From: Candidatus Bipolaricaulis sibiricus
GTDB lineage: Bacteria; Bipolaricaulota; Bipolaricaulia; Bipolaricaulales; Bipolaricaulaceae
NCBI GenBank assembly: GCA_004102645.1
Contig: CP034928.1
Location: 1,604,153-1,668,152 of the forward strand
Reading direction: 5' to 3'
DNA length: 64,000 bases
The notes under the pieces are model-generated. The model was not told the origin of the DNA and searched no databases. It saw only the letters and a program-made list of their open reading frames with translations. This document shows, one piece after another, positions 1 through 64,000 of this stretch (positions are counted from its first letter, which is position 1; the number at the start of each line of letters is the position of its first letter). The position numbers were made by a program, and so were the translations under genes.

Positions 1-1
1 C

Positions 2-808
2 GACGTCAAGACGGGCGGGATCACGCCGCCGCTGATGCGGCAGGCAATGGACCAGGCTCGCCGGGCACGGCTGGCCATCCTCGACCAGATGGAGGCCGCA
101 CTGCCGAGACCTCGGCCGTCGCTCTCCCCCTATGCCCCGTGCCTCGATGTGGTCAAGATCAACCCCGAGAAGATTGGGGCGATCATCGGTCCTGGTGGCC
201 GGGTCATCCGCAAGCTGCAGGAAGACACGGGCACGGAGATCGACATCGAGGACGACGGCACGGTGAAGATCGTTGGCGACAGCGCCGACGCGGTAGCGCT
301 CGCCCGCCAGGCGATCGAGGAGCTCACCGCGGAGATCGAGGTCGGGATGACGTTCCACGCCAAGGTCGTACGCATCGCCCCGTTCGGGGCGTTCGTCGAG
401 TTGCGGCCCGGGGTCGACGGCCTTGTCCACATCTCCAACCTGTCCGATGGATACGTCAAGAAGGTCGAGGACGTGGTGCGACTGGGCGACGAGATCCTCG
501 TCGAGGTCATCGAGACCGACGAGAACGGACGCATCCGCTGCAAGGCGGTCCAGGAAAAGCCCAAGCTCAAGGCGGGAGATATCATCTCCGGCCAGGTGAC
601 GAACGTGGTGGACTACGGGGTGTTCGTGGAGATCGCCCCCGGCGTGCGGGGCCTCGTCCACAAGTCGCGCCTCGGGACCCAGGCCGAACCGGCCGAGGTG
701 GCGAAGAAAGGCGACCGAATGCTCGTCGAGATCTTGGAGATTGAAGAACAGGGTCGATACAAACTGCGACGCGTTCTGCCCGCCGGACCGTCTGAGCACG
801 GGGCATGA
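2..808 (+). CDS. pnp: Polyribonucleotide nucleotidyltransferase (PNPase), C-terminal part with KH and two S1 domains
   Basis: The 5' end lies outside the window; the frame is open from base 2. PNPase is the phosphate-dependent 3'-5' exoribonuclease of bacterial mRNA turnover. The visible part opens with the segment after the catalytic core (GGITP, then a helix rich in A, R and Q). A KH domain follows with its GPGG loop at about bases 187-200 (IIGPGGRVIRKL). Next comes an S1 domain (about 337-560, motif FGAFVEL...GLVHISNL). A second S1-like domain follows (about 577-790, motif YGVFVEI...GLVHKSRL). Family members normally end after one S1 domain, so the tandem pair is unusual. The stop codon overlaps the next start (ATGA), implying translational coupling to the M16 protease gene. 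The identity is secure; the full length cannot be seen. Confidence 0.95.
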   Translation, partial: DVKTGGITPPLMRQAMDQARRARLAILDQMEAALPRPRPSLSPYAPCLDVVKINPEKIGAIIGPGGRVIRKLQEDTGTEIDIEDDGTVKIVGDSADAVALARQAIEELTAEIEVGMTFHAKVVRIAPFGAFVELRPGVDGLVHISNLSDGYVKKVEDVVRLGDEILVEVIETDENGRIRCKAVQEKPKLKAGDIISGQVTNVVDYGVFVEIAPGVRGLVHKSRLGTQAEPAEVAKKGDRMLVEILEIEEQGRYKLRRVLPAGPSEHGA

Positions 809-2088
809 CCGAGATCTACCCTGGCTGCTACCGGGGACAGACCGCATCGGGACTGACCGTTCTTGCCGAGCCAATGCCTCACCTGAACTCGGTGTCGGTG
901 GGGTTATGGGTGCGCGCCGGTGGACGCGACGACCCGCCTGGAAAGGCAGGTCTGGCTCACTTTCTCGAGCACATGACGTTCAAGGGGACCGCACGCCACA
1001 CTGCAGCCGAGATCGCCCAGGCGATCGATGTCCTGGGGGGACACCTCAACGCGGCAACGACCAACGAGTACACGTTCTACTACACCGAGGTTCTGGCAGA
1101 CGGCTTGCCCGACGCGATCTCCATCCTCGAAGAGCTCGTCACCTGTCCCCGCCTTGCCCCCGAGGACCTGGCGCGCGAGAAGGTGGTCATCGAGGAGGAG
1201 ATCCGCGCCGTGGAAGACAGCCCCGAGGACGTAGCGTTCCAGCTCCTCCACGAGGCGCTGTGGCCCGGCGGGCACCCGTTGGGGCAACCCGTGGTGGGGC
1301 GGCTCGCGTCGGTGCGTGCACTGGACCTGGATGACCTGTGGGACTTCTTCTCCCGCCACTACACGTCGCCGCGGATGGCGCTCGTGGCGTGCGGGAAGGT
1401 GGACCCAGAGCGCTTGTCTGATCAGGCCGCGCGCTTCGCGACCATCCCCGAGCGGGAGGAGATCGCAGCCTGGCAGCCTCCCCAGCCCGGTACGGGCATC
1501 GCCCTTGCCGAACGCGATGTCCAGCAGGTGCACCTCGTGGTCGGGTTCCCCACCGTTGCCGTTCAGTCTCCCGATCGATACGGAATCGAGGTCCTGAACG
1601 CCCTGCTCGGGGGTGGGGTCAGTTCCCGATTGTTCCAGCGGGTGCGCGAGGAACTGGGCCTCGTCTACGCGGTGTTCTCGATGACCTCCTACTACTCGGA
1701 CACCGGCGCTCTCGCCGTGTACGCCGCGACAGAGGAGCGGAAGCTCCCCCAGGTCGTCGATCTGCTGTGCCACGAGGTGGAGCTCCTTGCCCAGAGCCCA
1801 CCGCCGCCGTCGGACCTCGCCCGGGCCATTCAGCGACTGCAGAACGCCTTTCTCCTCAGTCTGGATGACCCGAGCGGCCGCCTGGCCCGTTTGGGGACCT
1901 CCACCGCGCTCGGCCGCACCCCCGCCGCACCCCATGAGGTGGTCCACCGACTGGGAGCTGTGACCGGGGAAGATGTGCAAGCACTGGCCCAACGGTTCCT
2001 GAACATCGATCGCTCGGCGTGGGCGGCGGTGGGTCCGTCCGCCGATCGGCTGAGGGGCCTCATCCGCCCTTGTGCGGAGGTGGCGTGA
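805..2088 (+). CDS. M16 family zinc metallopeptidase (pitrilysin / processing-peptidase-like)
   Basis: A 427-residue single-unit M16 peptidase. The inverted zinc motif HFLEH is at residues 52-56, and the downstream acidic cluster that supplies the third ligand (EEE) is at about 130-132. The second half has the inactive M16 C-terminal fold, including the GGGVSSRLFQRVREELGL stretch. About 430 residues is typical of the small bacterial processing-peptidase-like members. These form dimers and degrade peptides or trim protein N-termini. No signal peptide is visible, so it is probably cytoplasmic. The start overlaps the pnp stop (ATGA), and the stop overlaps the coaD start by one base. The pnp-M16 neighbourhood is common in bacteria. 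The physiological substrate cannot be read from the sequence. Confidence 0.93.
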   Translation: MTEIYPGCYRGQTASGLTVLAEPMPHLNSVSVGLWVRAGGRDDPPGKAGLAHFLEHMTFKGTARHTAAEIAQAIDVLGGHLNAATTNEYTFYYTEVLADGLPDAISILEELVTCPRLAPEDLAREKVVIEEEIRAVEDSPEDVAFQLLHEALWPGGHPLGQPVVGRLASVRALDLDDLWDFFSRHYTSPRMALVACGKVDPERLSDQAARFATIPEREEIAAWQPPQPGTGIALAERDVQQVHLVVGFPTVAVQSPDRYGIEVLNALLGGGVSSRLFQRVREELGLVYAVFSMTSYYSDTGALAVYAATEERKLPQVVDLLCHEVELLAQSPPPPSDLARAIQRLQNAFLLSLDDPSGRLARLGTSTALGRTPAAPHEVVHRLGAVTGEDVQALAQRFLNIDRSAWAAVGPSADRLRGLIRPCAEVA

Positions 2089-2594
2089 TGAGGGTGGCCC
2101 TCTACCCCGGAAGCTTCGACCCCATCACGTACGGGCACCTCGACGTCCTGCGCCGGGCCAAGCGCCTGTTCGACGAGCTTGTGGTGGCGGTCGTGGAGAA
2201 CCCCCGCAAGACGTCGCTGTTCAGCGCCGCCGAGCGCAAAAAGCTTGTCCGATCCTCGCTCCGCGAGGAGGAGATCTGCGGGGTGCGGGTGGTGACGTAC
2301 TCCGGGCTCCTCGTCCACTGCGCCCAAGAGCTGGGGGCGGTGGCCGTGGTACGGGGGCTGCGAGCGACCTCGGACTTCGACTACGAGTTCCAGTTCGCCC
2401 TCACCAACCGCGACCTCGATGGGGACATCGAGAGCGTGTTCCTGATGACGGCTGGGCAGTACTCGTTCCTGTCCTCCTCGCTTGTGAAGGAGATCGCTCG
2501 GTACGGAGGGGACGTGTCCAAGTTCGTCCCTCGCTGCGTGGCCAAGGCTCTGCGGTCCCACTTCAGCAAACAGGGAACGAGGGAGGCGCGATGA
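2088..2594 (+). CDS. coaD: Pantetheine-phosphate adenylyltransferase
   Basis: Transfers AMP from ATP to 4'-phosphopantetheine, the fourth step of coenzyme A synthesis. The 168-residue length is standard for CoaD. The N-terminus has the nucleotidyltransferase signature GSFDPITYGH at residues 8-17. The C-terminal phosphate-binding motif, usually ISSTxVR, reads SSSLVKEIARYGG. A longer in-frame reading from base 2019 exists, but the ATG at 2088 is chosen because the conserved beta strand MRVALYPGSFDP starts there and because the upstream stop overlaps it (TGATG). The stop overlaps the aminopeptidase start by four bases, so the four genes from M16 to SDR behave as one transcript. Confidence 0.96.
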   Translation: MRVALYPGSFDPITYGHLDVLRRAKRLFDELVVAVVENPRKTSLFSAAERKKLVRSSLREEEICGVRVVTYSGLLVHCAQELGAVAVVRGLRATSDFDYEFQFALTNRDLDGDIESVFLMTAGQYSFLSSSLVKEIARYGGDVSKFVPRCVAKALRSHFSKQGTREAR

Positions 2595-3694
2595 CCGATC
2601 CACGTGTGGTGAAGATGGCAGACGTACTCGCTGCGTACTCGTTGGCCGTGCAGGAGGGCGACCTCGTCCGCATCCAGGGTGGTCCGGAGGGGGCACCGCT
2701 TCTCCTCGCGCTGTACGAGAGAGTTCTCGCCCGCGGCGGGCACCCTTGGGTCCAGCTGGGACTCGATGGGACCGACGAACTGTTCTACGCCAAGGCCACC
2801 GAAGCCCAGCTCGACTTCATCCCCCGGTTTGCCCGGGCGATCGTGGACGAGATCCAGGCCTCGATCTCCGTGTGGACGGAGACGAACACGAAGCGGCTGA
2901 CCGGTGCCGACCCGGCCAAACAGGCGCGCCGAGCGCGGGCGATGCGCCCCCTGTCCGAGCGGTTCTTCGAGCGGGCGGCGAAGAAGGAGCTCCGCTGGAC
3001 GAGCACCCTCTACCCCACCCACGCCTTCGCCCAGGACGCGGAGATGTCGCTCCGGGAGTTCGCGGAGCTCGTGTTCGCGGCCTGCCGTGTCGACGAGGAC
3101 GACCCGATCGAGGCCTGGAAGGAGCTATCGCGCACCCAGACAAAGCTCATCACCTGGCTGACGCCGAAGAGGGAGATCCACGTTCTGGGGCCGGACACCG
3201 ACCTCCGGCTTCGGGTGGACGGCCGGGCGTGGATCAACTGCGATGGCCACGAGAACTTCCCCGACGGGGAGATCTTCACCGGCCCGGTTGAGGAGAGCGC
3301 CGAGGGCCACATCCGGTTCACCTACCCGGCGTGCCTCTACGGCCGCGAGGTGGAGGACGTCCGCCTGGAGTTCAGACACGGCAAGGTGGTCCGGGCGACG
3401 GCGGGGAAGAACGAGGAGTTCCTCCAGAAGATGCTCGATACGGACGAGGGGGCCCGCTACGTGGGCGAGTTCGCGTTCGGGACCAACCCCGGGATCCAGA
3501 GGTTCACCAAGAACGTCCTGTTCGATGAGAAGATCGGGGGGACAGTCCACCTCGCTCTCGGCAAGGGGTACCCGGAGTCCGGGAGCAAGAACAGCTCAGC
3601 GATTCACTGGGACATGGTCTGCGACCTGCGCCACGGGGGCGAAGTGCGGGTCGACGGAACGCCCTTCGTGAGAGACGGGGCGTTCCTCGTCTAA
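2591..3694 (+). CDS. M29 family aminopeptidase (AmpS / aminopeptidase T type)
   Basis: A 367-residue member of the M29 metallo-aminopeptidases, first known from thermophiles. They use two metal ions to remove N-terminal residues from peptides. The family ligands are all visible: E227 in NFPDGEIFTGP, E293 in GEFAFGTNPGI, H320 in HLALGKGYPE, and H339 and D341 in SAIHWDMV. No signal peptide is present, so it is probably cytoplasmic and acts in peptide recycling. The start overlaps coaD by ATGA. The next gene begins three bases after its stop. Length and motifs match the family; the substrate preference is unknown. Confidence 0.94.
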   Translation: MTDPRVVKMADVLAAYSLAVQEGDLVRIQGGPEGAPLLLALYERVLARGGHPWVQLGLDGTDELFYAKATEAQLDFIPRFARAIVDEIQASISVWTETNTKRLTGADPAKQARRARAMRPLSERFFERAAKKELRWTSTLYPTHAFAQDAEMSLREFAELVFAACRVDEDDPIEAWKELSRTQTKLITWLTPKREIHVLGPDTDLRLRVDGRAWINCDGHENFPDGEIFTGPVEESAEGHIRFTYPACLYGREVEDVRLEFRHGKVVRATAGKNEEFLQKMLDTDEGARYVGEFAFGTNPGIQRFTKNVLFDEKIGGTVHLALGKGYPESGSKNSSAIHWDMVCDLRHGGEVRVDGTPFVRDGAFLV

Positions 3695-3697
3695 GAC

Positions 3698-4510
3698 ATG
3701 GACACCGGTCTTCGGGACAGGGTCGTTCTCATCACCGGCGCCTCCGGAGGAATCGGAACCGCCTGCGCCCGTCAGTTCGACCGCGAGGGGGCGCGGCTCG
3801 TTCTCCACGGCCACCGGAATCTGGGCAGTCTGCAGACGCTCCAGGAGGAGCTGACGGGGGAAAACGTCATCCTGTCGGCCGATCTCACGGAGGAGGAGGA
3901 GGTCGACCACCTGTTCCGCAAGGCGATCGACCGGTTCCGGCGGGTCGACGTCCTCGTCGCCAATGCCGGGATCTGGCCCGAGGATGATGAGCCAATCCAC
4001 CGCATGAGCCTCGAGCGCTGGAGGTCGACCCTCGACGCCGATCTCACATCCGTCTTCCTCTGCGCCCGGGCTTTCTTGCGGACGCTCGAACGAACGCGAC
4101 CCGAAACTGCAGCGGTGGTCATCGTCGGCTCCACCGCGGCGGTGTTCGGCGAGGAGGGACACGCCGACTACGCCGCGGCCAAAGCCGCGATCACCTATGG
4201 CCTGACGCGAACCCTCAAGAACGAGATCGTCCGGATCGTGCCGCACGGACGCGTCAACGCCGTCTGCCCCGGGTGGACGATGACCCCGATGTCCGCGGCG
4301 GGGTTGGAGGATCCGGCCATCGTGACGCGGGTCCTCCAGACGCGCGCCCACAAGCGGGTCGCCCGGCCGGAGGACGTCGCGAGCGCGATCGTCTTCCTCT
4401 CTTCCGACCGTCTCGCCGGGCACATCACCGGGGAGATCCTGACCGTGGCCGGCGGGATGGAGGGCCGGCTCCTCCACCGGCCCGACGAGATCGACCCCCT
4501 TCAGGCGTGA
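3698..4510 (+). CDS. Short-chain dehydrogenase/reductase (FabG-like)
   Basis: A 270-residue classical SDR oxidoreductase. The nucleotide-binding motif TGASGGIG is at residues 13-20, the NAG motif at 89-91, the catalytic serine at about 145 (GSTA) and the YAAAK pair at Y158/K162. A PGWTMTPMS-like substrate-loop segment follows. NADPH or NADH cannot be decided from the sequence with confidence. It is the last clear member of the M16-coaD-M29 run, three bases after the aminopeptidase stop. It resembles 3-oxoacyl-ACP reductases, but no fatty-acid genes are nearby, so the substrate is left open. Confidence 0.88.
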   Translation: MDTGLRDRVVLITGASGGIGTACARQFDREGARLVLHGHRNLGSLQTLQEELTGENVILSADLTEEEEVDHLFRKAIDRFRRVDVLVANAGIWPEDDEPIHRMSLERWRSTLDADLTSVFLCARAFLRTLERTRPETAAVVIVGSTAAVFGEEGHADYAAAKAAITYGLTRTLKNEIVRIVPHGRVNAVCPGWTMTPMSAAGLEDPAIVTRVLQTRAHKRVARPEDVASAIVFLSSDRLAGHITGEILTVAGGMEGRLLHRPDEIDPLQA

Positions 4511-4538
4511 TGGGGTTCCCCCGAGGGGGGAGGGCTCA

Positions 4539-4887
4539 ATGAAGAACATGGTCCCCTACCGCGGCCCTGTCTGCACCAACTGCGGAGGCGCACCTCGCCA
4601 TCCGACGTGGGGGCATGGACCACCTCACCCGGCCCGCGGAACGGGCTCGGGAGGAGTTGGGGGTCGATCTCCCTCCCCGCGCCCACAGGTGCGACGGGGG
4701 CCTCACGACCTCGGGTCAGGAGGTCCCGTACTGCGGGACGTGCGGGATCCGCGCCTGCGGGGTGGCGCGGGGAGTCCTGAACTGCGCCCACTGCAGGGAC
4801 TGCCCGTGTGCGACGCTCCTCCCCCACGCACGCCCTGACCAGACAGCCACCCTCGACGTGATCTGGGAGGCTCTCGCTTCGCGCTGA
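4539..4887 (+). pseudogene. DUF3795-family cysteine-rich protein, interrupted by a one-base frameshift
   Basis: The ATG at 4539 follows a strong GAGGGGGGAG ribosome-binding site. That frame gives an N-terminus like DUF3795 proteins (GPVCTNC), then degenerates. From about 4585 the +1 frame continues the family pattern: EAHLAIRRGG, then RCDGGL, YCGTCGIRAC, NCAHCRDCPC, ending at 4887. Removing one G from the GCGGAGG stretch at about 4581-4588 joins the two halves into a normal-length protein of about 115 residues. DUF3795 proteins are small, cysteine-rich and of unknown function; the cysteines probably bind metal. Either the gene is broken or the extra G is a sequence error. Restoration by one base over an otherwise intact frame favours recent mutation or error. 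Confidence 0.8.
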
Positions 4888-4894
4888 TCCGCGG

Positions 4895-6301
4895 TCAGCG
4901 CCCCGCAGGCTGGGGCTCGACGACCGACCGTTGCCAACCACGGGAGAGGAGGAACCCGAGCGCGATCAGGCCTGCGAGCACGTTCGAGAGCGACATCCCC
5001 CACCACACCCCATCTGCCCCGAAACCCAGCGTGAACCCGAACAGGTACGACAAGGGGATCCGCAGCACCCACAGCCGGACCACCCCCAGGATCATCGTCG
5101 GCACGTTGTGGCCCGACCCGCGGTAGATCGACAGCGCGGCGAAAAACGTTCCCAGAAACGGCATGCTCACCGCGAACGCCCCGATGAACTGCGCCCCCAC
5201 CGCAATCACGTCTTCCCGGCCCGGGATGAACAGCGCCACCGCCGGATAGCGGACGAACCACAGGAAGAGGGCCTCCACGGACAGGATGGCGATGAGGGCG
5301 CCGATCCCCTTGCGCACGAGCTCCCGAGCCCGATCCATCGCCCCCGCGCCGAGGGCCTGGCCGACCATCGTCGTCAGCCCGGTGCCCAAGCCTTCGGTGA
5401 CGATGAACAGGATCCCCAAGACCCGGTCGCCGATTCCGTATCCCGCGAGCGCGACCTCGGCGTGGGGCAGCCGGCCGATGACCGCAGTCATGATCACGAA
5501 CCCGAACGCCATGCTCGACGAGCCGATCGCCGCCGGTACGCCGATCCGAAGGCCCTTCGCCATCCATCCCCACTGCGGGACCATCTGCCGGGGGTCGAGG
5601 CGGAGGTGGCCGCTTCCCTTCCGCAGGAGAAGGAGGAACGCGACCGTCACCAGCCCCTGGGAGATGAGGGTGGCGTAGGCCGCGCCGATGATCCCCATCT
5701 GGGGGAGTCCGGCCCAGCCCAACACGAAGAACGGGTCGAGGGCCATGTTGACGAGCGTTCCGGCCCCGCTCACGAGGAGCGGGGTGATCGTATCCCCCGT
5801 CGCGGCGAACGCGGCGAAGAACAGCCCCGGAATGACCATCGTCGGGAGCCCGATGAAGATGATCTTGATGTATAGCGCCGCGGCGCTTGCCACTGCCCCT
5901 TCCCCGATGAGCAAGTCGAGGAGGAACGGGGACGCAAAGTAGCCTCCGACTCCGGCCACGACGGCGAACCCGGCCGACAGGAGGAACAGCTGGTTCAGGG
6001 CGGTGTTCGCCTCTCCGGGCCGTCCCGCCCCGACGTACTGCGCGACGAGCGCGCTCACCGCCGCCCCGCCGAACCCGGCAATGAACGAGATGAGGAACCA
6101 CACGATCGGCCACGACACCTGAATCCCGGCCACCGCCGCCGCGGACACCTCGGGGGGCAGTCGACCAATCCAGAACGCGTCGGCCAGGTTGTAGAGGGTG
6201 AAGATGAGCGTGCCGATCACGGCCGGGCCGCCGATGCGCGCCATCGTCTTCAGGGCCGGACCGGTGAGGATCTCATCGCGGGAGGGCGTTCGGAGCATCA
6301 T
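4895..6301 (-). CDS. MATE family multidrug/toxin efflux transporter
   Basis: A 468-residue inner-membrane protein with about twelve hydrophobic segments in two homologous halves. It has the MATE features GxPAVIGTLIFTLYNLADAFWIGRL near the start and the equivalent GVPAAIGSSSMAFGF stretch at the start of the second half. MATE proteins export cationic compounds in exchange for Na+ or H+. Two start codons lie together (6301 and 6298), with no strong ribosome-binding site. The gene converges on the DUF3795 gene and is divergent from the ArsB-like permease, with a 149-bp intergenic region between them. The substrate is unknown. A second MATE gene lies at 19737-21128. Confidence 0.93.
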   Translation of the reverse strand: MMLRTPSRDEILTGPALKTMARIGGPAVIGTLIFTLYNLADAFWIGRLPPEVSAAAVAGIQVSWPIVWFLISFIAGFGGAAVSALVAQYVGAGRPGEANTALNQLFLLSAGFAVVAGVGGYFASPFLLDLLIGEGAVASAAALYIKIIFIGLPTMVIPGLFFAAFAATGDTITPLLVSGAGTLVNMALDPFFVLGWAGLPQMGIIGAAYATLISQGLVTVAFLLLLRKGSGHLRLDPRQMVPQWGWMAKGLRIGVPAAIGSSSMAFGFVIMTAVIGRLPHAEVALAGYGIGDRVLGILFIVTEGLGTGLTTMVGQALGAGAMDRARELVRKGIGALIAILSVEALFLWFVRYPAVALFIPGREDVIAVGAQFIGAFAVSMPFLGTFFAALSIYRGSGHNVPTMILGVVRLWVLRIPLSYLFGFTLGFGADGVWWGMSLSNVLAGLIALGFLLSRGWQRSVVEPQPAGR

Positions 6302-6341
6302 GGTGAAGTGGGAAGTATACCCGAGGCCACTCGCCGTGGGG

Positions 6342-6370
6342 TTGACGTGAAGCCACGGTTCAGGTATACG
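6342..6370 (+). promoter_or_regulatory. Sigma-70-type promoter for the ArsB/NhaD-like permease
   Basis: TTGACG at 6342-6347 and TATACG at 6365-6370 are separated by exactly 17 bp. They lie about 80 bp upstream of the permease start. The expected start site is near 6377, leaving a leader of roughly 75 nt. This is one of the best promoter matches in the window. Confidence 0.65.
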
Positions 6371-6450
6371 TCGGCTCCGCTGATTCTATGAACGAAACCG
6401 ACCCCTGCCCTTCCGTCCGTTCCCTCGTCCCGTCCTGGTAGAGACAACCC

Positions 6451-7815
6451 ATGCTCGCTGTGGCGCTGATCTTCCTCGTCTCATGTGGGGCAACGATTGC
6501 CCTCACCCTGCGCCGGCCGTACCTCTACCTGCGGGCTCGACGCCGCGAGGTACGGGTGGAGACGTACTTCCTCGGCGCCCTCCTCGGCCCAGCGCTCATC
6601 CTCGCCGGCGGGCTCCTCACCGGCCAACAGCTCCTCGACGGCCTCAACGGCGAGAGCGGGCTTGAGCCGCTGGGGATCCTGACCCTGTTCATCTCGATGG
6701 TGTTCATGAGCATCTTTCTCGACATCACCGGGTTCTTCGAGGCCTGTGCCCGGGCGGCCCTCCGCTACGCGCGGGCCGACGGAACCCGCCTCTTCTTCGC
6801 CCTGTACGGGGTGGTGTCCCTCCTCACCGTGTTCACGTCGAACGACATCGTGATCCTCACCCTGACTCCGTTCGTGTACTACTTCGCCCGCCACGCCGGG
6901 GTGAACCCCAAGCCCTACCTTGTGGCCGAGTTCTTCGCCGCGAACACGTGGTCGATGGCCCTGTACATCGGGAACCCGACGAACATCCTCCTCGCGTCGC
7001 GGTTCGGGTTCACGTTTGTCGGGTACACGGGGTGGATGATCCTCCCGACCCTCGTCGCGGGGGCGGCAAACGCCCTCCTCCTGTACCTCGTGTTCCGGAA
7101 TGAGATCCGCCGCCCGATCCGCCCGGTGGACCTCAAGCCCTCCGAGGCGATCACCGACCGGGCCGGCGCCGTCCTCGGGCTGCTCGCGCTCGGGGGGTGC
7201 GTGGTGGCCCTCGCCATGGCACCGTACCTCGGGTGGGAGATGTGGCGCGTGTCGCTCGCGTTCGCCGTGGCCTTGCTGGTGATTCTCGTCCTGCGGGAGT
7301 CGTACGCGCGCGCCTTGCGGCGGCAGGTCAACGGCTCGACCGTGGTCGCGGCGATGCGGCGCGTGCCGTGGCCGATCGTCCCGTTCGTGCTCTCGCTCTT
7401 TGTGACCGTGTACGCGCTGCGCGTGTACGGGATCACGGGGAGGCTGGGGGATGTGCTCCTCGCCCTAAGCGGGGGATCCGTTCCCCTCCTAGCGATCCTC
7501 TACGGAGTGAGCTCTGCTCTGGCCGCGAACGTCCTCAACAACATCCCGATGACCCTCGCCTTCGCCTCGGCCACCGGGGCACTGAGCGGGATGCCGCTCC
7601 TCGCTGCTGCACTGGGGACGGCGATCGGCTCGAACCTCGGCGCCAACCTGACCCCGATCGGGGCCCTGGCCGGGATCATGTGGATGACGATCCTCTCCGG
7701 GAAAGAAGTGCGGATCAGTTTCGCCGAGTTCGTGAAGTACGGCCTCCTCGTCACCCCGGCCAGCCTCCTCGCCTGCCTCGGCGTCCTCGCCCTGCAACTC
7801 GCGGTGGGAAGCTGA
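6451..7815 (+). CDS. ArsB/NhaD (ion transporter superfamily) permease
   Basis: A 454-residue polytopic membrane protein of the ion transporter superfamily, which includes ArsB, NhaD and the DASS/citrate carriers. Two conserved re-entrant-loop regions are visible. The first half has NDIVILTLTPF and GNPTNILLA. The second half has NVLNNIPMT and GSNLGANLTPIGALA. Eleven or twelve hydrophobic stretches can be counted. ArsB exports arsenite and NhaD is a Na+/H+ antiporter; the sequence does not separate these possibilities. No arsR, arsA or arsC is adjacent. It appears monocistronic, with its own promoter and a Rho-independent terminator immediately after the stop. Confidence 0.85.
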   Translation: MLAVALIFLVSCGATIALTLRRPYLYLRARRREVRVETYFLGALLGPALILAGGLLTGQQLLDGLNGESGLEPLGILTLFISMVFMSIFLDITGFFEACARAALRYARADGTRLFFALYGVVSLLTVFTSNDIVILTLTPFVYYFARHAGVNPKPYLVAEFFAANTWSMALYIGNPTNILLASRFGFTFVGYTGWMILPTLVAGAANALLLYLVFRNEIRRPIRPVDLKPSEAITDRAGAVLGLLALGGCVVALAMAPYLGWEMWRVSLAFAVALLVILVLRESYARALRRQVNGSTVVAAMRRVPWPIVPFVLSLFVTVYALRVYGITGRLGDVLLALSGGSVPLLAILYGVSSALAANVLNNIPMTLAFASATGALSGMPLLAAALGTAIGSNLGANLTPIGALAGIMWMTILSGKEVRISFAEFVKYGLLVTPASLLACLGVLALQLAVGS

Positions 7816-7828
7816 TGAGAGCTGCCCG

Positions 7829-7853
7829 CCGACCCGAGGGGTCGGATCCTTTT
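7829..7853 (+). terminator. Rho-independent terminator after the permease gene
   Basis: Perfect 7-bp stem CCGACCC / GGGTCGG spanning 7829-7845 with a short GAG loop, followed by ATCCTTTT. It begins 14 bp after the permease stop codon. Confidence 0.75.
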
Positions 7854-7953
7854 CCGTCCGTTCTCCGTACTGGTGTCTTGCCGGCGGAGCGGAGGTGCCA
7901 AGACCGATGACGTTCGGGATTCGAGAGTGAACGAGGGCGGTTCCGGCTATGAT

Positions 7954-7969
7954 GGCCACCGAGGTGGCC
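7954..7969 (+). promoter_or_regulatory. Operator-like inverted repeat in front of the antitoxin gene
   Basis: GGCCACC (7954-7960) and GGTGGCC (7963-7969) form a perfect 7-bp inverted repeat with a 2-bp centre, three bases before the chosen ATG at 7973. A TATGAT hexamer (7948-7953) that could serve as a -10 abuts it. Antitoxins of this type commonly repress their own promoter at such palindromes, so an autoregulatory operator is plausible. It could also act as a leader hairpin. Confidence 0.4.
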
Positions 7970-7972
7970 ACC

Positions 7973-8236
7973 ATGCGCATTGTGGGATTGAAGGAACTGG
8001 GGGATCACGCGTCGAAGCTCCTTACGAGTCGAGATCACGTCCTCGTCATGCGTCGCGACAAGGTCGCGGGCGTATTCCTCCCCCTGGACGGAGACGGCCT
8101 CGCGCTCGAGCTCGGCGGGCGGGTCCATCTCGGGCTCGCAGCCAGGATCGGGAGAGACAGACGGGCAAGAGGTATCGCAGAACGGGACGCCCCCGATGAC
8201 CTCGAAGCTTCCCGCAGGGCTCGCCTTCGACGGTAG
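7973..8236 (+). CDS. Phd/YefM-like antitoxin (type II toxin-antitoxin component)
   Basis: An 87-residue protein whose first 40 residues have the Phd/YefM beta-alpha-beta DNA-binding pattern: a short beta strand with IVGLKELGDHASKLL, then a strand ending DKVAGVFLPL. An in-frame ATG at 7949 would add eight residues; 7973 is preferred because the fold begins there and a palindrome lies just upstream. The C-terminal half is charged and arginine-rich, as in toxin-binding tails. No complete PIN or RelE toxin follows. After it, 28 codons from 8196 resemble the first strand of a PIN domain (FDGSVILSA) and then run into the GNAT gene. The antitoxin may be orphaned, or the GNAT may be its partner. Confidence 0.6.
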   Translation: MRIVGLKELGDHASKLLTSRDHVLVMRRDKVAGVFLPLDGDGLALELGGRVHLGLAARIGRDRRARGIAERDAPDDLEASRRARLRR

Positions 8237-8279
8237 CGTCATCCTCTCCGCCACCGTTGGAGGCGGAGAAACCGATATC

Positions 8280-8726
8280 ATGAACACCCGCCATCCCATG
8301 GACATCCGAGACCTTTCGGTGGACGACTGCGACGAGCTGATCCGCTTGTGGAAGGAGGCGGGGCTTCCGTTCCGCCCCCAAGGCCGGGACAGCCGGGAGG
8401 CGATCGCCCGCCAGATGGAGGGAGGGACGGCGATCTACCTCGGAGCGGAACAGGACGGACAGCTTATCGGCGCGGTCCTGGGGACGCACGACGGCCGCAA
8501 GGGCTGGATCAACCGGCTCGCCGTCCACCCTGCCCACCGCCGCCGGGGGATCGGACGAGCGCTCGTCGGCGCCGTGGAGGAGCGCCTCCACGGGATGGGA
8601 ATCGAGATCATCGCCGCACTCATCGAGGACTGGAACGAGGACTCGATGGCGTTCTTCGCCCGCCTGGGGTACGTCGCCCACCGGGACATCATCTACCACT
8701 CGAAGCGCCGCTCCCCGGAAACGTAG
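8280..8726 (+). CDS. GNAT family N-acetyltransferase
   Basis: A 148-residue GCN5-related acetyltransferase. The acetyl-CoA pyrophosphate-binding motif is HRRRGIGRAL, preceded by the beta-4 strand WINRLAVHP. The C-terminal strand is AFFARLGYV. The pattern RPQGRDSREAIARQ near the start is frequent in a broadly distributed GNAT subgroup of unknown substrate. The frame stays open upstream to 8196, but the ATG at 8280 has a GGAG eleven bases before it and the domain starts only at MDIRDL (ATG at 8298, also possible). It lies 44 bp downstream of a Phd-like antitoxin. The sequence looks more like a small-molecule or N-terminal acetyltransferase than an AtaT/TacT-type toxin. Confidence 0.85.
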   Translation: MNTRHPMDIRDLSVDDCDELIRLWKEAGLPFRPQGRDSREAIARQMEGGTAIYLGAEQDGQLIGAVLGTHDGRKGWINRLAVHPAHRRRGIGRALVGAVEERLHGMGIEIIAALIEDWNEDSMAFFARLGYVAHRDIIYHSKRRSPET

Positions 8727-8762
8727 GGCGTCCTCCACCGGCTCGGAGGCGCCTTCCCCCCG

Positions 8763-10466
8763 CTACTTCACAGAGCTGAGGCGCCCCTTGACGAGGTTGG
8801 CGAGGATCACGAGGCTCGCCGAGAGGCCGATCATCAGGATCCCGAGCGCGGAAACCTTCCCCCACAGCCCATCGTAGGCGTAGCGCATGATCTGCACTGA
8901 CAGAACCTCACTCCCAGGACGGGCGAGCACTGCGGAGACGCTCAGCTCGCGCACGAACATCGCCGCCATCAACACCCACGCCGAGAGGACGCCCGGAGCG
9001 ATAAGGGGCACGGTGATCCGGCGGAGCGTGCCGAGGAAGCTGGCGCCGCAGACCCGGGACGAGTCCTCGAGGTCGTGGTGGACCTGGATGAAGGCGCTGG
9101 TGAGGGGGCGGACGCCGTACGGGAGGTAGGTCCCGATGTAGGCGACCAGCAGCGCCCATAGGGTGGCGTAGATCGGCGTGCGGATCAGGAACCACATGAA
9201 CCCTACCCCAATGATGAGGCCGGGAAAGGAGAACGACAGGAACACGAGCGAGTCGAGGAGGCTCGTGGCGCGGCTCTTGATCTTGACCAGGACGTAGGCG
9301 ATGAACACCGACAGGAGCACGCCGAGCGTTGCCCCGCCCACGGCGAGGAGCGCCGTGTTCCCGATCGAGCGGAGGGCGATCCGGTCCTGGACGACGGCCC
9401 GCCAGTTGGCAAGCGAAAACAGGGTCAGGGCACGGCTGCCGGGCATCACCGTGTAGGGCAGGAACGACATGTACCCGAGCGTCAGCGCGGGGATCACGAT
9501 GAGCACGCAGAACAGCACCAACACGATCCCGAAGAACGCGTACCTCAGCCGGCCGAGGTCCACCACGGTGGGGCGGAACCCCTTGCCCGTGACGGTAACG
9601 AACCGCTCGCTCGCCGAGGTGAGGTAGCGGTAGAGGAGGATCAGGGAGATCGCCGAGACGAGGACGATCACCCCCAGCGCCGCCGCGCGGCCATAGTCGG
9701 GCGACCACCCCACGGAGATCACGCGGTAGACGTAGGTCGTGAGCACTTGGATGCGGCCGGGGATGCCGATCATCTGGGGAACGGCGAACGCAGCCAGGCT
9801 ACGGATCACGGCGAGCATGAACGCTGCGAGAATCGCTGGCCGGAGCATTGGCAGCGTGATCTTCGTCAGGGTCCGCACATTCGATGCACCGCTCACCCGC
9901 GACGCCTCCTCGAGGCTGATGTCAAACGAGTACAGCGCGGGAGAGATCACCATAAACGTCACAGGGAGATCGAGCAGGCCCTCGAGGAAGATCATCCCCC
10001 CGAGGGAGTAAATGTTAAGGGGCCCCCAGCTCGTCCCGAGGATGCCCCGCAGCCACTGGTTGAGGATCCCGTTCGTGGGGTTGAGGAGGATGATCCACGC
10101 CGCGGCGAACAGGACGTGGGGGAACATCATCGGAATGAGCGGCAGAATGCTGAACGCGCGCTTGAGGGGGATGTTCGTGCGGACGCTCAAGTACGCCAAG
10201 AACGTTCCCAGCGCGGTCGAAAACAAAGCCGAGCCGAAGGTGAAGATCAGCGTATTGAGGAGCACCCGGGGAAGCGAGGGATCGGAGTAGGCGGCGATGT
10301 ACTTGTCGAGCGTGAACGTCCCCAGCGCGCCCAGCCCGCGGGAGAAGCTCCCCAGGAGGAGCATCACGACCGGGCCGACGGTGAGGGAGGCCACGACCAG
10401 GATGAGCACCGCGACGAACATGGCCCGCGGCGGAACGGCGCCCCGCAGCCAACCGTGCGCGGTCAT
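8763..10466 (-). CDS. ABC transporter permease, two fused permease domains (FbpB/AfuB type)
   Basis: A 567-residue inner-membrane protein with two binding-protein-dependent permease domains in tandem, each of about six helices. Each half has an EAA-loop: LEEASRVSGASNVRT in the first and LEDSSRVCGASFLGT in the second. Fusion of both permeases in one chain is typical of the iron(III) FbpB and 2-aminoethylphosphonate-type transporters. The start at 10466 is chosen because it overlaps the ATPase stop (ATGA); a start at 10493 is also open. With the ATPase and the frameshifted binding protein upstream it forms a complete importer. Cargo could be ferric iron, thiamine, polyamine or phosphonate. Confidence 0.9.
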   Translation of the reverse strand: MTAHGWLRGAVPPRAMFVAVLILVVASLTVGPVVMLLLGSFSRGLGALGTFTLDKYIAAYSDPSLPRVLLNTLIFTFGSALFSTALGTFLAYLSVRTNIPLKRAFSILPLIPMMFPHVLFAAAWIILLNPTNGILNQWLRGILGTSWGPLNIYSLGGMIFLEGLLDLPVTFMVISPALYSFDISLEEASRVSGASNVRTLTKITLPMLRPAILAAFMLAVIRSLAAFAVPQMIGIPGRIQVLTTYVYRVISVGWSPDYGRAAALGVIVLVSAISLILLYRYLTSASERFVTVTGKGFRPTVVDLGRLRYAFFGIVLVLFCVLIVIPALTLGYMSFLPYTVMPGSRALTLFSLANWRAVVQDRIALRSIGNTALLAVGGATLGVLLSVFIAYVLVKIKSRATSLLDSLVFLSFSFPGLIIGVGFMWFLIRTPIYATLWALLVAYIGTYLPYGVRPLTSAFIQVHHDLEDSSRVCGASFLGTLRRITVPLIAPGVLSAWVLMAAMFVRELSVSAVLARPGSEVLSVQIMRYAYDGLWGKVSALGILMIGLSASLVILANLVKGRLSSVK

Positions 10467-11566
10467 GACTGCGGCCGAAGCACGCGGCACCACTCGGGGC
10501 GTACTCGGAACCGAACTTCGTCCCCTTCGGTCACGCGATCGGCCAAGCCCAGCTTCGCCAGCAGCTCGACCCCATTCACCTCCACCCGCACCTCGTAGGC
10601 CTCGCCCGTGAACAAGGCCGCCTTGACCCGGCCGTCGAACTCGTTCATCTCACCGGGGAGTCCAGGCTGAACACGCTCCACCGACTCGGTGCGGAAGTAC
10701 ATGGTGGCTTGCCCATGCGGGGGAAGGTCTGGGGGCGCTGCGGCCTTCATCCGTCCGAGGGGCGTGTCGACGAGGGCGAGTCCGTCGCCCACGTAGGAGA
10801 CCACCGTCGCCTGAACAAAGTTCGCCCGCCCGATGAAGTCGACCACGAACGGGTTGTCGGACTGGAAGTAGAGCTCCGTCGGTGTGCCCCGCTCCACGAT
10901 CGCCCCACGGTGCATGACCGCGACCTCGTCCGAGATGGCCAGAGCCTCCACCCGGTCGTGGGTGACGTAGATCGAGGAAAGGCCGAGCGAGGTGATGAAC
11001 GCCCGCAGCTCCTGGCGTGTGCTCTCGCGCAGTTTGGCATCGAGGTTGCTCAAGGGCTCGTCGAACAGGATGACCTTGGGTTCAGCCACCAACGCCCGCG
11101 CCAACGCGACGCGCTGCTGTTGGCCCCCGCTGAGCTTGGTGGCCGGGCGGTTCTCGAGGCCCCCCAGTTGCACCATGTCCAGTACGGCCTTCACCCGCCG
11201 CGTGACCTCGTGACGGGGAACCTTGCGGAGGCGAAGCGGGTACGCCACGTTGTCGAACACGGTCATGTGGGGCCAGATGGCATAGGACTGAAACACCATG
11301 CCCAATCCACGGCGTTCGGGCGGGAAGGCGATGCCGCGGGCCTTCGACCAAACGACGTCGTCTCCCACCTTGATCTCTCCGGAGTCCGGGTTCTCCAAAC
11401 CGGCAATCGACCGGAGAAGGGTGGTCTTCCCGCACCCCGACGGGCCCAACAGCGTGAGGATCTTGCGCGGGGGGGTGATCAGCGAGACCCGATCGAGGGC
11501 CTTGACCTCCTCATGCTTCGATCGAAACGTCTTCGTGAGCTCGGCGACGGATACCTGCACATCCAC
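10463..11566 (-). CDS. ABC transporter ATP-binding protein (FbpC/PotA type)
   Basis: A 367-residue ATPase with Walker A GPSGCGKTT at residues 41-49, signature LSGGQQ at 145-150, Walker B ILFDE at 166-170 and a downstream switch histidine (VTHD). The C-terminal 120 residues form the TOBE-type regulatory domain usual in FbpC, PotA and MalK proteins. It energises the fused permease encoded immediately downstream (4-nt overlap). A 66-bp gap with a strong stem-loop separates it from the binding-protein gene upstream. Confidence 0.94.
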   Translation of the reverse strand: MDVQVSVAELTKTFRSKHEEVKALDRVSLITPPRKILTLLGPSGCGKTTLLRSIAGLENPDSGEIKVGDDVVWSKARGIAFPPERRGLGMVFQSYAIWPHMTVFDNVAYPLRLRKVPRHEVTRRVKAVLDMVQLGGLENRPATKLSGGQQQRVALARALVAEPKVILFDEPLSNLDAKLRESTRQELRAFITSLGLSSIYVTHDRVEALAISDEVAVMHRGAIVERGTPTELYFQSDNPFVVDFIGRANFVQATVVSYVGDGLALVDTPLGRMKAAAPPDLPPHGQATMYFRTESVERVQPGLPGEMNEFDGRVKAALFTGEAYEVRVEVNGVELLAKLGLADRVTEGDEVRFRVRPEWCRVLRPQS

Positions 11567-11588
11567 GTCCTTTGCCCCGATGGGCCGC

Positions 11589-11622
11589 GAGGTGGCCTGC
11601 CGTAGAGCCGGCAGGCCACCTC
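11589..11622 (-). promoter_or_regulatory. Intercistronic stem-loop between binding protein and ATPase genes
   Basis: A perfect 14-bp inverted repeat (GAGGTGGCCTGCCG and its complement) with a 6-nt loop fills the gap between the binding-protein stop (11633) and the ATPase start (11566). No T-run follows on the transcribed strand, so it is not a simple terminator. Similar hairpins in ABC operons protect the upstream message so that the binding protein is made in excess over membrane components; that role is inferred here. Confidence 0.6.
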
Positions 11623-11632
11623 AGTAGACCAC

Positions 11633-12636
11633 CTACCTGAAGATGCCGGCGAAGAACTGGCTCCAGTACTGGATCTCTTCGTCGGAGAGATCGCGGATGG
11701 GCCGCACCACGGTCTGGTCGATCCCAGGAACCGGCGGGTAGATCCCCTCGTAGAGGACGTATTCCCCGACCTTGTCGGCCAGAAGCTTCATCGAAACGTC
11801 GGACAGCCAGAAGTCGATGAACAGCTTGGCCGCCTCGGGGTGACGGGGGTTCTTCACGATGGCGATCGCCCGAGGCGATCCGAACAGCCCTTCCGTCACG
11901 TTCGCCCACCCCAACGGAGCCGGGGCCTTGGTGATGATGTACTTCGGCATCGAGATCCCGAGCACCCGCTCGCCACGGGCAATCGGATCCGGCGTGGGCC
12001 CGAACGACGCCACGTACAACGGGCGGTTCGCCGCGATCCCCCGCAGCCACTGCACCCAGGAAGCCTCGCTGTCGAACACCTCTTCCTTGAGGGCAACAAG
12101 CCACGAGATCGTGGTAGCGTGTACCGTGGGATCGGGCATCAGGAGCTTGTCGCGCCACTTCGGGTCGGCAAGCTCGAGGTAGGACGTCGGAACCTGGTCA
12201 GCAGCGAGGAGCTCCGTGTTGTAGAGAATGCACACGTACTCGATGCCGAACAGCTGGATCACTCCGTCCTCATCGAGGGCCCAGTCAGGGTACAACGCGG
12301 CGTTGGAGACACGTAGGAACCCAACACACCCTGCTCCTTGAGGATCTGAAGGATGGGGAGTGGCCCCTGGACAACGTCCGCGAGAAGTTTGCCGGCCTGG
12401 AACTCCGTGAGCACAGTAGGTACGAACTTGTCCGTGGCCACCCGCACGTACTCCGCGTTGAACCCGTAGGTGCTCGCGAATTCTGCCAGAATCGGCTCGA
12501 TCGCGGTGATGTTGGCGTAGAACGTGACCTTGCCCTCGGCCTTTGCCGTGTCCACGTCGGCTTGGCCCCACACAGCAAACGCAGCAAACGCCAGACAGAC
12601 CGCAGCGGTAAACAAACGGGACCGGACTCGCTTCAC
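11633..12636 (-). pseudogene. ABC transporter substrate-binding protein (FbpA-like), one-base frameshift
   Basis: A GTG start at 12636 is preceded by GGAGGTGG. The first 110 residues hold a signal peptide (MKRVRSRLFTAAVCLAFAAF, then a WGQA cleavage region) and the start of a periplasmic iron/spermidine-type fold (GKVTFYANITAIEPIL, then KFVPTVLTEFQAGK). At about 12312 this frame fails. The next frame continues with NAALYPDWALDEDG, then YNTELL and GWANVTEGL, to the stop at 11633. Adding one base near TCTCCAACG restores a single protein of about 334 residues, the usual family size. The ligand is unknown, although the FbpB/FbpC-like partners favour ferric iron. It is coupled to the gene upstream by a GTGA overlap. 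A one-base deletion or sequence error is likely; a functional importer needs this protein intact. Confidence 0.85.
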
Positions 12637-13185
12637 TCGATACCACCTCCGGTCTGAATGTAGCTTGGGTGTGGGGCTTCCTCAACACGGACACCAGACG
12701 GGGAGCGGCCGAACCGTCCGTCGCCGGCCCAGCCCTCCCGGGTTTCAGGATGCATCCAGCACATCTCGACTCTGGTCAGGAGATCGACCTCCTCGGTCTC
12801 CACCGCGAGCGTGCAGTGAACCACGATGCTCCCCGGGGGTGTACAGCGGGTCGCACGAGAGCCCGCAGGCACGGACGAGCGCGACGTGGGCCCCGTGGGC
12901 CCGCACCTGGTCAGGGGAGGGGACGGCGGGAGAGTACGGCGTGGGCTTCTCTCTGCGGGACGCGCCGAACGGAATGGGCCCCGGGCCCGAATCGGTCACC
13001 TCGAAGACGTCGACGAGGGTCGCGAGCACCGCGCGGTCCCCGTCTGTGAACAGGGAGAACGCGACGTACGGGGAAAGGCCGAGCTGGTCCGAGTCATTGC
13101 CCACCCGAGCCTCCTCCAGGACCCGCCACAGGTCGCAGGTCCTCGCGCCCGTCCGTGCGTCAAGCGTCAGTCCGATTCCGAACAT
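12633..13185 (-). pseudogene. 2'-5' RNA ligase-like (2H phosphoesterase) protein, one-base frameshift
   Basis: The ATG at 13185 lies 19 nt inside the end of ribD. The first frame begins MFGIGLTLDA and reaches CDPLYTPG. At the CCCCCGGGG run (about 12830-12838) the family pattern moves to another frame, SIVVHCTLAVETEEV, which ends at 12633 in a TGA overlapping the next GTG start. Removing one base from the run gives about 183 residues, the normal 2H size. The 2H superfamily has two HxT/S motifs. The second (HCT) is present; the first position reads SPYVAFSL, so its histidine is replaced by tyrosine. 2H enzymes act on 2',3'-cyclic or 2'-5' RNA ends. Whether this member is active is doubtful even without the frameshift. 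Confidence 0.65.
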
Positions 13186-14291
13186 AGCGTGTCGTGGACT
13201 GGGTAGCCGGTGACGAGGAGGTCCTCCCCCACGTGCTCGACGACGAGGTCGCGAACCCGGATCGCCTGAGCGGGATCCTCCACGCCCTCTCCACCCACGG
13301 AAGGGGCGGCCTCCCGCCCGCCGAGGACCAGTGGCGCGTAGAAGAACGCAACCTTGTGGACGAGCCCCCTGGACAGGAACGACCACGCCACCTCAGACCC
13401 CCCCTCGACGAGGAGGGAGTCGGTCTCCTCCCCCAACCGGCACAGGAGCGCGGCGAGGTCCACCCGGCCTCCCGCCCCCGGAAGCCGCCACACCTCGGCT
13501 CCTCGGTCCTGCAGCGCAGCTTCGATCTCCACGGGCATCCGGTCGGTGGTGGCGACGACGGTCCTCGCCTCGGGGGATAGAACCCTCGCCCGAAGGGGGA
13601 TCCGGCCCGCGGAGTCGAGGACCACCCGCAACGGCTGTCGTCCGTCGGCCTCGCGCACGGTGAGGGAAGGATCGTCGGCAAGCACGGTTCCCACGCCGAC
13701 GAGAATCGCCCCATACCGGGCGCGGAGGGAGTGGACGAGCCGCCGGGAGGCAGGCCCGGTGATCCAGCGCGACTTCCCGGTCCGGGTGGCGATCTTCCCA
13801 TCGAGGCTCAGCGCGAGCTTGAGGACGACGAACGGGGTGCGGTGGACGATCCAGTGGAAGAAGACCTCGTTCAGCCGCCGGGCGTCCTCGGCAAGCACCC
13901 CCTCCACCACCTCGACCCCCGCGTCCCGCAGTTGGGCCAGGCCGCGGCCGTTCACGCACGGGTTGGGATCGGCCGCGGCCACGATCACCCGCCGAACCCC
14001 GGCCCGAAGAATCGCGTCGGCGCACGGTGGCGTCTTCTTGCCCGGGAACGCGACGCACGGCTCGAGGGTGAGGTAGAGGTCAGCGCCCCGCGCCCGCTCC
14101 CCCGCCTCGAGGAGGGCCACCGCCTCAGCGTGGGGCCCCCCGCACACGGCGTGGTAACCCTCGGCCACCACAACGCCGTCCTTCACGACGACCGCACCGA
14201 CGAGCGGGTTGGGGCGGGTCCACCCTGCCCCGCAGCGAGCGAGCTCAAGGGCCCGCCTCATGAACGCTTCGTGCGTCCCGCTTTCGTCCAT
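13167..14291 (-). CDS. ribD: Bifunctional diaminohydroxyphosphoribosylaminopyrimidine deaminase / reductase
   Basis: Catalyses the second and third steps of riboflavin synthesis: deamination of the pyrimidine and reduction of the ribosyl side chain. At 374 residues it has the standard two-domain layout. The N-terminal zinc deaminase shows HAE at 54-56 and PC at 78-79 with a third ligand C90 (KTPPC). The C-terminal reductase has LKLALSLDGKIA and LLVEGGSEV. Other rib genes are not in the window, and no FMN-riboswitch-like leader is seen upstream. The start overlaps the end of rpe by 34 nt, so the two are probably cotranscribed. The overlapping 2H gene follows. Confidence 0.96.
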   Translation of the reverse strand: MDESGTHEAFMRRALELARCGAGWTRPNPLVGAVVVKDGVVVAEGYHAVCGGPHAEAVALLEAGERARGADLYLTLEPCVAFPGKKTPPCADAILRAGVRRVIVAAADPNPCVNGRGLAQLRDAGVEVVEGVLAEDARRLNEVFFHWIVHRTPFVVLKLALSLDGKIATRTGKSRWITGPASRRLVHSLRARYGAILVGVGTVLADDPSLTVREADGRQPLRVVLDSAGRIPLRARVLSPEARTVVATTDRMPVEIEAALQDRGAEVWRLPGAGGRVDLAALLCRLGEETDSLLVEGGSEVAWSFLSRGLVHKVAFFYAPLVLGGREAAPSVGGEGVEDPAQAIRVRDLVVEHVGEDLLVTGYPVHDTLCSESD

Positions 14292-14914
14292 AGTTCGAGC
14301 GCCGCCGCGGCAGGATCACCGTTCCCGAAGATCGACGACCCGGCGACGATCACGTCCGCTCCCGCCTCGACCACGCCTCGGACGTTCGCCGGGCTAATCC
14401 CCCCGTCCACCGCGATCTCCACGGGCCGAGTCCCGATCTCTCGGCGCAGGGCCCGGATCCGTTCCAAGGCCTCGGGGAGGAAGGCCTGCCCCCCGAACCC
14501 CGGCTCGACGCTCATCACGAGGACGAGGTCCACCCGGTCGAGGAACGGAAACACCTTCTCGAGGGGAGTCCCGGGCCGGAACGAGATCCCGGCCTTGCAC
14601 CCCAGCGCTCGGATCGCGCGCAGCGCCTCCTCCACAGGATCCGCAGCCTCGACGTGGACGGTGATCGAGTCCTCGGGCCCGACCCGGAACACAGGCGCGT
14701 AGCGGACGGGTCGCTCGATCATGAGGTGGATCGCGAACGGAAGGCGCGTGTAGGGGCGGAGGGCGTTCGCAACCGGCGGACCGAACGTGAGGTTGGGAAC
14801 GAAATGCCCATCCATCACGTCCAGATGAAGGAGGTCCACCATTGCCTCCACCCGCTGCACGTCGCGGGCGAGGTGAGCGAAATCCGCGGACAGGATCGAC
14901 GCGGCGAGCTTCAC
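14258..14914 (-). CDS. rpe: Ribulose-phosphate 3-epimerase
   Basis: Interconverts D-ribulose 5-phosphate and D-xylulose 5-phosphate in the pentose phosphate pathway. The 218-residue TIM barrel has the family signatures LHLDVMDGHFVPN (metal ligands in H30, D32, D35 region), AIHLMIE, MSVEPGFGGQAF and AVDGGI with the following phosphate loop (GADVIVAGSSIF). It is first in a minus-strand run rpe-ribD-2H-ABC importer, and shares ribose-phosphate metabolism with RibD. A 218-bp gap without a convincing gene separates it from the protease gene upstream. Confidence 0.96.
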   Translation of the reverse strand: MKLAASILSADFAHLARDVQRVEAMVDLLHLDVMDGHFVPNLTFGPPVANALRPYTRLPFAIHLMIERPVRYAPVFRVGPEDSITVHVEAADPVEEALRAIRALGCKAGISFRPGTPLEKVFPFLDRVDLVLVMSVEPGFGGQAFLPEALERIRALRREIGTRPVEIAVDGGISPANVRGVVEAGADVIVAGSSIFGNGDPAAAALELWTKAGRTKRS

Positions 14915-15132
14915 GGCCTACCCGTCACCCCGCCCCTCACCCCGACCTCTGTCGCGTCGAGGAGAAGGAGCAGAGGCACAACGCCTCCCGTTCCGAGGCG
15001 AGGGAGAGCACGCGGGCCGGGTCCCCCAACGGGGATGCGGAGCGCGGCTCGCGCCCGCTCGATCGATCCAGCAACTCGCCTCTTCGGTTCTCCGGTCTCG
15101 GCACACCCGGCAGTGAGACAGCACGGGCTCCG

Positions 15133-15813
15133 CTACCGGCGGCGGTTGGCGACCATGAGCATGGACAAAAGCTGCAGCGCCGCCATCGCCGCCGCGGCAA
15201 CGTAGGTCAGGGCGGCCGCGCTCAGTACCTGCCGCACGCCGCCTAGCTCCTCCCGGGTCACGATCCCACCCGAGCTCAACGCCGCCACAGCCCGCCGCGA
15301 GGCGTTGAACTCCACCGGTAGGGTCACAAGGGTGAAGAACACCGCCGCAGCGAACAGGAGGATCCCCACGTTGATCAGCACGTCCGACTGGAAGAACAAC
15401 CCGACGAAGAACAGCGGGAACGCAAGCTGGCTCCCAAAGCTCGCCACGGGAACAATCGTCGAGCGCAGTGCGAGGGGCGCGTAGCCGTGGGCGTGTTGGA
15501 TCGCGTGCCCAGCCTCGTGGGCCGCCACCCCGACCGCAGCCACGGAGTTCGACCCCGGCGCAGACAGGCGAAGTGCCTTCCGGCGGGGATCGTAGTGGTC
15601 GCCGAGCGGCCGATCGGTGCGCTCGATCGCGACCCCGCTGACCCCAGCTTCCCGCAGAATCACCGCTGCCGCTTGTTCGGCAGTGACGCGCTTCTGAATG
15701 GGTACATGCAGGTACTTGGCGTACGTGCTCCGCACCTTGTACTGGGCGTAGATCGCCAGGATCAGCGCCGGCAGAAGCACGATCAGTGTTTCGGGGTAGA
15801 ACAGCCAAAACAT
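15133..15813 (-). CDS. YugP-type membrane zinc metallopeptidase
   Basis: A 226-residue integral membrane protein of the Zn_peptidase_2 (YugP) family. HEAGH at residues 99-103 is the zinc/catalytic motif. An N-terminal transmembrane helix precedes it and two or three hydrophobic helices follow. The ATG at 15813 is chosen over a GTG at 15819 because AAGGAGG lies seven bases before the ATG but only one base from the GTG. YugP proteases are membrane-embedded and of uncertain substrate. The gene lies just downstream of the RNase P RNA on the same strand. Confidence 0.88.
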   Translation of the reverse strand: MFWLFYPETLIVLLPALILAIYAQYKVRSTYAKYLHVPIQKRVTAEQAAAVILREAGVSGVAIERTDRPLGDHYDPRRKALRLSAPGSNSVAAVGVAAHEAGHAIQHAHGYAPLALRSTIVPVASFGSQLAFPLFFVGLFFQSDVLINVGILLFAAAVFFTLVTLPVEFNASRRAVAALSSGGIVTREELGGVRQVLSAAALTYVAAAAMAALQLLSMLMVANRRR

Positions 15814-15850
15814 CCGCACACCTCCTTGAAGACCTTGTGATTGTAGCCTG

Positions 15851-16213
15851 GGTAAGGGAGAGGGCCGTAGGCCGGATTCTGTCGTGGGGGGCCATTCATC
15901 TACGCGGCCTACCCGGAGGCATCGGGCGGGCCACCCTCAACCGCCTCCCTATTTGGCCTTGCTCCGGCTGGGGTTTGCCGTGCCCGGAGACCTCACGGCC
16001 CCGGCGGTGGGCTCTTACCCCACCGTTTCACCCTTGCCCGCACCCCCCTCCTTCCCCCTAGGGAGAGGGAGTCGAGAGAGGCCGTTGGCGGTCTGTTCTC
16101 TGTGGCACTTTCCAGGGGTCGCCCCCTCTCGGATTGCCCCGAGCAGCCTGCCCTGCGGAGTCCGGACCTTCCTCAGGGTTTCCCCCGCGGCCCCCTGGCC
16201 GTCTCCCTACCGC
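15851..16213 (-). ncRNA. rnpB: RNase P RNA (M1-like, bacterial type A)
   Basis: The catalytic RNA of RNase P, which matures tRNA 5' ends. On the minus strand the conserved blocks appear in order: GAGGAAGGTCCGGACTCC (16181-16150 region), AAAGTGCCACAGAGAACAG, AAGGGTGAAACGGTG, GGTAAGAGCCCACCG, the AGCAAGGCCAAATAGG block, and the 3' block with GTAGATGAATG and ACGACAGAATCCGGC. Helix P1 can be formed between GGTAGGGAG at the 5' end and CTCCCTTACC at the 3' end, which sets the boundaries to within a few bases. The usual GAGGAAAGTCC is GAGGAAGGTCC here. A TATACT about 40 bases upstream could be the -10 of its promoter. Confidence 0.95.
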
Positions 16214-16872
16214 AGGCCGGTCCTCGTGAACCTGCACCGAGGACACGTCCACAGTATACCGCGGAACGATGCGCGCCTACGGAGCGGACGCAGGCAGTGC
16301 GGACAGAGGAAGGTGCGTGCTGCGAGGAACAGCACGCCCCCCCCCGCCACGGAGAGGACCACGTAGGCCCACGTCCACGACCGAGGCCTCTCCGTACGCT
16401 CTTTGGGCCCGGAGATGAGGAGGTCAAGGAGCCGCGTGGCGAGGTTCGCGATCGCCAACGCGGGGTGAGCTCGGTTCGCTTCGATCCGCGCCTCAGCGAG
16501 AATCCCCTCCCACTCGGGCGGTGCCACCCGCCCCGCCGCCTTCTCCCCCAGCCGCGCCTCGACGCTCCACCGACGGTCTTCGCCGCGCAGGAACACAACG
16601 AGTACCGCGTCAGCGGGCAATCGCCACGCGGAGAAGACAGCACTGGCGTACACAGTTGGGTTCGAAAAGGGGTCGTGCCACGAGGCGAGGTACACGAGCG
16701 ATACACCGTGACCTTTCAAGGATGCGATGGCGGACTCCAACCGGTCGCGGTCCGCCCGCTGCAAGGTCTGGCCGTAGTCGTTGATGGCACCAACCTGCTG
16801 AGGAAGCTCCGGGCGAGTCTGGGCAGCGGCTAGGCAGGCCGCAAGTAGAGGAATCGCGAACAGTGCTCGCAG
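16207..16872 (-). CDS. TPM-domain membrane protein with C-terminal zinc ribbon
   Basis: A protein of about 221 residues. It has an N-terminal signal-like segment (ALFAIPLLAACLAAAQ), a TPM domain (INDYGQTLQRADRDRLESAI, later DAVLVVFLRGEDRRW), a transmembrane helix, then a cytoplasmic zinc ribbon (CPHC...CPRC). TPM proteins are found in cell-envelope quality control and photosystem repair; the role here is unknown. No ATG, GTG or TTG lies close to the signal segment. A CTG at 16872 sits seven bases after a perfect GGAGG and is chosen; GTG at 16944 would give a longer form overlapping the upstream gene by 115 nt. The 3' end touches the 5' end of the RNase P RNA. Confidence 0.75.
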   Translation of the reverse strand: MRALFAIPLLAACLAAAQTRPELPQQVGAINDYGQTLQRADRDRLESAIASLKGHGVSLVYLASWHDPFSNPTVYASAVFSAWRLPADAVLVVFLRGEDRRWSVEARLGEKAAGRVAPPEWEGILAEARIEANRAHPALAIANLATRLLDLLISGPKERTERPRSWTWAYVVLSVAGGGVLFLAARTFLCPHCLRPLRRRASFRGILWTCPRCRFTRTGLR

Positions 16873-17537
16873 GTCACGACCTCCCGACCGGCCTTCACCT
16901 TCTCCACCGTCGTCTCCGCAAGCCGAAGGTGGCACCCACCGCACACCCCGGCCACCACCGGCACCACTGGGCTGCCCCCGCCGGCGAGGAGCCGCTCGTA
17001 GTGCCCGCGCAGGTGCGCGGGAACGCTTTGGAGAAGTCCCTGCCTCCGGACGCGCAGGGCCTCCCGCTCCGCCAGGGTAGCTGCGCGACGATCCGCAACA
17101 GCAGCGAGCTCATCCTCCAACCGTCCGCGTCGCACCGCGTGCTCGTCGCTCTCCACCCGCAGCGCCCCGTCGTCGGCGTCGGCGTCCGCCATCAGCTGCA
17201 ACGCCTCGGTCGCGAGTTCGTCAAGCCTCTCCCGCAGCAAGGCCACCTGTTCACGGAGGTACTCCATCTCCTTGTAGGGGATGATGTCGTGGTCGAGCTT
17301 GTGCTGATAGCTACGGATTCTCTCGTCGGTGGCGTCCACTTCGCCCGTCTTGGCCAGGGCGGACAGACGGAGGGCACGGTTCGTCTCCTGACGGCGCTTG
17401 AACTCCTCGTCCTCGAGGGTGAGCCGCTCGTGAAGATGCTTCTCCTCTCGTTCGAGGTCGGACAGACGTCCGTCGAGCACGCGGAGGTACGCATCGGCTT
17501 CCGCAAGCTCCAGGAGCCGGCTCAGGGCATCGGTCAT
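16830..17537 (-). CDS. Zinc-ribbon coiled-coil protein (CT398 / C4-type zinc-ribbon family)
   Basis: A 235-residue protein: about 165 residues of charged helical heptads (a coiled-coil hairpin), then a C4 zinc ribbon (CGGCHLRL ... VTCEHCSRFLY). This matches the CT398-like family (zf-RING_7). Some members bind sigma-54 or flagellar/type III export components, but no such genes are near, so the function is left open. Its start overlaps the Nif3-like gene stop (ATGA). The Nif3 plus zinc-ribbon pairing is a common bacterial neighbourhood. Confidence 0.85.
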   Translation of the reverse strand: MTDALSRLLELAEADAYLRVLDGRLSDLEREEKHLHERLTLEDEEFKRRQETNRALRLSALAKTGEVDATDERIRSYQHKLDHDIIPYKEMEYLREQVALLRERLDELATEALQLMADADADDGALRVESDEHAVRRGRLEDELAAVADRRAATLAEREALRVRRQGLLQSVPAHLRGHYERLLAGGGSPVVPVVAGVCGGCHLRLAETTVEKVKAGREVVTCEHCSRFLYLRPA

Positions 17538-18595
17538 CGCTCCTCCACCGCCAGATCGGGAAACCGCCCCCGTACAAGCCTCCCCACGTGGGCCACGAAG
17601 GGCATCTCCGTCTCTCGATGTCCAAGCGCGATGGCCGTCAGGCCCGCCTCAGCTGCAGCCAGGCCCTGGTGGTAGCCAAGCTCGCCCGTCAGGTAGAGGT
17701 CAGCACCGGAAGCAAGAGCTTGCGGCCACAGGTCACTCCCGCTGCCGGCGCACAGAGCCACACGACGCACCTGCCTGTCCAGATCCCCATACACCGCCTG
17801 GGGCTCCACTCCGCCAAGCGACGTGCCGACGTGACGCACCACGTCCCTTGCCGCAGCCGGGTGCGGGAGATCTCCCACGCGGCCCAGCCCATGCAGAGGG
17901 GATGGGTTTTTGAGCGGGTACACGTCATAGGCCACTTCCTCGTACGGATGGGCCCCCTTCATCGCGGCGAGCACGGATGGGAGGCGCTCGGCGGGGACGA
18001 CCGTCTCCAGCCGGATCTCGTCGGCCCGCGCCTCCTGTCCCACTTCCCCCAGGTAAGGATGCGCCCCTTCCCCAGGAAGGAACGTCCCGACCCCGCGCGA
18101 GCGGAACGAGCACCGGCTGTAGCGCCCGATCCCCCCTGCCCCCGCCGCGAACACGGCCTCGGCCACCTTCTCCTCGTGCCCGGGGGGCACGAACACGGCG
18201 AGCTTAACGAGCCTCCCCCGGGGGGAGAGGGGCCGCAGGGAAGCGAGGGAGAGGGACCGCGCCAGGACCTCGCCCATGCCCCCCTGGGCGATGTCATAGG
18301 GGGTATGGACCGCGTAGCACGCCGCTCCCGCGGCGAGGAGGAGGCGCAGCTTCTCTCCGAGGGGCGTCCCCGGGAGGAGTCGGTCCAGGGGGCGGAACAG
18401 GAGCGGATGATGGGTCACGACGAGGTCCACTGCCCCCAGATCACGAGCGAGGTCGAGATCGAGGTCGAGGGCCACCACGACCCGCCGACATGGCCGCTTG
18501 AGCCGCCCCACCTGGAGCCCGGACCGATCCCACTCCTCAGCGAGCGCAGGCGGGAACAGCTCATTGAGGAAGGCGACCACGTCCTGCCGATCCAT
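17534..18595 (-). CDS. Nif3-like dinuclear metal centre protein
   Basis: A 353-residue Nif3 / GTP cyclohydrolase I type 2 family protein. The metal site is indicated by VTHHPLLF, with later histidine (VHTPYD) and the C-terminal GHRETE segment. The middle of the protein contains the CutA-like insert found in long Nif3 proteins (LAVFVPPGHEEKV, later HPYEEVAYDVY). The ATG at 18595 starts the conserved domain; a longer reading to 19183 is an artefact over the neighbouring gene. The biochemical role of Nif3 proteins is unsettled. A second, more divergent Nif3-like gene is at 53465-54322. Confidence 0.92.
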   Translation of the reverse strand: MDRQDVVAFLNELFPPALAEEWDRSGLQVGRLKRPCRRVVVALDLDLDLARDLGAVDLVVTHHPLLFRPLDRLLPGTPLGEKLRLLLAAGAACYAVHTPYDIAQGGMGEVLARSLSLASLRPLSPRGRLVKLAVFVPPGHEEKVAEAVFAAGAGGIGRYSRCSFRSRGVGTFLPGEGAHPYLGEVGQEARADEIRLETVVPAERLPSVLAAMKGAHPYEEVAYDVYPLKNPSPLHGLGRVGDLPHPAAARDVVRHVGTSLGGVEPQAVYGDLDRQVRRVALCAGSGSDLWPQALASGADLYLTGELGYHQGLAAAEAGLTAIALGHRETEMPFVAHVGRLVRGRFPDLAVEER

Positions 18596-18658
18596 GACAG
18601 CACGAGTGTAGCGACCCGCTGGCTTGCCGGGCAAGGAACCGTGGCTACCATCCCACCG

Positions 18659-19777
18659 ATGGCGGGACGCACAGGGACCGCGGACCTCCCCCTCCACGGG
18701 GGCCATGCCCCGCGCTGGCTTTTCGCGCGGATGGTCCGCCTGTCGCGGGAGATCGTCCTTGCCCTCGCCGACGAGTTCGAAACGGAGGGCGTTCTCGCCC
18801 GGCTGTCCGACCCGTGCTGGTTTCAAGCCCTGGGGTGCCTCCTCGGCTTCGACTGGCACTCGAGCGGGCTCACCACGACCGCCTGTGGAGCGCTCAAGGA
18901 GGCGCTGCACGCCGTGGGAGAGGAGATCGGCCTCTGGGCAGCGGGGGGCAAGGGGGCCGCGTCGCGGCGTACCCCCCTCGAGATCGCTGAGGCCGCCCTG
19001 AAACTCGCGGTCGAGCCAGACCCCCTCGTGTACGCCTCCCGGATGACGGCTAAGGTGGACTCTGCGGCCCTCCAGGACGGATTTCAGATCTACCACCACG
19101 CCTTCTTCTTCGACCGGGCGGGACGATGGTGCGTGGTCCAACAGGGGATGAACGAGAGGACGGGGATGGCCCGCCGCTACCACTGGAGCTCTGAGGTCGG
19201 CTCAGCATTCGTCTGCGAGCCCCACGCCGGGATCGTGGGGCCGAGGTCCGATCTCGTCCTGAACCTGGTGGCGCGGGAATCCGAGGGGGTGCGGAGGGCG
19301 ATCCCCGAGCTCGCCCGCGAGCCCCCGGACCACCTCTCCGCCGAGCTAGGCCGGGCGCAGAGGATGGCCCTTCCCCGGAGGCACGCCCTTCTCCTCGCCG
19401 ACCTCGACCCGCAACGCCTCCGCTCCGTGTTCCTGTCCGCGTACGAGAGCCAGGCAGCGGACTTCGCCGGGCTTCTCGCCACCCCGGGAGTGGGGGCGAA
19501 GGGGCTGCGGGCCCTCGCCCTGCTCGCGGAGCTCCTCTACGGGGTACCGATCTCGTTCCGCGATCCCGCCCGGTTCGCCTATGCCCACGGCGGGAAGGAT
19601 GGGACGCCCTATCCCGTGGACCGGGAGACCTACGACCGGACGATCGAGGTCCTTGGCCAGGCGGTGCGGCGGGCGCAGCTCGGGAAGAGGGACGAGCTGG
19701 GCGCGCTGCGGCAGCTGGCCCGCGTTGGCACCGCCCTCACGACGCCACCCCCGTCGCGGCGGCCGGGGTCCGGATGA
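18659..19777 (+). CDS. DUF763 domain protein
   Basis: A 372-residue member of DUF763. The conserved N-terminus RTGTADLPLHGGHAPRWLF starts four residues after the ATG at 18659, which fixes the start. Other conserved blocks are WFQALGCLLGFDWHSSG, the TTTACGALKEAL region, and a helix-hairpin-helix-like segment near the C-terminus (LLATPGVGAKGLRALALLAEL). The family is scattered among archaea and thermophilic bacteria. The HhH-like motif suggests nucleic-acid contact, but no activity is established. It is divergent from the Nif3-like gene (63 bp apart), and its 3' end overlaps the end of the second MATE gene by 41 bp on the other strand. Confidence 0.88.
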   Translation: MAGRTGTADLPLHGGHAPRWLFARMVRLSREIVLALADEFETEGVLARLSDPCWFQALGCLLGFDWHSSGLTTTACGALKEALHAVGEEIGLWAAGGKGAASRRTPLEIAEAALKLAVEPDPLVYASRMTAKVDSAALQDGFQIYHHAFFFDRAGRWCVVQQGMNERTGMARRYHWSSEVGSAFVCEPHAGIVGPRSDLVLNLVARESEGVRRAIPELAREPPDHLSAELGRAQRMALPRRHALLLADLDPQRLRSVFLSAYESQAADFAGLLATPGVGAKGLRALALLAELLYGVPISFRDPARFAYAHGGKDGTPYPVDRETYDRTIEVLGQAVRRAQLGKRDELGALRQLARVGTALTTPPPSRRPGSG

Positions 19778-21128
19778 CCTTCCGCTTCCACGTCCCGCGC
19801 TGCAGCCACACGACGAGGGCGATCCCGGCCAAGAAGTTGCTGAGGGCCATCCCCGCCCACAGCCCCGTTGCCCCGAACCCCAACGGATAGGCAAGGGCCC
19901 AGGACAAGAACACCCTCAACACCCACAGCCGGACGATCGCCATCACCATCGGGGGCACGGTGTGGCCGGAGCCGCGGAACGTGGCCGCCGCCCCATCGAA
20001 CAGGCCGAAGAACGGGATGGAAGTACCGAACACCGCGATGTACCAGGTGCCCTGCCGAATGACCTCCGGGTCGGCCACAAACAAGCTAAACAGGGGGCGG
20101 CGCAGGAGGAGGGCCACGAAGTACAGGCCGACCAGGGCGAGGAACGTCGCCCCGATCCCCCGCCGAGCGATCATCTCCGCCCGCTCGGTCCGGTCGGCCC
20201 CCAGGTTCTGGCCGACCATCGCCACGAGGGCACTGCCCGCCCCCCAGCTGATCACGTTCACGAGGTTGATGATCCGGTTCCCCACCGTGTAGGAGGCCAC
20301 GACCGCCGTCCCAAACCCGGCCACGAGCCCCATCACCATCACGAACCCGAGCGACGTGCTCGCCTGGTCAAGGACGTTGGGGAGACCCACCCGGAGGATG
20401 GGGAGGATGCGGGAGGGCCGCGGCCGCAGGTCACGGAAGCGGAGATTGATCCCCACCCGGCTGGAGAAGAGGAGGCCCAAGCCGATCGCCGCCACGAGGG
20501 CCCGGGCGAGGACCGTCGCCCCCGCCGCTCCGGCGACGCCCCACCCGGGGATCGGGCCCCACCCGAAGATGAACAGGGGGTCGAGCGCCCCGTTGAGAAG
20601 GAGCGAGGAGACGCTCAAGTACATCGCGAGCCGGGTGTTGCCGAGGCCGAGCATCAGTCCACCGAACGCCTGGGCGAGAAACATGATCGGGAGCCCGAGG
20701 CACTCGATCCTCAGGTAGGTGAGAGCCAAGGGGTAGATCTCTTCCGGTGCGCCGATGAGACGCAGCACGGTCGGGGCAAGGGTAAACCCGAGTGCCGCCA
20801 GGACCGCCGACGCCAGCCCAAGGAACGCCAGGACCTGACCGGCCGACTCCTCCGCGCCCCGCTGGTCCCGCGCGCCGAAGTGCTGGGCGACGAACGTCGC
20901 CCCGGCGGCCTGGAACCCGCCCGCGAAGGACATGAAGAAGAACAGGATCGGCCACGCCATCCCCGGCGCGGCCACCGCGGCCGTGCCCAGCCGCCCAAGC
21001 CAGAACGCGTCCACCAGGTTGTACAACGCCTGCAGCGCACTGGTGAGCATCACCGGCCACGCCAGATGCAGCATCGTCGAGAGGATGGGCCCGTTCAGGA
21101 TCCTTTCGCGTACGGATCTCGGGTTCAT
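19737..21128 (-). CDS. MATE family efflux transporter (second copy)
   Basis: A 463-residue twelve-helix MATE protein starting MNPRSVRERIL. It has the family segment MLTSALQALYNLVDAFWLGRLG near the start and the matching LPNVLDQASTSLGFVMV stretch in the second half. It is related to the exporter at 4895-6301 but clearly different in sequence, so the two are old paralogues. The ATG at 21128 is preferred over an upstream TTG at 21152. No regulatory gene is adjacent and the cargo is unknown. Convergent 3' overlap with the DUF763 gene is real and requires no frameshift. Confidence 0.92.
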   Translation of the reverse strand: MNPRSVRERILNGPILSTMLHLAWPVMLTSALQALYNLVDAFWLGRLGTAAVAAPGMAWPILFFFMSFAGGFQAAGATFVAQHFGARDQRGAEESAGQVLAFLGLASAVLAALGFTLAPTVLRLIGAPEEIYPLALTYLRIECLGLPIMFLAQAFGGLMLGLGNTRLAMYLSVSSLLLNGALDPLFIFGWGPIPGWGVAGAAGATVLARALVAAIGLGLLFSSRVGINLRFRDLRPRPSRILPILRVGLPNVLDQASTSLGFVMVMGLVAGFGTAVVASYTVGNRIINLVNVISWGAGSALVAMVGQNLGADRTERAEMIARRGIGATFLALVGLYFVALLLRRPLFSLFVADPEVIRQGTWYIAVFGTSIPFFGLFDGAAATFRGSGHTVPPMVMAIVRLWVLRVFLSWALAYPLGFGATGLWAGMALSNFLAGIALVVWLQRGTWKRKVIRTPAAATGVAS

Positions 21129-21195
21129 TGGCAGAGGGGGGAGTATACGCAACGGAGAAGGGAAGGGGTATCATCGCCCCCGAAGGAGGCTTCCC

Positions 21196-21477
21196 ATGGA
21201 CTGGAGACTCGTGCTGACGACGTTCGGGATGGTGTTCCTCGCCGAGCTAGGGGACAAGACCCAGCTCCTTGTGTTCACCCTCTCCTCGCAGCACCACGCC
21301 CCGTGGGCGGTGTTTCTGGGCGCGTCGCTCGCCCTGTCCCTGGTAAGCCTCCTCGGGGCGTCCGTGGGGGGAATCGTGGGGGAACTCCTGCCCACAAAGT
21401 ACGTTCAGATGGGAGCAGGGATTCTATTCGTCGCCGTGGGGGGCCTCGTCATCTACCGGGCGGTCGGCAGGGGGTAG
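21196..21477 (+). CDS. Half-size UPF0016 (GDT1/TMEM165 family) cation transporter subunit
   Basis: A 93-residue protein with three hydrophobic segments and one copy of the family motif, FLAELGDKTQL. GDT1/TMEM165 and MneA-type proteins carry two such motifs in one chain of about 200 residues and move Mn2+ or Ca2+. A single-repeat protein must dimerise to build a full transporter. A good GAAGGAGG site lies nine bases before the ATG. No second half-gene is beside it, so a homodimer is likely, or the partner lies outside the window. Confidence 0.85.
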   Translation: MDWRLVLTTFGMVFLAELGDKTQLLVFTLSSQHHAPWAVFLGASLALSLVSLLGASVGGIVGELLPTKYVQMGAGILFVAVGGLVIYRAVGRG

Positions 21478-21568
21478 GTAGGTATCCCGCACTCTCTCTG
21501 GCTTCCTCGTCGTCATTCCGCATAACATAACATGCTGTTCCCGGTGCCACTTTGCTCGCCCTCGCGCT

Positions 21569-21583
21569 CAGATAGGCTATCTG
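21569..21583. promoter_or_regulatory. 15-bp palindrome upstream of the giant surface-protein gene
   Basis: CAGATAG-G-CTATCTG is a perfect 7-bp inverted repeat around one central base, 30 bp upstream of the predicted -35 box. This is the size and symmetry of a dimeric regulator site. The regulator is unknown. Confidence 0.45.
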
Positions 21584-21592
21584 CACGTTTGT

Positions 21593-21618
21593 TCCGCACT
21601 TCACATCCGCACTTCACA
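21593..21618 (+). repeat. Tandem 13-bp direct repeat overlapping the -35 region
   Basis: TCCGCACTTCACA occurs twice back to back (21593-21605 and 21606-21618). The second copy ends with TTCACA, the predicted -35 box. It could be a paired operator or a duplicated promoter element. Confidence 0.6.
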
Positions 21619-21641
21619 GCGAAGGTAACAATGATTACAAT
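21613..21641 (+). promoter_or_regulatory. Sigma-70-type promoter for the giant DUF11 protein gene
   Basis: TTCACA (21613-21618), a 17-bp spacer and TACAAT (21636-21641), with a start site expected about 40 bp before the GTG at 21687. The surrounding 200 bp are noticeably lower in GC than the coding DNA. Confidence 0.65.
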
Positions 21642-21686
21642 ACACGGTCGAATGTCCACCATATCGAGGTAGAGGGGAGGACGATC

Positions 21687-24600
21687 GTGAGGATGTGTCG
21701 CGCGCTGGTATTCCTATTCCTCGTTGCGGTGGGGTGCGTTGCGGTTGGGCAGACCGTGGGGCTCAACGGCCCCACGGGGATGGGGCGGTGTGAACAGGCG
21801 ATGTTCACCGTCGCGTTCACAGCGCACGCCAGCCAGACCGCCAGTGCGATCTGCTTCACCGTGACCCTGCCCAACGCGGGGTTCGTCTACGTCGCGGATT
21901 CGGGGCAGATCACGCTCCACGATGGGGAGGTCGTGGCCGCCGAGCCCACCCCCTCCGGGCTCAACCTGGTGTGGGACCTAGATCTTCTCTTGGGGTATCC
22001 GTACGCGCTCCCACCCGGGGAGACCGTCACCCTGGAGTTCGCGGTGGGGACAGGTTGCGGGACGATCTCCGGAACCCTGAGCGCGCGGGTCGACTACGAA
22101 CAACAGGGCATCCCCGGATACCTTACAGATTCTCAGCCGGTGGAGATCCTGCCTGGCGCCGTCCAGATCAGCAAAGAGCCTTCGGTGCAAGACGCCCGGG
22201 TGGGAGATACCGTGGCCTGGACGATCACCGTGGAGAACACGGGCCTGGGCCCGATCCACAACGTGGTGGTGACCGATACCCTGGGCGCGGGGCTGGCCTA
22301 CGTCTCGGCCACCCCTGATCCGGATGCTGTGGGCGGCCAGGTGATAACCTGGAGCCTGGGCTCGATCCCTGCCGGAGGTCAAGAACAAGTCCAGCTTTCG
22401 GCCGAGGTGGTCGCCTGCAAGGGGCTGGACAACGCTGCCGACGCGAGGTTCGGCTGCGACGATGGCTCCGTGTGCTACGACACCGCGGTGGACGGGGGGA
22501 CGGCCACGGCCTCCGTTCGCCTCATCCTCCAACAACCCCTCCTCGCCTGGCCCCCGCCAACGGTCGAGATCCCCTATTGCGCCCAAGAAGGTGTGGAGGT
22601 CGTGCTCCCGTTCACGAATGTGGGGGAAGGCCCCGCGTACAACGTGCGCTGGTGCGTTGACTGCGACCCGTTGGTCATCACCAATGTGGGCGCAGGGGCT
22701 TACTACGAGGAGGGATGCTTCATCCTCGAGGATCCAATCCCCCCCAACGAGACGTTTAATCTGACCTTCACCGTTTCGGTTCCGGATGGTTGGGACTGGT
22801 GTGCCGGAGTACCAAGCGGCCTTGTGATCTGCAAGATAGTATATGAGAACGTGTGCGGAGAGAAGTTCTACCCCCCGGTGCAGCTGGGGGGCTTCTCCAC
22901 GACCTACGGCCCGGAGGGTCCCCCCACCCTCAACGTGAGCCTCACTGGAGCGGAAGAGGTGTACATCTGCACTGAACAAGACTACACCCTCTCCGTCTCC
23001 TTCTCGGGCCTCGATGCCTGCGGGAACGGTGGGACGAGCGACATCTCCGTGGTGGTGGACGTCCCCGCCGGGTTCACCGTCTTAGACGCGGGTGGTGGTG
23101 ATTGGACTCCTGGCTCAGACGGCACGGGCGGAACGATCTCCTGGACGATCCCGCCCACGAGCCCCCTCTCCACCACGATCCGCCTCCGTGCCCCCGATTC
23201 TCAGCAGTGTCACCAAGTGGCCACGCTAAGCGCCACTGCTACCGCGTACGACTGCTGTGGCTGCGCGATCTCCGCGACAAGCTCGGTTCCCATTGCCATC
23301 GAGTGCTATCAGCTCGCAAGTGTTATACGAGAGGCAAGTCCCTCAGTTCAGGAAAAGTGCGCGGAGATTACGTACACGAACACCTATACCTTTGCCGACG
23401 ATGGCCCTGAAGTCTACTTTACCGATCTTGAGTTCATCGCCTACGCGGAAAACGCTCAGAAATACGTCGCCGGGAGCCTCACAATCACGATCGACGGAAA
23501 TCCGGCGAGTCCGATTACTGTCATTGACAACACCCCCGGCAGGTCTCTGGTCATTCAAGGGATTGACGATAGCGGTCTTGTGTGGGGGCACACCCTTGTG
23601 ATCTCCTACCAGCTCAGACTCACCCCGGACTCGGAGCCGCCTTCGTGCCCGAGCTCTTCCACTTTTTATACCTGGACCACACTAAATCTTGACGGCAAAT
23701 GCGCCATCGGGGACGAATGCACCGAGCCTTGCCAGGTGACAGAGATCCTTGCCGTTACCTCCGCGACCCCCACGATGAGTGTTTCTCTCACCGGCCTTCC
23801 CGATGACTTCGTGGACCCCTGCGGCACCTACGACATCACCCTCACCCTCACGAAGACCTCAACGTTTGACCCCCACGATGTGGTCCTCACGCTGGAGAAC
23901 TTGAACTACTACATCGTGGACCTGAATTCAATCCAGGTGAGCGGGGTGCAGCCCGCAAGCCCCATCCCCAAGGATTACGGAACCTACTACGAATGGGAGT
24001 ATGGGGAGGCCTTCGTGGGCCAGCCGAATGGAGCGCAGTCGGTGCTTCAGTTCCAGGTGCGCAAGCGCTGTGGGCCTGAGGTGGAGCTCCGCTCCGAAGC
24101 GCTCTACACGGATAGGTGCGGGGGCACGTGCTCCGTGAGCGACACCGAGGCCCCCGCTTACCTGCGCAGCCCCAACCTCTTCGTCTACAAAACCCCGGAG
24201 GTCGTTTATGCCACCCAAAACGAGATCACGTGGACGATCTACGTGGTGAACAGCGGGAACGGCTATGCCTACGAGGTGTGGGTGGATGATGTCTTAGGAA
24301 GTGGCCTGAAATACGAGTCCTCATCCGTTACGCCCTCTACCGGCGTCACCACGACCCCGCACTACGATCACCTCGGGAACTCGATCAACGGCGTCTCCTG
24401 GCACATCGATGCTATGACTCCAGGCGAGCAGCGGGTGATCACCCTCACCGCGCGGATGGTGGCCTGCAGTGATCTCTGGGACGAGGTGACGACGAGCCTG
24501 GGCTGTGGTGGGGAAGATTGCCTTCCACCGGTGAGCGATGACTCCACAGTGCTCATCCCCCCTACACAGCTCGTGGCCACTTCCTCCACGACGTCACCCA

Positions 24601-27600
24601 TCGCTACCTGCACTGAGCAAAAGGCTCTCATCCGCATCCGCAACGCCGGGGACCCGGCGGTGTACGAGCTCGTGGTCCGGGAGGCCCTGCCCCCGGGAAT
24701 CGAGTACGTCGCCGGGACGACCCGGTGGCGCAAGGGGAGCGGTTCTTGGCAGTCTGGCTCTGATCCCACGTTCAGTGGGGACATTTGGAGCGGTTACACC
24801 CTGGAGTGGACAGAGACCGAAGTCCCAGGGCTCGCTGAACTCCGTTCCCGCCAGACCCTGGAGATCGAGTTTGGGATCCGCGCCCTGTGCAATTTCACGG
24901 GCGGGAACCTCGGGGGACAGGTGGGCTACCTGAACGTGTGCGGAGAGCCGGGGAGCTTACCAGTGGGCACCTTCCGCCTCGATGCCCGTCAGCCGAGCCT
25001 CTCCGTGAACAAAGTCCAGACTTCCCCGATGGGTCCGGTGGATTGCGACTCTCTGATCACCTGGCGCATCGATGTCACGAACACCAGCGACATTCCCATC
25101 CCCTACGTCTGGGTGGAGGACGAGCTGGGAAGCGCCTTTGAGTACGTGTCCTCTACGGGCGGGATTGACGGAGGATATGGGAGTGGGTCCACTGCCACTT
25201 GGGTCATTGAAAACCTTGCCCCGGGAGCCACGGCCCAGCTCACCATTACCGCCAGGCACGTTTTCTGCGGCGACCTAACCAACACCGTTTCCGCCTGGTG
25301 GGGCTGCGGATCCGACTCAGATGGAAGCTCCGACACCATGGACGCCGACTGCCTCACCGATATACCCGCGACCAAGATGATCACCGCTTCGCGAAATCCC
25401 ACGGTCAGCCTGAGCATGAATCTGGACCCTGCCCTGATCCCCGCCTGCGAAAAGAGCACACTAACCCTCACCCTCCACAACCCCTCCACCGCCAGTGCCG
25501 CGGCGGTGGACGTGCGAATCAGTTTGCCTTCGGGGCTTTCTTATGTGCTCGGCACCACCAGGATCGACTGCGGAGGCGGATTTGTGCCTGCCGGCGATCC
25601 AGTGGAATCCGGCGGCTACCTCTATTGGTACGATCCGGTTGACCAAGGGAGCAACCTGTGCGATGCGATTCCACAGGGCGGATCGGTGAGCCTGCAGTTC
25701 GATGTCCAGGCCAACTGCTACATCACCGCGGGTTCGCTGGGGATCACCGTCTACTACTATGACTGCTGTTATTCGACCCAGTTCCAGCGGAGCTCCTCGC
25801 CCACAGTTCAGCCCGCCTTGCCCGTGCTCACCGTCACCAAAACCCCGGATTCTGTGGCGCTGGATTGCCACGACCCGAACAGCACGGTGACCTGGACCAT
25901 CACCGTGACGAACACCGGGGCTGCCCAAGCGGACTGGGTAAGAGTGGAGGACACCTTGGGGTCGAGCTTCGTTTACGTGGACTCGAACCCGGGAGCCACG
26001 CAAATAGACGGGTACACCTACGCCTGGGAATTCGGGCCTTTGGCGCCCGGGGAGTCGACGAACCTGTCGATCACGGCTCATCTCACCAGGCCTTCGGAGA
26101 CCTGCTCCGCTGGGCCGCGTACCAACACGGTGCGCGCGACCTGGGGTTGCGGCACCCCGGACGGGGATCCCACAACTCCGGAAGGATGTGCGTCGGGGAT
26201 CTGGGTCCAGGATACAGCCCTGGTGACCATCTCTGATCTCTACCTTGCGCCGAGCGACATCCAGCCGGTCCTGACCTGTGTGGCAGACGGCAATTACCAG
26301 GGCCGGATTCAAGTCCGCGTGCGCAACCAGGGCGATGCCCAGGTAACAGAGGATTTCCGGCTCACCTTAACCGAAGCGCAGACAGGGTGGTCCGTCACAG
26401 GATATTTCTACCAGGATTTTGGCGGGACTTTGCCCATTAATTCCGGATCTTCACGCACAATCTGGGTAGAGAACTGGCCTGTGAGCTGCGATACCTGCAC
26501 CTACCAGTTCGTGATCCAGCTCGACTCGGCTGATGAGATCTGCGAATGCCGTGAGGGGAACAATCAGAACAGCCGCACCTGGACGATCACCATCCCGGAT
26601 ATCACTGTTCGCAGGGAGACCTTGGCCCTCGTCTGTGCTGGGGATGGTCAAGTTCGCATCTCTGGGACGGTCACGTTGGGGAACGAGGGCTGTGGGAGCA
26701 ACCTGACCGCGGACGTCCCGATGCGGTTTGTCCTCCACGACGGGACGGGCTGCTCCGGGACGGTGCTCCACCAGTGGACGGAGACGTTCAGCAATGTAAA
26801 CATCCCTGCTGGAGGTGAGCAGACTTTCGATGTAAGTCACACCTTCTCGCTTGATCTCTGTGCTGAGGCCAGTGGCTGCACTGTATCCCTCTTTATAGAG
26901 GCCGACTACACGGACTCCATATGCGAATGCGACGGGACAAACAACACCTTCTGCACAGAGTTCAATATCGACATCCCCGACGTGGTGGTGACCCACGAGA
27001 ACCTGGCGCTCACCTGCGCCGGGGACGGGCAGGTCAGGATCTCGGGCACGGTGACCCTGGGCAACGAGGGCTGTGGAGACAACCTGACCGCGAACGTCCC
27101 CGTCCGGCTCACCCTCTACGATCAGGCAGGGTGCAATGGGACGGTGCTCCACCAGTGGACGGCGACGTTCAGCAGCGTAAACATCCCTGCTGGAGGCGAG
27201 CAGAGTTTCGATGTAACTCACACCTTCCCGCTTGATCTCTGTGCTGAGGCCAGTGGCTGCACTGTATCCCTCCTTATAGAGGCCGACTACACGGGCTCCA
27301 TATGCGAATGCGACGGGACGAACAACACCCTGTGCACCTCTTTCCCCGTGGAGATCCCTGATCTTGCGGTGGTGACCGTGGAACCGACCGTGCCCGACTC
27401 CTGCTCGCCAGGGCAGGTGGCGGTGACGGTGGCCAACGTGGGGTGCGTGGAGAGCCCTGCGGGCACAGTGGTGCGGATCACCGGCGACGCCACCGGAGAG
27501 ACTGATCTTCCCTCCATCCCTGCCGGGCAGGAGATCACCGTGACCGTTTACCTGAACGAGGTTCTCCCCTGTGGCACGCATCAAGTCACCGCCACAGTGG

Positions 27601-30600
27601 ATCCCGTCGGTACCGTCTGTGAGTGCTCGTCGGAAAACAACTCCCAGGAAGCCGAGTTCACCGTGGTCGACCCTGATCTCACCGTCAGCGAGCTCACGGT
27701 GGAGTGCCAAGGCGACGGAAGCTTTGCCGTGAGCGCAGCGGTCCAAAATGTTGGGACTGAAGCCGCGCCACCCACTACGGTGCGTATCTACGTAGAAGTT
27801 GCTCTGTTCAATACCGTGGACATTCCCCCGCTAGCGATCGGTGGGAGCTACACCGTGAACTACGTGACCCCGCGGATCAAATGCGGTGAAGCCCACTTAT
27901 TCCGCCTGGTTGTGGACGAAAACAATGTGATCTGCGAGTGCGACGAGGGTAATAACGAGGCCCAAGCTACGGCAAGCTGTGGCTGTCCCGCTTTGGTAAC
28001 GCAAAAAGAGATCGCCCAGATTACCCGTGGTGGAATACCTATCGATCCCAGCCTTCCCATTCAGGCAGGCGATGTGATCACCTACCGCCTCGCTGTGCAG
28101 AATGTGGGCGAGGGGAAGGCTTTCAACGTGGACATTTCCGACACCCTCCCCAGCGAATTCCTCTACATCTCGGGGACAACACAAGCCAGCTGGCCCTCCG
28201 GAACGTACAGTTCTAATCCAAGTGGTGCTCCGGGGCCAAGCCTCTTTTGGGACACCTCGGCGGAGTTGTGGCCAAGTGAGACCCTTGTCCTGGAATTCCA
28301 GGCGGTGGTCACAAACGCCGTGGTCCAGGGGGAAATTTACACAAACTGGATGTATACCACCGGGGAAGAAGGCGACGGGAGTTCCATTCCGCCCGATATG
28401 AGCGCCACCGTTCCCGCCGATGACGATCCCTATGACTGTAGCTCCGTCTCCCACGAAGCTGCGGCTATCCCCGCCTTGTCGGTCGATAAGGAAATCGCCG
28501 ATGTGATCAGAAATGGTGTCTCCATTTGGCCCACGAATACGGTGGAGCCGGGCGACCTTATCCACTGGCGGTTTACCATCAGGAACATAGGTATGGGGAC
28601 CGCTTACGATGTGAACTTCACTGACGAGCTCCCTGCGGGCCTCGTGTATGTGGAAGGGACGTACGAGGTGGACGATCCGCCGCAGGCTGGCTCCCTGGGA
28701 ATATCCGTTGGAAGTACCGGTCATTTGGTGGCCGATATCTCCGCGACGATCAATGGGGGCGGCACCTTAACGGCCGACTTCTTCACCTATGTGACCAGCG
28801 CCGTTCAGCAAGGTGTAGCTTTGGATAACTACGCCGGGACAACGGGAAAGGATGGGTACAACACTCCCATCCCTGCCGAAAACCCGCAAGCGGATGACAC
28901 TTCCGATGATGACCCTGACGATCTTGATCCGGATGACACGGGCTTTGCCACGATCGGGGTGGCCGAGCCGGCCCTGGCGTTGGAGAAGGAAATCATCGAT
29001 GTCCTGCGGGGCGGGGTGAGCATCTGGCCCACCCCAATCGTCCTCTGGGGCGATGTGATCGTGTATCAGGTCACGGTAAAGAACGTAGGTCTCGGTACAG
29101 CCTACGACGTGGATCTGACGGATGAACTACCTCTTGGCCTGGCTTACGACACCTCTTATGGAGACGGGACCTACACGGTGGACAATCCCGCTGCCTCCGG
29201 ATCTCTGGGGATCCCGGCCGGGGCCACAGGCAAGATCGTCGCTGACATCTCTGCCACTGTGGCTGGGGGTGGAACCCTAGTGGCGGTGTACCGGGCCCAA
29301 GTAACACCGGACGCGGTGCCAGGGGTTTATGTCACCAACCTGGCTCGCGTTACTGGTCGGGATGGTGCTAAGACGCCGATTCCCGATTTCAACCTCTATG
29401 TGAACGACACCTACCCCGATCAGGATTCAACCACGATCCGCGTCGGTGCTCCAGCACTGGTCACGAACAAGGCGTACTACTGCGAGCCGTGTGATCCATG
29501 CGCGCCGGAATCCGGGGACTGCGATCCATGCCTAGAGGAACCAATCGAGGTCAGCGTGGGCAGTACCGTGGGGTTCCAGCTCGTGGTTGCCAACGTCGGG
29601 TACAGCCCCGCCTACGACATCATGGTCGAAGATTTCCTCCCCGCAGGTTTGGTCTACGTTGAGAAGTCCGCCGTGGTCAGATGGTCCGGAGGCACAGTGC
29701 AGGTTGAACCAACTGGCTCACCAGGCCCTGTGCTCACGTGGGTGACGGGACAGACCCTGGGACCGGGGGAGCGCCTGGTCATCACCTTCGATGCCCTGGT
29801 GACGGTTGATGCCTCAGTGGGCACCGAGGTCCACAACCTGATGTTCGCAAGCGGTGTAGATACTTTCAGCACCCCCATCCCCGCAGACTCGAGCTCGTTT
29901 GTCCCGCAGGACGATGATCCCGATGACCGCTCGGCCCTGAAGCTCATCGTGCGTGCAGGGCCCATAGGTACAGCACCTCCCATCACGGGTACGGCATCGG
30001 CAGCGCGTGCAGCTGGTGGGTGGGCAGCGCTGGGGCTTGTGGCGCTCGGTGGGCTGCTGGCGCTGCGTTTTCGGAAGATAATCGTGGCACGTGTTTTGTG
30101 GCTTGGGGTTCTTGTCTTCCTCATCCTCGCGGGTTGGGGAGCCGATTCCCACGGGGCAACGCACACGATCGTCCTAACTAGCGATCCGCTCCGGGGAGGG
30201 ACTGTGTTCGGCGCCGGCCAGTATGAGACGGGCGAACGCGTCACGTTGACCGCGCTTCCCAGTCGCGGCTTTGTGTTCGTAGCCTGGTTTGAAGACGAAG
30301 AGAACGTCTCCTCCTCGCCAGTGCTGGAGTTCATCGCCGACCGCGATCGCACCCTGGTGGCGAGGTTCCAGCCCTCCCTTGAGTTCGTGGGGATCATAGG
30401 TCTGGGGCAGGGAAGGCTGGCCCTTCTGCCCACCGTGGCCTTGGACACCGGACGTGTCGAGATTCGGCCCCGCTTCCTGTTCCGAACAACCCCCTGGGAT
30501 CTCCGGTTCGTCGCAGCATTCGCGGGCGAGAACTGGACGGACGCCCAGGTTCACCTCACCGGGTCGTGGGAGAAGCTGAGGTTCGGAGGCGGGATGATGT

Positions 30601-31427
30601 TCAACCCAGCTGGTCCCGCGTACCGATCCGCGTACTTCATGATCTCGGGCCCGTGGGATGACCTGCGACTTGGGTTTCGAGTCACCCACTACCCAGCATC
30701 GGGCTCGCCCCCTGCCCCGTATTTTCTCCACACCCTGACCCTGAGCACGCGCGATCTGTCGGTCACCCTGCGCGGAGAGGAGCGCGCGGGGCTGATGTTC
30801 AAGGATGCTTCGGTCAGCGTGTTCGGCATGCCCATCTGTTGCGGAATCACAGCCCAAGGGACCTTCTCCTTCACCAAGGCGGGGTTCTCCCACGCTCAGG
30901 TAGCCCTGACCCAGCTACCCTTCTTCTGCTGCGGTTTGACCATCGACACCGCCGTCACGTTTACCGCGGACCGCAAGGCCATTGAGCTCTCTCCCCGGTG
31001 GAGTCCCCTCTGCGATGTGTGTCTTACGGTGTACGGCGACGTCCTGTGGGATCGGGACGCGTTTCATTGGAACGGGTTCGCCCTCTATGGGTACAAGATC
31101 CGGTGCTGTTTCGGGTCCTCGTGTTGTCCAGGAGGTGCCGGCGGGTACGTGGAGATCCTGACAGCGTTTGATCCGAGCCAGGTCTCTGGTGATTTCCAGG
31201 GCGACGAGTTCGAGTACCTAAAGGTCCACGCCTGTCGCCCCGCCTGTTGCGGCGGAACGTACGCGTTCGATGTGATCGCGTTCTTCTCCCCGACGGGTCT
31301 GTTCGGGCTCTCGCGGATCAAGACCGCCCTCTCAGCTCCTCTCTTCCCGTCGTTCGTCCTGACCGCGACACTGGAAGCACAGGCGGGGGGCGCTGCGCTG
31401 AGCGTCGGCTGGGAGGTCAGGTTCTAG
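21687..31427 (+). CDS. Giant secreted surface protein: DUF11/CARDB repeats, membrane segment, InlB-like repeat and barrel-like C-terminus
   Basis: A 3,246-residue protein. The GTG at 21687 lies six bases after GGGGAGG. Residues 1-22 are a signal peptide (CRALVFLFLVAVGCVAVG). From about residue 160 come many immunoglobulin-like repeats; at least eight are DUF11-like, with the pattern TWTITVENTG...VTDTLGAGLAYV. Residues about 1520-2080 are CARDB-like and include two nearly identical 127-residue units. Cysteines are frequent in the repeats, suggesting disulfides outside the cell. At about 2775-2800 a glycine/alanine-rich membrane segment ends in LRFRK, like a C-terminal sorting tail. A second hydrophobic stretch with a signal-peptide look follows (LWLGVLVFLILAGWG), then an InlB B-repeat-like domain (GGTVFGAGQYETGERVTLTA). 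About 350 beta-rich residues end in WEVRF, as outer-membrane barrels often do. Probable cell-surface or adhesion role. Confidence 0.8.
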   Translation: MRMCRALVFLFLVAVGCVAVGQTVGLNGPTGMGRCEQAMFTVAFTAHASQTASAICFTVTLPNAGFVYVADSGQITLHDGEVVAAEPTPSGLNLVWDLDLLLGYPYALPPGETVTLEFAVGTGCGTISGTLSARVDYEQQGIPGYLTDSQPVEILPGAVQISKEPSVQDARVGDTVAWTITVENTGLGPIHNVVVTDTLGAGLAYVSATPDPDAVGGQVITWSLGSIPAGGQEQVQLSAEVVACKGLDNAADARFGCDDGSVCYDTAVDGGTATASVRLILQQPLLAWPPPTVEIPYCAQEGVEVVLPFTNVGEGPAYNVRWCVDCDPLVITNVGAGAYYEEGCFILEDPIPPNETFNLTFTVSVPDGWDWCAGVPSGLVICKIVYENVCGEKFYPPVQLGGFSTTYGPEGPPTLNVSLTGAEEVYICTEQDYTLSVSFSGLDACGNGGTSDISVVVDVPAGFTVLDAGGGDWTPGSDGTGGTISWTIPPTSPLSTTIRLRAPDSQQCHQVATLSATATAYDCCGCAISATSSVPIAIECYQLASVIREASPSVQEKCAEITYTNTYTFADDGPEVYFTDLEFIAYAENAQKYVAGSLTITIDGNPASPITVIDNTPGRSLVIQGIDDSGLVWGHTLVISYQLRLTPDSEPPSCPSSSTFYTWTTLNLDGKCAIGDECTEPCQVTEILAVTSATPTMSVSLTGLPDDFVDPCGTYDITLTLTKTSTFDPHDVVLTLENLNYYIVDLNSIQVSGVQPASPIPKDYGTYYEWEYGEAFVGQPNGAQSVLQFQVRKRCGPEVELRSEALYTDRCGGTCSVSDTEAPAYLRSPNLFVYKTPEVVYATQNEITWTIYVVNSGNGYAYEVWVDDVLGSGLKYESSSVTPSTGVTTTPHYDHLGNSINGVSWHIDAMTPGEQRVITLTARMVACSDLWDEVTTSLGCGGEDCLPPVSDDSTVLIPPTQLVATSSTTSPIATCTEQKALIRIRNAGDPAVYELVVREALPPGIEYVAGTTRWRKGSGSWQSGSDPTFSGDIWSGYTLEWTETEVPGLAELRSRQTLEIEFGIRALCNFTGGNLGGQVGYLNVCGEPGSLPVGTFRLDARQPSLSVNKVQTSPMGPVDCDSLITWRIDVTNTSDIPIPYVWVEDELGSAFEYVSSTGGIDGGYGSGSTATWVIENLAPGATAQLTITARHVFCGDLTNTVSAWWGCGSDSDGSSDTMDADCLTDIPATKMITASRNPTVSLSMNLDPALIPACEKSTLTLTLHNPSTASAAAVDVRISLPSGLSYVLGTTRIDCGGGFVPAGDPVESGGYLYWYDPVDQGSNLCDAIPQGGSVSLQFDVQANCYITAGSLGITVYYYDCCYSTQFQRSSSPTVQPALPVLTVTKTPDSVALDCHDPNSTVTWTITVTNTGAAQADWVRVEDTLGSSFVYVDSNPGATQIDGYTYAWEFGPLAPGESTNLSITAHLTRPSETCSAGPRTNTVRATWGCGTPDGDPTTPEGCASGIWVQDTALVTISDLYLAPSDIQPVLTCVADGNYQGRIQVRVRNQGDAQVTEDFRLTLTEAQTGWSVTGYFYQDFGGTLPINSGSSRTIWVENWPVSCDTCTYQFVIQLDSADEICECREGNNQNSRTWTITIPDITVRRETLALVCAGDGQVRISGTVTLGNEGCGSNLTADVPMRFVLHDGTGCSGTVLHQWTETFSNVNIPAGGEQTFDVSHTFSLDLCAEASGCTVSLFIEADYTDSICECDGTNNTFCTEFNIDIPDVVVTHENLALTCAGDGQVRISGTVTLGNEGCGDNLTANVPVRLTLYDQAGCNGTVLHQWTATFSSVNIPAGGEQSFDVTHTFPLDLCAEASGCTVSLLIEADYTGSICECDGTNNTLCTSFPVEIPDLAVVTVEPTVPDSCSPGQVAVTVANVGCVESPAGTVVRITGDATGETDLPSIPAGQEITVTVYLNEVLPCGTHQVTATVDPVGTVCECSSENNSQEAEFTVVDPDLTVSELTVECQGDGSFAVSAAVQNVGTEAAPPTTVRIYVEVALFNTVDIPPLAIGGSYTVNYVTPRIKCGEAHLFRLVVDENNVICECDEGNNEAQATASCGCPALVTQKEIAQITRGGIPIDPSLPIQAGDVITYRLAVQNVGEGKAFNVDISDTLPSEFLYISGTTQASWPSGTYSSNPSGAPGPSLFWDTSAELWPSETLVLEFQAVVTNAVVQGEIYTNWMYTTGEEGDGSSIPPDMSATVPADDDPYDCSSVSHEAAAIPALSVDKEIADVIRNGVSIWPTNTVEPGDLIHWRFTIRNIGMGTAYDVNFTDELPAGLVYVEGTYEVDDPPQAGSLGISVGSTGHLVADISATINGGGTLTADFFTYVTSAVQQGVALDNYAGTTGKDGYNTPIPAENPQADDTSDDDPDDLDPDDTGFATIGVAEPALALEKEIIDVLRGGVSIWPTPIVLWGDVIVYQVTVKNVGLGTAYDVDLTDELPLGLAYDTSYGDGTYTVDNPAASGSLGIPAGATGKIVADISATVAGGGTLVAVYRAQVTPDAVPGVYVTNLARVTGRDGAKTPIPDFNLYVNDTYPDQDSTTIRVGAPALVTNKAYYCEPCDPCAPESGDCDPCLEEPIEVSVGSTVGFQLVVANVGYSPAYDIMVEDFLPAGLVYVEKSAVVRWSGGTVQVEPTGSPGPVLTWVTGQTLGPGERLVITFDALVTVDASVGTEVHNLMFASGVDTFSTPIPADSSSFVPQDDDPDDRSALKLIVRAGPIGTAPPITGTASAARAAGGWAALGLVALGGLLALRFRKIIVARVLWLGVLVFLILAGWGADSHGATHTIVLTSDPLRGGTVFGAGQYETGERVTLTALPSRGFVFVAWFEDEENVSSSPVLEFIADRDRTLVARFQPSLEFVGIIGLGQGRLALLPTVALDTGRVEIRPRFLFRTTPWDLRFVAAFAGENWTDAQVHLTGSWEKLRFGGGMMFNPAGPAYRSAYFMISGPWDDLRLGFRVTHYPASGSPPAPYFLHTLTLSTRDLSVTLRGEERAGLMFKDASVSVFGMPICCGITAQGTFSFTKAGFSHAQVALTQLPFFCCGLTIDTAVTFTADRKAIELSPRWSPLCDVCLTVYGDVLWDRDAFHWNGFALYGYKIRCCFGSSCCPGGAGGYVEILTAFDPSQVSGDFQGDEFEYLKVHACRPACCGGTYAFDVIAFFSPTGLFGLSRIKTALSAPLFPSFVLTATLEAQAGGAALSVGWEVRF
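26592..27353 (+). repeat. Two tandem 381-bp near-identical coding repeats (CARDB-like)
   Basis: Units 26592-26972 and 26973-27353 each encode 127 residues beginning IPD and sharing AGDGQVRISGTVTLGNEGCG, NIPAGGEQ and CTVSL.IEADYT. By eye about 100 of 127 residues match. The in-frame exact length points to recent tandem duplication or gene conversion. Confidence 0.9.
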
Positions 31428-32632
31428 GGCCCCGCCAGGAAGAACCTGTGGAATAGGGATAGCACGGCTCGATGGTGGCCGGGGACGAGGACGTGGTGGT
31501 TCCCAAGCGGCTCCTGGAGAAGGCGCGCCAGGGCCCCCTTCGCCATCTTGAACACGACTTGGGTCCGGCAGAGGTCCTCTCGGCCTAAGTGTTCGGGCAG
31601 GACCGACCCCTCGGCGAAGAACCCTCCCTCCAGCCCCTTCCCCCCGAACCGGACGAGGGTGTAGGGGCCCGGGCGGACCCGCCCCGCCACGGCGAGGCCG
31701 ATCCCCGACTCGAAGTGGGTCCGCAAGCGGTAGGAGGCGACGATGGCAAGGGGCACCGTGCAATGGGCGAGGACGAGCCGCCCTCGCTTGAGGTCGAGGT
31801 CAGCGGGGTTGGCGAGGAACCCCGGGCCGCCGGTGAGTTCCTGCGCCACCATCAGGGCGAGGAGCGCCGGGATGTCCCCCTCGCAGCCACCTGGAATGCC
31901 GGCATCGGACAGGCATGACAGCGCCCAGCACGCGGTCATCCGGTGGGGGAGGAGCCCGAAGCACGCGATGGTCAGGGCATCCAACCGCTCGTCGTGCACC
32001 AACCGCGCCAGCGCAGCATGGACACCGCTCGCCATCGTCCGTTCTCCATCCCCGATCCCTTCCCCCTCCCCCGGGACGGGGGCCTGCGCCTCCGTCGGCC
32101 GCCGGACGAGGACAGCATCCAGAGGAAATTGGCGGACGACCAACCCCAACTTCTCCGCAAGGACGTCCATGCCCAGCGAGCTGGCCACAAGCCAGGGCGA
32201 GGGTTCCCCCACCAACCCCACCCGCTTCCCTCTCAAGCCCCGGGCAAGGGCCACCGCTCGCCCCAGTACGGGGAGGGACACCGTCTGGGACACCGTCTCC
32301 GTCCCGAGGTGGACAACCCACACCGAGCGACGATCCTGGTGTAGCTGGGCCGCGACCTCGAGCGCCGCGGGGAGGGAGTTATGCCCGGGATGGGAGAGAA
32401 GGACGATCGGCCCCGTCACCCGCTCCGCGAACGCCACGGCCTCCCCTTCGGTGCCACCGGTGAGGACAAGGAGAAGGTGGGCCGGCTCGGTCACGATCGT
32501 GTCCGCATCCGTCACAACCAGCTCCACGCCCTCCCGTTCCCGAAATGCTGCCACAACCCGGCACGCCAGGTCGGCCACCGCGCCGTGGAGGCCCGACGCA
32601 AGGGGGAGCACCGGCAAGCGAACCTCAGCCAT
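31424..32632 (-). CDS. L-fucose/L-arabinose isomerase-fold protein (FucI-like)
   Basis: A 402-residue protein resembling the sugar-isomerase superfamily of FucI and AraA. The typical central region is present: a Rossmann-like first half (GKRVGLVGEPSPWLVAS), then GIPGGCEGDIPALLALM and ADLDLKRGRLVLAHC. The ATG at 32632 is used; the open frame continues upstream over rbfA without support. Family members isomerise deoxysugars, but many homologues of this length have no proven substrate. The start overlaps rbfA by 8 nt, so it is cotranscribed with the translation genes, which is odd for a sugar enzyme. The end overlaps the end of the giant surface-protein gene by four bases on the other strand. 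Confidence 0.65.
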   Translation of the reverse strand: MAEVRLPVLPLASGLHGAVADLACRVVAAFREREGVELVVTDADTIVTEPAHLLLVLTGGTEGEAVAFAERVTGPIVLLSHPGHNSLPAALEVAAQLHQDRRSVWVVHLGTETVSQTVSLPVLGRAVALARGLRGKRVGLVGEPSPWLVASSLGMDVLAEKLGLVVRQFPLDAVLVRRPTEAQAPVPGEGEGIGDGERTMASGVHAALARLVHDERLDALTIACFGLLPHRMTACWALSCLSDAGIPGGCEGDIPALLALMVAQELTGGPGFLANPADLDLKRGRLVLAHCTVPLAIVASYRLRTHFESGIGLAVAGRVRPGPYTLVRFGGKGLEGGFFAEGSVLPEHLGREDLCRTQVVFKMAKGALARLLQEPLGNHHVLVPGHHRAVLSLFHRFFLAGP

Positions 32633-32960
32633 CTCCCTCTCGCGGCGGAACAGGGAAACCGAGGGGACTCGCAACGACGAACGTGAGCCTGGGCACCCGG
32701 CGCACGGACAGCCGGCGGGCGAGCTGCGCGCGGATGAACCCCCGGTCATGGACCAGAGCAGCGCGGGCCTTTTCCTGATCCGTGGGCACCCCCTGGAGGG
32801 CCACCGCCACCACCGCTTCCTCCCGATCCGGGGACAACCTCACCCCCATCACGGTGGGCAAGGCCACCCGGAGGGCAGGATCTTTGACCTCGAACTCGAG
32901 GATTCGCGCTACCTCACGGGCGATCGTAGAGACGAGCCGGGAGCGGCGATGCGCCGACAT
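32625..32960 (-). CDS. rbfA: 30S ribosome-binding factor A
   Basis: A 111-residue KH-type cold-shock and 30S maturation factor that binds 16S rRNA helix 1 in late assembly. Typical features are the N-terminal helix AREVARILEFEVKDPAL, the following VMGVRLSPDREEAVVAV strand and the C-terminal VRRVPRLTFVV. The ATG at 32960 overlaps the stop of the DUF503 gene (TGATG). A GTG three bases earlier is possible. The order infB-ylxP-rbfA is standard in bacteria and confirms the call. Confidence 0.93.
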   Translation of the reverse strand: MSAHRRSRLVSTIAREVARILEFEVKDPALRVALPTVMGVRLSPDREEAVVAVALQGVPTDQEKARAALVHDRGFIRAQLARRLSVRRVPRLTFVVASPLGFPVPPREGDG

Positions 32961-33241
32961 CACAGGACGGACAGGTCGTGCCCCTCGACGTAGTAATCTC
33001 GATTCCCGTCGAGCGCGTCGAGGAGCCTCATCAGCACCTCATCGGTGTGACCACGGGCGTTGGATAGGTAAGCGAATCCAAGGACCGCGCTCTTGGGATC
33101 GTCCAAGCCATCCAACTCCGCTGCCGACACGTTGAACTCCCGCCGCGTCCGGGCGAGGATCGCAGCCACCACCGACCGCTTCTCCTTCAGGGTCCTCGTG
33201 CCGGGAAGCCTCAGCCGTACCTCAAGCACGCCCACGGGCAT
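32960..33241 (-). CDS. ylxP: DUF503 (YlxP) family protein
   Basis: A 93-residue small protein with the YlxP hallmarks: VGVLEVRLRLPGTRTLKEKRS at the start, then NVSAAELDGLDDPKSAVLG. YlxP is found between infB and rbfA in many Gram-positive and other bacteria and is thought to help ribosome assembly, without a defined activity. The ATG at 33241 lies four bases after the infB stop. Longer readings into infB are not supported. Confidence 0.93.
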   Translation of the reverse strand: MPVGVLEVRLRLPGTRTLKEKRSVVAAILARTRREFNVSAAELDGLDDPKSAVLGFAYLSNARGHTDEVLMRLLDALDGNRDYYVEGHDLSVL

Positions 33242-33245
33242 CGCC

Positions 33246-34973
33246 CTAGATGGGGATCTCCTCGACGGTGTAGATCTCGAGCGTGTCCCCGGTACGAACG
33301 TCGTTCCAGTCGCGGATCCGGATCCCGCACTCCCGGCCCGCCTGTACCTCCCGCACATCATCGGCGAACCGTTTGAGAGACGCGATCTCGCCCACGAACA
33401 CCTCTTCCCCACCGCGGAACGCCTTGACCCTCCCGCCCCGCACAACGCGCCCCGTGCGGACGGAGCACCCAGCGATCCGACCCACACCGTCGATGTCGAA
33501 CGTCTTCAGGACCTCGGCCTCGCCCACCTTGACCTCGCGGTACTCGGGCCCGAGGAGCCGGCGCAGGGCGCGCCCCACGTCCTGGGCAAGGTCATAGATG
33601 ATGTCGTAGGTCCGCACGGGGACGTTGCGCTGCTCCGCCAGCCGTGCTGCCTTCCCGTCCACCCGCACCGCAAACCCGACAACGAGAGGTTGGCCTTCCT
33701 CCTCCGCCGAAGCGAGGAGGATGTCGGACTCGGTGACCGGCCCCACGCCAGCGTGAAGGAGTTGGAGCTCCACCCCATCGGCTTGGAGCGTCCCCAGCTC
33801 GTGCCGCGCCGCGTCAAGGGCACCCGTGCTCGCCGCTTTGAGCACCACAACGAGCTTCTTCGTCTGGGCGACCTGGATTAGCTCCTCGAACGTCTTCGGA
33901 GCGCGGACCGCCCGTCGCTCATCCGCGGTGACCCGCGCCCTCTCCGCCGCGATGCGGCGCGCTTCGTTGGGGTTCTCGATCCTCTCGACGACCTCTCCCG
34001 CCGGGGGAACACCATCCAAGCCGAGGATCTGGACCGGCATCCCCGGTGTCGCCGCGGCGACACGCTCTCCCCGGTGGTCGAGGAGGGCTCGCACCCGCCC
34101 CCACGTGCTCCCCACCAGGATCACGTCCCGCTCCCGCAGGGTCCCGTTCTTGATCACAGCCGTGGCCAAGGGCCCCCGCGTCGGATCGAGGCTGGACTCG
34201 ATGATCGTCGCCTCGAGCTTCCCATCTGGGTCCCCATAGATCCCCTCCATGTCCGCAACGAGGAGGATCATCTCCAGGAGATCATCCACCCCCTGTCCAG
34301 TGAGGGCGGAGAGGGGGACGGTGACCGTTGTCCCTCCCCACTCCTCGGGGGTGTACCCAAGCTTGGCGAGGTCTTGGAGCACGCGGTCCTTGCTCACCCC
34401 AGGCTTGTCCATCTTGTTGATCGCCACGATCATCGGCACCCCGGCGGCCTTGATGTGGTCCACCGCCTCCACGGTCTGGGCCATCACCCCATCGTCGGCA
34501 GCCACGACGAGGACGGCGATATCCGTGACCTGCGCCCCACGAGCGCGCATCGCCGTGAACGCACGGTGCCCCGGAGTATCGATGAACGTGATCGCGCGCC
34601 CGCCCACGGTCGCTTGGTAGGCACCGATGGACTGGGTGATGCCGCCCGCTTCCCCTTCGGCGACATGGGCCGCGCGGATCGCGTCAAGAAGGGTTGTCTT
34701 CCCGTGATCGATGTGGCCAAGCACGGCCACGATGGGCGGGCGGGGCGCCCCCCGGGGCTTGGCGGGGGCCTTGGCCCTCTCGGGGGCCGGCGCCTCGGGG
34801 AGAGCGGGGGGAACCCTCTCGCGGAAGAACTCGCGGATGAGCTCCGCCTCCTCGTCGGTGATCGTGCTCACCGCCCGCAATCCGGGCATCCCCAGCTCGC
34901 CGAGCGCCTCCAGGAGGTCCCGGGACGGAACCCCGAGGTCACGGGCGATCTCGTACACGCGTTTCTTGGTCAA
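33246..34973 (-). CDS. infB: Translation initiation factor IF-2 (short form)
   Basis: A 575-residue GTPase that positions initiator tRNA on the 30S subunit. The G motifs are GHIDHGKT at 86-93, DTPGH at 132-136 and NKMD at 186-189. Domains II-IV follow, ending in [13 protein letters not shown]. The N-terminal extension is only about 80 residues (one IF2_N domain starting [19 protein letters not shown]), so it is much shorter than the 890-residue E. coli protein and like the compact IF-2 of thermophiles and other deep lineages. It sits in a minus-strand translation operon between rpmH and ylxP; nusA and rimP are not next to it. Confidence 0.97.
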
Positions 34974-34992
34974 GTTCCTCCTCCGCCGTCCG

Positions 34993-35133
34993 TCAGACCG
35001 GCGTCAGCCGATGCCGTCCCTTCTTCCTCCTCCGGGCGAGCACGGCCCGTCCCGCCGGCGTCCGCTTGCGGGCCAGGAACCCGTGGACGCGGTACCTGCG
35101 CCGACGATGGGGTTGAAAAGTGCGCTTGGGCAT
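34993..35133 (-). CDS. rpmH: Large ribosomal subunit protein bL34
   Basis: A 46-codon gene reading [20 protein letters not shown], then a lysine/arginine-rich tail ending in RHRLTPV. This is the full bL34 pattern. The ATG at 35133 has a GGAGG eight bases upstream. In most bacteria rpmH stands beside rnpA near dnaA; here it lies between rnhB and infB with 19-21 bp gaps. It is easy to overlook because of its length. Confidence 0.95.
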
Positions 35134-35154
35134 GAGTTCCTCCTTCTCATCCGC

Positions 35155-35850
35155 TCACCGTAACTTTGCCCATTCTCCCTTGGTTTCGTCCGGGGTGCAA
35201 CTTCCACGGCATTCCCCGAGCCGCGGCGCAAGGAGATCCTGCACACATGCCCATCGTGTGCGGCAGATCGGAGGGAGGGTCCCCTCCTCCGCCAGCCACG
35301 AGGCGAGGTACTGCTGGACCTTGGGTTCAGCGGGATAACCCCACCCGAAGTCCCCAAACCGCTGGCGCAGGGCAACCACGTACCCATCCCGCACCACCTT
35401 CGCCAGCAGCGAGGCCGCAGCGACAGCCGGATGATCGCGGTCCGCCTTGGGGAAGGCATCGATGGTCGGAGGGGGAGAAGCGCACCGCGCGGAGAGGGCG
35501 GCCACGAACCTCCCCACGGCAAGGGGGGCAACCGGGGCATCAACCACGACACGCTCCGGCCCCAGGCGGTCCACCAAGCTGGCCGCGGCAGCGAGCTCAA
35601 GTGACGTCAAGCTGCCCCCATCCACGGCAGAGGCCGGGATGACCACCACCCTCCCCCGGGCGCCTGCGGCGGTCAGTGCCCTCACCACAGCGAGTCGCCT
35701 TGCGCGCGGCACGAGCTTCGAGTCCCGCACCCCCAGCTCCCACAGGCCCGCGAGGCCCTCCTCCACCACGCACACCCCAGCGACAACGAGCGGCCCCAGC
35801 ACCGCCCCCCGTCCCGCTTCGTCGATCCCGAGAACCGCCCCCACCCTCAC
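35155..35850 (-). CDS. rnhB: Ribonuclease HII
   Basis: Removes ribonucleotides from DNA and RNA in RNA-DNA hybrids. The 231-residue protein has GIDEAGRGAVLGPLVV (catalytic D and E), the VRDSKLVP motif, and ADRDHPAVAAASLLAKVVRD with the later catalytic aspartate. The start is taken as GTG at 35850, where it overlaps the rhomboid gene stop (GTGA). Longer readings upstream are not supported. It is followed by rpmH and infB in the same operon. Confidence 0.92.
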   Translation of the reverse strand: MRVGAVLGIDEAGRGAVLGPLVVAGVCVVEEGLAGLWELGVRDSKLVPRARRLAVVRALTAAGARGRVVVIPASAVDGGSLTSLELAAAASLVDRLGPERVVVDAPVAPLAVGRFVAALSARCASPPPTIDAFPKADRDHPAVAAASLLAKVVRDGYVVALRQRFGDFGWGYPAEPKVQQYLASWLAEEGTLPPICRTRWACVQDLLAPRLGECRGSCTPDETKGEWAKLR

Positions 35851-36677
35851 CGCCAGTACCGACGGTCGCGCCGCCACCACGTCACGAGGCCCGGGGCTAC
35901 CTCTCGACGCTTGAGGGGGAACACAAGGAGGGCTCCCGCGAGGAACCCCCCGATGTGCGCGAACCACGCCACCCCCTCCGCCCCCCCCAGATCAACCAGG
36001 CCCGAGAAGAGTTGCATCAGGAACCAGAACCCGAGCAGGATCAGCGCCGGGATCTCCACGAAATGGAAGAAGAAAAACAGCGGGACCACCGTCAGCACCC
36101 GGGCCCATGGGAAGAGAACGAGATAGGCGCCCAGCACGCCCGCGATCGCCCCCGAGGCCCCGATCATGGGCACCGTCGACCGGGCGCTTACCGCTGCCTG
36201 AAGCATCGCCCCCCCCACCCCAGCGAGGAGGTAGAAGAGGAGGAACCTCCACCGCCCGAGGGCGGCCTCGACGTTGTCCCCGAAGATCCACAGGTAGAGC
36301 ATGTTCCCCAGGAGATGGAGCCACCCCCCGTGGAGGAACATCGAGGTGAGGATTGTGAGCCAGATCGGGAACGGCACCGTGGGAGCGAGGTCTGTCCCCA
36401 ACCACAGCTCGGCCGGGATGAGCCCGAAGCGGATCACGAACTGGTCGCGCTCCGTGATCGGGTAGAGGCAGCCCCGCCCGTACCTCCGGTACAGGAGGGG
36501 ATCGAACCCGGGCGCGGGCTGGCCGAATGTACTCTCCCACGCGCAGCGATCGAGGAACACGAGCACGCGGTCGGAGTAGCTCAACGTGTAGAGGAAAGCG
36601 ACCATGTTGAGGGCGATGAGAACGATCGTGACGTAGGGCACGATCCCGCTCGGTCGGCCATCGCGCAACGGAATCAT
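35847..36677 (-). CDS. Rhomboid family intramembrane serine protease
   Basis: A 276-residue polytopic protein. The catalytic serine is S175 in GASG (173-176), the histidine is H241 in HIGGF, and the first-loop signature HGGWLHLLGNMLYLW is at 116-130. The loop between the first two helices is unusually long (residues about 35-105), with three cysteines that could be oxidised outside. Substrates are unknown. It starts the minus-strand operon leading to rnhB-rpmH-infB, with a four-base overlap to rnhB, and is divergent from the M42 peptidase gene. Confidence 0.93.
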   Translation of the reverse strand: MIPLRDGRPSGIVPYVTIVLIALNMVAFLYTLSYSDRVLVFLDRCAWESTFGQPAPGFDPLLYRRYGRGCLYPITERDQFVIRFGLIPAELWLGTDLAPTVPFPIWLTILTSMFLHGGWLHLLGNMLYLWIFGDNVEAALGRWRFLLFYLLAGVGGAMLQAAVSARSTVPMIGASGAIAGVLGAYLVLFPWARVLTVVPLFFFFHFVEIPALILLGFWFLMQLFSGLVDLGGAEGVAWFAHIGGFLAGALLVFPLKRREVAPGLVTWWRRDRRYWR

Positions 36678-36775
36678 CTCAGCTCCTCGCGTTCCATTCT
36701 AGCGCTCCTAAGGAGGGGGCGGTAGTTGTGCCTGCATCGCCTTCCCTATACCATGCCCGGACAAAGGAGGCGAAG

Positions 36776-37807
36776 GTGGAGCTTCTGCGCAAGCTGTCCG
36801 AAGCAGCGGGAATCCCCGGCCGGGAGGACGAGGTGCGGGGGATCGTTCGCGGCGCCCTGAAGGGGCACGTCGACACAATGGAGGTGGACAGGCTCGGGAA
36901 CTTGATCGCCCACAAGCGAGGCAAGGGGCCGAAGGTGGTCGTGGCTGGACACATGGACGAGATCGGATTCCTCGTGTCCCACGTCGACGAGGAGACGGGG
37001 TTCCTGCGGATCGAGCCCGTGGGCGGATTCGACCCCCGCACCCTCATCGCCTCCCGGGTCACCGTCCATGCCCAGGGCGGTCCACTTACCGGCCTCATCG
37101 GAACGAAGCCGATCCACATCCTCACCGAGGAGGAGAAGAAGAAGGAGATCCGCGTTCAGGACTTGTTCGTGGACGTCGGGGTCCCGGGGAAGAAGGTAGC
37201 GAAGAAGGTGCGGGTCGGTGACCCGGTGACCCTCGCCCAGTCGTTCACCCAGGTGGGGGACCTTGTCTCGGGGAAGGCTCTCGATGACCGGGTCGGCGTG
37301 TACGTGGGGATCGAGGCCCTGCGCAGACTGAAGAGCCACCAGGCCGACGTGTACTTCGTGGGGACAGTCCAGGAAGAGATTGGCCTACGCGGGGCGCGGG
37401 CGAGCGCGTTCGCGATCGATCCCGACATCGGTGTGGCCCTCGACGTCACCCTCGCCTGCGACATGCCCGGGGTGTCCGCTCACGAGCAGGTCACAAAGCT
37501 CGGTAAGGGCGTGGCGATCAAGCTCAAGGACTCCGCGTCGATTTCCCATCCCGGCCTCGTACGGTTCCTTGTCGACCTCGCCGAGAAGAAGAAGATCCCG
37601 TACCAGATGGAGATTCTCCCCCGTGGCGGAACCGACGCCGGCGCGATCCAGCTCGCGCGGGAGGGAGCGGCGGTGGTGACCCTGTCCGTGCCCACCCGGT
37701 ACGTGCACTCCGTGGTGGAGGCCGCCCACGTCGAGGACATTGAGGCCGCGATCAAGCTCCTCACCGCGTTCCTCGAGACCTGCCACCAGGCCGAGCTCAA
37801 GCTGTGA
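36776..37807 (+). CDS. M42 family metallo-aminopeptidase (glutamyl aminopeptidase / endoglucanase-like)
   Basis: A 343-residue co-catalytic metallopeptidase of the TET type. Visible metal and catalytic residues are H and D in GHMDEIGF, DDR in KALDDRVGVY, the EE pair in VQEEIGLRGA and H in RYVHSVVE. The GTG at 36776 is used because AAGGAGG lies five bases before it; an upstream ATG at 36728 lacks such a site and would add a non-conserved tail. Family members form large dodecamers that digest peptides from the proteasome or similar. With the M29, M16 and other peptidases here, it suggests active peptide use. Confidence 0.93.
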   Translation: MELLRKLSEAAGIPGREDEVRGIVRGALKGHVDTMEVDRLGNLIAHKRGKGPKVVVAGHMDEIGFLVSHVDEETGFLRIEPVGGFDPRTLIASRVTVHAQGGPLTGLIGTKPIHILTEEEKKKEIRVQDLFVDVGVPGKKVAKKVRVGDPVTLAQSFTQVGDLVSGKALDDRVGVYVGIEALRRLKSHQADVYFVGTVQEEIGLRGARASAFAIDPDIGVALDVTLACDMPGVSAHEQVTKLGKGVAIKLKDSASISHPGLVRFLVDLAEKKKIPYQMEILPRGGTDAGAIQLAREGAAVVTLSVPTRYVHSVVEAAHVEDIEAAIKLLTAFLETCHQAELKL

Positions 37808-37820
37808 CGGGTGACGAGGG

Positions 37821-39209
37821 ATGGGTGACGGAGATCAGAAGCGCGTGAACAGGGTCCTCTTCCACGACGTGGACGTGATCGCCACGTTCGACGCCGCGCG
37901 GCGCGAGCTGCGCGGCGGGTGGCTCCTCGTCGAGGGAAACCGAATCGCTGCCCTCGGTGAGGGGAGCCCACCGCGGGGTCCGTTCAGCGAGGTGGTCTCG
38001 GGCCGCGATCGGGTGATGATCCCAGGGATGGTGAACACTCACCATCACCTGTACCAAACCCTGTTCCGCGCCGTGCCCGGGGCCCAGGACAAGGAGCTCT
38101 TCGATTGGCTTCAGTTCCTGTACGAGGTGTGGCGGGGGATCGACGAGGACGCGGTGCGCACCTCGGCAATCGTGGGGTGCGTCGAGCTTCTCCTATCGGG
38201 ATGCACGACGACCACCGACCACCTTTACCTCTTCCCCCGCGGGAAGGAGAAGCTCACCGACCTCGAGATCGAGGCAGGGCGCGAGGTCGGAGTCCGTTTC
38301 CATCCTACACGGGGCTCGATGTCCCTGTCCCGCGATGAGGGGGGCCTTCCCCCGCCGGATGTGGTCCAAAAGGATGAAGAAATCCTTCGGGACAGCGAGC
38401 GAATCATCAGTCGGTGGCATGATCCGTCGCCGGGGGCGATGGTGCGGATTGCCCTCGCCCCGTGCTCGCCGTTCTCCGTGACGCGGGAACTTATGCGCGA
38501 CACCGCCAAACTGGCCCGGGAACATGGGCTCCTCCTCCACACCCACCTCGCCGAGACCACGGACGAAGAGGAATTCTGCCTCGCGAAGTTTGGAATGCGG
38601 CCCGTGGACTACCTGGAGAGCGTGGGCTGGCTCGCGGACGACGTATGGCTCGCCCACCTCGTCCACATCACCCCCCACGATATCACCACCCTCGCCCGGG
38701 CCGGGGTAGGGATGGCCCACTGCCCAACCTCGAACATGATCCTCGGGTCGGGGATCGCCCCCGTCCCAGAGGTCCTCCGGGCTGGGATGGCGGTCGGCCT
38801 AGGCGTGGATGGCTCGGCCTCGAACGACACCTCGAACATGATCCGCGAGGTGCGGCAGGCGATGCTCGTGGCCCGGGTTAAGTACGGAGCGAGGGCGATG
38901 TCCGCCCGCCAGGCGCTTGAGCTCGCCACCGTGGGCGGCGCGAGGGTCCTCCACTGGGACCAGGAGGTTGGCTCCCTCGAAGCGGGCAAGTGCGCGGACC
39001 TCTCGCTGTGGGACCTCTCCACCCTCGAGTTCGCCGGCGCGGCGGACCCCGTGGCCGCCATCGTCCACTGCGGGGCCCAGTACGCCGACCTGGTGATGGT
39101 GAACGGGGAGTTCCGCGTCCGGGGAGGGCGGCTCGTAGAGGAGCGCCTGTACGATTTCGTCCCCCGCCAACGGGCGATCGCACAGAAGCTCGTCGGAGGA
39201 AGTGGATGA
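37821..39209 (+). CDS. Amidohydrolase, 8-oxoguanine deaminase-like
   Basis: A 462-residue member of the AtzA/TrzN branch of the amidohydrolase superfamily. Metal ligands are visible in NTHHHLYQT, HTHLAET, LAHLVH and GVDGSASND. The stretches RGSMSLSRDEGGLPP and CPTSNMILGSG closely match the 8-oxoguanine deaminase group, which deaminates oxidised guanine to uric acid; hydroxy-triazine hydrolases are alternatives. The ATG at 37821 is used; GTG at 37845 with a GGAG eleven bases upstream is also possible. The stop overlaps the MoaD-like gene (ATGA), so the two are coupled. Confidence 0.82.
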   Translation: MGDGDQKRVNRVLFHDVDVIATFDAARRELRGGWLLVEGNRIAALGEGSPPRGPFSEVVSGRDRVMIPGMVNTHHHLYQTLFRAVPGAQDKELFDWLQFLYEVWRGIDEDAVRTSAIVGCVELLLSGCTTTTDHLYLFPRGKEKLTDLEIEAGREVGVRFHPTRGSMSLSRDEGGLPPPDVVQKDEEILRDSERIISRWHDPSPGAMVRIALAPCSPFSVTRELMRDTAKLAREHGLLLHTHLAETTDEEEFCLAKFGMRPVDYLESVGWLADDVWLAHLVHITPHDITTLARAGVGMAHCPTSNMILGSGIAPVPEVLRAGMAVGLGVDGSASNDTSNMIREVRQAMLVARVKYGARAMSARQALELATVGGARVLHWDQEVGSLEAGKCADLSLWDLSTLEFAGAADPVAAIVHCGAQYADLVMVNGEFRVRGGRLVEERLYDFVPRQRAIAQKLVGGSG

Positions 39210-39487
39210 AGGTCGAGGTCCACGTGCTCTTCCCGTTCCGGGCCGAGATCGGCGAGGGACCGGTCTCCCTCGACCTCCCGTCCGGAGCGGACATCGCGGC
39301 GGCGGTTGGGGCGCTGGTGGAGCGATACCCCCACCTTCGGGGACGGATCTACGGATCCGACGGCCGGATCGGCCGCCACGTTTCGGCCCTCGTCAACGGG
39401 ACCTCTATCCAGTTCAAGCAGGGACTCGCCACACCCCTATCTCACGGGGACGTCCTCACCCTTCTCCCGCCGGTAGGCGGGGGGTGA
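39206..39487 (+). CDS. MoaD/ThiS-family sulfur-carrier protein
   Basis: A 93-residue beta-grasp protein: starts KVEVHVLFPFRAEIGEG, contains LVNGTSIQF, and ends LTLLPPVGGG. The C-terminal glycines are the hallmark of MoaD/ThiS carriers, which receive sulfur as a thiocarboxylate for molybdopterin or thiamine synthesis. No moaE, moeB or thi gene is nearby, and it is coupled to an amidohydrolase. It might supply a tungsten/molybdenum cofactor or another thiolation pathway. One extra glycine follows the normal GG pair, so processing or a shifted terminus may be needed. Confidence 0.82.
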   Translation: MKVEVHVLFPFRAEIGEGPVSLDLPSGADIAAAVGALVERYPHLRGRIYGSDGRIGRHVSALVNGTSIQFKQGLATPLSHGDVLTLLPPVGGG

Positions 39488-39537
39488 GGTTCCACCACCC
39501 AGGGATCTCAGCAGGGAGAACCGCGGTACCGCCGGCT

Positions 39538-39614
39538 TGGTGGGTGGTGCAGGAGTTGAACCTGCGACCCCGCGCACGTCAAGCGCGTGCTCTACCAAGC
39601 TGAGCTAACCACCC
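39538..39614 (-). tRNA. tRNA-Val (anticodon GAC)
   Basis: A 77-nt cloverleaf with encoded CCA. Acceptor stem GGGTGGT / ACCACCC, D-stem GCTC / GAGC, anticodon stem CGCGC / GCGCG with loop TTGACGT (anticodon GAC), and T-stem GCAGG / CCTGC with TTCAACT. Confidence 0.97.
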
Positions 39615-39693
39615 GCAACATCGATTGACCGGTTCTCGGTGCAATGGTCCGACCGCTCTAACCTGCAACCGACCAACTCTGCGACCAGCTTCC

Positions 39694-39769
39694 TGGAGGC
39701 GGCGCCCGGATTTGAACCGGGGAATAAGGGATTTGCAGTCCCTCGCCTTTGCCGCTTGGCTACGCCGCC
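39694..39769 (-). tRNA. tRNA-Cys (anticodon GCA)
   Basis: A 76-nt cloverleaf with encoded CCA. Acceptor stem GGCGGCG / CGCCGCC, anticodon stem AGGGA / TCCCT with loop CTGCAAA (anticodon GCA), T-stem CCCGG / CCGGG with TTCAAAT. It lies four bases after the end of tmRNA and 79 bases before tRNA-Val. Confidence 0.97.
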
Positions 39770-39773
39770 CCTC

Positions 39774-40130
39774 TGGTGGAGGTGGGGGGAGTCGAACCCC
39801 CGTCCGAAAACCCCTCGGCTTCGGCTTCTACAAGCTTAGCCCGCGTTCTTGTTCTCGGGCGTCACGCTCCCACGGGCGGGATCGCTCGGCCCCCAGCCTC
39901 GTTGAGTTTCGTCCAGCCGGCCCAAGGCCAGCCACCTGGACTAGCCCGTCTTGTCGACGCCCGGCGGCACCCCACGGGCGGGGGAACCCCAGACGGCCTA
40001 CGCCTAGTTCAGGGCGTAAGCAGGAACAGTTGCGTAGTCGGCATTTGTTTGCCGTTCCGCCGGATTTAGGAGGAGACGGCCCTCCGCTTGCTGCCTGGCC
40101 TCGGTGTTCCCGTCGAGACCGGTCACCCCC
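39774..40130 (-). ncRNA. ssrA: tmRNA (one-piece)
   Basis: Rescues stalled ribosomes by adding a degradation tag. The 5' end GGGGGTGACCGG and the 3' end with T-arm GGTTCGACTCC and acceptor CACCTCC-ACCA form the tRNA-like domain; CCA is encoded. The tag frame ends in the loop of helix 5 (stem TACGCC / GGCGTA, 40018-39999 region). It reads ...NADYATVPAYALN followed by TAG (40045-40004). A canonical-looking GCA-AAC resume point (40052-40047) is one base out of this frame, so the start of the tag is uncertain. The C-terminus ALN differs from the usual LAA. Total length is 357 nt. Confidence 0.93.
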
Positions 40131-40140
40131 AAGCTCCTGG

Positions 40141-40146
40141 ATTATA
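40141..40146 (-). promoter_or_regulatory. -10 box for tmRNA
   Basis: A perfect TATAAT on the minus strand ten bases before the tmRNA 5' end. No good -35 hexamer is seen at the right distance. It may also serve the two downstream tRNAs. Confidence 0.6.
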
Positions 40147-40168
40147 CTCCCTGCGGAGGCGATGGCCA

Positions 40169-41701
40169 GTGGGACGAGCTCTTCTCCCCGGACTCGGGGC
40201 GGCGCTCGGGTTCGGGATCGCGTTCGGCTACCTTCTCACCCCCGGCCTCTCTGCGATGGCTGCAGCGGGAGGGGCCCTGATCGTCGCGGCAGCGCGGCGA
40301 TCCCCCATCGCCCTGTGGGTGGCAGCGTGTGCGCTTGGCGCCGGTCTTGCCGTTCCAGAGACCCTTCCTTCCCACTACGCCTTCCAGCTCCCCAACCTCC
40401 GCGAGGTTACGGGCCGGGTTCTCGACATCCCCGAGCCACGCACGAAGAACGTCTCGTTCACCCTCTCCGTGGACACCCTTGGGGTGGACCTGCTGGCGTA
40501 CGTCCCCCGTCATCCAGCAGTCGGACCTGGGGACCAGGTAAAGGTCATCGGCCGATGGGGACTGCCTCAGCCGGAAGGATGGCGGGCGGGTCTGGCCCGC
40601 CGCGGGATCCACGGGCTGTTCTGGGCAGACGAGGTTGAGGTTCTTGCACCGGGTCCGCCCTCGCTCGCCCGCTGGGCGTCCCACGTTCGACAGACCCTGC
40701 TTAGTCACCTGTACCGGGTGGCCCCAGAGGGGACCGAGCGTGCTTCCCCCGCACTGGACCTGCTTGCTGCGCTGCTCCTCGGAGCGCGGGGCATGTTCCC
40801 AAGCGAGGAACAACAGGCGTTCCGGACAGCTGGTGTGGCCCACGTCCTCGCTCTGTCCGGCCTTCACGTCGGGATACTCGTCGCCGGTGGATGGTGGCTC
40901 CTCGGCCTGGTGAGAGTACGCCCAGCGTGGCGGTACCTCGTCCTGGTCCCAGCGGTCGGGTTCTACGTGCTCGTCGGTGGAGCACGGGTATCGCTGATCC
41001 GGGCAGCGATCATGTTCGCAGTGCTTGGCTTGTTCTGGCTTCTGCTGGAGCGAGGGTGGGTTCTGCGTAGATGGCTCGATCCTGTCCAGGGGCTTGCGCT
41101 GGCGGCAACCGTCGTCCTCCTCGTCTGGCCATGGTCCGCTCTCGACACAGGTTTTCAGCTGTCGTTCCTTGCCACAGGGGGGATCGTCGTACTCCTTCCC
41201 GGTTGGACGGGGTCCGACCTGCGCCGCCGCCTTCCGGGTTGGACCCGAAGGGCTGCGGACCTTCTCGCGGTGACCCTGTGTGCCCAGGCGGGGGCCGTTC
41301 CCGTCATCGGGACCGTCTTCGGCCACGTGTCGCCGTACGGGATCCTGGCAAACGTCGTCCTCGTCCCGTGGACCGGCCTCCTCCTCTGGGGCGGGATTCT
41401 CGTCATCGCGCTTGCCGCGCTCCCGATCTCGCTTCCACTGACGTTCCTCGTCGAGGCCGTGCTCGTCGGTCCCTACTTGGCCATCGTCCAATGGGTGTCG
41501 GGGCTCCCCGGGGCCTCGCTCGTCGTCGGTCCGGGGTTTGGCGCGTGGTGCCTGTTGGCCGCGCTGGGCATTCTGCTCCTGCGTGTGATCGCGGAGGAGC
41601 CCGGTAGCCCGTGTGCGAGCCCGTCGCGTTGCCGCGGGCCGCGCGGAGAAGACCCACTCCGTGCGAAACGCGTGGCACCTCGTTCGCCCTCGGTGGGTTG
41701 A
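40169..41701 (+). CDS. comEC: ComEC/Rec2 family DNA-uptake channel protein
   Basis: Inner-membrane channel that carries one DNA strand into the cytoplasm in natural transformation. The 510-residue protein has an N-terminal DUF4131/OB-like region (VTGRVLDIPEP, AYVPRHPAVGPGDQV) and the Competence membrane domain with the motif VLALSGLHVGIL. It stops before the metallo-beta-lactamase domain found in long ComEC proteins. GTG at 40169 follows GGAGG by nine bases; open codons further upstream lie within the tmRNA gene. dprA is 1.8 kb downstream on the same strand, and an HhH-bearing secreted nuclease-like protein is encoded at 54558, consistent with DNA uptake capacity. Confidence 0.92.
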   Translation: MGRALLPGLGAALGFGIAFGYLLTPGLSAMAAAGGALIVAAARRSPIALWVAACALGAGLAVPETLPSHYAFQLPNLREVTGRVLDIPEPRTKNVSFTLSVDTLGVDLLAYVPRHPAVGPGDQVKVIGRWGLPQPEGWRAGLARRGIHGLFWADEVEVLAPGPPSLARWASHVRQTLLSHLYRVAPEGTERASPALDLLAALLLGARGMFPSEEQQAFRTAGVAHVLALSGLHVGILVAGGWWLLGLVRVRPAWRYLVLVPAVGFYVLVGGARVSLIRAAIMFAVLGLFWLLLERGWVLRRWLDPVQGLALAATVVLLVWPWSALDTGFQLSFLATGGIVVLLPGWTGSDLRRRLPGWTRRAADLLAVTLCAQAGAVPVIGTVFGHVSPYGILANVVLVPWTGLLLWGGILVIALAALPISLPLTFLVEAVLVGPYLAIVQWVSGLPGASLVVGPGFGAWCLLAALGILLLRVIAEEPGSPCASPSRCRGPRGEDPLRAKRVAPRSPSVG

Positions 41702-41775
41702 GTCGGTCGGTTTGGAGGGTGGAACAGGTCGCTGTGTTCGCCCGACCTGTAGATCACCGGACCGCCCCACGGGGG

Positions 41776-42465
41776 CTAGATCAGAGCTTGATCGAGCGCC
41801 CAATCGAACATCCGGGGGGTGAGGCGGCCGGTCTGGGTGTTCTGTCGCGAGGGGTGGTAGGAGGCGACGAGCGCGGGAAACGCGGTGCCCGGTTCGTGGC
41901 GTGCAGCGTGAGCGAACCTGGGCGCAGCGATCGTTCCACCGAGCGACCGCAGGACCCCAACACACCCGTCGAACGCGATCTTCCCGAGGGCGAGCACGGT
42001 TCGAACGTCTGACAGAACGGCCAGCTCATGAACCAGGTACGGCAGACAGCTCCGGATCTCCTGACCTGAGGGCCGGTTCCTCGGTGGGGCGCAGCGGACA
42101 ACCGCGGTCAGGTACACGCCGCGCAGTCTCAGGCCATCGTCCCTGCAGCTCGACGTCGGCTGGTTGGCAAGCCCCGCCCGATGGAGGGCGCTCACCAGAA
42201 AGTCGCCCGCGCCCCGCGGCCCATCGCCGGTGAACATTCGCCCCGTACGGTTCGCACCGTGGGCAGCGGGGGCTAGACCCACGATGAGCAGACGTGCCCC
42301 CGGATCGCCGAACCCGGGAACCGGACGGCTCCAGTAGGTCTCCGTACGGTAGGCGGGGCGCTTGACCCGAGCGACCTCTTCCCGGTGGGAGACAAGCCGA
42401 GGACAACGCCGACAGTCGACCACCCGTTTGTCGAGATGAGCGAGAGCTAGTTCCCGATCGTCCAC
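41776..42465 (-). CDS. Uracil-DNA glycosylase, family 5 (UDGb)
   Basis: Excises uracil and other deaminated bases from DNA. The 229-residue protein has motif 1 GLAPAAHGANRTGRMFTGD (from residue 63) and motif 2 SYHPSRQNTQTGRLTP near the end. Motif 1 lacks the catalytic aspartate/asparagine of other families, which is normal for UDGb. Cysteines at 18, 21, 106 and 124 fit the Fe-S cluster pattern of families 4 and 5. The GTG at 42465 overlaps the end of the WD40 gene by 19 bp. UDGb is typical of thermophiles, where cytosine deamination is fast. Confidence 0.9.
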   Translation of the reverse strand: MDDRELALAHLDKRVVDCRRCPRLVSHREEVARVKRPAYRTETYWSRPVPGFGDPGARLLIVGLAPAAHGANRTGRMFTGDGPRGAGDFLVSALHRAGLANQPTSSCRDDGLRLRGVYLTAVVRCAPPRNRPSGQEIRSCLPYLVHELAVLSDVRTVLALGKIAFDGCVGVLRSLGGTIAAPRFAHAARHEPGTAFPALVASYHPSRQNTQTGRLTPRMFDWALDQALI

Positions 42466-43436
42466 AATCGGATCGTGTTGTCGCGCGAGGTCGTCACCAC
42501 CCGAGCTCCGTCGGGAAAGACGATGAGACCCCAGATGCTGTCGCTATGCCCGGCGTGCTCGGAGACCATCGCCCGCGAGCCAACATCCCACACCTCCAAC
42601 CGGTTCGAGAACCCACCGCAGAAGATTCGCTTACCGTCGGGAGAGAAGGCCATCACGTACAATGAACTCGCTCGCCCGCCACTGACCCTCTCCGCACGCA
42701 GCCGCACCGCCTCCTCCCAGGTGTCGGTGCGGTAGAGGCGGATCTCTCCAGGGTTGTTGACGCACCCCAGGAACTGCCCATCGGGGGAAAACGTGACGAA
42801 GTACACGTTGATGCCGGCTTGGATCGGATCCCTACGCAGGCGCAACGAGTCCACGTCCCAGATCCGCACGTACCCATCGCATCCGCTCGTGGCCAGCGTG
42901 CGGCTGTCGGGGGAGAAGGTCACGCACCGCACCCACCCCATGTGTGCCCGGTCCTTGTTCTCGGCATCCACGAGTCGGGGCTCGATGAACAACCCGACCT
43001 CGATCCATGTCGCGGTATCCCACAGGCGGACCGTGCCGTCGAACGCCCCCGACGCCAGAAGCGTCCCGTCGGGCGAGAAAGCCACCGACCACACAGAGAA
43101 CCGGTGCGCGTATTTCTTGAACACGAGCTGCCCCGAGGCGATCTCCCACACGATGAGATGGCCGTCCTTGTCGCCCGCGGCGACGAACCGGCCGTTGGGA
43201 GACACAGCAAGCGAGACGACGAACGCCTCTGCTCCTCGCAGCGACTGAACGACCCGGCTCGGGCTCGCCCACGACCGGATTTCGACGGTGCGTCCCTGCC
43301 CCACGGCGAACGTGTCCGCGCCCACCCGCGCCAAGGCGTGTTCGTCGAACGGCCCTTCGATCCCACCCTGGGCAGCCGCCGTGATCCCAAACGCCCCGCA
43401 CACAGTCAAGACCGAGACCGCCACCCATCGCATCAT
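42447..43436 (-). CDS. Secreted WD40-repeat beta-propeller protein
   Basis: A 329-residue protein with a signal peptide (VAVSVLTVCGAFGITAAA) and about seven WD40 blades. Recurrent units look like FSPDGTLLASGAFDGTVRLWD, and the last blade closes with DNTIRLWTIGN. AGGAGG lies six bases before the ATG at 43436. Periplasmic or extracellular propellers act as binding scaffolds; nothing in the sequence names a partner. It is divergent from dprA (63 bp gap) and is followed by the UDG gene in a 19-bp overlap. Confidence 0.88.
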   Translation of the reverse strand: MMRWVAVSVLTVCGAFGITAAAQGGIEGPFDEHALARVGADTFAVGQGRTVEIRSWASPSRVVQSLRGAEAFVVSLAVSPNGRFVAAGDKDGHLIVWEIASGQLVFKKYAHRFSVWSVAFSPDGTLLASGAFDGTVRLWDTATWIEVGLFIEPRLVDAENKDRAHMGWVRCVTFSPDSRTLATSGCDGYVRIWDVDSLRLRRDPIQAGINVYFVTFSPDGQFLGCVNNPGEIRLYRTDTWEEAVRLRAERVSGGRASSLYVMAFSPDGKRIFCGGFSNRLEVWDVGSRAMVSEHAGHSDSIWGLIVFPDGARVVTTSRDNTIRLWTIGN

Positions 43437-43499
43437 CGCTGGCCTCCTAGGAGGCCATCCTACCCCATCCACACCAGATCCGGCTACCATCATCGGGCG

Positions 43500-44561
43500 A
43501 TGGACCGCACGCTGGCCTGGGTGGGCCTGAACCTGCTCCCGTCCCTCACCCCGCGCCGCCGGGACCTCCTGGTGCGGAGGTGCGGAGGCCCGGTGGAGGG
43601 ATGGCAGTGCCTGGAGGGACCCCTCCCCGACGATCTCCAGGAGGCGATCGGCGCCAAGGTTCTCTCCGAGTACAGGAGTGCCGATCCGGAACGGGAGCTG
43701 GACCCGGCACGCCGCCGTGGGGCGCGGGTGATCACGGTGGACGACGCCGACTATCCCCCACCCCTGCGCGCCATCCCTGCAGCCCCACCAGTTCTCTACG
43801 TGCTCGGGAGCTGGGAGCCCGCCGATGTCCGGGCGGTGGCGGTCGTCGGCACCCGCCGATGCACGAGCTACGGGCGGCTCGTGGCGCGGAAGCTGGGGGC
43901 AGAGCTGGCCGCTCGCGGTGTCACCGTTGTGTCGGGACTCGCCCCGGGGATCGATGCCGCAGCCCACGATGGAGCGTTGACCGCTGGACGCACGGTGGCT
44001 GTCCTCGGGACCGGCTTGGGGAACCCGTACCCAGCAGGGAGCGAAGGGCGGATCGAGGGGATCGCTTCCCGCGGGGCCGTCATATCCGAGTTCCCCTGGA
44101 CCACACGCGGATCGCAGTGGACGTTCCCCCGTCGAAACCGCATCATCGCTGGCCTGTCCCAACTCGTGGTCGTGGTAGAGGCGCCAGAGCGATCAGGCGC
44201 TCTCATCACGGTGGACTACGCCCTCGCTCAGGGCAAGGACGTCCTCGCCGTACCAGGCCCCATCACGTCCGAGGCCTCGATGGGCTCGAACCGGCTGATC
44301 CAAGATGGGGCTAGACCCGTTCTCTGCGCTGGGGACATCTTGTCCGAGCTGGGGATGCCATCGTTGCCCCTTGCCTCCCCGCCGGCCCTCAAGCCCGAGG
44401 CCCAACGGGTGTACGACCTCCTGTCCCACGAGCCCCTCGACCCATCCGAGATGGTTGCCCAAACAGGCCTGTCACACGCAACGGTCGCCCGGATCTTGCT
44501 CGACCTCGTCCTGTCCGGGCACGTCCACGAGCTGCCAGGCCGCAAGTACGTTCGGGCGTGA
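43500..44561 (+). CDS. dprA: DNA-processing protein DprA
   Basis: Protects incoming single-stranded DNA and loads RecA onto it in transformation. The 353-residue protein has the Rossmann fold signatures AVVGTRRCTSYG, VSGLAPGIDAAAHDGAL, NPYPAGSEG and PRRNRIIAGLS, and a C-terminal winged-helix domain (VYDLLSHEPLDPSEMVAQTG). The start at 43500 is the first ATG of the conserved region; the frame is open upstream across the WD40 gene without evidence. With comEC it indicates a competence function. Confidence 0.95.
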   Translation: MDRTLAWVGLNLLPSLTPRRRDLLVRRCGGPVEGWQCLEGPLPDDLQEAIGAKVLSEYRSADPERELDPARRRGARVITVDDADYPPPLRAIPAAPPVLYVLGSWEPADVRAVAVVGTRRCTSYGRLVARKLGAELAARGVTVVSGLAPGIDAAAHDGALTAGRTVAVLGTGLGNPYPAGSEGRIEGIASRGAVISEFPWTTRGSQWTFPRRNRIIAGLSQLVVVVEAPERSGALITVDYALAQGKDVLAVPGPITSEASMGSNRLIQDGARPVLCAGDILSELGMPSLPLASPPALKPEAQRVYDLLSHEPLDPSEMVAQTGLSHATVARILLDLVLSGHVHELPGRKYVRA

Positions 44562-44618
44562 AGTGTAGTGTATGTTACAGATCAGGAGCGAATTCCTCGT
44601 TATACTCCTCCCGGCTGT

Positions 44619-44641
44619 CCCACGGGAGACGCCCCCGTGGG
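44619..44641 (+). promoter_or_regulatory. Leader hairpin before the VWA/RTX gene
   Basis: CCCACGGG and CCCGTGGG form an 8-bp stem with a 7-nt loop between dprA and the VWA gene. No T-run follows, so it is not a clear terminator. A TATACT at 44601-44606 just upstream could be a -10 box, which would put the hairpin in the 5' leader. Confidence 0.4.
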
Positions 44642-44693
44642 GCGCTTGCGATGGACAACTGAGGAGCCATGAGATGAACCAAGGGAGGCGACG

Positions 44694-46802
44694 ATGAGGA
44701 AAACCCTGTTGTTCGTGGTATGGTGTGCCCTCGCTCTGACGGCGTGGGCGGCCCCGCAGCGGCTGGCGTTCATCCTTGACGCATCGGACTCGATGAACAT
44801 CGGCCTTGACGGCGGCCCCACCCGGTTCGCGTGGGCCAAGGAGGCCTTGACGTTGGTTCTAGACGACCTCTCGGACGAGACGTCGTTTGCGGTCGCGGTG
44901 TTCGGCCACCGGATACCGAAGACGCAGGAGCCAGCAACGTGCCGTGACATCGAACTCATCGCGTCCTTGGGAACCTACGGCGCAGTGGATCGCGCCGTAC
45001 TCAAGGCCACGATCGCCAACCTGGTTGCGATGGGGAAGACCCCGCTCGCCGAGTCGCTCCGATTCATTGCAGGAAGAGTCCCCGCACCGGCGCGCATTGT
45101 TCTGCTTACCGACGGAGGGGAGACGTGCGGGGGAGACCCGGTCGCGGAGGCGCGGCGCCTGTGCGCGTTGGGGTACACGGTAGATGTGGTTGGCTTGGCC
45201 CTCACCCCCGCTGATGAGCAGGCACTCCGCGCGATCGCTGCAGCGGGGTGTGGCCAGTTTATCGTCGTAGCAGAACCGAAAGATCTTGTTCCGTTGTTCC
45301 GTGAATTTGTGATCCCGACGCCTCCGATTCCGGCGCCAACGATTCCGCACTGCCTCGCCACGTACAAGGTTGACCCCGCCATCGTCGCCCTGCTCCTGAA
45401 GCATCTTCCCTATGCACCATGCACGGACCCGATGTGGCACGTGATCCTGTGCTTCCTCGAGCAGAACCCACCCGCCAAGATCATCGTCGGAACTGAAGGT
45501 GATGACGTCCTGTTCGGAACGCCGGGCAACGACCTGATCCTCGGCCTGGGTGGCGACGATCAGATCTTCGGGTTCGCCGGGAACGATCTCCTCATCGGCG
45601 GCCCGGGGAACGACCTCATCCAGGGAGGCGATGGCGACGACCTCATTCTGGGTGGACCAGGCAATGACCTCCTGTTCGGCGGTGCCGGCGACGACATGAT
45701 CTACGGTGAGGATGGCGACGACCGGATCGAGGGCGAGGCCGGGAACGACAAGCTGTTCGGCGGTCCGGGCAACGACATCATCCTCGGCGGTCCTGGCTGC
45801 AACGTGATCGACGGTGGCCCCGGGAAGAACTTCATCTACGATGAGGGAACGTGCGCCCCGCGGCCACTGGCTCCCGACTGCACGCCAGTCTGCGCGCCGC
45901 CTGTTCCCGCGACACCGAAGCCGACCATCTCCCCCACCTGCCAGGTCGCCCCGGAGATCAAGACGGTCGTCGAAGGAGGAAGCATTGTCCTGCGCGCAAT
46001 CGTTCACGATCCCGACGGGGACCCGGTCCGGGTAACGTGGTCGGCTCCCAAGGGCCATTTCTCCGATCCACACGCGTTCGAGCCCACGTACTACGCGCCG
46101 TGGGTCAAGTCGTGCGATGGCGAACGGATCGAGATCACCCTCACAGCGGTCGACGCTTGCGGCGCGCAGGCAGTGGATAAGCTCGTTCTCCACGTGCTCA
46201 ACGTGAACCATCCGCCAGTGGTGGACGCCGGGCCGGATCTCGCGGTGGACGAGGGCGGCAAGATCAGGCTCCTTGCCTCGGCCTGTGACCCTGACGACGA
46301 TGCGTTGTCCTTCCTCTGGACGATTGGTTGTGGCCGCGGATCGCTCGACAACCCGCGGGCCCTTCAGCCGATCTACACAGCCCCGCTCACCTCGCGGTGT
46401 GAGGGAGAGACGGTCGAGCTCACCCTCACCGTGACCGACGCCTGCGGTGCGGTGGCCCAGGACACGGTGCGGATCCACGTGCGAAACCTGAACAAGCCGC
46501 CGTGGGCTGATGCCGGGCCCGACCTCCAGGTACCCGAGAAGGCGCAGATCATGATCCTCGGCCAGGCCGGGGACCCCGACGGCGAGAAGCTCACCGTCAC
46601 CTGGTGGGCGAGCGCGGGGACCCTTCTCAACGCCGACACCCTGTGCCCGATCTTCGTCGCTCCCGAGGTCGAGGGCTGTGACCACATGCTGGTTACGGTC
46701 ACCCTGTGCGTCATGGATCCGTGCGGCGCTGTCGCCCAGGACTCGCTTGTGATCAAGGTCCTCAACGTGAACCGGCCGCCGCAGGTCAAGGCAGATCCGT
46801 AG
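44694..46802 (+). CDS. Secreted VWA-domain protein with RTX calcium repeats and Ig/cadherin-like domains
   Basis: A 702-residue protein. Residues 1-19 are a Sec signal peptide. A von Willebrand A domain follows with the metal site DASDS at 29-33 and LLTDGGE further on. Residues about 265-385 are about twelve RTX-type nonapeptides of the form GGxGNDLIx, which bind calcium and form a beta roll. About 300 residues of three Ig- or cadherin-like repeats end the protein (VNHPPVVDAGPDLAVDEGG, NKPPWADAGPDLQV). RTX blocks usually belong to proteins exported by type I systems with a C-terminal signal; here the N-terminal signal suggests Sec export. Likely a calcium-dependent surface or matrix protein. 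A clear terminator follows. Confidence 0.85.
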   Translation: MRKTLLFVVWCALALTAWAAPQRLAFILDASDSMNIGLDGGPTRFAWAKEALTLVLDDLSDETSFAVAVFGHRIPKTQEPATCRDIELIASLGTYGAVDRAVLKATIANLVAMGKTPLAESLRFIAGRVPAPARIVLLTDGGETCGGDPVAEARRLCALGYTVDVVGLALTPADEQALRAIAAAGCGQFIVVAEPKDLVPLFREFVIPTPPIPAPTIPHCLATYKVDPAIVALLLKHLPYAPCTDPMWHVILCFLEQNPPAKIIVGTEGDDVLFGTPGNDLILGLGGDDQIFGFAGNDLLIGGPGNDLIQGGDGDDLILGGPGNDLLFGGAGDDMIYGEDGDDRIEGEAGNDKLFGGPGNDIILGGPGCNVIDGGPGKNFIYDEGTCAPRPLAPDCTPVCAPPVPATPKPTISPTCQVAPEIKTVVEGGSIVLRAIVHDPDGDPVRVTWSAPKGHFSDPHAFEPTYYAPWVKSCDGERIEITLTAVDACGAQAVDKLVLHVLNVNHPPVVDAGPDLAVDEGGKIRLLASACDPDDDALSFLWTIGCGRGSLDNPRALQPIYTAPLTSRCEGETVELTLTVTDACGAVAQDTVRIHVRNLNKPPWADAGPDLQVPEKAQIMILGQAGDPDGEKLTVTWWASAGTLLNADTLCPIFVAPEVEGCDHMLVTVTLCVMDPCGAVAQDSLVIKVLNVNRPPQVKADP

Positions 46803-46829
46803 GACCACGCACTCCTGGTGACCAAGGAC

Positions 46830-46858
46830 GGGGCCGCCCCCAGGCGGCCCCGTTTCTT
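46830..46858 (+). terminator. Rho-independent terminator after the VWA/RTX gene
   Basis: A 9-bp perfect GC stem GGGGCCGCC / GGCGGCCCC (46830-46851) with a CCCA loop, followed by GTTTCTT. Confidence 0.85.
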
Positions 46859-46879
46859 GGTTCAGGCACCCGGCGACGA

Positions 46880-47152
46880 TCAGCCCTTGCCCAGCCTATC
46901 CCTGATCTCGCCCAGCGTGTCGAGAATCCGAAACACCACGATGAGCAGCTCGCACCAGATGCGCACGCCGAGGGGCCCCAAGAGGATGACCAGGATTCCC
47001 GTGAGTACTGTCGTGCCGCCGCCGTACGTCGCCGATGCACCGCTGACGATGCTGACCAGCCCGACGATCACACAGGCGACGATGCCAACCCAGAAGATCA
47101 CCTGGATCGCAACGGGGGTGATCATCTTCCGAAACGATAGATAGTCCTGCAT
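46880..47152 (-). CDS. DUF4282 small membrane protein
   Basis: A 90-residue protein starting MQDYLSFRKMITP, with two hydrophobic helices and a short cytoplasmic tail (EIRDRLGKG). The start and the segment GPLGVRIWCELLIVVFRI match DUF4282. The function is unknown. It is downstream of the lipoylation operon on the same strand, 36 bp after the DUF501 stop, and converges on the VWA terminator. Confidence 0.82.
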   Translation of the reverse strand: MQDYLSFRKMITPVAIQVIFWVGIVACVIVGLVSIVSGASATYGGGTTVLTGILVILLGPLGVRIWCELLIVVFRILDTLGEIRDRLGKG

Positions 47153-47188
47153 GTGTGCCTCCTTTGGCCGGAGTATAGGAACCCGGAT

Positions 47189-47764
47189 CTAGGGGAGACA
47201 ACTCGACGCCGGGATGTCGGTGAGTCCCTCCGCGCACATGATCCGCTGCGGCGGACAGAACAGGGCCGGCAGCTCGGCGGCCACGGACTCCCCGATCGGG
47301 TTCCCTCCCCGCGCAAGAAAGTGGGCCAGATGCGCATGGAGGCACTTCACGCGCTGCCTGTTGCTCAGCCCGGCGATCCCCGTCTGCAGCCGGTCGAGAG
47401 CCCCGACCTTCCCGAGAAAACCCCGTTCTTCGGGCGACAGAAGGGCGGCTCGTTCCCGTCGGTAGCTCTCGTGCGCCTCCGCGTACCGACAGACGAGGTC
47501 AGGCTGCACCGCCAGGAGATCCTCGTACCTCCGCACCCCGCCTCCGGATTCCACACGCGCCACCTCGGCTGTCAGGTACGGGCACGATAGCCAGAACAGG
47601 GTCGGGAACACCCCGAACTCCGCTCCCTGGCGGTGGAGGGGGTGAGTGAGGATCACCTGAGGGTAGCCGTAGGGACAGCGGTGTGCCACGGCGACGGCAC
47701 CCGTCGGAGGCCGCCCGATCTGTCGCTCGACAACCCTGCGATCCGCGGGAGAAAGCACGTTCAA
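47189..47764 (-). CDS. DUF501 family protein
   Basis: A 191-residue protein with the DUF501 pattern: RQIGRPPTGAVAVAHRCPYG near the start, FWLSCPYLTAEVARVESGGG, and VKCLHAHLAHFLARGGNPIG. The conserved cysteines and histidines suggest a metal or phosphate site, but no activity is known. Start: TTG at 47764 overlaps the ligase stop (TTGA); GTG at 47758 is an alternative. It is the last member of the lipoylation operon, an association that might hint at its role. Confidence 0.85.
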   Translation of the reverse strand: MNVLSPADRRVVERQIGRPPTGAVAVAHRCPYGYPQVILTHPLHRQGAEFGVFPTLFWLSCPYLTAEVARVESGGGVRRYEDLLAVQPDLVCRYAEAHESYRRERAALLSPEERGFLGKVGALDRLQTGIAGLSNRQRVKCLHAHLAHFLARGGNPIGESVAAELPALFCPPQRIMCAEGLTDIPASSCLP

Positions 47765-48483
47765 CCCGCTCCGCGGGCGGAAGCCAGGCGGATGTCCGCC
47801 AGCGCCCACTCGTGCAGAGAGATCGTCTCCATACCGGCCCGCCCTAGCGGGCGAAACGCAGCCAGAATGGTTCGTACTCCCTCTTCGATCGGGACCGCAC
47901 GGCCGATGAGGGACCCCAGGTCGCCCACCACAGCCGGTCTCGAGGCGACACCGCGCGGGGAATAGCCCGGACGCAGGGCAAGGAGAAGCGTGTCCATTGG
48001 AATCACGTCCGCCGCGAGAATGAGCGTTCCGTGGTGAAGAACAGCCCGTCGACGCAGCTGCGCTGACCCGGAGATCTTGCGGTCTCCGGCGAACACGGCT
48101 CCATCGCGCGCATCCACCGGCAGACCCAGACGACGACGTACGGTCTGAGCGAGGTGGTCTGTGATTAGATCCTGGGACTCCCGCACAGAAGTCCATGGAT
48201 CGACAAGCGGGAGGCAAAGACTGAAGTTGAGGTTTCCGGGGTGATGGTAGACGGCACCGCCTCCCGACGACCGCTGCAGCACAGGGATCCTGAACTCTTT
48301 GCAGGCGGTGAGATCGGCTTCGTCCTCGATGCGCTGTCCGCGTCCCACGACCACGCACCGGGGGTTGCGCCAGATGCGCAGCGTGGGGGGCGAATTCCCG
48401 CACGCCACCGCGGAGAGGATCGCCTCGTCCAAAGCAAGGTTGAGCGCGGGATCGCGGTAGGGGAGGTCGAGAAGGATCCTCAT
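47761..48483 (-). CDS. Lipoate-protein ligase A-like / octanoyltransferase family protein
   Basis: A 240-residue BPL/LplA/LipM-fold protein. It has LRIWRNPRCVVVGRGQ, the lipoyl pocket signature RSSGGGAVYHHPGNLNFSL and the lysine region GDRKISGSAQ. It lacks the large C-terminal domain of E. coli LplA, so it may act as LipM/LipL-type transferase or need a partner. With lipB also present, the cell could both synthesise lipoate and move it between carrier proteins. Four-base overlaps join it to lipA and to the DUF501 gene. Confidence 0.82.
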   Translation of the reverse strand: MRILLDLPYRDPALNLALDEAILSAVACGNSPPTLRIWRNPRCVVVGRGQRIEDEADLTACKEFRIPVLQRSSGGGAVYHHPGNLNFSLCLPLVDPWTSVRESQDLITDHLAQTVRRRLGLPVDARDGAVFAGDRKISGSAQLRRRAVLHHGTLILAADVIPMDTLLLALRPGYSPRGVASRPAVVGDLGSLIGRAVPIEEGVRTILAAFRPLGRAGMETISLHEWALADIRLASARGAG

Positions 48484-49346
48484 CGCAGCGCCGCGTACGC
48501 TTCGGCGGCCCGGAACGAGGTTCGGGCGAACGGTGCCGCTACAACGGCCCCGAAACCGAGATCGCGCGCCCGGTCTTCCCAGTAGCGGAATTCCTGCGGT
48601 GTCACGTAGCGCACCACGGGAACCTGGGCCGGCGTCGGGCGGAGGTACTGCCCGAGCACAACCACATCTACCCCCGCCGCCCGCAGGTCGGCGAGGGTTT
48701 CTCCGATTTCCGCATCGGTCTCTCCAAGCCCAAGGAGCAACGATGACTTGGTGACGATCCCCGGCGCGAGCTCCCTGAGGTGTCGCAGAACGTCGAGCGA
48801 GGTCACGTAGCTGGCGCGGGAATCCCGGACGGACAGACTCAACCGCTCCACGGTCTCCACGTTATGCCCTACGACGTGAGGACCGGAGCCTACCACCACC
48901 CTCAGTGCGTCCCGATCCCCCCCGAAGTCCGGGACCAGCGCCTCTACCCGTGCCTCGGGCACGACCTCCCGGACACGGCCGATCGTCGCTGCGTAGTGTG
49001 ACGCCCCGCCATCGGGAAGGTCGTCTCGGTCCACCGACGTAAGAACCACGTACCGCAGATGAAGCTCGGACACCGCACGCGCAAGACGGGTCGGCTCCTC
49101 CGGGTCGGGAGGCGCGGGCCGGCCGTGACGAACCGCACAGAACCGGCAGGCACGGGTGCACACGTCGCCGAGGATCATGAACGTCGCCGTGCCGGCCCCC
49201 CAGCAGGCGGGAAGGTTGGGGCACCGTGCAGACCGGCACACCGTGTGGATCCTGTGCCTGTCCAGAACCTCGTCCACGCGGCGCGCCCCCCCCACGGCGG
49301 CCGTGGAGACCTCAACCCTTAACCAGTCAGGCTTTCGCTCATCCAC
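48480..49346 (-). CDS. lipA: Lipoyl synthase
   Basis: Radical SAM enzyme that inserts two sulfur atoms into octanoyl groups on carrier proteins. The 288-residue protein has the auxiliary cluster CX4CX5C at C37, C42 and C48, and the radical SAM CX3CX2C at C63, C67 and C70. The family end motif RTSFRAAE (usual RSSYxA) is present. It overlaps lipB by 28 nt and the downstream ligase-like gene by four, so all are translated from one message. Confidence 0.96.
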   Translation of the reverse strand: MDERKPDWLRVEVSTAAVGGARRVDEVLDRHRIHTVCRSARCPNLPACWGAGTATFMILGDVCTRACRFCAVRHGRPAPPDPEEPTRLARAVSELHLRYVVLTSVDRDDLPDGGASHYAATIGRVREVVPEARVEALVPDFGGDRDALRVVVGSGPHVVGHNVETVERLSLSVRDSRASYVTSLDVLRHLRELAPGIVTKSSLLLGLGETDAEIGETLADLRAAGVDVVVLGQYLRPTPAQVPVVRYVTPQEFRYWEDRARDLGFGAVVAAPFARTSFRAAEAYAALR

Positions 49347-50014
49347 GCCGCGATCACCTCCTCGCTAGCCGGGCGGATCTCCTCACCCAACACGTCGGAC
49401 ACCGCTGCCCGCGCGGCTACCCACGCCTCACCCATCGAGACCGGCCGGTCAAGGGTATCCGCGATCGACACCGCCTTCGCTCCGGCGATCCCGCACGGGA
49501 TGATCCACTGAAAGCCGTCCGGGTCGAGATCCACGTTCAGGGCGAGCCCGTGCATTGTGACCCAATCTCGGACATGGATCCCCACCGCGCCGAGCTTGCC
49601 CCGCTCGTGCCAGACTCCGGGGAATCCCCTGCGGCGCTCCGCCTCCACCCCGAGTGAACGCGCGATGCGGATCATGATCTCCTCGAGGTCGGCCACGTAG
49701 CGGTGCAGGTCCTTTCCCCGCCCTCGTAGGTCGAGGATGGGGTACAGGACAAGCTGTCCCGGCCCGTGGTACGTGACATCGCCCCCCCGCTCTATCGCGA
49801 CGATCTCGACGCCGAAGGAGGCGAGCGTCTCGGGGGGAGCGAGGATGTGTGCCTCAGTTCCCCCTCGCCCAATCGTGATCACGGGATCGTGCTCCAGGGC
49901 TAGGACCGTGTCACGAATCCTACCGTCCCGGCGCAGTCGATGAAGATGGCGCTGAAGCTTCAGGGCCAACCCGTAGCGGACTCGGCCGAGATCAGCGTAG
50001 AGAAAAGAGCTCAC
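49319..50014 (-). CDS. lipB: Octanoyl-[acyl-carrier-protein]:protein octanoyltransferase
   Basis: Transfers octanoate from ACP to the lysine of a lipoyl domain. The 231-residue protein has RGGDVTYHGPG at 76-86, the catalytic lysine K140 in RGKLGAVGI and the catalytic cysteine C174 in IPCGI. Its start overlaps the stop of the lipoyl-domain gene (ATGA), which places enzyme and probable substrate side by side. Confidence 0.96.
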   Translation of the reverse strand: MSSFLYADLGRVRYGLALKLQRHLHRLRRDGRIRDTVLALEHDPVITIGRGGTEAHILAPPETLASFGVEIVAIERGGDVTYHGPGQLVLYPILDLRGRGKDLHRYVADLEEIMIRIARSLGVEAERRRGFPGVWHERGKLGAVGIHVRDWVTMHGLALNVDLDPDGFQWIIPCGIAGAKAVSIADTLDRPVSMGEAWVAARAAVSDVLGEEIRPASEEVIAAWMSESLTG

Positions 50015-50244
50015 CCACTCCTCAGACGGGCGATCGTCTCGCCAGGCCGGGTCGACTCGCCGGAACCCACCAGAATCTGGTCAACGATGCCTGTGCCGGG
50101 CGCTTCGACCACAAACACCGCCTTGTCCGCCTCGACCTCGGCCACCGCGTCCCCGGTCTGAACCCGATCGCCCGGCCCGACGAGCCAGCGGACGAGCTGG
50201 ACTCTCCCCACCTCTCCGAGGTCAGGCACGACGATGTCCATCAT
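50011..50244 (-). CDS. Stand-alone lipoyl (biotinyl/lipoyl-attachment) carrier protein
   Basis: A 77-residue protein that consists only of a lipoyl domain: MMDIVVPDLGEVG at the N-terminus and K41 in EADKAVF as the modified lysine, with the mirrored glycine-rich turns (GPGDRV, APGTG). It resembles the N-terminal lipoyl domain of 2-oxoacid dehydrogenase E2, not GcvH. No E2 catalytic domain, E1 or E3 is present nearby. A GAAAGGAGG site precedes the ATG pair at 50244/50241. It is the first gene of an operon with lipB, lipA and a ligase-like gene, so it is probably a free lipoate carrier or the scaffold on which lipoate is made. Confidence 0.85.
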   Translation of the reverse strand: MMDIVVPDLGEVGRVQLVRWLVGPGDRVQTGDAVAEVEADKAVFVVEAPGTGIVDQILVGSGESTRPGETIARLRSG

Positions 50245-50283
50245 GACCTCCTTTCGGGTCCATTCTAAGGTCTGGGGCTGCCC

Positions 50284-50313
50284 AGGAACAGACCGCCCCG
50301 GTCTGGGGCGGTC
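50284..50313 (-). terminator. Hairpin after the cysteine-rich secreted protein gene
   Basis: A 9-bp stem GACCGCCCC / GGGGCGGTC with a 5-nt loop, followed on the minus strand by TGTTCCT. The T-run is weak. It separates this gene from the lipoylation operon. Confidence 0.5.
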
Positions 50314-50338
50314 CGCGCGAGCTCCGACAGGAGTGGGT

Positions 50339-50968
50339 TCAGGTCGTTGGGCGTTCGACAACCACCTCGGGTCCCATCCCCCCACACCCCCCGTCCTGCA
50401 GGGGGACATTGCACAGGCCTCGGTAGCAGGCACCGTTCGCTGGCAGGAACAGCCCGTAGGCAGTTGGGTCCTCTCCGTTCGCAGCCAACGCCCGCGCCAC
50501 ATAGTAGTCGCCGTGGATGAAGCGGAGCCACTGGTCCATCGCCCGCGTGACCTCGTCGGCTGGATACCCGTTGCGGACCAGATAGGACCCCAAGCCCCGC
50601 GCTGTACGGACCACGTTGCAGATGAGCCCGCCGCGCTCGCAACAGCAATGGGCGAGGGGGTTGTCGTCACAACACGGGGCGGCCAGCGGAGCGAGGGCGG
50701 CTTCAAGGATCTCTGCTTCCGTCGCCGTCAACCGAAGGGTGTCGTACCACATGGCGAACAACTGAGCATTCGTCCACGCGAGCGGGAGCCCGTACACCGT
50801 CGCTAGTCCCTCCTTGGGCACGTTCTCGGTGTAGAGCGGCGCGAGCGACAGAGCCCCTTTGGAAGAAGCCAAGGCTGCCATCCCCCCGGTGAGCACACTC
50901 CCCACAACCACGAGGAGGATGCCCCTGCGGATGGCCCTACTCCTCACGCGGATCTCGCTTTCCAGCAT
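50339..50968 (-). CDS. Secreted cysteine-cluster protein of unknown function
   Basis: A 209-residue protein with a basic N-region and hydrophobic signal segment (RGILLVVVGSVLTGGMAALA). In the middle it has a dense cysteine block, APCCDDN followed by HCCCERGGLICN, with eight cysteines in all in the mature part. This resembles metal or cluster sites in exported proteins. The helix after it (GYPADEVTRAMDQWLRFIHGDYY) is amphipathic. AAGGAGG lies five bases before the ATG. No family can be named. The gene is followed by a hairpin and the lipoylation operon. Confidence 0.7.
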   Translation of the reverse strand: MLESEIRVRSRAIRRGILLVVVGSVLTGGMAALASSKGALSLAPLYTENVPKEGLATVYGLPLAWTNAQLFAMWYDTLRLTATEAEILEAALAPLAAPCCDDNPLAHCCCERGGLICNVVRTARGLGSYLVRNGYPADEVTRAMDQWLRFIHGDYYVARALAANGEDPTAYGLFLPANGACYRGLCNVPLQDGGCGGMGPEVVVERPTT

Positions 50969-51131
50969 CGAACCTCCTTCTCATCCGTTCCGTGGGACTG
51001 TGATCCTTGGTGGTGGAGAGGGTGTCGAGCGTGTGTGCAGGAAACATGAACGCGTTCAGGCGCCACCGGATTGCTCCCTGTGGATGGGCGTTGCGACCCT
51101 ACCCCACTTGGGATGGATGGCGTGCGGAGCC

Positions 51132-51482
51132 CTAGAGAGGAAAGGCGCCGCCGACCTGGCCACGAGGCGCCTGATCCCGGGGCGCGTTCCCTGGATGGAG
51201 CTCAACGCCTGCCAGCCCCGCCAGCCGGCGCCGGTGCGCGGCAGCGTTCCTCAGTTCGCGGGTGGCAATGGCCTCGTACCGTTGGGCCACCAGATCCTCG
51301 CCCGGATCGGTGAGCTCGTTCAGACAACGCCGAACCCGTCGCGCCGCCTTGCGCCTCAGCTCGGCGAATGCCGCCCGTTCACGGTGGACCTTCGCCTGTT
51401 CCGCTTCGATCGGGTGATCCACGGGATGGAGCTTCCGGAACTGCTCGATCTCGTGGAGAGTCCACTGCCGAATCCTGGCCAT
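51132..51482 (-). CDS. Hypothetical protein, 116 residues, charged
   Basis: The frame starts MARIRQWTLHEIEQF, is helical and rich in arginine, glutamate and alanine, and has no membrane segment or recognisable family. It begins 26 bp downstream of the DUF4097 gene, suggesting cotranscription. Codon use is as in its neighbours. The C-terminal 25 residues are low-complexity, so the true end may be less certain than the start. It could also be a spurious frame. Confidence 0.4.
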   Translation of the reverse strand: MARIRQWTLHEIEQFRKLHPVDHPIEAEQAKVHRERAAFAELRRKAARRVRRCLNELTDPGEDLVAQRYEAIATRELRNAAAHRRRLAGLAGVELHPGNAPRDQAPRGQVGGAFPL

Positions 51483-51507
51483 GAGCGCGCGCCCTCCGTC
51501 CACCCCG

Positions 51508-52335
51508 TCAGTCGGCGGCCTCGATCCGAATCGAACCGTTGCTCGTTCGGAGGTCCATCTCGGTCAGAGCAGGAGGATTGAGGACCGCGTTCCAGTCCTT
51601 TCCCTCCGTGTCACCCACCAGGGCAAGGTCCGAGGTGATGCTCCCGTTGCTCACACTAGCGCGGAACGCGATGGACAGACCCCTCGGCACCCGCACGACC
51701 ACGCTGCCGTTGCTCGTTCGCAGTCGATGGGGGCCGATCCCTTCCGGGTGTCCGACGTAGTGGACCCAACCGTTGCTCGTCTCGCCGTCCACCCCGCCTT
51801 GCACCCTCTCGAGGCGGATCTCGCCGTTCGAGGTGCGAACCGTGAGATCCCCCACGCGGTCTGCCACCGATACTCGGCCGTTGCTTGTCGCAAGGTATGC
51901 GGTGCCAGCGCCCCCTTGAAGCGCGATCGACCCGTTCGAGGTCCGCACCTCGACCTCTGCTTCTGCGGGAACCGTCACCTCGAAGTCAACACCGCCGTAC
52001 CTCCCGACGTCGCCCGGTTGGTCTGCCTGCTGGTACCGAAGCGTGATCACGGGCCCATTCGCGGCCGCGGTGTATACAAGCTGCCCGAGCCGCCGTTCGG
52101 CCTCGGCCACGGTCCGCCCACGGCTGTGTCGGGTCACGGTCGCGGACGCGGTCTGGAGACCCAGTTCACCGCGAACAACGATGCGGCCATTCGACGACTC
52201 CGCAATCAGCCGCACAGGCCCGGCCACGGTGAACTCGTGGTGGTCCGCAGCGGTCGCCTCGGCACGGAACGCTCCCTCATCGCAGCCCGCCAGGCACAGT
52301 GCCACCCCAGCCAACGCGAACCCGATTCCCCCCAT
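51508..52335 (-). CDS. DUF4097-like lipoprotein with SNG beta-helix repeats
   Basis: A 275-residue protein. The lipobox LAGC at about residue 18 follows a hydrophobic segment, so it is probably a lipid-anchored lipoprotein. The rest is built of short strands with recurring TSNG or SSNG turns (nine or so), such as VRTSNGSI and LATSNGRV, typical of DUF4097/DUF2807 beta-helices. Such proteins are often coded with anti-sigma systems, but none is seen here. The ATG at 52335 gives a normal signal; a GTG at 52377 would add an arginine-rich extension. Confidence 0.8.
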   Translation of the reverse strand: MGGIGFALAGVALCLAGCDEGAFRAEATAADHHEFTVAGPVRLIAESSNGRIVVRGELGLQTASATVTRHSRGRTVAEAERRLGQLVYTAAANGPVITLRYQQADQPGDVGRYGGVDFEVTVPAEAEVEVRTSNGSIALQGGAGTAYLATSNGRVSVADRVGDLTVRTSNGEIRLERVQGGVDGETSNGWVHYVGHPEGIGPHRLRTSNGSVVVRVPRGLSIAFRASVSNGSITSDLALVGDTEGKDWNAVLNPPALTEMDLRTSNGSIRIEAAD

Positions 52336-52496
52336 CCGCAGCCGACGTCGTGTTCTGTCCAGGCTTCGCCTTGTCACACTACATCGTACCGGTTGTGGTC
52401 GCTCGCGGCGACCCTGGCCGCACTCCACCGTGGGCGCTTGCCGGACCGCCGCCCACCGCCTAGAATGCCCTCTCATCTTCAGGGGAGGTGATCTGT

Positions 52497-53165
52497 GTGT
52501 TCACCAAGAAGTGTGTGCTTTTCCTCGGCCTGTTGCTGACGCTGACGAGCGTGGCCCTGGCTCAGGGTGTGGAGATGCGGGTGTTCACGGTGGGAACGCG
52601 GACGATCCACTGGTTCGCGAACACCACAGGGCAGACCGTCACCGGACTGCGCATCGCGTTCGACGAACCGGTGAAGCTCACCGGCAAGGTTGAGGTGTTC
52701 GGGGGGCTGCAGAACGTCACGGGGGTGAGCGAAGGAACTGAGTTCCTGTTCGTGGGCAGGGTTGCCCCGGGGGGATTCGTCGAGCTCCGCTGGGAGCCGA
52801 TGACCACCAACCCCGTCCTCGTGATGTGGATGAGTGGGGACCGGCCAGCGGGAATGCCCTACTTCGCCACCGTGTCTGCGCTCATCAAGGTGATCTCCGG
52901 CGGACTCGTGATGCTTCGGGATGCTGATCCAATGGCATTCACGGCGCTGCTGACCGAGTTCTTCACCGTCAACGCCACGCTGGCGTCTTCCCTTGGACAA
53001 CTCGGACTGAGCCCGGAGATCCTGAGCGGCATGCTCATGATCGCGCCGGCAGAGGGAGTCGAGAACCTCCTCACCACGCTCGTCAGCTCGTTCGGGCTCG
53101 ACACCGTGGACAAGTTCATGGAAGCGCTCGACTGGTCGATCATCTTCCAGGCCCTCGGTCTGTAG
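52497..53165 (+). CDS. Secreted protein of unknown function, 222 residues
   Basis: GTG at 52497 lies eight bases after GGGGAGG. A signal peptide (VLFLGLLLTLTSVALAQ) is followed by a beta-rich region with an Ig-like look (GLRIAFDEPVKLTGKVEVFGG ... GGFVELRW) and a helical C-terminal half (LASSLGQLGLSPEILSGML). No family can be named. The gene has its own strong terminator and is divergent from the DUF4097 gene, so it appears to be a single-gene unit. Confidence 0.7.
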   Translation: MFTKKCVLFLGLLLTLTSVALAQGVEMRVFTVGTRTIHWFANTTGQTVTGLRIAFDEPVKLTGKVEVFGGLQNVTGVSEGTEFLFVGRVAPGGFVELRWEPMTTNPVLVMWMSGDRPAGMPYFATVSALIKVISGGLVMLRDADPMAFTALLTEFFTVNATLASSLGQLGLSPEILSGMLMIAPAEGVENLLTTLVSSFGLDTVDKFMEALDWSIIFQALGL

Positions 53166-53192
53166 ACACGCGCCTTCCACGGGACCACGATC

Positions 53193-53218
53193 ACGGGGCC
53201 GCCTGAGGCGGCCCCGTG
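53193..53218 (+). terminator. Terminator after the 222-residue secreted protein gene
   Basis: An 11-bp stem ACGGGGCCGCC / GGCGGCCCCGT with a TGA loop, followed by GTCTGT. It is nearly the same sequence as the terminator at 46830, so the two may share an origin. Confidence 0.7.
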
Positions 53219-53464
53219 TCTGTCGTCAGCAGGGGGGATCCGCCGATCGGGCGCGGTGCACCCCCGCCCCGATGCCGAGCAGCGTGCACAACACGACCCG
53301 CCAGGAAGTCGCGCACGTAGTCCGGCCAGACGAACGAGTAGAGCATCGCCCCGCTGCTCCAGAAGAAGCTCGAAGGGACAGGAACCGCAGGCCGCGGGAC
53401 CGCCGGATGGGCCCCACCCGCTCCCAGGATCCCCTCGGGGTTGCCCAGGCTGGGTCGGCAGCGG

Positions 53465-54322
53465 TCAGGGATGCGCACGCGACCGGCGGCAGGGGTCCGC
53501 AGCCGGAACCAGCCCGAGGGGGACAACCTCCAGGCCTCGCTCCCGCAGAGCATCCACAAACGGGTTGATCCCCAGGGAGTCGCTCGCAATGTGCCCGGTG
53601 ACCACGAGGTTCTTCCCGCAAGCCCCATACTCTCGGGAGAGCTGCCGCGCCACAGCCGGCTGGCAGTGAATGTAGACCAGCGTGTCTATACCGTGGTCGA
53701 AGTACGCCTTGGCCACAGCGTACCCTCCGTTCGTCCCCGCTCCGTGGGCCACGGCCACCCGGCCCACGCGGTTTTCCTCCCGCCCCACAAGGCACTGGAT
53801 GCGGGTGAGTGCGTTCCGGAACTCGCCGAATCGGTTGCAGAAGTGGGCAATGAGTTCAGCAACTGCGTCGCGGGGACTCAGCTCGCCTGCCGCTTCCGCC
53901 ATCCGCCGTCGGCCGATCTCATCGAGCGGGGTGTGGATGTTCATGTACGCGACTCCGAGAGCCCGGGCAAGGGAGGGCAGCCGGTCGTAGTTCCGGGTCT
54001 GTCCCACCACACGATCCTCGAACAACCTCTCTTCGACTGCCGCCTGCGCCACGTCCCGGGGGACGCCAACCCGCACCATCAGCTCCACATGGCGAACGAA
54101 CACCTCGTCCATGTGCAGGACGGCCGTCCCCCCCGCCGGATGATGGGCCAGTGCGAGATCGAACCCCTGCTCTTTCGCCCACATGAGCTCCGGCCCCTCG
54201 AGATCGATCCCGACCAGGACCCGTTGGATCGCCCGGCCTGGGCAGTAGATCGCCGTATCCGCAGGGACTTCAGTCAACCCTGCCATGCTGAGCGAGAGCT
54301 GCAGGATGTCTTCTGTGGTCAT
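53465..54322 (-). CDS. Divergent Nif3-like protein
   Basis: A 285-residue protein with a Nif3-type first strand and metal motif (VLVGIDLEGPELMW, LALAHHPAGG), VAYMNIHTPLDE, and a final VTGHIASDSLGIN. It lacks the CutA-like insert of the longer paralogue at 17534. The ATG at 54322 is ten bases after an AAAGGGGG site; longer readings upstream are not supported. Metal-dependent hydrolase activity is likely but the substrate is unknown. It is divergent from the rubredoxin-like gene. Confidence 0.7.
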   Translation of the reverse strand: MTTEDILQLSLSMAGLTEVPADTAIYCPGRAIQRVLVGIDLEGPELMWAKEQGFDLALAHHPAGGTAVLHMDEVFVRHVELMVRVGVPRDVAQAAVEERLFEDRVVGQTRNYDRLPSLARALGVAYMNIHTPLDEIGRRRMAEAAGELSPRDAVAELIAHFCNRFGEFRNALTRIQCLVGREENRVGRVAVAHGAGTNGGYAVAKAYFDHGIDTLVYIHCQPAVARQLSREYGACGKNLVVTGHIASDSLGINPFVDALRERGLEVVPLGLVPAADPCRRSRAHP

Positions 54323-54345
54323 CGTTCCCCCTTTGAAGGACGGGA

Positions 54346-54372
54346 TTGTACGGCTTCCTGGCCCGGTATAAT
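54346..54372 (+). promoter_or_regulatory. Promoter for the mini-rubredoxin gene
   Basis: A perfect TATAAT at 54367-54372, with TTGTAC (54346-54351) as a weak -35 at 15 bp. The start codon is 22 bp beyond the -10, so the leader is very short. Confidence 0.5.
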
Positions 54373-54394
54373 CCCCCCCTCGGGAGTGTGTGGG

Positions 54395-54505
54395 ATGCCC
54401 ATATGGTTGTGCACGGGGTGCGGGCAAGAGATCCGTGGGGGCTCGCGCCCGAAGACCTGCCCGCACTGCGGCGCCCCAAGGGACAAGATCGAGCGGTCAG
54501 AGTAG
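54395..54505 (+). CDS. 36-residue rubredoxin-like iron/zinc protein
   Basis: A 36-residue frame with two CxxC knuckles: WLCTGCG and CPHCGAP, ending DKIERSE. This closely follows the C-terminal rubredoxin-like domain of rubrerythrin, and the size is that of desulforedoxin. The cysteines would bind Fe or Zn. A perfect -10 and a GGGAG site are present upstream. No rubrerythrin or reductase gene is adjacent. Because of its length it would be missed by most gene finders. Confidence 0.75.
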   Translation: MPIWLCTGCGQEIRGGSRPKTCPHCGAPRDKIERSE

Positions 54506-54557
54506 AGGGCAGAGCGGTATCGCCCTGCCCTCTCCCGCAGTCCCGTCTGCGACAGCT

Positions 54558-56252
54558 CTACTTGACCTCGACGATCCGGCCCTCGACCTCGGCGCGAATC
54601 GGGGTGTGCTGGCGCACGTAGTCGGCAAGCACGTCGGCATCCACGAAGGCGAGAACGACACTCTCCTTCGCGTTCCGGAACGACTCGAATCCGTCCCCGC
54701 CGCCCGCGAGGAAGTTGTTCGTGACAACCTTGTAGGTGGATGTCCTGCGAATGGGAGCGAATCCGTCTGCGGTAAGAACTTCGGCCGACACGATCCGTTG
54801 CCCCGCTGGGCGGGCGGGGTCCCACGTGAACCGCATCCCCGCAACATGAGGAAACCGACCCGCAACCTTCTCCACCTGAGAGACTCCGTTCTCAAGCGCC
54901 GCCAGAATCTGCTCGCCCGTAAGGGTGAGCACCACCAGATAGTTGCCAAACGGGAGAACCTCCAGCGCCTGGCCGAGCGTGATCTGTCCCATCGGGATGG
55001 ACCCACGGATTCCCCCTCCGTTCTGAACGGCGATCTGGGCTCCAGCAGGGGCCGCCTTCCATAGCATCGCGTCGGCAATGAGGTTCCCAAGGTTCGTCTC
55101 CCGGGTTCGTACATGGCCACGTTCACCATCGAGGTCGACCTTCGTCTCCCCGATCACCTCGCCCTTCAACGCAGCGATCGGCTCGCGAAACACCGCGAGC
55201 TGCGCCTCGATCTGCGCGTTCATCGGCAACTTGTCCACGGGAATGAGCTCCCCCCTCCAGGACCTCAAGACGCCCCCGTCGTCGAAGGTCGCCTCCAACC
55301 AGCCAACGTGGAGGGCTCGCTCGCCTGCCTGGACGACCAGTGCTGGCACCACAGCGTCCACAACCGAGATCCGGTCGCGGATACCGGCCAGTGTGGCACT
55401 GCCGATCCCGCTCACCTTCGTGATGTCCTCGATCGTCTGGAACGGGCCGTGGGTCTGGCGGTAGTCGATGATCCGCTGTGCCAACGCCGGACCGATTCCC
55501 CGCAGGGTCTGCAGCTCCTCGGATGTCGCGGTGTTGAGGTTGACGAGGGTTCGCTCCACCACAGCCGGATACGTGTCGGGCAGCGTGTGGGAGTGCCCCC
55601 CGACCACGATGTCGATGCCCGTCACCGAACGCGCGAGCTCGAGATCGCGCTCCCACCCCAGATGGCTGAGGGCCACGATCGCGTGAACCCCGAGCGCCGT
55701 CAGCTCGGCCACTGCTGTCCGGGCAGCGGCGAACGGATCGTGGATCTCGATGTTCGGTCCCGGGTTTGAACTCCACGACGTGCTCTCCGTGGTCAGGCCG
55801 AGAATGCCCACCCGGCCACCGCCCGCCTCGACAACGATGTAGGGGACGATCCGCCCGTGGAGAAGGGGTTCCCCCGTGAAGTCGAAGTTGGCACAGAGGA
55901 GTGGGAAGCTCACCTGGTCGGCGAACTTGGCCAGACCCCGGGGGCCTTCGTTGAACTCATGGTTGCCCAACGCCATTGCCGTGAACCCCATCTGCTCCAG
56001 AACCCACGCCTCTGCCAGACCTTTGTGCACCGTGTAGTACAAGGTGCCCATCACTGCGTCCCCCGCGTGGAGGAGCAGGGCGTCGGGAACCTGAAGCCGG
56101 ATCTCGTCGATCAGTGACGCCTGGCGGGCCATGTTCTCAAGCTGGGAATGGGTATCGTTCGTGTGGAGAATGGTGACCGTCCAGTCCTGTGACCAGCCCC
56201 CCACAGCCACGCTGATGGCCACAGCCGCTAGCAGGAACATCGTTCTCCTCAT
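54558..56252 (-). CDS. Secreted 5'-nucleotidase/UshA-like metallophosphatase with an inserted ComEA-type HhH domain
   Basis: A 564-residue exported protein (signal FLLAAVAISVAVGGWSQ). Calcineurin-like metallophosphatase motifs are seen in order: LHTNDTHSQ at 29-37, HAGDAVMG, GNHEF at 96-100, and GGHSHT at 218-223. The second UshA domain (NGGGIRGSIPMGQITLGQALEVLPF) binds the nucleotide. Between GGHSHT and the normally adjacent VVQAGE, residues 236-297 are a complete ComEA-like helix-hairpin-helix pair: VNLNTATSEELQTLRGIGPA and GPFQTIEDITKVSGIGSATL. Such domains bind DNA without sequence specificity. AAGGAGG lies six bases before the ATG at 56252. It probably hydrolyses nucleotides released from external DNA, or acts on DNA itself. 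Confidence 0.9.
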   Translation of the reverse strand: MRRTMFLLAAVAISVAVGGWSQDWTVTILHTNDTHSQLENMARQASLIDEIRLQVPDALLLHAGDAVMGTLYYTVHKGLAEAWVLEQMGFTAMALGNHEFNEGPRGLAKFADQVSFPLLCANFDFTGEPLLHGRIVPYIVVEAGGGRVGILGLTTESTSWSSNPGPNIEIHDPFAAARTAVAELTALGVHAIVALSHLGWERDLELARSVTGIDIVVGGHSHTLPDTYPAVVERTLVNLNTATSEELQTLRGIGPALAQRIIDYRQTHGPFQTIEDITKVSGIGSATLAGIRDRISVVDAVVPALVVQAGERALHVGWLEATFDDGGVLRSWRGELIPVDKLPMNAQIEAQLAVFREPIAALKGEVIGETKVDLDGERGHVRTRETNLGNLIADAMLWKAAPAGAQIAVQNGGGIRGSIPMGQITLGQALEVLPFGNYLVVLTLTGEQILAALENGVSQVEKVAGRFPHVAGMRFTWDPARPAGQRIVSAEVLTADGFAPIRRTSTYKVVTNNFLAGGGDGFESFRNAKESVVLAFVDADVLADYVRQHTPIRAEVEGRIVEVK

Positions 56253-56371
56253 CGTGTCCTCCTTTGGATCGAATCGAACCCGTTGACTGCCGGCTCCCTC
56301 CCCGCTCTCACCCCCTCTCTCCGCCGCAACCGCCCTCGCGAGGTCGCGCGCATCGTGCGCCAATCTCTTAG

Positions 56372-56399
56372 AATATACTTGTGTGTAAGCCTAGCGCAA
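56372..56399 (-). promoter_or_regulatory. Promoter for the 5'-nucleotidase gene
   Basis: On the minus strand TTGCGC (56399-56394), a 16-bp spacer and TATATT (56377-56372), about 120 bp before the start codon. The 244-bp gap between this gene and the phosphorylase gene is AT-richer than its surroundings and contains no gene that can be supported. Confidence 0.5.
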
Positions 56400-56496
56400 C
56401 ACAACACCCAGGCTACAGGCTCAGCACGTGTTCAGAACGCTTACCGCGGCCTCCGAGACGAGTGGCCGGAATCCAGGCACGACGATCCGGGACAAC

Positions 56497-57306
56497 CTAG
56501 AGACGCGGCACGAGAGCCGTGAGGAGGCGGCCCAGATCCGCGGCCCGACGGCGTGAGGTCTCGATGACCTCGTCGTGGGACAGGGGCGCGGGAGATACCC
56601 CTGCAGCGAGGTTCGTGACACACGAAATCGCCAAGACCCTCATTCCGGCATGACGGGCAGCGATTGCCTCGGGGACAGTGGACATCCCCACGAGGTCCGC
56701 CCCCAGTGCGCGAAACGCGCGGATCTCGGCTGGCGTCTCGTACGACGGACCCAGGGTTGCCAGGTACACCCCTTCCTTGAGGCCGATCCCCAGAGAACGC
56801 GCCACGTCTCGCGCCGTCCTGCGCAGCGCGGGATCGTAGACCGCTGTCATGTCGGGGAAACGCGGTCCGAGGGGGTCCAGGTTTGCCCCCCGCAGTGGGT
56901 TGTCGCCGAGGAGGTTGACATGGTCGGAGAGGAGCACCAGATCCCCTGCCTCCAAACCATGGGCGATCCCTCCCGAGGCATTGGTGAGAACAAGCACGCG
57001 TACCCCGAGCCGCGCGTAGACCCGAACAGAAAAAACGACATCGGCTAGCGGGTATCCCTCATAGTGATGGACCCGACCCCGCTGGACAAGGACAGTTCGT
57101 CCGGAGACAACACCCACAGCCACCTCACCGGCGTGGCCCGCCACGGACGGCACGGGAAAGCCCGAGATCTCGCGGAAGGATAGTACCCTCTCCTCCTCCA
57201 GGGGGAACACACTGGACAGCCCCGACCCCAAGACCACGGCCACCTCGGGCGTCCCCAGCCTGGAAAGCGCCTTCGCGGCCCGCTCGATGCGCTCCATCTC
57301 CTCCAT
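56497..57306 (-). CDS. punA: Purine-nucleoside phosphorylase
   Basis: Splits purine nucleosides with phosphate to base and ribose 1-phosphate. The 269-residue protein is of the trimeric PNP type: GSGLSSV, RGRVHHYEGYP, TNASGGI, PSYETPAEIRAFRALGADLVGMSTVPE and the later SCVTNLAAG. The ATG at 57306 has GAAGGAG five bases upstream; the longer reading to 57339 has no support. The 5'-nucleotidase encoded downstream would supply nucleosides outside the cell and this enzyme would use them inside, so the two form a purine salvage route. MTA phosphorylase is related but has different substrate-loop residues. Confidence 0.93.
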   Translation of the reverse strand: MEEMERIERAAKALSRLGTPEVAVVLGSGLSSVFPLEEERVLSFREISGFPVPSVAGHAGEVAVGVVSGRTVLVQRGRVHHYEGYPLADVVFSVRVYARLGVRVLVLTNASGGIAHGLEAGDLVLLSDHVNLLGDNPLRGANLDPLGPRFPDMTAVYDPALRRTARDVARSLGIGLKEGVYLATLGPSYETPAEIRAFRALGADLVGMSTVPEAIAARHAGMRVLAISCVTNLAAGVSPAPLSHDEVIETSRRRAADLGRLLTALVPRL

Positions 57307-57362
57307 TCTCTCTCCTTCGCTCGATACTCGAACGGTCAACCGTTCAATCGGCAGCCGCAGTT

Positions 57363-58427
57363 CTAGAACCCATCCATCGTTCCCGTATACCCGTTCTTGA
57401 ATCGCCCCAGGCCGAACTCGATCGCCCGAGCTCGTGCCTCCGCGATCCCCTTCACTCGGTCAAGCTGTCGCCGCGAGGCGCGATAGACCTTGTCCACAGT
57501 CCCAATCTCCTCGATCAGCCGTTCGATCACGGAGATCGGCAGACGGGGAACCTTGGACAGCAACCGATACCCTCGCGACGGAATGGGTTCCTCGACCTCC
57601 TGGTCGGTGGTGATCCCCAACGGGCGGAGGACGACGTCCGGACGTAGGGCGTCCTCGGCCGACAGGGCGAGGAGATCGTCGACGATCTCCTCGGCAGGAC
57701 GAGGGTCCGACTTGAAGTCCCGCACCAGAAGCTCCATCTCCTCCCGCACTCCGCGCATGAGGGCGGTGAGGTGGCGCTCCGGAAGCTCCCGATGCACCCC
57801 CAGTTCGACGAGCGTCCGCTCCACGTCCCGCTCCAGCTCCATCATGTACAGGACGCGTTGGAGCACAGCCGCCACGTGAGACGGGAACACCCGCCGCTCG
57901 AACTCCAGCTGGGCAAGTTCGGTGAGAAGCTCCCGCAGCTCCCGCCGGTACCGGTCAAGGATCTGCAGCGCCTGGGAAACCCGAGCCAAGAGGGTCTGGA
58001 TGTCCTGGAGCTCATACCGCCAGTCGCCGTGGAACAGGGTCACCTGCCGGCTGTCCTCTGAGATCGCGATCACGAGCCGTTCGATCTCCCGCGCCACTTG
58101 CTCCGCCACGCGGTGGCGGGTTCCCGTCTCCTGAGAGGGGATGGCTGGGCTGGGGATGAGATGAGCGTTGGCATAGAGAATGGTCTTCAGGTCTTCGTCC
58201 ACAACCACGGCCCGGTCCATCTTCGACAGCTCGACAATCGCCTGGGGAGTGAACGGGGCGTTGAGCTCGAACCCCGCAGCGATGATCGGGCTAGCGGCGC
58301 TACGGTCAGCGACGACGATGAGCCCACCCCGGCCAAACTGCACGATGCGGTCCACCGCTTCCCGCAGAGGGGTGCCCGGCGCGGTGCGCCGCAAGAACTC
58401 CAGCCGCGGATCCTTCTTCCCGCCCAT
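57363..58427 (-). CDS. disA: DNA integrity scanning diadenylate cyclase DisA
   Basis: Makes cyclic di-AMP and scans DNA for branched structures. The 354-residue protein has the DAC domain, a helical spine and a C-terminal HhH domain (VKGIAEARARAIEFGL). The RHR motif is intact (GTRHR at 102-106), and the ILYANAHL stretch is conserved. The catalytic DGA motif reads D71-R72-A73 (KMDRAVVVDE), a glycine to arginine change. It lies one base downstream of radA in the common clpC-radA-disA order. Whether activity is kept is open. Confidence 0.94.
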   Translation of the reverse strand: MGGKKDPRLEFLRRTAPGTPLREAVDRIVQFGRGGLIVVADRSAASPIIAAGFELNAPFTPQAIVELSKMDRAVVVDEDLKTILYANAHLIPSPAIPSQETGTRHRVAEQVAREIERLVIAISEDSRQVTLFHGDWRYELQDIQTLLARVSQALQILDRYRRELRELLTELAQLEFERRVFPSHVAAVLQRVLYMMELERDVERTLVELGVHRELPERHLTALMRGVREEMELLVRDFKSDPRPAEEIVDDLLALSAEDALRPDVVLRPLGITTDQEVEEPIPSRGYRLLSKVPRLPISVIERLIEEIGTVDKVYRASRRQLDRVKGIAEARARAIEFGLGRFKNGYTGTMDGF

Positions 58428-58428
58428 G

Positions 58429-59757
58429 TCAGGTCAGCTCGAGCGCCTCCATCGCTTCCTGCAGGCTCTGTGCCTGTACCACCTCCAACGATAGCCGCTT
58501 GGGGAGGGGGCCCTTCGGCGCTACCGCCCGACTGAACCCGAGCTTCGCAACCTCGCGAAGCCGCTCGGGTCCCTTCCGCACAGGACGGATCTCCCCAGAC
58601 AGACCCACCTCGCCCAGGAGCACGGTGTCGGAAGCGATCGGTCTCCCTCGAACACTCCCCAGAATCGCCGCGCACACGCCAAGGTCGGCGGCGGGTTCCC
58701 GCACATCCAGTCCACCGGCGACCGCGAGGTACACATCCATCGCCCGCACGTGCACCCCGAGGTACTTCTCGATTACAGCCAACAGAACGGAGGTTCGATT
58801 GAGGTCGAGCCCCGCTGTTCGACGCTGCGGGGGGCCAAACCCGCTTCCCGGGGCGATCAGTGCCTGGATCTCGACGAGGAGGGTCCGCGATCCTTCCAGC
58901 ACAGGCACAATCGCTGCTCCTGGCTTCGGCACCCGATCCTGGGAGACAAAGAACAGCGAAGGGTTCGGAACCTCCGTGAGCCCGGTCGGCCCCATCTGGA
59001 GCACAGCAACTTCGGCCGTGGATCCGAACCTGTTCTTGAGACAGCGCAACAGGCGGAGGTCCCCCTCCCGGACCCCCTCCAGCTGCACGGCCGCGTCCAC
59101 GAGGTGCTCCACGGTCTTGGGGCCCGCGAACTCGCCCCCCTTCGTGATGTGGGAGACAAGAAAGGTGACGATCCCCAGCCCCTTGGCCAACCGGGCAAGC
59201 TGAGCAGCGGCCTCGCGCACCTGAGCAACACTCCCGATCTCCCCGCCCTCGGGACGGGCGAGCACCGTCTGGAGCGAGTCCACCACGAGCACGGCTGGCT
59301 CGATCGCCTCCACCGCCCGCACGATCGGAAGGAGTTCCTGCTCAGCCTGCACATAGAGCATGGCATCGGAGATGCCCAACCGGTCCGCTCGCAGCTTGAC
59401 CTGGGCCACCGCTTCCTCGCCCGACACGTAGAGGACCTTCCCGTGCCGCGCAGCAAGCCGGGAGGCGAGCTGGAGCAGCAGTGTGGACTTGCCCACGCCA
59501 GGCTCCCCCCCGAACAGGACCACGGTTCCGGGCAAGAGCCCGCCAAGCACCCGATCCACCTCGGGCATGCCCGTCACCAGGCGCTCGCCGGACAGAGCCG
59601 GGACATCGGCCAGAGGCCGTGGAGGATCACCGCTGGCCGTTCCTCCCGCGGGTGAGGGGCCCGACGCCTCCTCGAACGTCTCCCACTTCCCACAGCCGGG
59701 GCATCGGCCCAGCCACTTCGGAGACTGGTAGCCGCACTCCCGGCAGTGGAAGGGCAT
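58429..59757 (-). CDS. radA: DNA repair protein RadA (Sms)
   Basis: RecA-like ATPase for branch migration in recombination and transformation. The 442-residue protein has the N-terminal zinc finger (C5, C8, C19, C22), Walker A GEPGVGKST at 84-92, the RadA-specific KNRFG motif, and the C-terminal LonC-like domain (DLGVCAAILGSVRGRP). The start overlaps nothing: the clpC stop is at 59758, one base away. DisA activity is known to be controlled by RadA, which fits the operon. Confidence 0.97.
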   Translation of the reverse strand: MPFHCRECGYQSPKWLGRCPGCGKWETFEEASGPSPAGGTASGDPPRPLADVPALSGERLVTGMPEVDRVLGGLLPGTVVLFGGEPGVGKSTLLLQLASRLAARHGKVLYVSGEEAVAQVKLRADRLGISDAMLYVQAEQELLPIVRAVEAIEPAVLVVDSLQTVLARPEGGEIGSVAQVREAAAQLARLAKGLGIVTFLVSHITKGGEFAGPKTVEHLVDAAVQLEGVREGDLRLLRCLKNRFGSTAEVAVLQMGPTGLTEVPNPSLFFVSQDRVPKPGAAIVPVLEGSRTLLVEIQALIAPGSGFGPPQRRTAGLDLNRTSVLLAVIEKYLGVHVRAMDVYLAVAGGLDVREPAADLGVCAAILGSVRGRPIASDTVLLGEVGLSGEIRPVRKGPERLREVAKLGFSRAVAPKGPLPKRLSLEVVQAQSLQEAMEALELT

Positions 59758-62169
59758 CTACTCCTTCCGCACCGTGATCTCCCCGTCCTGGGCTTGGGCG
59801 ATCACCCGGCACCCAGAGGGGAACTCCTTCGTCAGGATTCGCTCGGCGATCGGATCCTCCAGGAGGCGCTCGATCGCTCGCCCCATCGGACGGGCACCGT
59901 ACTTCTCGTCGTAACCCCGCTCGGTGATGATCTCCCACGCCGAGGGGTCGAGAACAAGCTCGATCCCGTGTTCCTCGCGGAGGCGACTCCCTAGCCGACC
60001 GATGAACAGGTCAGCGATCGCTTTCACTTGGTCCCGAGTGAGAGAGTGGAACACGATCACGTCATCGAGCCGGTTCAGGAACTCCGGCGAGAACTCCTTG
60101 CGGACCTCGCTCATCACCCGCGCCTTCATGTCGCGATACGCCTGCTCGGACTCGACATCCGCGGTGCTGAACCCGACGCCGGTGCGGTCAACGATGAGCT
60201 TGCTCCCGACGTTCGAGGTCATGATGAGCACAGTGTTGCGGAAGTCCACCTTCCGCCCCTGGGAGTCGGTCAGAATGCCATCGTCCATGACCTGGAGAAG
60301 AATGTTGAACACATCTCGATGGGCCTTCTCGATCTCGTCGAACAGGACCACGGAATACGGCCGACGGCGGACCGCCTCGGTGAGCTGGCCTGCCTCTTCG
60401 TACCCCACGTATCCCGGTGGGGCCCCGACGAGGCGCGATACCGCGAATCGCTCTACGTACTCCGACATGTCGATTCGGATCAGAGCATCGTCGTCGCCAA
60501 AGAGGAAACCTGCCAGCGTGCGCGCGAGTTCGGTCTTCCCCACGCCAGTCGGCCCCAGGAAGAGGAACGACCCGATCGGGCGGCGGGGGTCCTTCACCCC
60601 GGCGTAGGCGCGGCGGATCGCACGGGCCACCGACTTCACTGCCTCATCCTGCCCCACGTACCGCTCGTGGATCTTCTCTTCCATGTGCACGAGCCGTGCC
60701 GTGTCCTCCTCCTGGAGGTGGCGGATCGGGATTCCCGTCCAGGCGGATACCGTCGCCGCTACCCGTTCCCCGGCCACCACCGGCACGGTCGGCTCGCGCC
60801 CTGCCTCCTCGAACTTCTTGAGCTCCTCGACCCTCGCGGTCCGTCGATCGCGGATTCGGGCGGCCAGCTCGTAGTTCTGATCGGCCACAGCAGCTTCCTC
60901 TTCGTCCTCGAGCCGCGTGATCTCCTCCAGCAGCTCCCGCGCCTCCGGGGGAAGCTCGGTCGCCGCCAAGCGCACCTTCGCCGCCGTCTCGTCGATGAGG
61001 TCGATCGCCTTGTCGGGCAAGAACTGGTCGGTGATGTAGCGATCGGCAAGCCGCGCTGCCTGCCACAGTGCGTCATCCGTGATCTGAACCCCGTGGTGCT
61101 CCTCGTACCTTTGGCGCAGGCCGTGGAGGATCTTCACCGTGTCCTCGACAGACGGCTCATCCACGTACACCGTCTTGAAGCGGCGTTTGAGAGCCGGATC
61201 CTTCTCGATCGACTTGCGGTAGTCGTCGGGGGTTGCAGTTCCAATGCACTGCAGCGCTCCCGACGCCAGCGGCGGCTTGAGGATCGCCGAGGCATCGATG
61301 GCTCCCTCTGCCCCGCCTGCCCCTACCACAGTCTGGAGCTCGTCGATGAACAGGATGATGTTGTCCACGCTCATGACCTGGTTGAGGATCGTCTTCAGCC
61401 GCTGCTCGAATTCCCCGCGGTACTTCGTGCCGGCCACGATGCCTGCCATGTCGAGCTCGACGATTTCCTTCTGGGCCAGTGCTGAAGGGACATCGCCGGC
61501 TGCGATCTTTTGGGCGAGGCCTTCCACGATCGCCGTCTTGCCGACGCCGGATTCACCGATGAGGGCCGGGTTGTTCTTCTTCCGGCGGCACAGAATCTCC
61601 ACAACTCGTTCCAGTTCGCGGTCGCGGCCGATGACCGGGTCCAGGGCACCGCTCGCCGCCTCCTCGACCAAGTTGCGGCCGAACTCCCCGAGCTCCCCCG
61701 GAAGGCGGCTGTGGCTGGTCCGAACTCGGACCCCGCCTCTGCGTCCCAGAGCAAAGTGCTCACGGGCCGAGCGAAGATCGATCCCTTGTGCTCTCAGAAT
61801 CTCCGCTGCCGTGCACTCTCCCTCGCGCAGGATTCCCAGGACGAGGTGCTCGGGCTCGATTGCCTCCACGCCGTCGCGCCGCGCCTCTTCGTAGGCGAGC
61901 TTCATCACCCGCCGCAGGCGCTGCGTTGGCTCGAGCTCGTCCGGCGGTACGTGCACCTTGCCGCGCCCTTTCTGACGCTCGACGAACCGCACGATCCGCT
62001 CGTAGTTGAGCCCCTTGGAGTCCAGGAACCGCGCCACACGGGATCCCTCCATGCGCGCCGCAGCCAGGAGCAGGTGCTCGGTCCCCACGTACCGGTGGCG
62101 CCAGTCGCCCGCTTCTTCCTGAGACGCGGCCAGCAGTTTCATGGACTCCTTGGAGAATTTCTCGTACAT
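59758..62169 (-). CDS. clpC: ATP-dependent Clp protease ATP-binding subunit ClpC
   Basis: An 803-residue HSP100 unfoldase that feeds ClpP. Domains in order: two N-terminal Clp_N repeats (about 1-145), first AAA+ with GESGVGKT and FIDELQTVVGAG, UVR-type middle segment (about 418-450), second AAA+ with GPTGVGKT, and the C-terminal D2-small domain with EEHGIELVLDPSAW. A ClpP loop appears as VGFST. ctsR, mcsA and mcsB, which precede clpC in Bacillus, are absent; the next upstream gene is pth, 14 bp away. Heat regulation must therefore differ. Confidence 0.96.
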   Translation of the reverse strand: MYEKFSKESMKLLAASQEEAGDWRHRYVGTEHLLLAAARMEGSRVARFLDSKGLNYERIVRFVERQKGRGKVHVPPDELEPTQRLRRVMKLAYEEARRDGVEAIEPEHLVLGILREGECTAAEILRAQGIDLRSAREHFALGRRGGVRVRTSHSRLPGELGEFGRNLVEEAASGALDPVIGRDRELERVVEILCRRKKNNPALIGESGVGKTAIVEGLAQKIAAGDVPSALAQKEIVELDMAGIVAGTKYRGEFEQRLKTILNQVMSVDNIILFIDELQTVVGAGGAEGAIDASAILKPPLASGALQCIGTATPDDYRKSIEKDPALKRRFKTVYVDEPSVEDTVKILHGLRQRYEEHHGVQITDDALWQAARLADRYITDQFLPDKAIDLIDETAAKVRLAATELPPEARELLEEITRLEDEEEAAVADQNYELAARIRDRRTARVEELKKFEEAGREPTVPVVAGERVAATVSAWTGIPIRHLQEEDTARLVHMEEKIHERYVGQDEAVKSVARAIRRAYAGVKDPRRPIGSFLFLGPTGVGKTELARTLAGFLFGDDDALIRIDMSEYVERFAVSRLVGAPPGYVGYEEAGQLTEAVRRRPYSVVLFDEIEKAHRDVFNILLQVMDDGILTDSQGRKVDFRNTVLIMTSNVGSKLIVDRTGVGFSTADVESEQAYRDMKARVMSEVRKEFSPEFLNRLDDVIVFHSLTRDQVKAIADLFIGRLGSRLREEHGIELVLDPSAWEIITERGYDEKYGARPMGRAIERLLEDPIAERILTKEFPSGCRVIAQAQDGEITVRKE

Positions 62170-62182
62170 CGGCGACCTCCAG

Positions 62183-62755
62183 CTAGATTATACGGTCCGG
62201 CCCTCTCGTCTCACGGGAAAACCGATCGAGGGCCCCAACGATCCCCGATTGGAGGAACTCCCACGCCAGCTCGCTTGCCCAATCCACCGCCCGAGCCAAG
62301 GCCTCCACTTCCTCCCGGGGCGGGGGGGAGAGCACGTGATCCACCCAATCGCCACCATCCGCCGGGCGGCCGATACCCACACGGAGCCGGGGAACGTCGT
62401 CCGTTCCCAGCGCAGCAAGCACGGACTTCATCCCTCGGTGCGTCCCCGGTCCTCCGCCAGGGCGCAGCCGCAGCGCGCCCACGGGAAGATCCGCCTCATC
62501 GTACACCACGAGAAGATCCTGCGGAGTGAGCGAGCCCTGCGCTAGAAGCTCGCGCACGGCGTCGCCGGATCGGTTCATGTAGGTTGACGGGCGAAGGAGA
62601 TAGCCAGCAGAACTTCGGTAGACCTCCCCCCACGGCTGCACGCGACGTTTCCAGCCCCCTCGACCGATGAGGCGTTCGACAACCCAGAATCCGACGTTGT
62701 GGCGGCTGGCCGCGTACTCCGGACCGACGTTCCCGAGCCCGACGACTGCCCTCAA
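62183..62755 (-). CDS. pth: Peptidyl-tRNA hydrolase
   Basis: Releases peptides from prematurely dropped peptidyl-tRNA. The 190-residue protein starts at a TTG (62755) overlapping the rplY stop (TTGA). It has GLGNVGPEYAASRHNVGF (catalytic H19; the usual GNPG is GNVG), PSTYMNRSG, VYDEADLP and the GGGPGTHRGMKS loop. rplY-pth is a standard pair. Confidence 0.96.
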   Translation of the reverse strand: MRAVVGLGNVGPEYAASRHNVGFWVVERLIGRGGWKRRVQPWGEVYRSSAGYLLRPSTYMNRSGDAVRELLAQGSLTPQDLLVVYDEADLPVGALRLRPGGGPGTHRGMKSVLAALGTDDVPRLRVGIGRPADGGDWVDHVLSPPPREEVEALARAVDWASELAWEFLQSGIVGALDRFSRETRGPDRII

Positions 62756-63399
62756 GCTGCGGGTGACTCCCCTCCCGCTGGCTTGGCCTCCTCGGACACG
62801 GCGCCCTCAGCCGGGACGGCCTCGGCCGCCTCCGCGGCAACCGGCGCCTCCACTTCGAGCGCTCGGCGCGCAGCGACGGTCACCACAGCATCCTCGGCAG
62901 GGAGACGGGGTTCAACGCCCTCCGGCCACGGAAGGTCCTTGATGAGAATCGAATCACCGATGCCGAGGGCGGAGACGTCCACCTCGATCCGGGGCGGCAT
63001 CTTGGCGGGTACCGCCTGGACCGGGATGTAGCTGTGGAGGACCTCGAGAATCCCTCCATCCTTGATCCCTCGCGCCGTACCCCTGAAACGCACCGGAACG
63101 TTCATCTCCAGAGGGCGGTCCGGATCGGCGACGTACAGATCGAGGTGCAGGAACTTCTGCGTGATCGGATGGACCTGGATCTCTTTGAGGAAGACGTGGT
63201 AGGTCTCCTTCCCGTCCACCTTCACCTCGACCGGGGTGGAGCGGGTCACGTGATCGAGCAGGTTCAGGAGCTCCTTCTCCGCGATGGAGACATGAAGGGA
63301 AGCCACCTCGGCGCCGTACAGCACGGCGGGGACGAATCCCTGACGGCGTAGGGCCCCCGCCTTGGTCGTGAGGGGCCGCCGCACTGCATTGACCATCAT
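62752..63399 (-). CDS. rplY: Large ribosomal subunit protein bL25 (CTC form)
   Basis: Binds 5S rRNA. The 215-residue protein is the long CTC type: an N-terminal L25 domain (GFVPAVLYGAEVASLHVSI, ITQKFLHLDLY) and a C-terminal TL5 domain (PPRIEVDVSALGIGDSILIKDL), then an alanine/glutamate-rich tail. ATGs at 63399 and 63396 follow GGAGG. It is preceded by prs at 17 bp and followed by pth in the usual prs-rplY-pth order. Confidence 0.94.
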   Translation of the reverse strand: MMVNAVRRPLTTKAGALRRQGFVPAVLYGAEVASLHVSIAEKELLNLLDHVTRSTPVEVKVDGKETYHVFLKEIQVHPITQKFLHLDLYVADPDRPLEMNVPVRFRGTARGIKDGGILEVLHSYIPVQAVPAKMPPRIEVDVSALGIGDSILIKDLPWPEGVEPRLPAEDAVVTVAARRALEVEAPVAAEAAEAVPAEGAVSEEAKPAGGESPAA

Positions 63400-63415
63400 C
63401 CAGATCCTCCTCCAC

Positions 63416-64000
63416 TTACACCGGCATGTACGCCAAGAGATCGGTGAGCGACTCGTGGCGGTTGATTCGGCGAATCGCATCCGCGAAGAACTCAGCGACC
63501 GAAACGATTTCGATCTGTGGGGCCTTCCGGACCGCGTCGCGGTGAGCAATGGTATCGGTCACCAGCACCCGCTGCAACCACCGTGTGTTGAGTACCCGCA
63601 GCGCGTCCCCCGCGAACACGCCGTGGGTGCAGGCAGCGAACACCCGCTTCGCCCCGCTCCGCATGACCTCCTTCGCCGCGGTGACGAGGGTCTTGCCGCT
63701 CGAGAGGATGTCGTCCACCAGCAGAACGTCGCGACCGGAGACCCGCCCGATGACATCCTTGACGACGACTCGCTTCCGCTCCTCATCACGCTGCATCACG
63801 ACCACAGCCAGCGGAAGCTCCCCCCCAGCCTGCACGAGCTCTCCAAGCCGCTTCGCCATCCTCCGGGCACGCCACACCCCCCCCACGTCCGGGGACGCGA
63901 CCGTGAGATTGTCCAGCCACTCCGGGTGATGGTCAGAGATGTACTTCGCCATCATCCGATCCGGGCGCAGGTGATCGAGAGGGACCTTGAAGAAGCCCTG
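63416..64000 (-). CDS. prs: Ribose-phosphate pyrophosphokinase (PRPP synthase), C-terminal part
   Basis: Makes PRPP from ribose 5-phosphate and ATP. The 5' end is beyond the window; the frame is open to base 64000 and begins QGFFKVPLDHL, a conserved Prs segment. The PRPP-binding loop is VLLVDDILSSGKTL, followed by the typical helix and GVFAGDALRVL. The loop differs from the common DDxxDTxGT form. The visible 194 residues are the second of the two phosphoribosyltransferase-like domains. Gene order prs-rplY-pth is conserved. Confidence 0.94.
   Translation of the reverse strand, partial: QGFFKVPLDHLRPDRMMAKYISDHHPEWLDNLTVASPDVGGVWRARRMAKRLGELVQAGGELPLAVVVMQRDEERKRVVVKDVIGRVSGRDVLLVDDILSSGKTLVTAAKEVMRSGAKRVFAACTHGVFAGDALRVLNTRWLQRVLVTDTIAHRDAVRKAPQIEIVSVAEFFADAIRRINRHESLTDLLAYMPV

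Follow-up and report, generated by a model that had tools for sequence, protein, structure and literature searches.

The locus studied here raises the question of whether one giant reading frame encodes a true fusion of two exported proteins, or whether two genes have been merged by a lost stop codon. The frame lies in the window (the whole 64,000-nucleotide stretch of the genome of Candidatus Bipolaricaulis sibiricus that was analysed), and the giant gene is present as a single copy in the 1.70 Mb genome, whose assembly consists of one contig and is 99.8% complete. Its parts, all on the plus strand, are as follows:

21687..31427, plus strand: the whole fused reading frame, with a GTG start and 3,246 aa, free of internal stops
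21687..21752, plus strand: N-terminal signal peptide, residues 1-22 (MRMCRALVFLFLVAVGCVAVGQ), from hydropathy and sequence
21753..30008, plus strand: DUF11/CARDB beta-sandwich array (Pfam: DUF11 eight times, CARDB four times)
30009..30065, plus strand: TM1, a stop-transfer-like segment, residues 2775-2793, from hydropathy and a low-confidence model helix
30066..30092, plus strand: short basic loop RFRKIIVAR, predicted from the sequence to be cytoplasmic; basic in 7/7 fused proteins of the alignment
30084..30155, plus strand: TM2, an internal signal-peptide-like segment, residues 2800-2823, from hydropathy and a position matching that of split-gene signal peptides
30174..30374, plus strand: divergent InlB B-repeat (PF18998, Flg_new_2), residues 2830-2896, from Pfam and a structure model
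30375..31424, plus strand: cysteine-rich 22-stranded beta-barrel of an unnamed family, predicted by AlphaFold2 and PDB fold matches
31395..31424, plus strand: C-terminal beta-signal-like ALSVGWEVRF; GWxxRF is mostly conserved among relatives

The upstream part proved to be a multi-domain array in Pfam, with DUF11 matching over eight stretches (E 2e-89) and CARDB over four (E 3.9e-43). Strong hydropathy peaks occurred at three places only, namely residues 1-28 (the signal peptide), 2775-2801 (TM1 and the edge of the loop) and 2795-2821 (TM2), with the basic RFRK sitting between TM1 and TM2. Hydropathy and sequence thus agree with the first-pass annotation, which had placed a membrane segment plus LRFRK near residue 2,800 and a second signal-like segment behind it; the InlB B-repeat-like domain it had proposed next corresponds to the Pfam match at residues 2830-2896. 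Codon-position GC was coding-like throughout the junction. When the array tails of the window, G010 and G001 were searched for a sortase- or exosortase-type sorting tail that could account for TM1, no match above cut-off was obtained. Downstream, a convergent gene without a Pfam match (31424-32749, minus strand) overlaps the stop of the giant gene with its own stop by 4 bases, and tRNA-Val, tRNA-Cys and tmRNA genes are clustered at 39538-40130.

The state of the junction was examined in relatives by searching 100 related genomes and reading the matching loci; an initial contig scan of related genomes with the window protein alone as query had given no match. An in-frame fusion with the same domain order was found in seven species, comprising the window and G003, G006, G011, G020, G032 and G036, and the barrels of these six other species are 42-53% identical to that of the window. 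The annotated joining of a giant DUF11/CARDB protein to a barrel-like protein is therefore borne out by an open frame and by an order that recurs in six species. Seven further species (G001, G002, G009, G010, G007, G026 and G085) carry two genes instead, which agrees with the earlier view of two exported proteins in one frame. Among these, four congeners have barrels 65-71% identical to the window's, and three further species are also split. The split junctions mostly overlap (ATGA, TAATG or TGATG) or leave a 1-base gap. In G001, G002 and G010 the stop and start overlap and the array retains TM1; G009 resembles these three, but its pair is spread over two contigs, and in G007, G026 and G085 the array/barrel pair lacks TM1. 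TM1 is thus present in 7/7 fused versus 4/7 split proteins. A stop codon with a separate start in relatives had been proposed as a sign against the fusion; such an arrangement does exist in some of them, but others are fused, so that the fusion stands.

The convergent gene and IF-2 follow the barrel in the window, G010, G001 and G036, and the convergent gene also does so in G007, indicating that these are the same locus. The linkage of array and barrel extends over two taxonomic families. In G015 the barrel gene is present with no array gene directly upstream. Within the genus, searches of G004, G005 and G008 gave no full-length relative of the barrel, and the array tail had no match in the latter two, so that the unit appears to be dispensable.

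Several loci showed further particularities. The fused gene of G032 carries an in-frame TAG within its barrel part (L039:15304-15306), which might mean that the gene is broken or that the MAG contains an error, and the DUF11 part of G006 has a frame break upstream of the junction (L037, about position 705). At L063:1-3080, an open frame resembling a PKD array precedes a related InlB-barrel gene by about 250 bases, as if another array type replaced the DUF11 protein. In G043, from another family, the gene of a DUF11 giant with a hydrophobic end overlaps a second gene (L121:3210-14841), which encodes a signal-like segment, a single DUF11-like part and a tail that looks beta-rich and ends in GF, a layout like that of the window. 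We rejected this pair as a homologous case, since comparison of its second gene with the barrel gave an hhalign probability of 0.5%, which does not show homology.

Mapping the fused and split states onto the barrel, array-tail and concatenated trees required at least three changes on each. Given the two-gene state in the four congeners and in three further species, the ancestral unit was probably a two-gene pair. The split outgroups and the tree fit either one fusion followed by two splits or more than one fusion, and the tree does not choose between them. On the concatenated tree the window is the sister of the split clade that has TM1 (97/96), and the nesting of this clade among fused members mildly favours a re-split. 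Within the predicted hairpin of TM1 and TM2, comparison of G011 with G003 gave a dN of 0.38 versus a dS of 0.73, and that of G036 with G032 a pN of 0.32 versus a pS of 0.75; pairs with G006 were left out of dN/dS because a stop upstream in this sequence put the codon alignment out of register. Amino-acid-changing differences at the junction are thus fewer than silent ones, with a constraint weaker than in the flanks. Judged from these substitution patterns, the junction is evolving as translated sequence, under selection against amino-acid change.

The C-terminal part was modelled with AlphaFold2 from 13 sequences, yielding the InlB domain at model residues 1-68 followed by 22 strands (pLDDT 86.8, pTM 0.67). 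Foldseek against the PDB matched BtuB, FauA, FimD, OprD and CdiB (E about 1e-5 to 1e-4), and all 50 matches listed were outer-membrane barrels. Their TM-scores were low (0.12-0.47), so that the matches support the barrel class but not a specific family, and no sequence relatives of the barrel were found in PDB, Pfam or NCBIfam. The fused protein ends in LSVGWEVRF, providing an aromatic C-terminal end (WEVRF) as expected of a beta-signal, and the genome encodes both Omp85 (PF01103 above cut-off) and signal peptidase I. Together, these models support the prediction that the C-terminal region is an outer-membrane beta-barrel protein. The cysteine-rich barrel family recurs at other sites of the window genome (G000:C1:263010-263744, 1552848-1553864, 456802-457485 and 1003-1560; L123-L126), with LCCG, CCG and GPGCCGG-like motifs. 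The family is widespread in the window's taxonomic family.

The giant gene is a genuine fusion of two genes, one for a DUF11/CARDB array and one for an InlB-barrel, which were probably separate, adjacent and mostly overlapping in the ancestor, and we consider it probable that its product is cut after export. Specifically, Sec would export the N-terminal array until TM1 halts transfer, the short basic loop would remain cytoplasmic, and TM2, serving as an internal signal peptide, would resume transfer. A cut behind TM2 by signal peptidase I or another protease would then free the InlB-barrel protein for the Omp85 machinery, while the array would stay in the inner membrane, held there via its C-terminal hairpin. 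Such a fusion would fix a 1:1 ratio and the co-delivery of two envelope partners. The weak cleavage motif of the window, the low TM-scores of the barrel and the low-confidence model of the hairpin count against this explanation.

TM2 is the positional homologue of the signal peptides found at the N-termini of the split-gene products. The presence of TM1 in every fused protein is in turn what the topology requires: after an exported array it would return the chain so that TM2 starts in the cytoplasm. Split proteins do not need it, and three of them lack it. A low-confidence model of the junction placed helices at 200-224 and 229-247, the InlB domain from 255 and the barrel from 328. The spacer between TM2 and the barrel consists of the 68-residue InlB domain and about 8 further residues. 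The periplasm is usually about 20 nm or more wide. With the barrel in the outer membrane and the hairpin in the inner one, such a spacer would be too short to cross it, making cleavage after TM2 the most likely fate. In a small set of related sequences judged by a simple rule, 6/6 split signal peptides examined carried a strong A-X-A cleavage motif, versus 4/7 fused proteins. A strong signal peptidase site is missing behind TM2 in the window, G006 and G032, and the window offers weak sites such as SHG|AT.

Those missing sites, together with the retention of fusion and hairpin over long divergence, would suit an uncut chain in which array, inner-membrane hairpin and outer-membrane barrel covalently bridge both membranes. 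We regard this reading as unlikely, though the best placed of the alternatives, given that the spacer would be too short for a usual periplasm and that the split relatives manage without a covalent link. The earlier proposal of a surface array and an outer-membrane domain in one chain accordingly keeps its outer-membrane domain, as predicted from structure, but the two staying joined after export is less likely than their cleavage.

It is improbable that an internal translation start at GTG 30084 yields the barrel, whether as an additional or as the sole route. This codon is suitably placed, is the only plausible internal start here and has a weak GGAAG 6 bases upstream, and the starts of split relatives fall in the same area. 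However, neither the loop nor TM2 contains a start codon in G003 and G011, and a good ribosome site at loop or TM2 starts was seen in none of the fused members, as opposed to a clear one at 4/6 split starts checked.

We give equally little credence to an autotransporter-like route, in which the C-terminal barrel would deliver the N-terminal array to the cell surface. The order of passenger and then C-terminal barrel, the linkage of the partners across two families and the 22 strands of the barrel model would accord with it, but Pfam revealed no autotransporter translocator domain at E<=0.1, the TM1-TM2 hairpin separates passenger from barrel, and the barrel model has no linker helix.

Finally, an assembly error or the recent stop loss or indel envisaged by the first-pass annotation is very improbable: the relatives with the most similar barrels do have two genes, but six other species, at 42-53% identity, show the same in-frame fusion in their assemblies, which argues against an assembly slip, the window genome is a nearly complete single contig, the junction is under apparent selection and no internal start is conserved.

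When two proteins are fused in some species and encoded by adjacent or overlapping genes in others, this is classic evidence of a joint function; here it concerns two unnamed envelope proteins. The envelope type of the phylum has been described as hard to decide (PMC6092417), and the fused barrel supports an outer membrane in Bipolaricaulota. Our data also point to a large cysteine-rich barrel family for which Pfam and NCBIfam have no model, and they provide a naturally occurring case in which to test whether the end of an inner-membrane polyprotein can give rise to an outer-membrane barrel in bacteria.

Among known systems, the SlpA/OmpM outer-membrane connectors of Deinococcus and Veillonella reach peptidoglycan with SLH domains and a coiled coil (PMC9388160, PMC10628300). 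Like these, the window protein joins a non-membrane part at the N-terminus to a predicted outer-membrane barrel at the C-terminus, within one chain of a deep-branching diderm; unlike them, it has a DUF11/CARDB array and an inner-membrane hairpin, and Pfam found no SLH domain in it. The sole SLH match in the genome is a small protein with a C-terminal hydrophobic segment (L134:1917-2420). Type V secretion comprises autotransporters and two-partner secretion (PMC3297439). The likeness here lies in an array resembling a passenger that goes with an outer-membrane barrel, either C-terminal or as a partner, in one gene or two; the window protein differs in having no known translocator family, no POTRA domain found, and an internal signal-like segment and hairpin before the barrel. 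In the FbcH cytochrome b/c1 polyprotein of Bradyrhizobium, two exported proteins are encoded in one frame and an internal signal peptide is cut. With its second protein behind an internal signal peptide, FbcH is the nearest known mechanistic precedent for the putative cleavage here, although it consists of inner-membrane respiratory proteins and has neither an outer-membrane barrel nor a giant array. Without claiming membership in any of these families, we propose that the giant protein most likely works like a polyprotein with an internal signal peptide.
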